Below are positions 1 to 33,877 of a stretch of 33,877 nt of DNA, in pieces. The notes under the pieces are model-generated. The model worked only from the letters and a program-made list of their open reading frames with translations, was not told where the DNA came from and did no database searches. Every line of letters starts with the position of its first letter. Positions within the stretch are counted from its first letter, which is position 1. Both the position numbers and the translations under genes were made by a program. Location: positions 1 to 33,877 of the forward strand of contig JAEEUW010000015.1 of assembly GCA_016290665.1 (NCBI GenBank), written 5' to 3'. This DNA is from Clostridiaceae bacterium. Its GTDB lineage: Bacteria > Bacillota > Clostridia > Oscillospirales > Acutalibacteraceae.

Positions 1-244
1 TACCAATAATATCATCTATACTGAAGATTATTCTGTTATACACAGAAGCCAAAGTATCTTTGATTCTGCTTTCAACATTATCCTCCCCTTTTTCTATTTT
101 AATTTCAGAGCTTAAACTGCCGGCAGCCAATTCGGTATTATTAACATCGGCAAATGCCAAAATAGGCCCTGAAAAAATAACTGCTAAGACGAAAACAAAT
201 ATGCCAAATAAAAATTTATTCTTTTTCACAAATAACACTCCCAT
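1..244 (-). CDS. Secreted/exported protein of unknown function, C-terminus beyond window edge
   Basis: Minus-strand reading from ATG at 244: MGVLFVKKNKFLFGIFVFVLAVIFSGPILAFADVNNTELAAGSLSSEIKIEKGEDNVESRIKDTLASVYNRIIFSIDDIIG..., open to the edge. Basic N-terminus plus hydrophobic core plus AFA-D looks like a signal peptide. Confidence 0.6.
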   Translation of the reverse strand, partial: MGVLFVKKNKFLFGIFVFVLAVIFSGPILAFADVNNTELAAGSLSSEIKIEKGEDNVESRIKDTLASVYNRIIFSIDDIIG

Positions 245-376
245 AAACTATTATTAAAAGATATATGCGTATCGGCTTAAGCCGGCAAAGCCCCAAATTA
301 TATAGATAACAGTCCAAACAAACGGACAGAAAAGGGTGTAGAATAGAAGCATATCAGAGAAACGAGTTGCTTTAGG

Positions 377-823
377 ATGGCCAAGGCGTTGCAGACCACA
401 TTCAAAGAGTTTCGAGAAAGGTTCGCAACAGAGGATACTTGACGGAGTTATCTGTACAGAAAACGATTTCCGCAAGGATTCATCTGCCCGAAGTGTTGGT
501 GACGGGAGATTTATCCAGTTCGTACACGTCATGTTTGTCAGTGTAAAAGCTGCCGCCGCCAAACATCTGTAGCCGCAGGAACCGTAATGCATAGCACACG
601 CTTGCCGCTCACAACTTGGTTTTGGGCGATATACCTTTGTGCTACGGATAAACGCGGCATTTCAGCAAAGGCATTCTTGCTTGATACCTCTCATGGCAGC
701 TTTGAAAACTATCAACCCTATTTGGATGAATACTGTTTTCGCTTTAATCGCAGGTTTTGTCCTGGACAACTCTTTTCAAGATTGTCAAGGGCTGTTGCTA
801 CTTCTTGTATCCGGCTGAGCTAA
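377..823 (+). pseudogene. Decayed IS1595-family transposase
   Basis: One reading frame from ATG 377 gives MAKALQTTFKEFRERFATEDT*RSYLYRKRFPQGFICPKCW*REIYPVRTRHVCQCKSCRRQTSVAAGTVMHSTRLPLTTWFWAIYLCATDKRGISAKAF...GSFENYQPYLDEYCFRFNRR. This has the CPxC..CQCKSCRxQTS zinc ribbon and the YLDEYxFRFNRR C-terminal motif of IS1595/ISXO2 transposases. Two in-frame TGA codons, and the catalytic middle is deleted. Confidence 0.78.
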
Positions 824-891
824 ATCTATACATATAATATATTATATTAAATATCAAGTGATTTTTCAAGCGATGCGAACAAAAAATAATG

Positions 892-1059
892 TGTGAAAGT
901 GTAGGTTTACAATAGATGTGTTACACCGTGAAAAAAAGAGGTGACGAATGAGGGCTCCATGTGTTAGTTAAGGTGCGAAACAAAAAAAGCAACAGGAGGT
1001 CATTCGTCATGAAAACTGTAACACAAAAAGCAAGGCTTCGTCAAGCGATAATTGAATAT
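892..1059 (+). mobile_element. Probable left-end fragment of an IS481-type insertion sequence
   Basis: TGTGTGAAAGTGTAGGTTTACA...TGTTACACC precedes a strong RBS (aggagg) and MKTVTQKARLRQAIIEY, which resembles the N-terminus of IS481-type transposases (VTQKARxRQxxIxY). Similarity stops after about 17 aa. Confidence 0.35.
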
Positions 1060-1734
1060 ATAGCCGAGGAACCTTGGGCAGAAGAACTGCTTTTGCAGGA
1101 GCATCACGAAGCACCTTCAACGGAGCATACAGTCCCATCTAACCAGACACATTCTGGTCAGCCTACACAGAAACCGGTTCCAGAAAGCAGCCAGGAACCA
1201 ACCCTTCCAAAGCCTATTGACACATCAAAACCAAACGATACGGTCCAACCCTTTGACCCGTCAGACAAGCATTCTATGTCGAGAGAAAAAAACATAAAGA
1301 CAAAAGAGTCTGTTCCCGTGGAAACAAAACCGGGACAAACCACCGAGGCTCCTGTTTCAAGTCGAATCAAACAAAAGGAACGACCCATTGCAAAAGAAAA
1401 AAGGAATACCGTTGCCGGGGAGATTAAGACGCGGGAACCAACTGTCCGAAGCAATGAAGCCCTGAAAGTGTCAAAGGAACGGGGAAGCCAAACCATTGAA
1501 CCGTCCGTTGCGCCATCAGATGATGTCAAACCCACAACTAAGGGGGCACCGCTTCCTGCAGTTCAGGCAAAAGTCATTTCAGCGACCTTATCTATATCCC
1601 GCAACATATCTTTGGGCAAGCGAAATGAAACAACGGTGGATTCGTTGCTGTATCTTTTCGCGGTTATTTTCAATGTCAAATCTTCCATGATCCAATCAGT
1701 CCTTTGCCAGTGTAATACATTTGTAATATTATAG
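1009..1734 (+). CDS. Chimeric/low-complexity Pro-Thr-Glu-Lys-rich ORF of doubtful function
   Basis: ATG at 1009 behind aggaggtcattcgtc. N-terminal 17 aa look IS-derived, then a P/T/S/E/K-rich segment. The C-terminal ~40 codons run antisense through a truncated RHH gene. Confidence 0.3.
   Translation: MKTVTQKARLRQAIIEYIAEEPWAEELLLQEHHEAPSTEHTVPSNQTHSGQPTQKPVPESSQEPTLPKPIDTSKPNDTVQPFDPSDKHSMSREKNIKTKESVPVETKPGQTTEAPVSSRIKQKERPIAKEKRNTVAGEIKTREPTVRSNEALKVSKERGSQTIEPSVAPSDDVKPTTKGAPLPAVQAKVISATLSISRNISLGKRNETTVDSLLYLFAVIFNVKSSMIQSVLCQCNTFVIL
1563..1688 (-). pseudogene. Truncated ribbon-helix-helix (CopG-like) DNA-binding protein
   Basis: Minus-strand reading from ATG 1688: MEDLTLKITAKRYSNESTVVSFRLPKDMLRDIDKVAEMTFA*. 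The VSFRLPKDMLRDID strand/helix is typical of RHH proteins, but the second helix is missing. RBS AAAGGAC upstream. Confidence 0.55.
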
Positions 1735-1756
1735 CAGTTATTCCAACAAATTGCAA
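1728..1756 (-). promoter_or_regulatory. Sigma70-type promoter for the truncated RHH gene
   Basis: Minus strand TTGCAA - 17 nt - TATAAT. Confidence 0.5.
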
Positions 1757-1805
1757 AAAAATTTGAAGCTTTTATAGAAAAAGATGTGTATTATTGATTT
1801 TACCT

Positions 1806-1852
1806 GCCACAAGTGCCACAGGAATTGTATTGTGGCAGTTGTGGCATTTTTT
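1806..1852 (+). terminator. Intrinsic terminator-like hairpin
   Basis: GCCACAAgTGCCACA - 10 nt - TGTGGCAgTTGTGGC, one mismatch, followed by ATTTTTT. Confidence 0.6.
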
Positions 1853-1995
1853 ATCTCCGCCTCTTGCAATTTCTTTTGTTTCCGTATATAATAGGATTGT
1901 GAACATTCGTTCGTATAATATCGACAAAAGATGAACTGAAAGCATTTTTTCGCGAAAATGACTGGACTGCGGCAAAGCCGTATGACCTTTCCAAA

Positions 1996-2682
1996 ATGAA
2001 GCCTGAGAATGCGGAAACTGCCATATATGTGAAGGATGTGTTTGACCGTCTGTGGGATCAGTCTGCAGAGCGCCACGGACAAAAGTCGCCATCAAAATGC
2101 TTTACAAAGGATTATCAGCCGGAGGTCATGAAAAACGCCATCGGTGACATTGTCGCCGGAAAGGTGACGGAGATCTTAAACGATGAAAAACAGCTTGAAA
2201 CGATTCTTACCCCGTTTTTTGAAAAAGGAAACGAAGAGGAACGCGCCAATCCTTTTGTAAGCAATGCGATGGACACGCTTTTGGATACGGTCGGTTATGG
2301 GGATGTTCTTGCCGCAACAAGGGAGATCGGCGCAGTTGATGATTTCTCCAAGCGACCGATCAACTATCCGCGGCGGGACTTTGAAGATAAATGGAACCAT
2401 CCGCGCGCCAAAACGAAGGTTGAATACTCCACCAAAAAGGCAGATGCCGCTTTGAAACTGGATGAAAACCTTGTGCATGATCCTACAGAGGGCAATCTGT
2501 TCGTGAAGGGCTTTTTCGATCTGCTTGATCCGACGGACGCACAAATCGTGAGCTTGGCCATGGAGGGCTTTACGCATGAACAGATTGCAGAAAAGCTGGG
2601 ATTCAAAACTCACAGCGCCGTGACGAAACGTCTTCATAATCTGCGCCCGGTCTTTATCAAATACAGCCGTAACAGCGCATAA
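1996..2682 (+). CDS. Sigma-70 region 4-like helix-turn-helix protein of a mobile element
   Basis: C-terminal DLLDPTDAQIVSLAMEGFTHEQIAEKLGFKTHSAVTKRLHNLRPVF is a sigma-region-4-like HTH. The frame stays open upstream of the first ATG (STKDELKAFFRENDWTAAKPYDLSK-M). Confidence 0.6.
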   Translation: MKPENAETAIYVKDVFDRLWDQSAERHGQKSPSKCFTKDYQPEVMKNAIGDIVAGKVTEILNDEKQLETILTPFFEKGNEEERANPFVSNAMDTLLDTVGYGDVLAATREIGAVDDFSKRPINYPRRDFEDKWNHPRAKTKVEYSTKKADAALKLDENLVHDPTEGNLFVKGFFDLLDPTDAQIVSLAMEGFTHEQIAEKLGFKTHSAVTKRLHNLRPVFIKYSRNSA

Positions 2683-2790
2683 AAATCTTTTTCGACTTTT
2701 TCAAAAAAACAGGAACAATTTGCTATCCCATCTTCCCCTACTATTATGGAGGGGAAAACAGCATTTTGCAAAAACCGCTCTCGATATTTT

Positions 2791-2823
2791 GACGCTTATT
2801 CATTTGGGCGTCTTTTTCTTTTT
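2791..2823 (+). terminator. Short terminator-like hairpin upstream of promoter repeat 1
   Basis: GACGC...GCGTC followed by TTTTTCTTTTT. Confidence 0.4.
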
Positions 2824-2887
2824 GTAACGGGTGCGATTTTTTGTCTGTAACGGAAAAAGTACGGTTTTTTGAAAAAGTGGGTATTAA
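2823..2887 (+). repeat. Promoter/iteron repeat copy 1
   Basis: TGTAACGG, 23 nt start-to-start to a second TGTAACGG, then 36 nt to TATTAA. CGATTTTTT and TTTTTTGAAAAA blocks are shared with copies 2 and 3. Confidence 0.65.
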
Positions 2888-2918
2888 ATAGGTGAGAGAA
2901 GTAAAGCAGATATGTTTT

Positions 2919-2983
2919 TGTCATGGTTTCGATTTTTCGCTTGTCATGGAAAAAGCACGTTTTTTTGAAAAATGAGGTATAAT
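2919..2983 (+). repeat. Promoter/iteron repeat copy 2
   Basis: TGTCATGG, 23 nt start-to-start to a second TGTCATGG, then 36 nt to TATAAT. Same internal CGATTTTT and TTTTTGAAAAA blocks. Confidence 0.7.
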
Positions 2984-3080
2984 ATATGTAGAGGCGGAGA
3001 AATACTACGCCCACTTTTTCAAAGTTTTTCAGATAAATGGAATAATCTGCCGCTATAAGTGTCGATATACTTATGGGGAG

Positions 3081-3115
3081 AGAAAGACGTCTTTTTTATC
3101 GGGCGTCTTTTCTTT
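3081..3115 (+). terminator. Terminator-like hairpin upstream of promoter repeat 3
   Basis: AAAGACG...CGTCTTTTCTTT. Shares GGGCGTCTTTT with the hairpin upstream of copy 1. Confidence 0.4.
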
Positions 3116-3127
3116 ATGCACCGGCTT

Positions 3128-3192
3128 TGTCATGGGAACGATTTTTGGCCTGTCATGCCGAAACCAAGCTTTTTGAAAAAATGCGGCATTAT
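3128..3192 (+). repeat. Promoter/iteron repeat copy 3 (upstream of the parM operon)
   Basis: TGTCATGG, 23 nt start-to-start to TGTCATGC, then 36 nt to CATTAT. Same internal blocks. Confidence 0.65.
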
Positions 3193-3258
3193 ATATACAG
3201 AAGCAATACATAGCAGCTATTTTGCTGCTTCAAAAATACACGCCGAAAGGCAGAAAGG

Positions 3259-3303
3259 ATGAAGTCTATGAACCACACCGCTAATCAGCCACCGCAAACC
3301 TGA
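3259..3303 (+). CDS. Possible 14-aa leader peptide MKSMNHTANQPPQT
   Basis: AGAAAGG directly before ATG, short ORF ending TGA. Followed by CCTGCcgctccGCAGG hairpin upstream of the ParM-like gene. Confidence 0.25.
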   Translation: MKSMNHTANQPPQT

Positions 3304-3382
3304 CGCCTCGCCCTGCCGCTCCGCAGGTAAAACAGGGGCATATTCTTTTATCAAAAAATTATAGAACGAAAGGAAAAACACT

Positions 3383-4306
3383 ATGAAAACATTTCAAGAC
3401 AAAGTGATCGTTGCCGTAGACACAGGCTACGGCAACATCAAAACCGCAAACCATTGTTTTCGCACCGGGATCACCGCCTACGATTCCGAGCCGCTGTTCA
3501 CAAGGGATATGCTGGTCTATGCCGGCAAGTATTATCTCATCGGCGAAGGGCACAAAGAGGTCCTGCCCGAAAAGCAACTGGATGAGGATTACTTCCTGCT
3601 GACGCTCGTTGCCATTGCCAAAGAGTTGAAAACGGCGGGGTTGACCGAAGCGGATATCATCCTCGCTGTCGGTCTGCCGCTAACCTGGATGACCATGCAA
3701 AAAGAAACGTTCAAAAGCTATCTTCTGCGGGACGGTGACATTCATTTCACCTATCGGAAGGTGGACTACACCATCCGCATCTCTGACGTTCGGGTCTATC
3801 CCCAGGGGTACGCAGCCATCGCGCCGTTTGCTTCGGAGCTGAAAGGCGTCAACCTGATTGCCGACATCGGCAACGGCACCATCAACGTTCTGTATATCGT
3901 CAACGGAAATCCGTTGTCCGGCAAGATGTATACAGAAAAGTTCGGTACCTATCAATGTACGCTTGCCATCCGGGAGGAATTCATGCGTCAGACCCGCCGC
4001 GAGCTGAACGACGCTATTATTGATGAGATCCTCATCAACGGTACCGCCGACATCGCGAAAGACGATCTCAAACTCATCAAAGCAACAGCGACTGCCTATG
4101 TGGCAGACATCTTCCGCCGCCTGCGGGAGCACGGCTACGATGAGAACACCATGAAGCTGTATCTGACCGGCGGCGGAGCCTGCCTCGTGAAACACTTTTA
4201 CAAGGTCAACAAGGATCGCGTTGTTTTCGTCGATGACATCTGTGCTGCAGCCAAGGGGTACGAGTATATGGCTGATCTCCAACTGCGGGCAGCGGATAAC
4301 GTATGA
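3383..4306 (+). CDS. ParM/StbA-like actin-fold plasmid segregation protein
   Basis: N-terminal VIVAVDTGYGNIKTA (phosphate 1), GVNLIADIGNGTINVLYI (phosphate 2), LYLTGGGACL (adenosine motif). Confidence 0.85.
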   Translation: MKTFQDKVIVAVDTGYGNIKTANHCFRTGITAYDSEPLFTRDMLVYAGKYYLIGEGHKEVLPEKQLDEDYFLLTLVAIAKELKTAGLTEADIILAVGLPLTWMTMQKETFKSYLLRDGDIHFTYRKVDYTIRISDVRVYPQGYAAIAPFASELKGVNLIADIGNGTINVLYIVNGNPLSGKMYTEKFGTYQCTLAIREEFMRQTRRELNDAIIDEILINGTADIAKDDLKLIKATATAYVADIFRRLREHGYDENTMKLYLTGGGACLVKHFYKVNKDRVVFVDDICAAAKGYEYMADLQLRAADNV

Positions 4307-4632
4307 ACAAGGACGTTTACCGTTTGAACGTGCGGTTCGATCTGCACAATGCCGAGGAAGCCGAGGCCGTGTGCTTTCTGAAAGAGCTGTCAGAAACTGA
4401 CTGCAAATCACGCAATCGCTTTATCGTGAACGCGGTTTTGGAACAGCTTCGTCGGCAAGGGAAATCCTATGATTTCTCGCTGGATGATATCCGGCAGGTA
4501 TTCAAAGAAGAGTTGCAGGGGCTGTCTGTTGCAACCCCTGCCGTTTTACCTGCTGAGGAACAGTCTTTGAGCGAGGAACAGAAGGCAGCAAATGCTGCAA
4601 GTGTACTGTCCGCACTGGAGATGTTCGGGTGA
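4303..4632 (+). CDS. ParR-like partner of the ParM-family protein
   Basis: Overlaps ParM stop by 4 bp (ATGA). Small protein whose N-terminus (YRLNVRFDLHNAEEAEAVCFLKEL..KSRNRFIVNAVLEQL) is consistent with an RHH fold. Confidence 0.6.
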   Translation: MNKDVYRLNVRFDLHNAEEAEAVCFLKELSETDCKSRNRFIVNAVLEQLRRQGKSYDFSLDDIRQVFKEELQGLSVATPAVLPAEEQSLSEEQKAANAASVLSALEMFG

Positions 4633-4690
4633 GCCAACCCCCGCCGGTTTTGGCTCAAGCGGCAGTTTTGCCCCATCCGTTTGAGCCAAA
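4630..4690. promoter_or_regulatory. Candidate centromere (parC-like) repeats
   Basis: TGAGCCAA occurs at 4630-4637 (+), 4650-4657 (inverted) and 4682-4689 (+), including the 10-bp inverted pair TTTGGCTCAA/TTGAGCCAAA, directly behind the ParR-like gene. Confidence 0.35.
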
Positions 4691-4810
4691 GTGGCACAGA
4701 TGAACCCGCACCTGACTACGGCAACCGGCACAATCCCTTTTGCACGGCAGAGACGTGGGAAAGATGAACCATTGCAAACCGAAACCCGCGTCTCATACCG
4801 TAACGAGCAG

Positions 4811-4870
4811 GGCAAAAATATATATTTTGCCGCGCCGCCGAATCGGCACCTTTAGGGGCGCTGCCCCTAA
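4811..4870 (+). promoter_or_regulatory. Candidate oriT
   Basis: GGCAAAAatatataTTTTGCC followed by TTAGGGGCgctGCCCCTAA, immediately upstream of the mobC-like/relaxase operon. Confidence 0.4.
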
Positions 4871-4902
4871 GACCCCAATAACACTATGAAAGGACTGATG
4901 CA

Positions 4903-5247
4903 ATGTCAGAAAGAATTACAGGCATGTACTTCCAATGCAACCAAAAGCAGCGCGAACAGATCAAAAAGAACGCGAAAGCCTGCGGGCTGAAGCAGGGCGA
5001 TTATCTTTTGCAGCGGGCGCTGGGCTTTGAACCGAAAGCCTTAAATCTCGGCGCGTATCTGAACCTTTACAAGAAACTTTGTGAGGTTTCCAACAGGAAA
5101 CTGTCTGCCGAAGCCGAACAGAGATTGCTTGAGGTGCTCGATCAGATCTACAGCCGCCTCTTTGAGGGCTCACCGCCATCGGAAGAAACGTTGCGCGAAG
5201 AAGAGCAGACGCTGGCAGACTGCTTTTCCGATGTCGGAGATGATTGA
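4903..5247 (+). CDS. MobC-like mobilization accessory protein
   Basis: 114 aa, MSERITGMYFQCNQKQREQIKKNAKACGLKQGDYLLQRALGFEP; small DNA-binding protein immediately before and overlapping the relaxase. Confidence 0.6.
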   Translation: MSERITGMYFQCNQKQREQIKKNAKACGLKQGDYLLQRALGFEPKALNLGAYLNLYKKLCEVSNRKLSAEAEQRLLEVLDQIYSRLFEGSPPSEETLREEEQTLADCFSDVGDD

Positions 5248-5249
5248 GT

Positions 5250-6662
5250 ATGGCGACCACTGGATTCTGGCCGGTCTACAATCATCTGAAGGAAACCATC
5301 GCCTACGCCGAAAACCCGGATAAGACCGTTGACCGGAAGTTTTTGGACGACGATCTGTGGCAGGCGCTGCGCTATGTCGAGAACAGTGACAAAACAGATC
5401 GGACGATGTATGTCAGCGCGATCAACTGTCCGAAACAGAAAGCGTATGAATATATGATGCGTACCAAGCGGCGCTTTCATGAAACGGGCAAGGTCGTCGG
5501 CTACCACGGCTTTCAGAGCTTCGCTGCCGGAGAGGTCACGCCGGAGGAAGCGCACCGGATCGGATTGGAAACTGCAAGACGCATGTGGGGAGATCAGTAT
5601 GAGGTCGTTGTCACAACACATCTTAACACGGATAACCTGCATAATCATTTCTGCTGGAATAGTTCGTCGTTTGTGACAGGCAAAAAAAATCGCAATCAGA
5701 TCAAAGACCACCGGCGACTGCGCGAGGTCTCCGACGCGGTTTGCCAGGAATACGGCAAATCTGTTTTGCAGAACGCACCGTTCTATGGCGGCGAAAAAGG
5801 CAAATACTGGATTCACAAGGACGGCGGCAAGACGCATCGTGACATCCTGCGTGAAGATCTGGAACGCTGCTTGCGGGAAGCATATTCTTTGCAAGACCTG
5901 AATCGCCGCATGAACGCTTTGGGATATGTATGCGACTTCAATCCAAACCACACGCACTGGACGGTCCGCGCCGTTGACTGGGAACGGGCTGTGCGGATCG
6001 ACAAGCTGGGGTTTACCAAAGAACGGTTAATGAAAGAATTAGACGGCCACAAGCTATGGGGCTACAGCTCCATCCACCGCGTCGGCTTCTATATGCTTGA
6101 CCACCCCATTTACAAGCCGCCGATCCAACCGGTCAACAAAGAGCTCAAACGGCGAAATTACGAACTGCCGCAGACCTACACAGCTGTTGGGGTTGCCGCG
6201 CTGATGATCGTGATCCTGTTTCTGATCCTTATGCTGCTGATCAAGCTGGCAAGGGAACGAAACGACTATACACCCCAAACGCCGGGACTGCGCAAGCTGA
6301 TCACCGAAGCGCCGAAAATCGAACAGGAATACAGGCTCCTCATAGACAACAAAGTTTCGTCTATGCAGGAGCTTTATGATTTCCACGACGATCTGGAAGC
6401 GCAGATCAAAGCGCTGGAGGCACAACGGCAAAAGATCCGCAACAAGATTCGGCGCTGTTTGGACGCAAACGAGAAATCGGCGCTGAAACAGCAGGCGAAA
6501 AACATCACAAAGCAGCTAACACCGCTGCGAAAACAGAACAAAATCGCGGAACGCATCGAACACCGCGCGCCGGAGCTTCTGAAAATGATGATTCTGGAGC
6601 GCGACCTTGAAATTCAAGCTTACACAAAACAAAGAAATATGAATTATGATAGGAGTAGATAA
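5250..6662 (+). CDS. MobP-type relaxase with internal transmembrane segment
   Basis: TIAYAENPDKT start, VVGYHGFQSFAAGEVTPEEAHRIGLE, and HUH motif VVTTHLNTDNLHNHFCWNSSSF. Hydrophobic AVGVAALMIVILFLILMLLIKL in the middle, then a coiled-coil-like tail. Confidence 0.85.
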   Translation: MATTGFWPVYNHLKETIAYAENPDKTVDRKFLDDDLWQALRYVENSDKTDRTMYVSAINCPKQKAYEYMMRTKRRFHETGKVVGYHGFQSFAAGEVTPEEAHRIGLETARRMWGDQYEVVVTTHLNTDNLHNHFCWNSSSFVTGKKNRNQIKDHRRLREVSDAVCQEYGKSVLQNAPFYGGEKGKYWIHKDGGKTHRDILREDLERCLREAYSLQDLNRRMNALGYVCDFNPNHTHWTVRAVDWERAVRIDKLGFTKERLMKELDGHKLWGYSSIHRVGFYMLDHPIYKPPIQPVNKELKRRNYELPQTYTAVGVAALMIVILFLILMLLIKLARERNDYTPQTPGLRKLITEAPKIEQEYRLLIDNKVSSMQELYDFHDDLEAQIKALEAQRQKIRNKIRRCLDANEKSALKQQAKNITKQLTPLRKQNKIAERIEHRAPELLKMMILERDLEIQAYTKQRNMNYDRSR

Positions 6663-6665
6663 GCT

Positions 6666-7529
6666 ATGAAAGTAACAAATATTCAAATCAACAAACTGCA
6701 CCCGTTTGAAGGACATCCCTTCAAAGTACGGGACAACGAAGAAATGAACGCTTTGACACAGAGCATTCGCACAAGCGGTGTGATGGAGCCTGTGCTCGTC
6801 CGTCCGCATGAAACGATCTCCGGCGCGTATGAAATGATCTCCGGGCACAGGCGTCTATACGCCGCGCAGAAAGCGGGCCTTACGGAATTACCCGCTGTCG
6901 TCTGTGATCTGACGCGCGACGAAGCAGCGGTTCTCGTGGTAGACAGCAACCTTCACCGCGCGCACATTCTTCCCAGCGAAAAAGCCTTCGCCTGCAAGCT
7001 GAAGATGGAGGCGTTAGGTCGGCAGGGCAAGCGGACAGATCTCACTTCGGGACAAGTTGTCCCGAAGTCGGGCGAAAACCGAACCGGCGATCTGATCGGT
7101 GCGCCATTTGATGAGAGCTATAAGACCGTCCAGCGGTATATCCGCCTGACATATCTCATCCCGCCGCTTTTGGACATGATGGACGAAGGTAAAATCGCCT
7201 TTTCCGTCGGCGTCGAGCTTTCGTATTTGGATGAGTCTCTGCAAAGAAGCCTTTTGTCCGACATGGAGGCGCTGGACTGCACGCCGTCTTATGCACAGGC
7301 GGTGCGGCTGCACAAGGAGCACAGCGCCGGTCAGCTCCGTGAAGATCGCATCGGCAAGTTGCTTTCCGAACCAAAGCCAAATCAGAGAGAAACGCTGAAA
7401 CTTCCGCTGGACGCGTTGCGGCGGTTCGCGCCGAGAGCCACAGAACGTCAACTGGAAGAGTTCATTTTCCGTGCCTGCGAATATTATCAACGCTATCTCA
7501 AACGACAGCGCGATCTGGATTCGAGGTGA
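6666..7529 (+). CDS. ParB/RepB/Spo0J-family protein
   Basis: INKLHPFEGHPFKVRDNEEMNALTQSIRTSGVMEPVLVRP...EMISGHRRLYAAQKAGLTELPAVVCDLTRDEA. Confidence 0.88.
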   Translation: MKVTNIQINKLHPFEGHPFKVRDNEEMNALTQSIRTSGVMEPVLVRPHETISGAYEMISGHRRLYAAQKAGLTELPAVVCDLTRDEAAVLVVDSNLHRAHILPSEKAFACKLKMEALGRQGKRTDLTSGQVVPKSGENRTGDLIGAPFDESYKTVQRYIRLTYLIPPLLDMMDEGKIAFSVGVELSYLDESLQRSLLSDMEALDCTPSYAQAVRLHKEHSAGQLREDRIGKLLSEPKPNQRETLKLPLDALRRFAPRATERQLEEFIFRACEYYQRYLKRQRDLDSR

Positions 7530-7533
7530 GCGG

Positions 7534-9434
<1,901 letters not shown>

Positions 9435-9441
9435 AACAAAA

Positions 9442-9475
9442 GCAGATGGCATGGGCAAAAGCCCGTGTCATCTGC
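9442..9475. terminator. Hairpin at the right edge of the element
   Basis: GCAGATGGCATGGGC-aaaa-GCCCGTGTCATCTGC (15 bp with two GU pairs). T-rich run only on the minus strand (TTTTGTTTT). Confidence 0.5.
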
Positions 9476-9486
9476 AAAACAGCAAC

Positions 9487-9528
9487 AAAAAATCGAGTGT
9501 TCATACGAAGTCCGTTATGAACACTCGA
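9487..9528 (-). terminator. Intrinsic terminator of tRNA-Leu
   Basis: Perfect 13-bp stem TCGAGTGTTCATA/TATGAACACTCGA, 10-nt loop, T6 on the minus strand, 2 nt beyond the tRNA CCA. Confidence 0.8.
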
Positions 9529-9530
9529 AA

Positions 9531-9615
9531 TGGTGCGAGAGACGGGACTTGAACCCGTACGAGTCACCCCACACGCCCCTCAAACGTGCGCGTCTGCCTA
9601 TTCCGCCACTCTCGC
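9531..9615 (-). tRNA. tRNA-Leu (anticodon GAG)
   Basis: Minus strand GCGAGAGTGGCGGAATAGGCAGACGCGCACGTTTGAGGGGCGTGTGGGGTGACTCGTACGGGTTCAAGTCCCGTCTCTCGCACCA. 7-bp acceptor, TTCAAGTCC T-loop, anticodon loop TTGAGGG, encoded CCA. Confidence 0.93.
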
Positions 9616-9675
9616 GATTGCTTGAATACTATACCACCTACCGGGGGAAATGTCAAGCCTTTTTTTCGAAAAAGA

Positions 9676-10794
9676 TCAGTTGTTTTTTTGATTTTTCACA
9701 ACGGCCTCGATCACCCGCTGCGTACTGCAGCAGTCGCGGAAATCAAAGTTGAACGCGCAGAAGCGTTCGTTTTTTTCCCGGTCAAAGGGCGCGCCGATCG
9801 CCCGGAGCAGATCGGAGAAATCGGCCGCCACGGGGCCGGGGACGTAATCCGCATAGGGATAATAGAAGTCGCGGGCGCTGCGGTATTTTTCGAGGTCGAA
9901 CGCAAAGAAGACCGTCTTTTTGCCGAGCAGCGCCGCCGTCATGCAGATGGAGGAATAATCCGTCACAAGCACGTCGCACGCCAGCACCAGCTGCATCACG
10001 TCGGGGTAATCCGTCAGGTCGAGCGCGCCGGACAGCCGGCGCTTTTCCGGGTGAATCTGCGGATGCAGACGCAGCAGCACCGCTGTGTCTTCGCCCAGCG
10101 TCCGGCGGAAGGCATCCATGTCGAACTGCCGCAGCAGGGCGTCGTTGTCGGCCGGGTCGTCGCGGAACGTGGGCGCCCAGAGCACGAGCGTCTTGCCCTG
10201 CAGCTGCGGATAACGCTGCAGCAAAGCCGCCTTTGCCTCCTCCTGCGCGCCGGGCGCCAGCAGACGGTCCGCCCGCGGGGCGCCAAGGGGCAGCACCTGC
10301 GATTCCCTGACGCCGAACGCCTCGGCATAGATCGGCGCAACGGCTTTGGACGAGCAGACCACCCAGGTCAGCCTGGCGTTGCCGGCCGCCTCCCGCGCAC
10401 GGACGGCGGGCGGCTGCTCGATGGCAAAGCCGAACTTTTTAAACGCGCCCTCCGCGTGCCAGAGCTGAGTGACGACCGTCTCCTTGCGGAAGCGAATCTG
10501 TCCGAGGGGCATGAAATTATCGTTGAGAAACACGTATTTCGCCGTAACCAGCTGCCGCGCGCGCACAAGGAAGAACCGCAGCACGCCCAGCGGGCGCCGC
10601 GGCGACAGATCGCGCCGGGTCAGCGTCACGGTCTCGAAGCCCTCGTTTGCCATCGCTTCGCGCACCGCGCCGAGCGAATCGTGCAGCTCCTCGTTGTGCA
10701 TGGAGAGGAAGGCCGCGCGCGTTCCCTTGACCGGGAACAGCAGACGGCTGAGGTTGCAAAACAGCGCGAACAGCGCATAGAGCAGTTGTTTCAT
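9676..10794 (-). CDS. CDP-glycerol glycerophosphotransferase family protein (TagB/TagF-like)
   Basis: FLNDNFMPLGQIRFRKETVVTQLWHAEGAFKKFG, LVLWAPTFRDD, LRLHPQIHP, DVLVTDYSSICMTAALLGKKTVFFAFD. Confidence 0.82.
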   Translation of the reverse strand: MKQLLYALFALFCNLSRLLFPVKGTRAAFLSMHNEELHDSLGAVREAMANEGFETVTLTRRDLSPRRPLGVLRFFLVRARQLVTAKYVFLNDNFMPLGQIRFRKETVVTQLWHAEGAFKKFGFAIEQPPAVRAREAAGNARLTWVVCSSKAVAPIYAEAFGVRESQVLPLGAPRADRLLAPGAQEEAKAALLQRYPQLQGKTLVLWAPTFRDDPADNDALLRQFDMDAFRRTLGEDTAVLLRLHPQIHPEKRRLSGALDLTDYPDVMQLVLACDVLVTDYSSICMTAALLGKKTVFFAFDLEKYRSARDFYYPYADYVPGPVAADFSDLLRAIGAPFDREKNERFCAFNFDFRDCCSTQRVIEAVVKNQKNN

Positions 10795-12059
10795 CCGCCG
10801 TGCCTCCGTTTCAGCAGCAGGTTGAGCAGTCTCGCCGTCCCGGCGTTCTTGACCGGCAGACGCTGCAAGTGCTGCAGCAGACCCGGATCGAACGTCGGCA
10901 GCGACGCAAAGCAAAGAACGATTGGGCCCTTTGCCGCGCGCCTTCCGGCATGGGTTTTCACGTTGGGATAGTCCGTGATCTCCGCCGGGAGATCACCCGA
11001 CGCTTTTTCGGAAAGCAGCAGCTCGAACAGCGGGCAGGTCTGCGCAAGCAGCGCCCCCAGCGCGGCGGACGTGCAGCGCTTTTTCACCACGACCGACACG
11101 CGCGGGCGCGCCGCAGCGTCGGCTTTGTCTCTGCGCAGACGGCGCAAATCCAGATCGGGGTTGGCGCCGCAGATTGCGTTGAGACGCGCGGGCGTCAGCT
11201 TTTGCAGCAGCGCGTCCATCTGCCCGACGCACAGCACAAGAGCTTCGTCCGTCATACGCCAGAGTTCGCGGTAAAACTGCGACACGAGAATGTGCAGGTG
11301 CTTATACAGAATCTCCTGCAGGTAGTCGCCGTCGGCGGAAACCGCAGCGGCAGCGTCATAGATATGCCGCATGGAGCCCTCAAGGCTTTGGAGATTCTTT
11401 TCGCTTGCCGTCTGGCTGACGGAAAGGCCCTCTCCGGCGGTGTGGCGGCGGTAGTATACGATGCTTTCCGGCGCGCCCGCCATCGACGCGCCCGCATACA
11501 CGGCGTCCATGAAGAACGCGCCCTCCTCCGAAAAGCCGGTGGCCGGGAAACGCACGTCATGTTCCAGCAGGAACGCCCGGCGGTAGCACTTGTTGCTGAC
11601 GAGGAAGTTCCACAGCAGCCGGCTGTCAAAGGTTCCGACAGTCTCTTCCTTTGCAAGCACGTCGGCCATCTCGTGGAAGAAGGCCGGCCTGCCGTCTTCC
11701 ACCATCTGCAGCCGACCGAGCAGCAGGTCGGCGCCGCTTTTTCCGGCGGCCGCCGTAAACGCCTTGAGCGTGTCCGGCGCATACCAGTCGTCGGCGTCCA
11801 GAAAGGTGACGTAGTCCCCGCCTGCCGCCAGAAGGCCGTTGTTGCGCGCGGCGGAAACGCCGGCGTTTTTTTGCGTCAGGCAGCGGATGCGCGGGTCTTT
11901 TTTCATATAGGCGTCAAGCAGTTCCTGCGTGTTGTCGGTGGAGCCGTCGTTGACGACCACGACTTCAAAATCGCCCGCCGTCTGAGAAAGCAGGCTGTCG
12001 AGCGCCTGCGGCAAAAACGCCGCGCTGTTATAGGCAGGAACGATCACGGAAAACTTCAC
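10791..12059 (-). CDS. Glycosyltransferase family 2
   Basis: FSVIVPAYNSAAFLPQALDSLLSQ...VVVVNDGSTDNT...KNAGVSAARNNGL...VTFLDADDW. GTG start at 12059 behind AGGAGG; overlaps the next gene by 4 bp. Confidence 0.88.
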   Translation of the reverse strand: MKFSVIVPAYNSAAFLPQALDSLLSQTAGDFEVVVVNDGSTDNTQELLDAYMKKDPRIRCLTQKNAGVSAARNNGLLAAGGDYVTFLDADDWYAPDTLKAFTAAAGKSGADLLLGRLQMVEDGRPAFFHEMADVLAKEETVGTFDSRLLWNFLVSNKCYRRAFLLEHDVRFPATGFSEEGAFFMDAVYAGASMAGAPESIVYYRRHTAGEGLSVSQTASEKNLQSLEGSMRHIYDAAAAVSADGDYLQEILYKHLHILVSQFYRELWRMTDEALVLCVGQMDALLQKLTPARLNAICGANPDLDLRRLRRDKADAAARPRVSVVVKKRCTSAALGALLAQTCPLFELLLSEKASGDLPAEITDYPNVKTHAGRRAAKGPIVLCFASLPTFDPGLLQHLQRLPVKNAGTARLLNLLLKRRHGG

Positions 12060-12100
12060 GGCCGACAACCTCCTTTTTAAAGACTCCGAATTCCAAATTG

Positions 12101-12127
12101 TTTTGACGATTCATGGAATCGTCAAAA
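12101..12127. repeat. Perfect hairpin overlapping a stop codon
   Basis: TTTTGACGATTC-atg-GAATCGTCAAAA: 12-bp perfect stem, 3-nt loop, covering the stop codon of the 12122-12892 gene. Confidence 0.8.
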
Positions 12128-12892
12128 CCGGATGCCCCATTTGAGGAAATAGAGCAGAATCGATTTGACATGGATGAAGAGCAGCTTCTTGCTCTTTTTG
12201 CTGCCGCGCTCCCAAAGGTGATAGACGCTCGCCATCGGGTAGTGCAGCACCTCGTACTTCTCAGCGGCGCGCCGCGCGATGTCGCAGTCCTCCAGATACA
12301 TGAAAAACCGCTCGTCAAAGCCGCCGAGCTCCAGAAACGCCGCCGTGCGGAAGAACATGAAGCAGCCCGTCGCGTTCGTGATCGGGAAGGGCTTGTCCTG
12401 CGGCATGTCGAGCATGCAGTATTCCGTCATCAGCTTGTTCGGCTCGTCGCCCTTGTGGAACCAGTGGGTGCCGAGGTAGCGCACCGTGGGGTTGCGTTTG
12501 CCCAGCTGCTGCACGCGGCCGTCTTCAAAGCGTATCTGCGGCGAAAGCAGGCCCACGTTCTCGTGCGCGTCGGCATAGTCGCACAGTTCCGTGATCACGT
12601 CGTCCTTCAGCAGAATGTCGGGATTGATCACCACGTGATACTTCGACTGCAAGAACGGCAGCACCTTGTTGTGGCCGGCGCCGAAGCCGCAGTTGCGCTC
12701 GCTTTCAATCACCACGACCGAGGGGAACCGCGCTTTGATATACTGCGCCGTGCCGTCGGTGGAGGCGTTGTCCACCACGTAGAGCGTGAACGGCACACCC
12801 TGCGTCTGCTCCAGCACGCTCTGGATGGTGGGCGCGATTTTTTCCTTGTTGTTGTAGGTCACGATGCAGCCGGATACGGTATAGTCTTTCAT
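12122..12892 (-). CDS. Glycosyltransferase family 2 (rhamnosyltransferase-like)
   Basis: SGCIVTYNNKEKIAPTIQSVLEQT..LYVVDNASTDGTAQYIK...NCGFGAGHN...VINPDILL...GCFMFFRTAAFLELGGFDERFFMYLEDCDIARRA. Confidence 0.88.
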   Translation of the reverse strand: MKDYTVSGCIVTYNNKEKIAPTIQSVLEQTQGVPFTLYVVDNASTDGTAQYIKARFPSVVVIESERNCGFGAGHNKVLPFLQSKYHVVINPDILLKDDVITELCDYADAHENVGLLSPQIRFEDGRVQQLGKRNPTVRYLGTHWFHKGDEPNKLMTEYCMLDMPQDKPFPITNATGCFMFFRTAAFLELGGFDERFFMYLEDCDIARRAAEKYEVLHYPMASVYHLWERGSKKSKKLLFIHVKSILLYFLKWGIRF

Positions 12893-12902
12893 GATCTTCT
12901 CC

Positions 12903-13604
12903 TTATCTGTCAAACAGGATGCGGCCCGCCAGACGCTTGAGCAGGTAGCGGCGCCACTGCAGCTTTTGTCCGGCGGAGGTTTTGCCGCCGGTCACGTTGT
13001 TCCCCGTGCGGCGGTAATAGATCAGCGGTGCGTCCAGAAACGTCACCTTGCCGTACATTTCGCCCATCAGGCCGATCCATTGGTCGTGCATCGGCAGATG
13101 CTTCGGCATCGGCATGATCTTTTTGAGCAGCTTGCGGTCAAACGCCATGCAGCAGCCCATATAGGAATTCTTTACGATATTGCGCACAAAGCCGGGCTTG
13201 CTGCCGCGCAGGGCGAAAAAAGAATAATCGGTGATGTTCAGGTCCTTGTCGGTCACATAGGCGTTATGCAGCACCAGCGTGGCGCCCGCGTCAAACGCAT
13301 CCATGACGCGCCGGACCTTATCCGGCAGCCAGACGTCGTCCTGATCGCTCAAAAAGATTTTGTCGCCGCGGCAGTGGCGGATCGCGTTGACAAAATTGGC
13401 CACGACCCCCTGCCCCTTGCCTTCCACATAGATCACGCGCGGATCATCGGCCATCACGCGGCGGACAATCCGTTCGGTGGCGCCGCCGGGCTTGTCGTCG
13501 GAAACGATGATCTCGTCGCCCTGCTCCAGCTGCGGCAGAATGGAACGCAGCTGGGCTTCGATATAGTCTTCGCCCTGATAGGCGGCCAGTGCTACGGAAA
13601 TCAT
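12903..13604 (-). CDS. Glycosyltransferase family 2
   Basis: MISVALAAYQGEDYIEAQLRSILPQL..IIVSDDKPG...DKIFLSDQDDVWLPDKV... Confidence 0.87.
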   Translation of the reverse strand: MISVALAAYQGEDYIEAQLRSILPQLEQGDEIIVSDDKPGGATERIVRRVMADDPRVIYVEGKGQGVVANFVNAIRHCRGDKIFLSDQDDVWLPDKVRRVMDAFDAGATLVLHNAYVTDKDLNITDYSFFALRGSKPGFVRNIVKNSYMGCCMAFDRKLLKKIMPMPKHLPMHDQWIGLMGEMYGKVTFLDAPLIYYRRTGNNVTGGKTSAGQKLQWRRYLLKRLAGRILFDR

Positions 13605-13642
13605 GGCGCATACTCTCCCGCTCAAATGGATATATTTTATTC

Positions 13643-13671
13643 AGTATAGCATACTTGGCAAAAGATTACAA
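13643..13671 (-). promoter_or_regulatory. Sigma70-type promoter for the glycosyltransferase operon
   Basis: Minus strand TTGTAA - 17 nt - TATACT. Confidence 0.5.
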
Positions 13672-13735
13672 GAGCGTTTGCCGCGCGGAGCCCGGCGCAG
13701 CGCGCATTTTTCGGCGGGAAGCTGCAGTTTGCCTA

Positions 13736-13764
13736 TTGAATTTTCAGGCAAAATGTGCTATACT
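13736..13764 (+). promoter_or_regulatory. Sigma70-type promoter for the lipase-like gene
   Basis: TTGAAT - 17 nt - TATACT. Confidence 0.5.
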
Positions 13765-13803
13765 TATGAACAGACTATGATTGAATCGGAGGTTGTTTAT
13801 TCC

Positions 13804-14994
13804 ATGGAACCGAAAAATAAGTATCCGATGATATTCGTACACGGCATGTTCGGCTGGGGCGCCGACGAAGGCATTGACAAAAAGCTGCCCTATTGGGGCG
13901 CGACCACCGGCAATCTGATGGAATTCCTGCAGGAAAGCGGCTATGAGTGCTATTCCGTTTCGGTCGGCCCGCTCTCTTCCGCGTGGGACCGCGCGTGCGA
14001 GATGTATGCCCGCCTGATGGGCACCACCGTGGATTACGGCAAGGCGCACGCCGAAAAGTTCGGCCACCGCCGCTTCGGCCGCAAATATGAAACGCCGCTG
14101 TTTGAGGGCTTCTCTCCCGAAAAGAAGATTCACCTGATCGGCCACAGCTTCGGCGGCATTACGATCCGCCTGTTCTCTTATCTGATGACCTACGGCTGGG
14201 AAGAGGAAAAGGCCGTGACCCGCGAGGATGAGCTGAGCGGTCTGTTCACCGGCGGCAAGGGCGACTGGCTGCAGTCGATCACCACCATCTGCACGCCCCA
14301 CAACGGCACCGTCACCTTTGAGGTTGCGGAAAAGTATAAGCTGATGCCGCTGGTGGAAGGCATCGCGTTCAACTGGGTCAACATCGTCGGCCGCACGGGG
14401 CTGCAGTCCAAATCCGCCGTGGACTTCCATCTGGAGCAGTACGGCATCAACAACACCCCGGGCAAGGAGGACCGCCACGACTTCTTCCAGGCCAAGCGCA
14501 GCCTGAAAAAGACCAAGGATAACATCAAGTATGACATGTCGCCCGAGGGCTCCCGCCTGATGAACGACAGCATCGCGCGCATGACGGACAACGTTTACTA
14601 CTTCTCCTACTACTTCAACTCCGTGGGCAAGAAGGGCGAAGACAAAGAGAAGCTCGCCGCCACCAAAACGGATTTCCCGTTCCTTTACATGACGTCGAAC
14701 CTCATTATGTTCAACAACCGCAAAAAGATGCAGAAGGGCGAAGTCCCCTATGAAGATTTTGCCAACGACGGCCTTGTGAACATCGGCTCCGCCATGCATC
14801 CCGACAACCAGCCGTTCCGTGCGTTCGACCCCGAAAAGATCGAAACCGGCATCTGGCAGGTCATGCCCGAAAAAGAGGGCGACCACGGCACGGCCATCGG
14901 CCTGTTTGCCGACGCGGAAAAGACCCACCAGTTCTATCTCGACCTGATGGATCTGCTGTGCGGCACGGAGCCCGCGACTGTTGCGGCAGAATAA
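13804..14994 (+). CDS. Lipase-like alpha/beta hydrolase (staphylococcal/family I triacylglycerol lipase type)
   Basis: YPMIFVHGMFGWG, KKIHLIGHSFGGITIRLF, TTICTPHNGT; RBS cggagg upstream of ATG 13804. Confidence 0.8.
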   Translation: MEPKNKYPMIFVHGMFGWGADEGIDKKLPYWGATTGNLMEFLQESGYECYSVSVGPLSSAWDRACEMYARLMGTTVDYGKAHAEKFGHRRFGRKYETPLFEGFSPEKKIHLIGHSFGGITIRLFSYLMTYGWEEEKAVTREDELSGLFTGGKGDWLQSITTICTPHNGTVTFEVAEKYKLMPLVEGIAFNWVNIVGRTGLQSKSAVDFHLEQYGINNTPGKEDRHDFFQAKRSLKKTKDNIKYDMSPEGSRLMNDSIARMTDNVYYFSYYFNSVGKKGEDKEKLAATKTDFPFLYMTSNLIMFNNRKKMQKGEVPYEDFANDGLVNIGSAMHPDNQPFRAFDPEKIETGIWQVMPEKEGDHGTAIGLFADAEKTHQFYLDLMDLLCGTEPATVAAE

Positions 14995-15007
14995 AACGAA
15001 CCCTGTG

Positions 15008-15038
15008 AAAGAGCCGTTTCGAAAAGAGCGGCTCTTTT
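15008..15038 (+). terminator. Intrinsic terminator
   Basis: AAAGAGCCG...CGGCTCTTTT. Confidence 0.7.
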
Positions 15039-15199
15039 GTCATATCCGCGTTTTCAGCCGCATAGGCTGTTAGCACACAGGGACACAGGCCGCCGCCCTT
15101 GGCGCGGACAGCGAGAAAAGGGTCGCGCTCCGCCGGTCCGCGGCGGTCCGTTCCTGTCCAGCCTGCCGCCTTGCGCGGCCGTTAGGGAGGAAACCGCCT

Positions 15200-15391
15200 A
15201 TGACAAAAAAGCTCATCTGTCTGCTGCTTGCCGCCTTTTTGGGCGTCAGTATTATCGCCCTGTTTGCCGCCTGCCGGGGCGGCGGCGACACGCAGGAGCC
15301 CACGGCGCAGAGCACGACGCTTTCAGCCGACGAGCAGGACTCGACAGCCGTCTTTTCGCTGGAGGTGCCGACCGCAGACACGGAAGAATAA
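15200..15391 (+). CDS. Small lipoprotein-like secreted protein
   Basis: MTKKLICLLLAAFLGVSIIALFAACRGGGDTQEP; lipobox-like LFAAC; RBS agggagg. Confidence 0.55.
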   Translation: MTKKLICLLLAAFLGVSIIALFAACRGGGDTQEPTAQSTTLSADEQDSTAVFSLEVPTADTEE

Positions 15392-15393
15392 GC

Positions 15394-15433
15394 AAGACCG
15401 CCGGGACGTGCGACGCCCGACGGTCTTTCTTTT
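15394..15433 (+). terminator. Intrinsic terminator
   Basis: AAGACCGcCGGG...CCCGaCGGTCTTtctttt. Confidence 0.65.
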
Positions 15434-15592
15434 TCAGCTGCGTTTTTCCTTTTGCAGCCGCTGGGCAAACGCACGCAGCGACTGCAGGTTGTTGAAGCTC
15501 GACGTGCTTTGCGAAATGCTTTCCTGCAAAAACGCGGGCAGCGTGTCGTAGTAGTTTTGCATCTCTTTGCTGAACTTGCTTGTATCTGCCAC
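15434..15592 (-). CDS. 52-aa conserved-looking small protein
   Basis: GTG at 15592 behind GGAGGGATGCCCC: MADTSKFSKEMQNYYDTLPAFLQESISQSTSSFNNLQSLRAFAQRLQKEKRS*. Below the ORF track's length cutoff. Confidence 0.6.
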   Translation of the reverse strand: MADTSKFSKEMQNYYDTLPAFLQESISQSTSSFNNLQSLRAFAQRLQKEKRS

Positions 15593-15679
15593 GGGGCATC
15601 CCTCCTTTTTTCATTCGTAGTATGCCCCGCCTGCGCCCGCGTCATTCGCCCGCAAACCGCCGCCGGAAAGAGCCGCCCC

Positions 15680-16342
15680 TCAGCGACGGCTTTTTCTGCT
15701 TTTGTAATCGCGGTCGATGCTTTTGCTCCACCCCATGGGCAGATCCGCGCTTTTGCGCAGGCAGGAAACCGCCTCGCCCACGGATTCATAGACCAGCCGC
15801 GTGCCGCAGCTGTCGGCGTGATAGTTGGCCGAACGGTCGGCGCCGATGCCGAAATGCTTTGCGGTTTCCACGGCGTCGATGTTCGCACCGATAAACAGAA
15901 ACTCCCAGCCGTGCTTTTCTTTTTGCCGCTCGATCATCCGTTTCACCTCGTCGCTCGAATAGCGGCGGCTGGCGTTTTCCATGCCGTCGGTCATAATCAC
16001 AAACAGCGTGTGCGCCGGCACGTCCTCTCTGCGCGCATACTTGTGGATCGTTGCGATGTGGTGAATCGCGTCGCCGATCGCGTCGATCAGCGCGGTGCAG
16101 CCGCCCACCTGATAGTCGCGCTCCGTCATGGGCGGCACCTCTTCCGGCGGCAGCCGATCGTACAGCACAGTGCTGTCGTTGTCAAACAGCACCGTGGAAA
16201 CCAGGCAGCCGCCCGCCTGCTTTTTTTGCTTTTCCAGCATGGCGTTGAAGCCGCCGATGGTGTCGGTCTCCAGCCCGCTCATGGAACCGCTGCGGTCGAG
16301 GAGGAAGACGAGTTCGGTCAGATTGTTGTCGTTGTGTTTCAT
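15680..16342 (-). CDS. von Willebrand factor A domain protein
   Basis: LVFLLDRSGSMSGLE (MIDAS DxSxS), LFVIMTDGMENAS; RBS AAAGGAG 9 nt before ATG 16342. Confidence 0.85.
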   Translation of the reverse strand: MKHNDNNLTELVFLLDRSGSMSGLETDTIGGFNAMLEKQKKQAGGCLVSTVLFDNDSTVLYDRLPPEEVPPMTERDYQVGGCTALIDAIGDAIHHIATIHKYARREDVPAHTLFVIMTDGMENASRRYSSDEVKRMIERQKEKHGWEFLFIGANIDAVETAKHFGIGADRSANYHADSCGTRLVYESVGEAVSCLRKSADLPMGWSKSIDRDYKSRKSRR

Positions 16343-16358
16343 GTTGATCTGCTCCTTT

Positions 16359-16399
16359 ATCAAAAATGTAGCTGCCGGTCTTTCGACCCTGCAGCTACA
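16359..16399 (-). terminator. Intrinsic terminator between the HTH and VWA genes
   Basis: Minus strand TGTAGCTGC..GGTC-gaaa-GACC..GCAGCTACA followed by TTTTTG. Confidence 0.6.
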
Positions 16400-16443
16400 G
16401 GATAGCAGATTTCTTTTGTTGTTTGGTCAATCGCGGATTGACG

Positions 16444-17022
16444 TCAGGCTTTGCTGAACAGCGTTTCCTGATCGTGCTGAAACAGCATCGCGTCGATTGT
16501 CGCCGCGTCGTAGATTCCGTGGCTCAGGCAGTACATGAGGATCACGTCGAACAGACTGCTTTGCGACAGGACAAAGCCCACGCTTTCCAGAAGCGTCTGG
16601 GTCTCCTCCAGCGTCAGCTCCAGCGCCAAAGCAAACGACAGCACGGTCTTTTTGTTCGGCCTGTAGCCCGACTCGTTCATGATCTTATACCATGTCTGGC
16701 GGCTGACGTTCGCCTTTTTGTAGCAGGCGACGTCGCGCATCCCCTTCCGGTCGATCAGCCGCAGGAGCTTGAGCGAAAACGGTTCGTCCACATGCAGGTC
16801 GAAGCCGAGCGAGGCGGTGTCGCCGAGGGCCGCGGACGGGCTGCAGGGCGCGGCATATTGCGCCTGCGGCTGTTCTTCCGCGTCAAAGCTGCGCCGGCGC
16901 GACTTTTTGGGGCGCGGCGCGGCTGCCCGCTGTTCTTCAAGCGGCAGATAATGTGCATCGATATAGCGCCGCAGATCTGCCAGAAGCCCGTCTGTCAGCC
17001 GCGGGGCTTTTTGGCGCAGCAT
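16444..17022 (-). CDS. XRE/HTH-like DNA-binding protein paired with VWA protein
   Basis: FSLKLLRLIDRKGMRDVACYKKANVSRQTWYKIMNESGYRPNKKTVLSFALALELTLEETQTLLESVGF: HTH followed by helical tail. Confidence 0.72.
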   Translation of the reverse strand: MLRQKAPRLTDGLLADLRRYIDAHYLPLEEQRAAAPRPKKSRRRSFDAEEQPQAQYAAPCSPSAALGDTASLGFDLHVDEPFSLKLLRLIDRKGMRDVACYKKANVSRQTWYKIMNESGYRPNKKTVLSFALALELTLEETQTLLESVGFVLSQSSLFDVILMYCLSHGIYDAATIDAMLFQHDQETLFSKA

Positions 17023-17058
17023 CCGTCGTCCTCCCTTCTGTCTGTGTTGATGATGGCG

Positions 17059-18933
17059 TTATCTGGAAAACAGGTGCGTCATGCGCCAGATCAGGCGGTG
17101 GAAGAAGCCGACGATATTGCCGAAAAAGCCGGTGTGCTCGCCGTGGCACTGCGGGCAGAAGGTCTTGCCGCAGCGGGTGCAGACGCCGCTGTCGTTGATG
17201 TCGTGGCCGAGGGCGGGAATCGTCTGGCGCTCCCTTGCAGAGCAGCCCGCGCAGGCCACGTCGTGCAGACCGTCTTCGGTGCAGGTGGCGGCCTTCACAA
17301 GGGCGACTTCCTTCCATTGATGGAAATGCACCTTGCCGCGCGTGTCAAGGCGGATCGTCATATGGTGTCCGCTGTCCGACAGGAACTGCACCCGGATGCC
17401 GGAGGCCAGACGGCCGGCGCGGGTGTCGGCGCCCTCTCTGGCATAGATCGGCAGATTCAGCGCGGAGCCGAGGCCCGGGAAGCCCTTGTTCCAGTAGGCG
17501 GCGTCATAGAACGGGTTGCCGACGTAAACGTTGCTTTCGCTGCCGAGGAAGGTGAAGTGTTCGCCGTCGCTCGATTCCGGATACAGCGGCATGACGGCCG
17601 GATGGTGGTCAGGATTGTTGACCGCATTGTCGTCGGTATATTTGTCAAAGGTGTTCATGTCCACATGCCAGAGGATGACGCCGCTGGTCAGGCTGGCGCC
17701 CTCATAGCCCATCGGCAGTCCGGCGTCCCACTTTTGCGGCTGGCGGTTTTCCAGCAGGTAGTATTCGTTTTCATTCTGCGTTTCAATCCGCACGGCGGCA
17801 AAATCCTGGTTCGCGGCGCCGTAGCTTTGGCTGATGACGCTGTAATCGCCGTCGGTCTTTGCTTCGGCGGGCTCAATCCAGCCCAGCACATAACGACTCC
17901 AGGCGTCCATGGAATAGGGCATGAAGCCGCCGTCGGGGTTGATGCCCCACGAGCCGGACGCCATGACGCTGGCGTTGAGCACGTCGTAGTCGCCCCATTC
18001 GCCGCGGGTGTCATAGACGGTGTTATAGAGATCGGGCAGACCGAGATAGTGGCCCAGCTCGTGCGCCAGCACGCTGATCGGCTCCATCTGGTCGCGCGCC
18101 ATCTGCTCGGCGATCGCGATATAGGACGACACCTTGACGCCGTCGGGCTTCGGCTCGGTCATCTGCTTGTTGCTCCAGCCGTAATCCTCAATCATCTCGG
18201 TCAGCGACCAGGCGTGCGCCCAAAGGTACTTGGCAACGCCCTCCACAAAGCCGTTTTCGTCAATCGCGGAGGCTTCGAACCCGGCGAACACCAGCGCGAT
18301 TGCCAGCTCGCTGGTGCCGATCTCGCCGTCGTGATCCGCATCATACTGCGCAAAGTCCATGTATTTGCCGGCTTCATTGATCGCGTCGCAGATCGCGCGC
18401 GCCATGGCGAGGTCACGCAGCTTGACGCCCGTCTGCGTCAGGCCGACGCCGGTCCAGTTGTCGTGGTTGCGGTTCACGGTGACGTGAATCACGCCGTCGT
18501 CCGCGCGGTCGGCCCGGTTGGTGTTGCCGTCAACGCCGCAGGCGCTGCTTTCGCGCACCGGATCAAACGTGAACTTGCCGAACGACATATCGCTGTAATA
18601 GGCGCGCAGGGATTCCTGCGAGCGGTAGATCTCGTTCGCCCAGTCGTAATCGTCGCGGTAGCCGATATCCCGAAAGCCGATCACCAGCGTCAAAAGCGGA
18701 ATATCCCTGGTGGTCTCGCCCGGGCGCGGAATCCGGCGCGGGCCGCCCTTCTGCCCGGCTGGAATCCGGTCGAGCGTGACCAGCTCGCCCGGGTGCGACC
18801 GGCAAAGCGCCTCCTGCCCTGTGTAGGGGCTGCCCGGCGCGGCGGGTACGGCGAACGCCGCCGCAGCAAACGCGGCGAGGCACAGCAGCACGAGCGCAAC
18901 CGTCAGCGTCAGCTTCAGACTGTTTCTTTTCAT
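17059..18933 (-). CDS. Secreted M6-family metalloprotease with EF-hand-like loop and Cys-rich C-terminus
   Basis: Signal peptide; VLAHELGHYLGLPDLYNT zinc motif; DADHDGEIGTSE; C-terminal CGKTFCPQCHGEHTGFFGNIVGFFHRLIWRMTHLFSR. Confidence 0.85.
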   Translation of the reverse strand: MKRNSLKLTLTVALVLLCLAAFAAAAFAVPAAPGSPYTGQEALCRSHPGELVTLDRIPAGQKGGPRRIPRPGETTRDIPLLTLVIGFRDIGYRDDYDWANEIYRSQESLRAYYSDMSFGKFTFDPVRESSACGVDGNTNRADRADDGVIHVTVNRNHDNWTGVGLTQTGVKLRDLAMARAICDAINEAGKYMDFAQYDADHDGEIGTSELAIALVFAGFEASAIDENGFVEGVAKYLWAHAWSLTEMIEDYGWSNKQMTEPKPDGVKVSSYIAIAEQMARDQMEPISVLAHELGHYLGLPDLYNTVYDTRGEWGDYDVLNASVMASGSWGINPDGGFMPYSMDAWSRYVLGWIEPAEAKTDGDYSVISQSYGAANQDFAAVRIETQNENEYYLLENRQPQKWDAGLPMGYEGASLTSGVILWHVDMNTFDKYTDDNAVNNPDHHPAVMPLYPESSDGEHFTFLGSESNVYVGNPFYDAAYWNKGFPGLGSALNLPIYAREGADTRAGRLASGIRVQFLSDSGHHMTIRLDTRGKVHFHQWKEVALVKAATCTEDGLHDVACAGCSARERQTIPALGHDINDSGVCTRCGKTFCPQCHGEHTGFFGNIVGFFHRLIWRMTHLFSR

Positions 18934-19044
18934 GGGGTCTCAGATCCTTTCCAAAGGGGTTCTGCCATTATCTTACAACAGGATTATGACAATTGTGTTG
19001 CAAAAAGAAAAAAAGTGCGGCGGATGGTCCGCCGCAAAGCTGTC

Positions 19045-20544
19045 TTATTCCTTATAGCCGAAATAGATGTTTTCGTCATAGACGTTGTTCTCGTCCTTGC
19101 TGTGGTGGGCATACCAGACCTGGGCGAAGAACGGGTTGACCTTGGCTTCCGCGTCGTAGTTCCACGGCATCGGCAGGCACTCGGGGCACCAGTGGCCGCC
19201 CTTGAGCACCAGATTCTGCGACATCTCGAATTCGTGGCCGCAGGCGCATTTCCATTTGATGGGCGTATAGACGTCCTTCGGCAGCTTTTTCTGAAGGCAT
19301 TCGCCGCCGCGGAAGGCCGCCGCCTTTTTGAGATCGTCAAGCGTCAGCTCATCGAACGGCTTGGTCTCGTCATAGCCGTGGTCAAGGATGTTTTCGGGGT
19401 GCTCCTTGTCGGGGATGACGATCTTGAAGTTCTTCCAGGAGCCGATGCTGTTATAGGCTTCGATGGAGCCGTAATAGGCGGTCACGCGGTCGCGGATGCC
19501 GTTGTCAATCCACGACTGGGTGCCGTAGAGTGAGGTATTCGCGATCGGGCGCATCATATACTGCTTGACGAGGCCCAGGGGCGCCAGGCCGGACATACGG
19601 TAATAGAACGGCGCTTTCTTGGCAATGCCCTTGAAGTATTCCTTCACGGGCACGTTGGCGCGGAAGTGCAGGATCTCTTCGAGCTCGTCGGCGTCGGTGT
19701 ACCACTGGCCGTGGAAGTTCTGCAGCGTGAACCACTGTGGATCAAACAGCTTTTTCACCACGTCCTTGCCGCGCATACCGATGGCGGACAGCAGGTATTC
19801 TTCGAACTCGTAGTTGGTCAGACGGTAGTCGTGGCCGGAGGAGATGTTATAGAACCGGCGCCAGAAGGTTTCGGGCACGCGGGCGTTGCAGACCTTGGCC
19901 ATCAGGCGACCGGAATCCTCCACCGTGGCCCATTCCAGCATGCCGTTGATGGGCACGTGGTACATGATCGGCTCCATGTTGTAGATGATGTCGGCATACA
20001 GAATGCCGGTCTGGCGCATCGAGACCCAGTATCTGAGGCCCGAATCGGCCAGAATGCGCTCGGCCATGACCTTGCTGATGGCGTAGTGGTCATAGACGCT
20101 GATCTGGATCGGGTCGCCGCAGCGGCCCCAGTGCACCGGCGCGTTGCGGTCGCCGGTTTCGGCCACGGTGCCGATGTAAACCACCTTGATGCTGTCGGGA
20201 TCCGGCTGCGCTTTCACGGCGTCCACAATGTTCTGCATGGCCGTGGTGTTGGTGAAGATCGTGCGCTTCGGAAAATAGTCCGCGGCGGGAGACACCATGC
20301 CGCCGACGTGCAGCACGTAATCGGCGCCGGTGACGCAGGCGAGCACGTCCTCATAGACGGTCAGGTCGCCCCAATAGAGCGTCACGTTGGGGTCGCCCAC
20401 GTAGGGCGCAAACTTGTCGCGGTTCTTTTTGCTGTCGCGGTTGAGCACCACGATATGATACATATGACGGCGGGCATAGAGCTCCTTGAACGCAGCAAAG
20501 CCCATGTTGCCGGAAGAACCTGTCAGGAATACGGTGGTTTTCAT
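19045..20544 (-). CDS. NAD(P)-dependent epimerase/dehydratase (extended SDR) with C-terminal zinc-ribbon/treble-clef-like tail
   Basis: VFLTGSSGNMGFAAFKEL (GxxGxxG), YDHYAISKVMAE (YxxxK); C-terminus WKCACGHEFEMSQNLVLKGGHWCPEC. Confidence 0.85.
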   Translation of the reverse strand: MKTTVFLTGSSGNMGFAAFKELYARRHMYHIVVLNRDSKKNRDKFAPYVGDPNVTLYWGDLTVYEDVLACVTGADYVLHVGGMVSPAADYFPKRTIFTNTTAMQNIVDAVKAQPDPDSIKVVYIGTVAETGDRNAPVHWGRCGDPIQISVYDHYAISKVMAERILADSGLRYWVSMRQTGILYADIIYNMEPIMYHVPINGMLEWATVEDSGRLMAKVCNARVPETFWRRFYNISSGHDYRLTNYEFEEYLLSAIGMRGKDVVKKLFDPQWFTLQNFHGQWYTDADELEEILHFRANVPVKEYFKGIAKKAPFYYRMSGLAPLGLVKQYMMRPIANTSLYGTQSWIDNGIRDRVTAYYGSIEAYNSIGSWKNFKIVIPDKEHPENILDHGYDETKPFDELTLDDLKKAAAFRGGECLQKKLPKDVYTPIKWKCACGHEFEMSQNLVLKGGHWCPECLPMPWNYDAEAKVNPFFAQVWYAHHSKDENNVYDENIYFGYKE

Positions 20545-20740
20545 CAAAAGGTCACTCCTTCGACTGAATTCGGCGCACAGCCGTACATTGCCATTATAGC
20601 ACAATCGTGCCCCGGTTTGTGAATAAACCGTTAATCTTTTTGCAAAGAATTTGTGAAGTTTCGTTTCGGCTTCCCAAAAGCCGGAAGCGCGCCCGAAAGC
20701 GCAGAGCGCCGCAGGGTTCCCCGCGGCGCCGCCTTCTTTT

Positions 20741-21364
20741 TTAAAACGGTTCCTTGGCCGAAACCGTCATTTTTTCCCCGGTGTCCGGGCGGCGGAACGT
20801 GACCGACCGGGACCAGAGGCAAAGCCCCGCTTCGCCGTCCCTTGCGCCGTAGCGGCGGTCGCCCAGCAGCGGATGCTTCCGCGACGCGAACTGCACGCGG
20901 ATCTGATGGGTGCGCCCGGTGTCGAGCAGAACCGCCACGCGGGACGTTTCCCCGTCGCTCTGCTCGGTCTCATAAAACAGCCTGGCGGCGCGCACGCCCT
21001 TGCGCGGGCGGTTCACCACGAAGACCTTGTTGGTGCGCGCGTCCTTGAACAATAAATCCTCCAGCACGCCCTGCGGCGGCTCCATGACGCCGTGAATCCG
21101 CGCGACGTAGCGCTTTTCAAGCGTCCGTTCGGCAATCTGTCGGTTCAGCGCGGCAGCAGCCGCATCCGTTTTTGCAAAGAGCATGACGCCGCCCACGGCG
21201 CGGTCGAGCCGATGGACCGGATAGATTTCGCCGCCGGTCTGCCGCTGCAGCAGCTGCACGAGATCCGGCGCCCCGCCCGGCGCGCTCTGCGAAAGCAGCC
21301 CGGCCGGCTTGACGCAGCAAAGAACGCTGTCGTCTTCATATAAGATTTCGATCGGTTGTTCCAT
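20741..21364 (-). CDS. RluA-family pseudouridine synthase
   Basis: IYPVHRLDRAVGGVMLFAKT, TLEKRYVARIHG, LLDTGRTHQIRVQFASRKHPLLGDRRYG. Confidence 0.92.
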   Translation of the reverse strand: MEQPIEILYEDDSVLCCVKPAGLLSQSAPGGAPDLVQLLQRQTGGEIYPVHRLDRAVGGVMLFAKTDAAAAALNRQIAERTLEKRYVARIHGVMEPPQGVLEDLLFKDARTNKVFVVNRPRKGVRAARLFYETEQSDGETSRVAVLLDTGRTHQIRVQFASRKHPLLGDRRYGARDGEAGLCLWSRSVTFRRPDTGEKMTVSAKEPF

Positions 21365-21395
21365 ATTACGCCCTTCCGTTCAGCACAAGGAAAGA

Positions 21396-21426
21396 ACAGG
21401 GTACAGCTTTTTTGTCTGTACCCTGT
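21396..21426 (-). terminator. Intrinsic terminator downstream of rny
   Basis: ACAGGGTACAG/CTGTACCCTGT 11-bp stem, followed on the minus strand by TCTTTCC. Confidence 0.55.
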
Positions 21427-21477
21427 ATCCTTTGAACTTTGTTTTTTCGGCCTTCGCGAAAGACGGCGGTCCTGCGC

Positions 21478-23034
21478 TTATTTCGCGTAGTCGACTGCGC
21501 GGGTCTCGCGGATCATGTTCACCTTGATCTGGCCGGGGTATTCCATCTCCTGCTCGATCTTCTCCACGATCTGACGGGCCACAAGCACCATCTCTTCGTC
21601 GGAGATCTTGTCGGGCTTCACGATCACGCGGACTTCGCGGCCCGCCTGAATCGCATAGGCGCTGTCGACGCCCTTGAACGACTTGGTGAGATCCTCCAGC
21701 TGCTGCAGACGCTTGATGTAGTTCTGCAGGTTTTCGCGCCGCGCGCCGGGACGGGCAGCCGAAATGGCGTCCGCCGCCTGCACAAGCACCGCGACCGCGC
21801 TCTTGGGTTCCACATCGCCGTGGTGCGCGTGAATCGCGTTGACGACGACGTCGTTTTCTTTATACTTCTTGGCCACTTCCACGCCCAGTTCGATGTGGGA
21901 GCCTTCCTGCTCGTGGTCCAGCGCCTTGCCGATGTCATGCAGCAATCCGGCGCGCTTGGCCAGCTTGACGTCCACGCCCAGCTCGGAAGCCATGAGGCCG
22001 GCGATGTAGGACACCTCCAGCGAATGGTTCAGCACGTTCTGGCCGTAGCTCGTGCGGTATTTCAGGCGGCCGAGCAGCTTGACCAGCTCGTGGTGGACGC
22101 CGTTGACGCCCGCGTCGACCACGGCGCGTTCGCCCGCCTGGCGGATGGTCTGATCCACGTCGCGCTTGGCTTTTTCATGAATCTTTTCAATCAGCGCGGG
22201 ATGGATCCGGCCGTCGGCAATCAGCTTTTCCAGCGTGATGCGCGCCACCTCGCGGCGGACGGGGTCAAACGAGGAAAGCGTAATCGCTTCCGGCGTATCG
22301 TCGATGATGAGGTCGACGCCGGTAATCTGTTCCAGCGTGCGGATGTTGCGGCCCTCGCGGCCGATGATGCGGCCCTTCATTTCGTCGTTGGGCAGCGCCA
22401 CAACGGAAACCGTGGTCTCCGACACCTGGTCGGCGGCGCAGCGCTGAATCGCGGTGGTGATAATCTCACGCGCAAGCGCGTCGGCTTCGTCGCGGGTCTT
22501 TTCTTCGAACTCCATGATCTTGACCGCTTTTTCGCGCGTCAGGGTCTGTTCGAGTTCCTGCAGCAAATAGACTTTGGCCTGTTCTTTTGTATAGCCTGAT
22601 ATTTTTTCAAGCATTTCCAACTGGCTTCTTTTGATGCTTTCTGCTTCGGTAAGTTGGGCTTCGGCCTTCTTGATTCTGTCGTTGAGCGTTTCGTCCTTCT
22701 TTTCAAGGGCGTCGATCTTCTTATCAAGACTTTCTTCCTTCTGAATCAGCCGGCGTTCCTGACGCTGGACCTCACTGCGCCGGTCGCGCAGCTCGCGTTC
22801 CGTTTCGGTCCGCGTTTTGTGGATCTCGTCCTTGGCTTCCAGAATGGCTTCTTTCTTCCTGGTTTCGGCTTCGCTCACGGCGCGGTTGATGATGCGCGTC
22901 GCCTCCTCTTCGGCGGACCCGATCAGACCTTCGGCGGTCTTTTTGCGGTGACTTCCGCCAAGCACGAAACCAAGCAACCCGAACACGACCGCGCAAGCCG
23001 CGGCAATGATCAGTGTGACAATCCAATTATCCAA
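21478..23034 (-). CDS. rny: Ribonuclease Y
   Basis: N-terminal TM helix, long coiled coil, KH domain ([33 protein letters not shown]), HD domain ([18 protein letters not shown]), [20 protein letters not shown] end. Confidence 0.98.
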
Positions 23035-23256
23035 AGTAGCAGCACCTCCTTTTTTGTGTTTTTGGGTTCCAAGTGTTTCAAAAAATCATCAAAAGAGGTT
23101 CCTGTTGTATATTGCAGCTTAAAACAAAGCTATCTTTAGTATTTTAAACTAAAAAGGCAAATCTGTCAAGTTATTTTCTTGCATCAAACGCTTAAATTTT
23201 CTTATTTTGAAAAAGAAAAAGAACGCACCGCTCAGGCAGTGCGTCCCTTTGGGGGT

Positions 23257-25071
23257 TTATTCTTCGTCAATCGTTTCGCCGTCCGGTTCCTCCGGCAGGT
23301 CGCCGCTCTTGCGCTTGCGGCTGAAGAAGTAGCCGAGCAGGCCGCCCAGTGCAATGACGCCTGTGGGCGCGGCCACGATCTGCGGATGCTCCATGATGGC
23401 TTGTCCCGCGCGGACGACCAGCGAGGGAGCGTGGCTCTCGTCTTCTTTTGTCAGATCGTCCAGCAGACTGCCGGAAACGGCGGTTTCGTCTTCGGGATAG
23501 GTTTCGTCGATCAGCTGGCCGAGGAAACCGAAGTCGGCGTTGTTGCCGTCAGACGCCTGATCAGCGCCGGGCACGTCGCCGTAGGTCGTCAGCACGTCGG
23601 CGCCCAACGCGGGCGTCTGCACCGGCATGGTGTGGAAGATGCTGCCCTGCGGCTGCTGCGCGGCATAGGCGGCGACCTGGGCCGTCAGGTTTTCCGTGTT
23701 TTCGCCTTCCGTGGCGCTCACGTGGTCGATCATGGTCTGGAACTCGTTCGCCAGATCGCTGCCGACCACGCCTTCGGCGCGGATCACGTTGAAGCAGTAG
23801 GTCACCTGCTCCGCCGGGCGGACGCCGTCGTCATAGCGGGAAACGAGCTGCACCTCCTGCGAGATGCGGTCGGGGTCAAGCGCGGCATAGGTCGTGCCGG
23901 AGGGCTTGAGCTCCTTGCCGTTCAGGAAAAGCGTGACAAAACCGTCGCTGCCGCCGAGCTGCGAGGCAAGGGCGAACGGTGTGAACCAGAGCTGAGTGCA
24001 CGCCGCGGGAACCAGCAGGTCATAGCTGAACACGTCGGAATAGAACTCCTGATCCAGCTCGAAGCAGCCGGCTGCACAGGCGGAATCGAACAGCTGCCGG
24101 CAGGTGGCGTCGGGCGCATAGGCGGCCTCTTTGCCGTCGAGCATCGAGGTCAGAATCACCTTCTGTACAGCCAGCGGATCGGCCGAACCGGCCGCCACGG
24201 CAAGCTTGGCCGGGCTGACGTGGATATCGTAGATCGTGTCAAAGATCGAGGCGTAGTAGGCATAGTCGACGTATTCGCGCTGCGCGGGAGAGGCGTTCTC
24301 ATAGGGCGTCAGCGGTACCTCGTAGTCGTTGGACGCGGCGGTGAGCACCTTGGACCAGTGGAACACCTCGCTGTTCGAGGGATTTTCGCTGATCGGCAGG
24401 TCGGGGAATTCCTCCACGTGCGTCTTGGCCGCCTGCACGGCAAGGCCGTTGACGGTATTGACGCCGGAGGGCAGGAACACGCCCATCAGCTCGCTCATCA
24501 GCGCCACTTCGGCGCCTTCCAGCGTTGTGCCCTTGGGCAGCGTGACGTCCTTTTCATAGAGGACGTAGGGGGCGTTGTATTTGAGCGCGGCATAGACGCC
24601 GGCGATCTCTGCGTTTTCGGTTGCGGTCGGGTTGGTAGGAACGGCGATGCCGTAATCAGTGAGGTAGGATTTCATCTGCGGCAGCTTGTCCGTCATGCCC
24701 ATGGCGGTGACCATGTAATAGAACGCGTCGATCACTTCGCCGTAAGCTTCGCCGACCGTGGTCTCGTTCAGGTCGTGCAGCAGATCGTAGCGATCCACCT
24801 CGGCCACGAATTCTTCATAGGTCTTGCTGTAGGGGTAGTCCGGCGTCGGCGTCGGCTTGCAGGCCGTGAGCGCCGTGGAGCCGTCGCGGATAATGACGGT
24901 GTCAAGCCACGCCTTGCTGTAAGCAGGCGAAGAGGACTGCGGATTGCCGGGCAAGACTTCAAGGCTGCCGTTGGCGACCGTCACGCTCGCGGAAGCAAGC
25001 AGCGGAGTCAGCGCGAAGCAGCCGATCAGAACAATCAAAACGAAAGCGAGAATCGGTCTTTTCATTTTCAA
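23257..25071 (-). CDS. Large uncharacterised surface protein (signal peptide, C-terminal TM anchor)
   Basis: MKMKRPILAFVLIVLIGCFALTPLLASASV...; C-terminal GVIALGGLLGYFFSRKRKSG. No motif I recognise in the ~500-aa ectodomain. Confidence 0.75.
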   Translation of the reverse strand: MKMKRPILAFVLIVLIGCFALTPLLASASVTVANGSLEVLPGNPQSSSPAYSKAWLDTVIIRDGSTALTACKPTPTPDYPYSKTYEEFVAEVDRYDLLHDLNETTVGEAYGEVIDAFYYMVTAMGMTDKLPQMKSYLTDYGIAVPTNPTATENAEIAGVYAALKYNAPYVLYEKDVTLPKGTTLEGAEVALMSELMGVFLPSGVNTVNGLAVQAAKTHVEEFPDLPISENPSNSEVFHWSKVLTAASNDYEVPLTPYENASPAQREYVDYAYYASIFDTIYDIHVSPAKLAVAAGSADPLAVQKVILTSMLDGKEAAYAPDATCRQLFDSACAAGCFELDQEFYSDVFSYDLLVPAACTQLWFTPFALASQLGGSDGFVTLFLNGKELKPSGTTYAALDPDRISQEVQLVSRYDDGVRPAEQVTYCFNVIRAEGVVGSDLANEFQTMIDHVSATEGENTENLTAQVAAYAAQQPQGSIFHTMPVQTPALGADVLTTYGDVPGADQASDGNNADFGFLGQLIDETYPEDETAVSGSLLDDLTKEDESHAPSLVVRAGQAIMEHPQIVAAPTGVIALGGLLGYFFSRKRKSGDLPEEPDGETIDEE

Positions 25072-25239
25072 GGGGATACATCCTCCTTCTCCGAATCTAT
25101 ATATAGAACATAAAAATCCATACTAAGCTATTATCATACAATATACTATACAACGAAACCCGAAACTTGTCAATCGTTTTTCTCTTCTTTTTTATGACAT
25201 TTTTGATTATTTTTCGTCTTACCCGCGTTCGGCGCGGCT

Positions 25240-26652
25240 TCAGTCTTTTTTGCCGGCGACCGCCGGTTCTTCCTCGGGCGATTCGCGCTTCGGCAGCGCC
25301 GGCGCACGGTCCAGAATCCGCCGGTACGGCAGCGTCATGCCCTCGGTCATTTTGCCGCCCGCCTTCCTGCGCAGCTTCTCGGAGCCCATCAGCGCGCCCA
25401 CGGCGTACATGCCGACGATGCGGCCCTTTTTCTTCTGCGGGAAGTCATAGAATCCGTGCTGCTTATAGAACTTGTGGTCGGCCTTCATCAGACCCTGCAT
25501 CTGATAGATCAGGTCGCGGAAGATCTTGAGTCCGCCCACGCCGTAAAAGTTCTGCGGCTCTTCATAGCGGTGCTCCAGCGCCCAGCTCAGCTGCTTTGCA
25601 AGCTGCAGGATCTCGCCGTCCGGGTCGCCCCAGTCGCCGGCGATACCCGCAAGATAGTTGCCGCCCACCTGGGCGCGCGCCTCCATCAGAAGGCGCAGGT
25701 TCGGCTCGTGCCAGAGGTCGCCGTGCACCAGATAGCCGACGGGCTTGCCCATGGTCACGGTGCGGTGGCCGTTGCAGAACTGGCGGTCGTCATAGAGCTT
25801 CATGCGGTAGCCCATGGAGTGATCCTTGATCGTGTAGGCGTAGACGATGGCTTCGGCAGACTGGATATGGGAGCGCAGATACTCGTCGAATCCGTCCTTA
25901 TAGAAGCACTTGCCCGTGGCGGCGCAGGAGAAGCAGCCGATGCAGCCGCCCTTGAACGGGAACTGCTGCAGATCGACGATCTCGGTATCATAGGGCAGCA
26001 GAGCGCAGAAGCGGTCCACCATGGCCGAGAGCGCCGCGCTGTCGGCGTCGCCCGCGCCGGAATCGGTCACAACGACGACCTTGCCGCTCTTTTTGTCACC
26101 GACCGGCAACACGCCGCTTTCGCGCAGCGGCACGGCGGAAAACGCCGGCGCCTGCTTCGGCGGGCGCTCATAGACGCCGTTTTCCATCGACCACACCACG
26201 CGGCTGAAGAAATCAACCGCCTGCTTCTGTCCCTTTTCGGTCATCAGGTCGTCCATATCCGCCGACAGGCCGCGCAGGTAGCGCAGGCCGAGGTCATAGC
26301 AGTTTTCTTCCAGGAACCGGTGGGCGGTCATGTCATAGAAATGCTTGGACGTGCTGATCTGGGTGGCGTATTTGCCGGACAGGTCGAGGCCGCTTTCCTT
26401 CATCAGCTCCACAAAGCGGTGCAGCTGCGCCGGCACGAGGAAGGTGTAGACCGGGTAGCTGAAGAGGATCAGATCCGCCCGCTGCAGCGCGGCGGCGCTT
26501 TCGGAAAAATCGCGCTCCATCTTCTTGATGAGCTGGCCCACGTGCAGCACGTCGAAGGTGCAGCCGGGGAAAAAGCGTTCGATGAACCGGACGGTGAACA
26601 GCGTGATGCTGTCTTTGCCCGCCGGTGAGCCGTTGAGTACCAGAACGTTCAT
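25240..26652 (-). CDS. Tandem flavodoxin-fold NAD(P)H-dependent FMN reductase-like protein
   Basis: First unit MNVLVLNGSPAGKDSIT..LILFSYPVYTFLVPAQL; second unit KVVVVTDSGAG..PFKGGCIGCFSCAATGKCFYKDGFDEYLRSHIQSAEAIVYAYTI. Confidence 0.78.
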   Translation of the reverse strand: MNVLVLNGSPAGKDSITLFTVRFIERFFPGCTFDVLHVGQLIKKMERDFSESAAALQRADLILFSYPVYTFLVPAQLHRFVELMKESGLDLSGKYATQISTSKHFYDMTAHRFLEENCYDLGLRYLRGLSADMDDLMTEKGQKQAVDFFSRVVWSMENGVYERPPKQAPAFSAVPLRESGVLPVGDKKSGKVVVVTDSGAGDADSAALSAMVDRFCALLPYDTEIVDLQQFPFKGGCIGCFSCAATGKCFYKDGFDEYLRSHIQSAEAIVYAYTIKDHSMGYRMKLYDDRQFCNGHRTVTMGKPVGYLVHGDLWHEPNLRLLMEARAQVGGNYLAGIAGDWGDPDGEILQLAKQLSWALEHRYEEPQNFYGVGGLKIFRDLIYQMQGLMKADHKFYKQHGFYDFPQKKKGRIVGMYAVGALMGSEKLRRKAGGKMTEGMTLPYRRILDRAPALPKRESPEEEPAVAGKKD

Positions 26653-27269
26653 TTTTTGCCTCCTGTGTTTTCGCTGTCCAGATACACCATGTAGGTGTGT
26701 GTGATATTGCCTTTTTCAAAGCGATCCGTCCGGATCGTCTGAAAGCCGAGTTTTTCATAAAAGCGCACGTTGCCCGCATCCTGCGCCTCCAGCCCGCAGG
26801 AAAAGCCCGCCTTTGTCAGGTCGGCGATCCCCTGCCGGATCAGCGCCGTGGCGATCCCCTGCCCCTGATGGTCGGGGTCCACGAACACGGGCGAGATGAT
26901 CCACGTGTCCTCGCTGAACGCTTTGACGTCCAGCGGCCCGTAGGCGGCAAGCGTGCGCAGCGTGTTGGGCCAGAACAAGTAGAGATAGAGCCAGTCGGGG
27001 CATTTGAGAAAGTCGAGCACGCCGTATTCGTTGTGCGCCTTTCGCCACACGCAAAGGCCGCGGCCCTCGTCGTCGATATAAAAATAATCGGTCCCGTTCG
27101 AGGTGTTCAGCCGTTCCATCATGAAGTGATAGACGAACCTTTCGCGCCGTTTGGGGCGCTTCGTGGCATAGGCGTGCACAGGGTCGTTCACATAGGCGCG
27201 GCCCGCCATTTTTGCAAAACGGCGCAGCTCTTTTTTTGAAAGCTTTTCGCCGGGGCTGAGGATCCGCAT
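26649..27269 (-). CDS. GNAT-family N-acetyltransferase
   Basis: ISPVFVDPDHQGQGIATALIRQGIADLTKAGFSCGLEAQDAGNVRFYEKLGFQTI; overlaps the downstream gene by 4 bp. Confidence 0.88.
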   Translation of the reverse strand: MRILSPGEKLSKKELRRFAKMAGRAYVNDPVHAYATKRPKRRERFVYHFMMERLNTSNGTDYFYIDDEGRGLCVWRKAHNEYGVLDFLKCPDWLYLYLFWPNTLRTLAAYGPLDVKAFSEDTWIISPVFVDPDHQGQGIATALIRQGIADLTKAGFSCGLEAQDAGNVRFYEKLGFQTIRTDRFEKGNITHTYMVYLDSENTGGKK

Positions 27270-27365
27270 ACTGCCGTTCCTTTCTTTTTCCGTCCTTTTG
27301 TGTCTGTTCCTCTTTGATTATAATATAAGCGCCGGGGAAAGTCAAGGAAGGGGCTCCTTCCCCTC

Positions 27366-27394
27366 TTGCATTTTTCTGCCGGCTGTGGCATAAT
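27366..27394 (+). promoter_or_regulatory. Sigma70-type promoter
   Basis: TTGCAT - 17 nt - CATAAT. Confidence 0.45.
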
Positions 27395-27422
27395 GAAGAC
27401 GGAAAAGGAGGCGGCGCACGCC

Positions 27423-28253
27423 ATGAAACGTTTTTTGCATTTTGTTCTGATTCTCGGCACGATCTGCAGCGGGATTGCCGCTCAGGTCGACTTCGTCTTC
27501 AACCCGCAGAAATACAACGCGATCACGCTGGAGACGTCGAGCCTGCCGTCGCCGGCCGCCGAACCGCAAACCGATGATTTCGTGCAGCTTGAGGACGTGA
27601 AGATGCACTATCAGATCTGGGGCGAGGGCAAAACGCCGCTGATTCTGATCCACGGCAACGGCGGCAGCGTCAGATCGCTGCGCGAGGCGGCGCAGTATCT
27701 CGCGAACGATTACACCGTTTATCTGCCCGAAAGCCGCTGCCACGGCCAGAGCAGCGACCCGGGCGAGATCTCCTACGCCCTGATGGCGAAGGACTACGCG
27801 CAGTTCATCCAGGCGATGGGCCTGCAGAAGCCGCTGATCATGGGCCACAGCGACGGCGGCATCAACGCCATCCAGATCGCCGCGGACTATCCGGAGCTGC
27901 CCGGCGCAATCATCGCCTGCGGCGCCAACTCCAACCCCGACAAGTTCAAGCCCTATTTCCCCCTCGGCGTGGCGGTCAGGAACCTGTTCAAGCCCGACAA
28001 GCTCAACGACATGATGCTGCAGCTGCCCGATTTCACGCCTGAGTATCTTGCGCAGATTACCTGTCCGGCCTATATCGTCAGCGGCCAGTATGACATCCTC
28101 TGGCTCACCGACACGGTCTATCTGCACGAGAACATCCGGGGCAGCGACATGGCGGTCGTCCGCCGCGCCGACCACAGCTCCTATATGTCGCAGGACGGCC
28201 GGCAGGCCTATGTGCTGGCTAAAACGTGGTTCGACCGCAAAGGGCTGAGCTGA
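27423..28253 (+). CDS. Alpha/beta hydrolase with N-terminal signal/anchor
   Basis: LILIHGNGGSVRSLREAAQYL, LIMGHSDGGINAIQIA, catalytic His region RADHSSYMS. Confidence 0.86.
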   Translation: MKRFLHFVLILGTICSGIAAQVDFVFNPQKYNAITLETSSLPSPAAEPQTDDFVQLEDVKMHYQIWGEGKTPLILIHGNGGSVRSLREAAQYLANDYTVYLPESRCHGQSSDPGEISYALMAKDYAQFIQAMGLQKPLIMGHSDGGINAIQIAADYPELPGAIIACGANSNPDKFKPYFPLGVAVRNLFKPDKLNDMMLQLPDFTPEYLAQITCPAYIVSGQYDILWLTDTVYLHENIRGSDMAVVRRADHSSYMSQDGRQAYVLAKTWFDRKGLS

Positions 28254-28266
28254 AATCAAAACAGAA

Positions 28267-28305
28267 AAACGCACGCAGCGACCGGCGTCTGCGTGCGTTT
28301 TTTTT
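28267..28305 (+). terminator. Intrinsic terminator between convergent genes
   Basis: AAACGCACGCAG/CTGCGTGCGTTT followed by TTTTT. Confidence 0.8.
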
Positions 28306-28312
28306 CGTTCGG

Positions 28313-29848
28313 TTATTCCGCTTCCGGCTGTGTGCCGTTGCGTCTGGCGTTCAGCGCGGCGAGGATGCGCGACTGCTCCTTGTTGCTGATTTCGTATTTC
28401 AGCATCGGGATCACGCTGAGCGCAAAGCCGACAGCCGGCGGGATCGACACAAGGAAGAACATGCCGAAGCGGTATTTTTCAAACTCCGGCGCGGTGGCGA
28501 ACATGAAGTCGTTCGCGGGCGAGGCGCTGATGGCGTTGTTGACCGCGTTGACCGCGTCTCCCGAAAAGCCCACGGCGGCAAACACGATGCCCTGAATGAT
28601 GGAGGAGATGCCCGCGCCGAGCTTGACGATGAAGCTCTGGCCCGAGAAGAACACGCCGTCCGGACGGTAGCCGGTGCGGTATTCGTCATAGTCCACGCAG
28701 TCGGCGATCATGATGGACTGGATCACCTGCGAAGCGCCGATGGCCGCGCCGCCCACAAGGAACATGATCGCCATCAGGGCGAGCCAGTGGGTCGCCATCA
28801 GGTTGGTGCCGTCAATCAGATAGAGCACGAACATGCCGACGAACGGAATGGTTGCCACCAGGCAGCAGACGTTGTGGACCTTACGCTTCTCCATCCGTTC
28901 GCAAAGCGCCGGAATCACGCCCATGGCGCCGAACATGCCGAGGAACATGGAGCCGCCGAGGATCAGCATGTATTTCATATAATCCTGCCCGTTGCCGTTG
29001 ATGTCGCCGTAGTAGTAGGACAACAGCGTCATGGCCACGATCGACAGAATGTTCATCGGCGAACGGATCACGCCCGCGATCAGCACGCGGCGGAAGGGCT
29101 TGCAGTTCCACATGATGCGGATGTTGTCCTTGAAGCTCTTTTTCTCTTCCGAGGGCTGCTTCACGCGCTCCTTGGTGAAGGCCGCGCACTCAAACAGCAG
29201 GCAGCCGATCACGGTGAGCGCACTGCAGAAGACGATAAAGCCCCACTGCATCGCGTCGTTATGCGAAAGGCCGAATTTGTCCTTGAAGGTGTTGCCCAGA
29301 TTTTGTGACACGCTGATGACGGTCAGCATCACGATGCCGCCGCCCACGCCGCCGCAGATACGCGCGAGGCCGAGGATGGAGGAGCGGTCCTTTTCGTTTT
29401 CGGTCATCAGCGAGGTGATGCCCCAGATCGGGATGTCGCCCGCCGTGTAGGTCATTCCCCAGAGGATGTAGGACACGCCCGCCCAGCCGATGATCAGCGC
29501 GTTCATCCAGCCGGGATTGGCCGCGGAATACTGCCGGTTGACAAAGGTGAGGATCGTGGTGACCAGCACGACCGGCGGCACGAAGAACAGATAGGGCCGG
29601 CATTTGCCCCATTTGGTGCGGGTCTTGTCCACGATCGTGCCCATCATGGGGTCGTTGATCGCGTCCCAGATCCGCGCCACGGCCATGATGACGCTGATCG
29701 CCATGGCCGGCAGGAAGATGACCGACTGGAAATAATAGGCCATGCCGGTCGCAATCACGTTATAGATGATGTTCTGGCCGAGCAGACCGGTCAGATACAT
29801 TGCGCGCTCGGGCTTGGTATAGGTATTGGAAAGCACTTTTTGTTTCAT
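28313..29848 (-). CDS. GPH-family (MelB-like) sugar:cation symporter, MFS
   Basis: DAINDPMMGTIVDKTRTKWGKCRPYLFF (GPH signature), 12-TM hydrophobicity, IADCVDYDEYRTGYRPDGVFFSGQSFIVKLG. Confidence 0.92.
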   Translation of the reverse strand: MKQKVLSNTYTKPERAMYLTGLLGQNIIYNVIATGMAYYFQSVIFLPAMAISVIMAVARIWDAINDPMMGTIVDKTRTKWGKCRPYLFFVPPVVLVTTILTFVNRQYSAANPGWMNALIIGWAGVSYILWGMTYTAGDIPIWGITSLMTENEKDRSSILGLARICGGVGGGIVMLTVISVSQNLGNTFKDKFGLSHNDAMQWGFIVFCSALTVIGCLLFECAAFTKERVKQPSEEKKSFKDNIRIMWNCKPFRRVLIAGVIRSPMNILSIVAMTLLSYYYGDINGNGQDYMKYMLILGGSMFLGMFGAMGVIPALCERMEKRKVHNVCCLVATIPFVGMFVLYLIDGTNLMATHWLALMAIMFLVGGAAIGASQVIQSIMIADCVDYDEYRTGYRPDGVFFSGQSFIVKLGAGISSIIQGIVFAAVGFSGDAVNAVNNAISASPANDFMFATAPEFEKYRFGMFFLVSIPPAVGFALSVIPMLKYEISNKEQSRILAALNARRNGTQPEAE

Positions 29849-29910
29849 ACGGATTCCCCCTTACAGGGAAAGTATAGCAAACGCGGCGGCAGAATGCAAT
29901 CTTTTTTTGA

Positions 29911-29939
29911 TTGACAAACGGCAAAAAGCCTGCTATGAT
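29911..29939 (+). promoter_or_regulatory. Consensus sigma70 promoter for the riboswitch transcript
   Basis: TTGACA - 17 nt - TATGAT. Confidence 0.8.
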
Positions 29940-29945
29940 AAAGGT

Positions 29946-30076
29946 AACCTATAAAGAGTGCGCGAGGGACAAGCCCGTTGACCGCACAGCAACCTGCCGG
30001 AAGGTAAGGTGCTAACGCTTGACCGATGGGTGCCAGAAAGCCGCAGACATCCCGTCGGAACGATGGGGTGTTTTTT
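29946..30076 (+). ncRNA. S-box-like SAM riboswitch (SAM-I or SAM-I/IV variant) with intrinsic terminator
   Basis: AGAGTGCGcGAGGGACaaGCCCgtTGAccGCACAGCAACC...AAGGTGCTAA matches the S-box P2 / K-turn / P3 core: P2 GTGCG/CGCAC, GGG/CCC, P3 ACCTGCC-ggaa-GGTaAGGT. Then ACATCCCGTCG-gaa-CGATGGGGTGT TTTTT (11-bp stem plus T-run). Confidence 0.82.
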
Positions 30077-30120
30077 CGTACCGCTCTTTTAGGGAATACT
30101 TGTAAAGAGAGGTACCTCTT

Positions 30121-30375
30121 ATGAAAAACATTCTGCACGCACTTGAACAACATGCATCCGTTTTTGTTGAGCTGCCGGACACGGCCGCCGGCGAACGCTT
30201 TCAGCGCGAAGCTAGCGCCGCCGGATTCCGCTTCGGCGACGGGGCAAAACCAACCGAACGCGACATGGGCCGGGTCATGGCCGTACACGCGGACCGCACC
30301 GTCGCCTTTCCCGGCATCTGCGGCCATATTGCGTGTCAGTGCGGCGCGAAACCGGTCATCCGGTTTGAAAACTGA
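30121..30375 (+). CDS. 84-aa uncharacterised protein under S-box control
   Basis: MKNILHALEQHASVFVELPDTAAGERFQREASAAGFRFGDGAKPTERDMGRVMAVHADRTVAFPGICGHIACQCGAKPVIRFEN. RBS within palindrome AGAGGTACCTCT; first gene after the riboswitch. Confidence 0.75.
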   Translation: MKNILHALEQHASVFVELPDTAAGERFQREASAAGFRFGDGAKPTERDMGRVMAVHADRTVAFPGICGHIACQCGAKPVIRFEN

Positions 30376-30379
30376 CCCC

Positions 30380-30408
30380 TTGCAGGATGGGCCGCCGTGT
30401 GCTATAAT
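30380..30408 (+). promoter_or_regulatory. Sigma70-type promoter of the beta-propeller gene
   Basis: TTGCAG - 17 nt - TATAAT. Confidence 0.6.
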
Positions 30409-30437
30409 GCAGACAGAGAATAAAAGGAGGCTTTCTC

Positions 30438-31964
30438 ATGCGCAACGTCTTTTTGAAAGTGCTGACCTGGTTTTCCGCCCTGATCATGCTGTTCACGGCG
30501 CCCGGCGGCGCGATCCGCCAGCCGCTCGCGGCAAAGAAGTGCCCTGCCTTTTACGGCGAAGCGGCAACGGCAAAGCCGCTTGCAAATACGCAGGTGCCGC
30601 AGCACCCGTATCTTGCGCCCGAGGGCACCAACGGCATGCACGGCAACTCCTACAACACCGGCACCTATGACTACACCGGCCCGCTCGGCAAAGACCCGAC
30701 GGTCACCAGCCGCGCAATGAACGTGTTCGGCGGTCTGGTCGCCACGCTGATGTTTGATTCCAAGGGCCGCATCATGTGCATTTCCGGCAACGTGGTCGGC
30801 TTCCGGCTGCTGCTGCTGGACGCCGAAACACTCGAGATCCTTTGCGAAACGCGGCTGCCGCAGCGGCAAAGCACCCGCGAATTCTTCAAGACGCTTGATT
30901 TCAGCAAGATCTCCAACGACACCTCGGGCGGCGCCTATTGCCACCTGCTGCAGGGCGACCGGCCGATCATCGGCAACTCTGACAACGTGATTCAGATTTT
31001 CTATGTGGACGAAAGCGGAGCGAAGCCCGCATGGAAGGTCGAAAAGGAATATGACATTCAGCCGTATCTGGAGGCGGGCGCGTTCATCACCGACGCGATT
31101 CCCGATTTTGACGGCAACATCTGGTTCGTCACCCGGCCGGGCGACGTGGGCTTTGTCGACGCGAAAACGGGCGAAGTCAAGCTGACGCGGCTGCAGAACG
31201 AAGAGATCCAGAACACGCTCGCCGTCTGCGAAGACGGCATCTATATCGTCTCCGACTACGCCATGTACCGCTTCGATATTCAGGACGGCAAGCCGGTCTA
31301 CACCTGGCGCACGGAATATGACCGCGGCGTGGAAACCAAGCCCGGCGCCATCAACCAGGGCAGCGGCACCACGCCCTCGCTGCTCGACGTGCCCTGCAGC
31401 GACGGCAGCGTGCGCAAGCTCTGCGCCATCACCGACAATTCGGACGAGCGCGTGAACCTTGTGGTCTATGACCGCGAAACGGGCGAAGCGATCGTGACCG
31501 AGCCGCTGTTTGAAAAGGGCCATTCCGTCAGCGAAAACTCGCTGATCGCCCACGGCCGCTCGTTCATCGTGGAAAACAACTATTCCGATTCCGGCGCGGG
31601 CTTTTTGGAGCGCAACCCGACCAGCTACCCGGGCGTGACGCGGATCGACATGAACGACGACTGCACCGGCTGCAACGTCGTCTGGGAAAGCAAAGAGGCC
31701 TCCGCTACCGTGGTCCCGAAGCTTTCCGCCGGCAACGGCCTGGTCTATCTTTATACCCGGGTAATGAACGACGACATCCCGAAGAACGCCGTGGCGTGGT
31801 ATTTCACCGCGGTGGACTTTGAAACCGGCGAAACCGTCTATAAGGTCTTTACCGGCTGCGGGCGCAACTGGAACAACAGCTACGGCCCCATCACCCTCGG
31901 CCCGAACGGCAGCGCCTATGTGGGCGTGTTCAACGGCCTTGTCCGCGTAGCGGACGGAAAGTGA
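30438..31964 (+). CDS. Secreted PQQ/beta-propeller-like protein
   Basis: Hydrophobic N-terminus; repeated blades (DSKGRIMCISGNVV, DFDGNIWFVTRPGDVGFVDAKTGEVKL, CEDGIYIVSDYAMYRFD, DFETGETVYKVFTG). RBS aaaaggagg. Confidence 0.72.
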   Translation: MRNVFLKVLTWFSALIMLFTAPGGAIRQPLAAKKCPAFYGEAATAKPLANTQVPQHPYLAPEGTNGMHGNSYNTGTYDYTGPLGKDPTVTSRAMNVFGGLVATLMFDSKGRIMCISGNVVGFRLLLLDAETLEILCETRLPQRQSTREFFKTLDFSKISNDTSGGAYCHLLQGDRPIIGNSDNVIQIFYVDESGAKPAWKVEKEYDIQPYLEAGAFITDAIPDFDGNIWFVTRPGDVGFVDAKTGEVKLTRLQNEEIQNTLAVCEDGIYIVSDYAMYRFDIQDGKPVYTWRTEYDRGVETKPGAINQGSGTTPSLLDVPCSDGSVRKLCAITDNSDERVNLVVYDRETGEAIVTEPLFEKGHSVSENSLIAHGRSFIVENNYSDSGAGFLERNPTSYPGVTRIDMNDDCTGCNVVWESKEASATVVPKLSAGNGLVYLYTRVMNDDIPKNAVAWYFTAVDFETGETVYKVFTGCGRNWNNSYGPITLGPNGSAYVGVFNGLVRVADGK

Positions 31965-31973
31965 GGCGCAAGG

Positions 31974-32309
31974 ATGCGTCGGACCATTGCCGCGCTTTGC
32001 GCGATTCTGATTCTTCTCGGAGGGATCGTCATGCTTTTCGGATGTCAAAAAGCCGGGCGGTATCGCGTGGATTATGACGGGCACAAGAGCGCCTACACCC
32101 GCGCCAAAGACAGCTACCGCGCCGGCGAAACGGTCAGGCTGTATTACGAGATCTACGGCACGGACACCGATTACAGCTTTTATCTGGATGACGAACGGCT
32201 GAACTATACCTTTGACGACCGGCACGGGTTCGTACTGACCTTTGTCATGCCGGATCACGACGTCCGGCTGCGGTGCGAAGCGCACAACAGCATGATGTAT
32301 CAGCCGTAA
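31974..32309 (+). CDS. Small lipoprotein-like protein
   Basis: MRRTIAALCAILILLGGIVMLFGCQKAGRYRVDYDGH; lipobox-like MLFGC; 10 bp after the propeller gene. Confidence 0.65.
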   Translation: MRRTIAALCAILILLGGIVMLFGCQKAGRYRVDYDGHKSAYTRAKDSYRAGETVRLYYEIYGTDTDYSFYLDDERLNYTFDDRHGFVLTFVMPDHDVRLRCEAHNSMMYQP

Positions 32310-32329
32310 CCGCCGAACACACAAAGCAA

Positions 32330-32362
32330 AACGCCCTTCCGCAGACGGGAAGGGCGTTCTTC
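32330..32362 (+). terminator. Intrinsic terminator
   Basis: AACGCCCTTCC/GGGAAGGGCGTT then CTTCTTTTG. Confidence 0.7.
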
Positions 32363-32381
32363 TTTTGTTTTGTTCCTGTTT

Positions 32382-33302
32382 CTATCCCAGATACGTCGCA
32401 ATATACTGCGCGGTCAGGGCCTGGAACCGCAGAGTGCAGTCCGGGTCGTTCAGCAGCGCGTGGCCGGAATTGGGGAAGGTCACGAAATCGTGGACGACGC
32501 CCTTTTCGGTCAGCGCGGCGTCCAGCCGTTCGGCGTTGGAATAGGGCACGATGGTGTCTTCTTTGCCGTGGGCCATCAGCGTGGGCACGCTGTCGCGCGT
32601 CACCTGCTTGGCGGGCGAAAGCGCTTTGAGCGTGGGCACGAACATTTCGGCAACGCCGCTCTGCATCAGCGCGGCCAGCGTGTCGGTGCTGACGCCGATG
32701 GAGCCGGCCAGCAGCTCCCCTGCCCCGCTTCTGATGAACGCGGGATCGGTGAAGTCGGTCGGCGCGCTGCTGCTGACAACGGCAACGGGCTTCACGGGGG
32801 CCTCCTGCTGTCTGGTATAGGCATAGAGCAGCGCCAGATGGGCGCCCGAGGAGGAGCCGACCATCACGGTGCGGCTGACGGAAACGCCCTTTTCGGCGCA
32901 GGCGGCCTTGATCGCGCGCAGCGCCGCGGTGATGTCGTCGAGCTCATCCGCCGGCAGCACGCCGTTGCCGAGATAGCGGTAATTGATGGAGGCGGTCACG
33001 TAGCCCAGCGCCTGATAGCGCATCGCTTCGGGCAGATAGGTCTCTTTGGTGCCGGTGACCCAGGCGCCGCCGTGAACGAACAGCACGAGGCCGACAGCGC
33101 CGGTTTTGCCCGCCGGCAAAAACAAATCGAGCGTCTGGTCCTGATCCGCGCCGTAGGAGAGGGTCGTTTCAGACAGATAGACGACCTCCGGCCCGGGGAC
33201 CGGCGTCGGATCCTCCGGGGTCTTTCCGCCGCCGCCGAAGCCGAACAGCGACATGAAAAACGCAATGAACGACATGAATAACGAGATCAGCTGCTGCAGC
33301 AT
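32382..33302 (-). CDS. Alpha/beta hydrolase (acetylesterase/BD-FAE type)
   Basis: LVLFVHGGAWVTGTKETYLPEAMRYQALGYVTASINYRY, VMVGSSSGAHLALL, LMAHGKEDTIVPYSNAERL. Confidence 0.87.
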   Translation of the reverse strand: MLQQLISLFMSFIAFFMSLFGFGGGGKTPEDPTPVPGPEVVYLSETTLSYGADQDQTLDLFLPAGKTGAVGLVLFVHGGAWVTGTKETYLPEAMRYQALGYVTASINYRYLGNGVLPADELDDITAALRAIKAACAEKGVSVSRTVMVGSSSGAHLALLYAYTRQQEAPVKPVAVVSSSAPTDFTDPAFIRSGAGELLAGSIGVSTDTLAALMQSGVAEMFVPTLKALSPAKQVTRDSVPTLMAHGKEDTIVPYSNAERLDAALTEKGVVHDFVTFPNSGHALLNDPDCTLRFQALTAQYIATYLG

Positions 33303-33369
33303 GAGACCACGTCCTTTCCCCTTTTTTCGGCTTTTATTATATCATGCGGCAGCGCGGTTTGTCAAATAC

Positions 33370-33398
33370 TTGCATTTGTCCGGCCGTTTCGCTATAAT
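33370..33398 (+). promoter_or_regulatory. Sigma70-type promoter
   Basis: TTGCAT - 17 nt - TATAAT. Confidence 0.55.
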
Positions 33399-33420
33399 AG
33401 AGCCAAGAGAGGTGAGCCTA

Positions 33421-33877
33421 TGCAGCACCATATCATTCCGCAGCCCGCCCGGCTGCAGCGTCTGGGCGGCGCCTGCCGCGATCCGTTCGCCTGCCTCGAC
33501 GCCGTGCAGGACGGCGCGCTGCCGCCCGAGGGCTACGCGCTGCGCGTGGAGCCGAACGACGTCACGATCCGCCACAGCACGCCGCAGGGGCTGTTCTATG
33601 CGAAGCAGACGCTGCGCCTGCTTCTGAACGCCGACGGCAGCTGTCCGTGCGTCGAAATAGAAGACGCGCCTCGCTTTTCCTATCGCGCGTTTCTGCTTGA
33701 TTCCGCGCGCCACATGCAAACGGTCGACGAGATCAAGCGCTATATCGACGCTGCCGCGCTGTTCAAGCTGAACGTGTTCCACTGGCACCTGAGCGACGAC
33801 CAGGGCTACCGGATCGAAAGCGAGCGGTTCCCGCGCCTCAACGAGGTCGGCTCGTTCCGCAGCGGGAGCGGCTTCGG
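33421..33877 (+). CDS. Beta-N-acetylhexosaminidase (GH20), C-terminus beyond window edge
   Basis: Own reading from ATG 33421: MQHHIIPQPARLQRLGG...GLFYAKQTLRLLL...PRFSYRAFLLDSARHMQTVDEIKRYIDAAALFKLNVFHWHLSDDQGYRIESERFPRLNEVGS, characteristic of GH20. Confidence 0.88.

Follow-up and report, generated by a model that had tools for sequence, protein, structure and literature searches.

Among the SAM-binding riboswitches described so far, SAM-IV is also built without helix P4 (PMC6890682), a part of the SAM-I (S-box) model RF00162. Dual attenuation of transcription and translation is a recognized category, in which the terminator includes the ribosome-binding site (PMC2258182), and a phage-borne metabolite riboswitch is represented by the glutamine riboswitch of phage Melnitz (PMC9004378). 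Neither a SAM-I aptamer lacking P4 nor its pairing with a gene like the one described below was found in the literature, of which open-licence papers were covered, so that this result is weak evidence. The window, that is, the whole 33,877-nucleotide stretch of DNA analyzed, contains a variant of the known SAM-I riboswitch with a well-supported target gene family, and this is what is new here.

The features of the locus are collected in Table 1. The promoter proposed in the earlier note was recovered by the pattern scan; it is a strong one, and a TG precedes its -10 box. The terminator described there was also present as a hairpin followed by a T-run, and folding gave a stem of 13 bp (hairpin 30047-30071). 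It was absent from the output of a simple terminator scan, probably due to the stem continuing into the T-run. The next gene had been credited with a promoter of its own; its TATAAT was found at 30403-30408, but only 3 of 6 positions of the -35 box matched and the scan did not list a promoter. A similar stretch lies upstream of the same gene in three relatives. No known methionine gene follows the 84-aa open reading frame (ORF) within the window, in agreement with the earlier reading, and the S-box and its gene are surrounded there by ordinary chromosomal genes.

Table 1. Features of the riboswitch locus, with positions in the window
Feature	Position	Strand	Basis or predicted role
Promoter TTGACA-17-TATGAT	29911..29939	+	Pattern scan, 11/12 matches; 0.3 expected in shuffles
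Aptamer 5' strand (P1 5' side and start of P2), complementary also to 30082-30094	29943..29958	+	Swap test
P4-less SAM-I aptamer (P1, P2 with kink-turn region, P3, pseudoknot)	29945..30032	+	RF00162, subtype model R1, covariation
First repeat CCGATGGGTGCC	30023..30034	+	Putative role as P1 3' strand when SAM is bound and as 5' strand of the antiterminator otherwise; free fold of the leader and forced alternative
Intrinsic terminator hairpin and T-run	30047..30076	+	Fold; read directly in the sequence
Element CGCTCTTTTAGGG, partner of the Shine-Dalgarno region or the aptamer 5' strand	30082..30094	+	
Shine-Dalgarno region AAAGAGAGG	30104..30112	+	Read directly
84-aa ORF, small alpha/beta protein	30121..30375	+	Homologs; predicted fold

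The claim that the leader is S-box-like was borne out by cmscan, in which RF00162 matched positions 29946-30069 (+) significantly, with 61.8 bits against a gathering score of 44.4 and an E value of 3.3e-12. The two other SAM families suggested for comparison did not apply. RF01725 (SAM-I/IV) reached 26 bits, below its gathering threshold of 41.1, and RF00634 (SAM-IV) gave no match anywhere in the genome, scores too low for a SAM-IV or SAM-I/IV identity, which was ruled out. In an alignment of 39 aptamers, used as the structure test, P1, P2, P3 and the loop-junction pseudoknot were paired in 95.7% of the cells, and both sides had changed in 15 of the 28 pairs, compared to 5.7 in shuffles. All four pairs of the pseudoknot covaried, the variants seen being CAAG/CUUG, CAGA/UCUG, CAGC/GCUG and UGUC/GGCA.

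Helix P4 of RF00162 is lacking: only about 3 nt separate the pseudoknot strand from the P1 3' strand that comes after it, too few for a further helix. Because SAM-IV binds SAM without P4, we treat its loss as a subtype difference within SAM-I. A model of the subtype set these P4-less S-boxes apart from canonical ones in 391 genomes, with 23 hits of at least 75 bits and the next one at 67; with subtype model R1, the window aptamer scored 107.7 bits, being itself among the sequences from which R1 was built. The same genome has a second, canonical S-box at metK, which obtained 44.7 bits with the subtype model. Just before that S-box comes an FMN riboswitch (L001:2418-2581, minus strand), and downstream of it is an ORF for a membrane protein, possibly a riboflavin transporter.

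An aptamer without P4 implies that the P1 3' strand is misplaced in the Rfam alignment, which closes P1 with the second of two repeats. Most likely this strand is the first GATGGGT (30025-30031), and we read the second copy, GATGGGG, as the 3' strand of the terminator. The first copy is favored by the 8 of 46 leaders in which the second repeat is missing and by the free fold of the window RNA, which closes P1 with the first copy. Counting registers between the P1 5' strand and the two repeats does not alone discriminate between the models, and on average across leaders GATGGGG pairs with the P1 5' strand about equally well; in the window the first repeat pairs far better (-10.7 versus -5.6). 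The Rfam alignment raises the opposite logic, a SAM-ON switch in which the first repeat and the terminator 5' strand form a long P4, the second repeat provides the P1 3' strand, and SAM prevents the terminator. Although cmscan aligns the window in this manner and most leaders allow pairing between the second repeat and the P1 5' strand, the leaders with no second repeat, the repeat pairing and folds of the window, a terminator that is both local and strong, and the OFF logic of the translational element in the same leaders make this arrangement very unlikely.

The first copy, CCGAUGGG, has two possible partners, the P1 5' strand and the terminator 5' strand, CCCGUCGG, which is the classic S-box arrangement. 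Typical leaders contain a second element, CUCUUUAUAGG, which corresponds to 30082-30094 in the window and shows complementarity to the aptamer 5' strand, CCUAUAAAGAG, as well as to the Shine-Dalgarno sequence. From these computed pairings we infer OFF logic and two levels of control. With SAM bound, the first GATGGGT would close P1 and block the antiterminator, whereupon the terminator would fold and transcription would stop; should the polymerase read through, the aptamer 5' strand would be buried in P1/P2, and 30082-30094 would mask the Shine-Dalgarno and block translation. Without SAM, the first GATGGGT would pair with the terminator 5' strand as an antiterminator, and the freed aptamer 5' strand would capture 30082-30094 and open the Shine-Dalgarno, so that the small protein would be made when SAM is scarce. 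We put at about 0.78 the probability that this P4-less SAM-I riboswitch represses one small gene under plentiful SAM by such two-level OFF control.

The minimum-energy fold of the window leader was the complete repressed state (-67.2 kcal/mol), and when the antiterminator was forced (-61.9 kcal/mol), the aptamer 5' strand was paired to the element. The aptamer 5' strands and the native 3' ends of their leaders gave -14.3 kcal/mol, compared to -13.1 kcal/mol for swapped ones (0 of 2000 permutations as stable), a test in which shared ancestry remains, and to -8.6 kcal/mol for dinucleotide-shuffled 3' ends. Pairing of the Shine-Dalgarno, averaged over isolated leader tails, was 84% alone, 56% with the aptamer 5' strand added and 83% with a shuffled strand; in the window the estimate fell from 0.83 to 0.67 with the aptamer 5' strand, a modest effect. 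The locus might also be seen as an ordinary single-level S-box, where transcription attenuation alone counts and the hairpin that masks the Shine-Dalgarno is incidental, given that most leaders have a strong terminator and that transcription attenuation is dominant in Firmicutes (PMC2258182). However, seven leaders with no recognizable terminator (L062, L067, L069, L070, L071, L072 and L087) all keep the second element, so that control there would be translational only, and the complementarity of the element to the aptamer 5' strand is kept through compensating changes (for example, in L078 and L060); we regard the single-level scheme as doubtful. No clear second-level element was seen in L047 and L056.

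For the two-level OFF switch, the ligand would be SAM. Among the SAM-contacting nucleotides, 12 of 14 columns were invariant; the placement of the columns in the crystal numbering, through a background sequence, is provisional. The list of residues near SAM was that of PMC6890682. Members of the subtype precede metK in L113, L114 and L116, which supports SAM as the ligand. Spermidine variants of SAM-I are a precedent for the sensing of another ligand (PMC10853860), and the genes downstream are unusual here. Those variants, however, are altered at SAM-contacting nucleotides, whereas the present pocket is invariant except at two positions, and no polyamine gene occurred among the downstream genes examined; together with the metK loci, this makes a ligand other than SAM improbable.

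Within the genus, eight further genomes have a homolog of the 84-aa ORF, as does a single genome from a different genus. Directly upstream of the gene, 10 of the 11 loci, window included, reached the gathering score of the S-box model. The remaining locus has a degraded copy (L004:1318-1412), in which the 5' part of the S-box, P1/P2, is lost and the terminator and ORF are kept, possibly an unregulated or broken copy. By profile search, with the window's own genome counted, the family was present in 6 of 391 genomes of the class and in 12 of 394 genomes of the order. It was also found in three viral contigs, and with alignment A2, named genome contigs yielded 27 loci, part of which were known from the other sets. 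Merdimonas faecis and Ruminococcus sp. zg-924 are cultivated bacteria that carry the gene. Conservation of the pairing, put forward earlier as a check, was evident across many species: an S-box lay upstream of 48 of 51 non-identical homologs chosen by protein sequence alone, a count that includes the degraded L004 and also L061, cut by the contig end. No S-box was found upstream of L055, L063 and L065. Close relatives differ in this respect, the whole riboswitch being present before the same gene in L062, L067, L069, L070 and L071 and absent in L063 and L065. In the reverse test, an RNA pattern scan of viral contigs returned 28 contigs, and the next gene belonged to the family in 21 of them, several near-identical. 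The significant RF00162 hit, the conserved pairing and the lack of a known methionine gene behind it place the gene, by position, under SAM control, in line with the suggestion that it is an unrecognized SAM-regulated gene. The small proteins, which occur in gut bacteria and in some viruses that infect them, are probably made when the cell is short of SAM.

The 84-aa product is an undescribed small alpha/beta domain whose fold is confidently predicted: the models were compact, with mean pLDDT values of 92.1 for the window protein and 94.8 for that of L054. Conserved residues are centered on GF-F-DG--PT-R. No convincing family match was obtained in Pfam, NCBIfam, PHROGs, PADLOC or PDB sequences, and no fold match in the PDB; the best viral matches were uncharacterized phage proteins, with weak E values near 0.01. 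A defence-system protein was discarded for want of a PADLOC match. No special meaning of the C-H-CxC cluster mentioned in the earlier note was supported: its Cys and His residues are not conserved among the homologs, and a metal site formed by them was ruled out on the same ground. Two copies of the domain, a tandem duplicate, form one chain of about 205 aa in L050:1396-2013 and L051:3001-3615. As to the role of the protein, a tentative and rather unlikely proposal is that it stems from mobile elements and, as an accessory protein, affects a process that consumes SAM, for instance DNA methylation.

By position, the P4-less subtype also controls metK, N-formylglutamate amidohydrolase, ADP-ribosylglycohydrolase and several unrelated small ORFs assigned to no family. 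It stands before N-formylglutamate amidohydrolase genes in L103 (where the gene was tested with PF05013), L105 and L114 (leaders near 1500), and in L114 metK comes next. The literature search returned no link between the S-box and N-formylglutamate amidohydrolase, and we know of none. The other small family-less ORFs preceded by the subtype were those of L096/L106, L097/L125, L092/L129, L108/L111, L109, L112 and L151, some recurring in pairs.

Genes near sampled family members include C5 methylases, an amidoligase, a resolvase and LPD29 domains, which points to a mobile-element context for part of the family; plasmids gave no match. The complete genome of Ruminococcus phage NatCom_28274 has an S-box (105.4 bits) and a family gene, which overlaps a 2229-base gene by 11 bases, tail to tail. 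The latter and the C5 methyltransferase of contig L127 share 99% identity. By tblastn, 14 loci have this methyltransferase next to the family gene, with identities as low as about 49%; some of the loci are near-identical, and one shows only a fragment at a contig end. A fifteenth locus gave a more distant match. On the phage-like contigs L127, L128, L131, L135, L136, L138, L142, L150 and L152, the S-box gene is convergent with a C5 methyltransferase gene, with N6/N4 DNA methyltransferase genes further on. The phage copies may be moron-like genes.

The tail-to-tail overlap in the phage genome would fit a transcript acting as antisense RNA on the convergent gene, with the ORF secondary, a mechanism put forward for a Clostridium acetobutylicum S-box (reviewed in PMC2258182). 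We consider this highly improbable, as the protein is conserved and predicted to fold confidently, and no methyltransferase neighbors the gene in the window or at most bacterial loci. A speculative extension, which we hold to be possible rather than likely, is that a P4-less SAM-I lineage travelling with mobile elements and phages senses the SAM of the host on behalf of small accessory proteins. Temperate gut phages would in this way couple a moron-like gene to DNA methyltransferases of their own, the protein or its antisense transcript adjusting methylation at low host SAM.

With these results, a broad family of uncharacterized small proteins joins the SAM-controlled genes, together with a first expression condition to test, and a smaller natural SAM-I aptamer is described in which P4 appears dispensable. 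The finding of a SAM sensor beside DNA methyltransferases in a complete gut phage genome also allows a test of whether phage accessory genes are linked to the SAM level of the host.

Compared to SAM-I of RF00162, the riboswitch shares P1, P2 with the kink-turn region, P3, the pseudoknot, the pocket nucleotides and the antiterminator/terminator exchange, but has no P4, places the P1 3' strand about 3 nt after the pseudoknot strand, carries an extra, putatively translational element and precedes a gene that is not a methionine or SAM gene. The SAM pocket is common to SAM-IV (RF00634) and SAM-I/IV (RF01725), whereas here the scores are below the cut-off or absent, the P3 loop is short and no room was seen for the second pseudoknot of SAM-IV. 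As in dual attenuation, one leader is predicted to affect both termination and ribosome binding; in contrast to that category, a separate element after the terminator would swap with the aptamer 5' strand. From the glutamine riboswitch of phage Melnitz, it differs in ligand class, host group and target gene.
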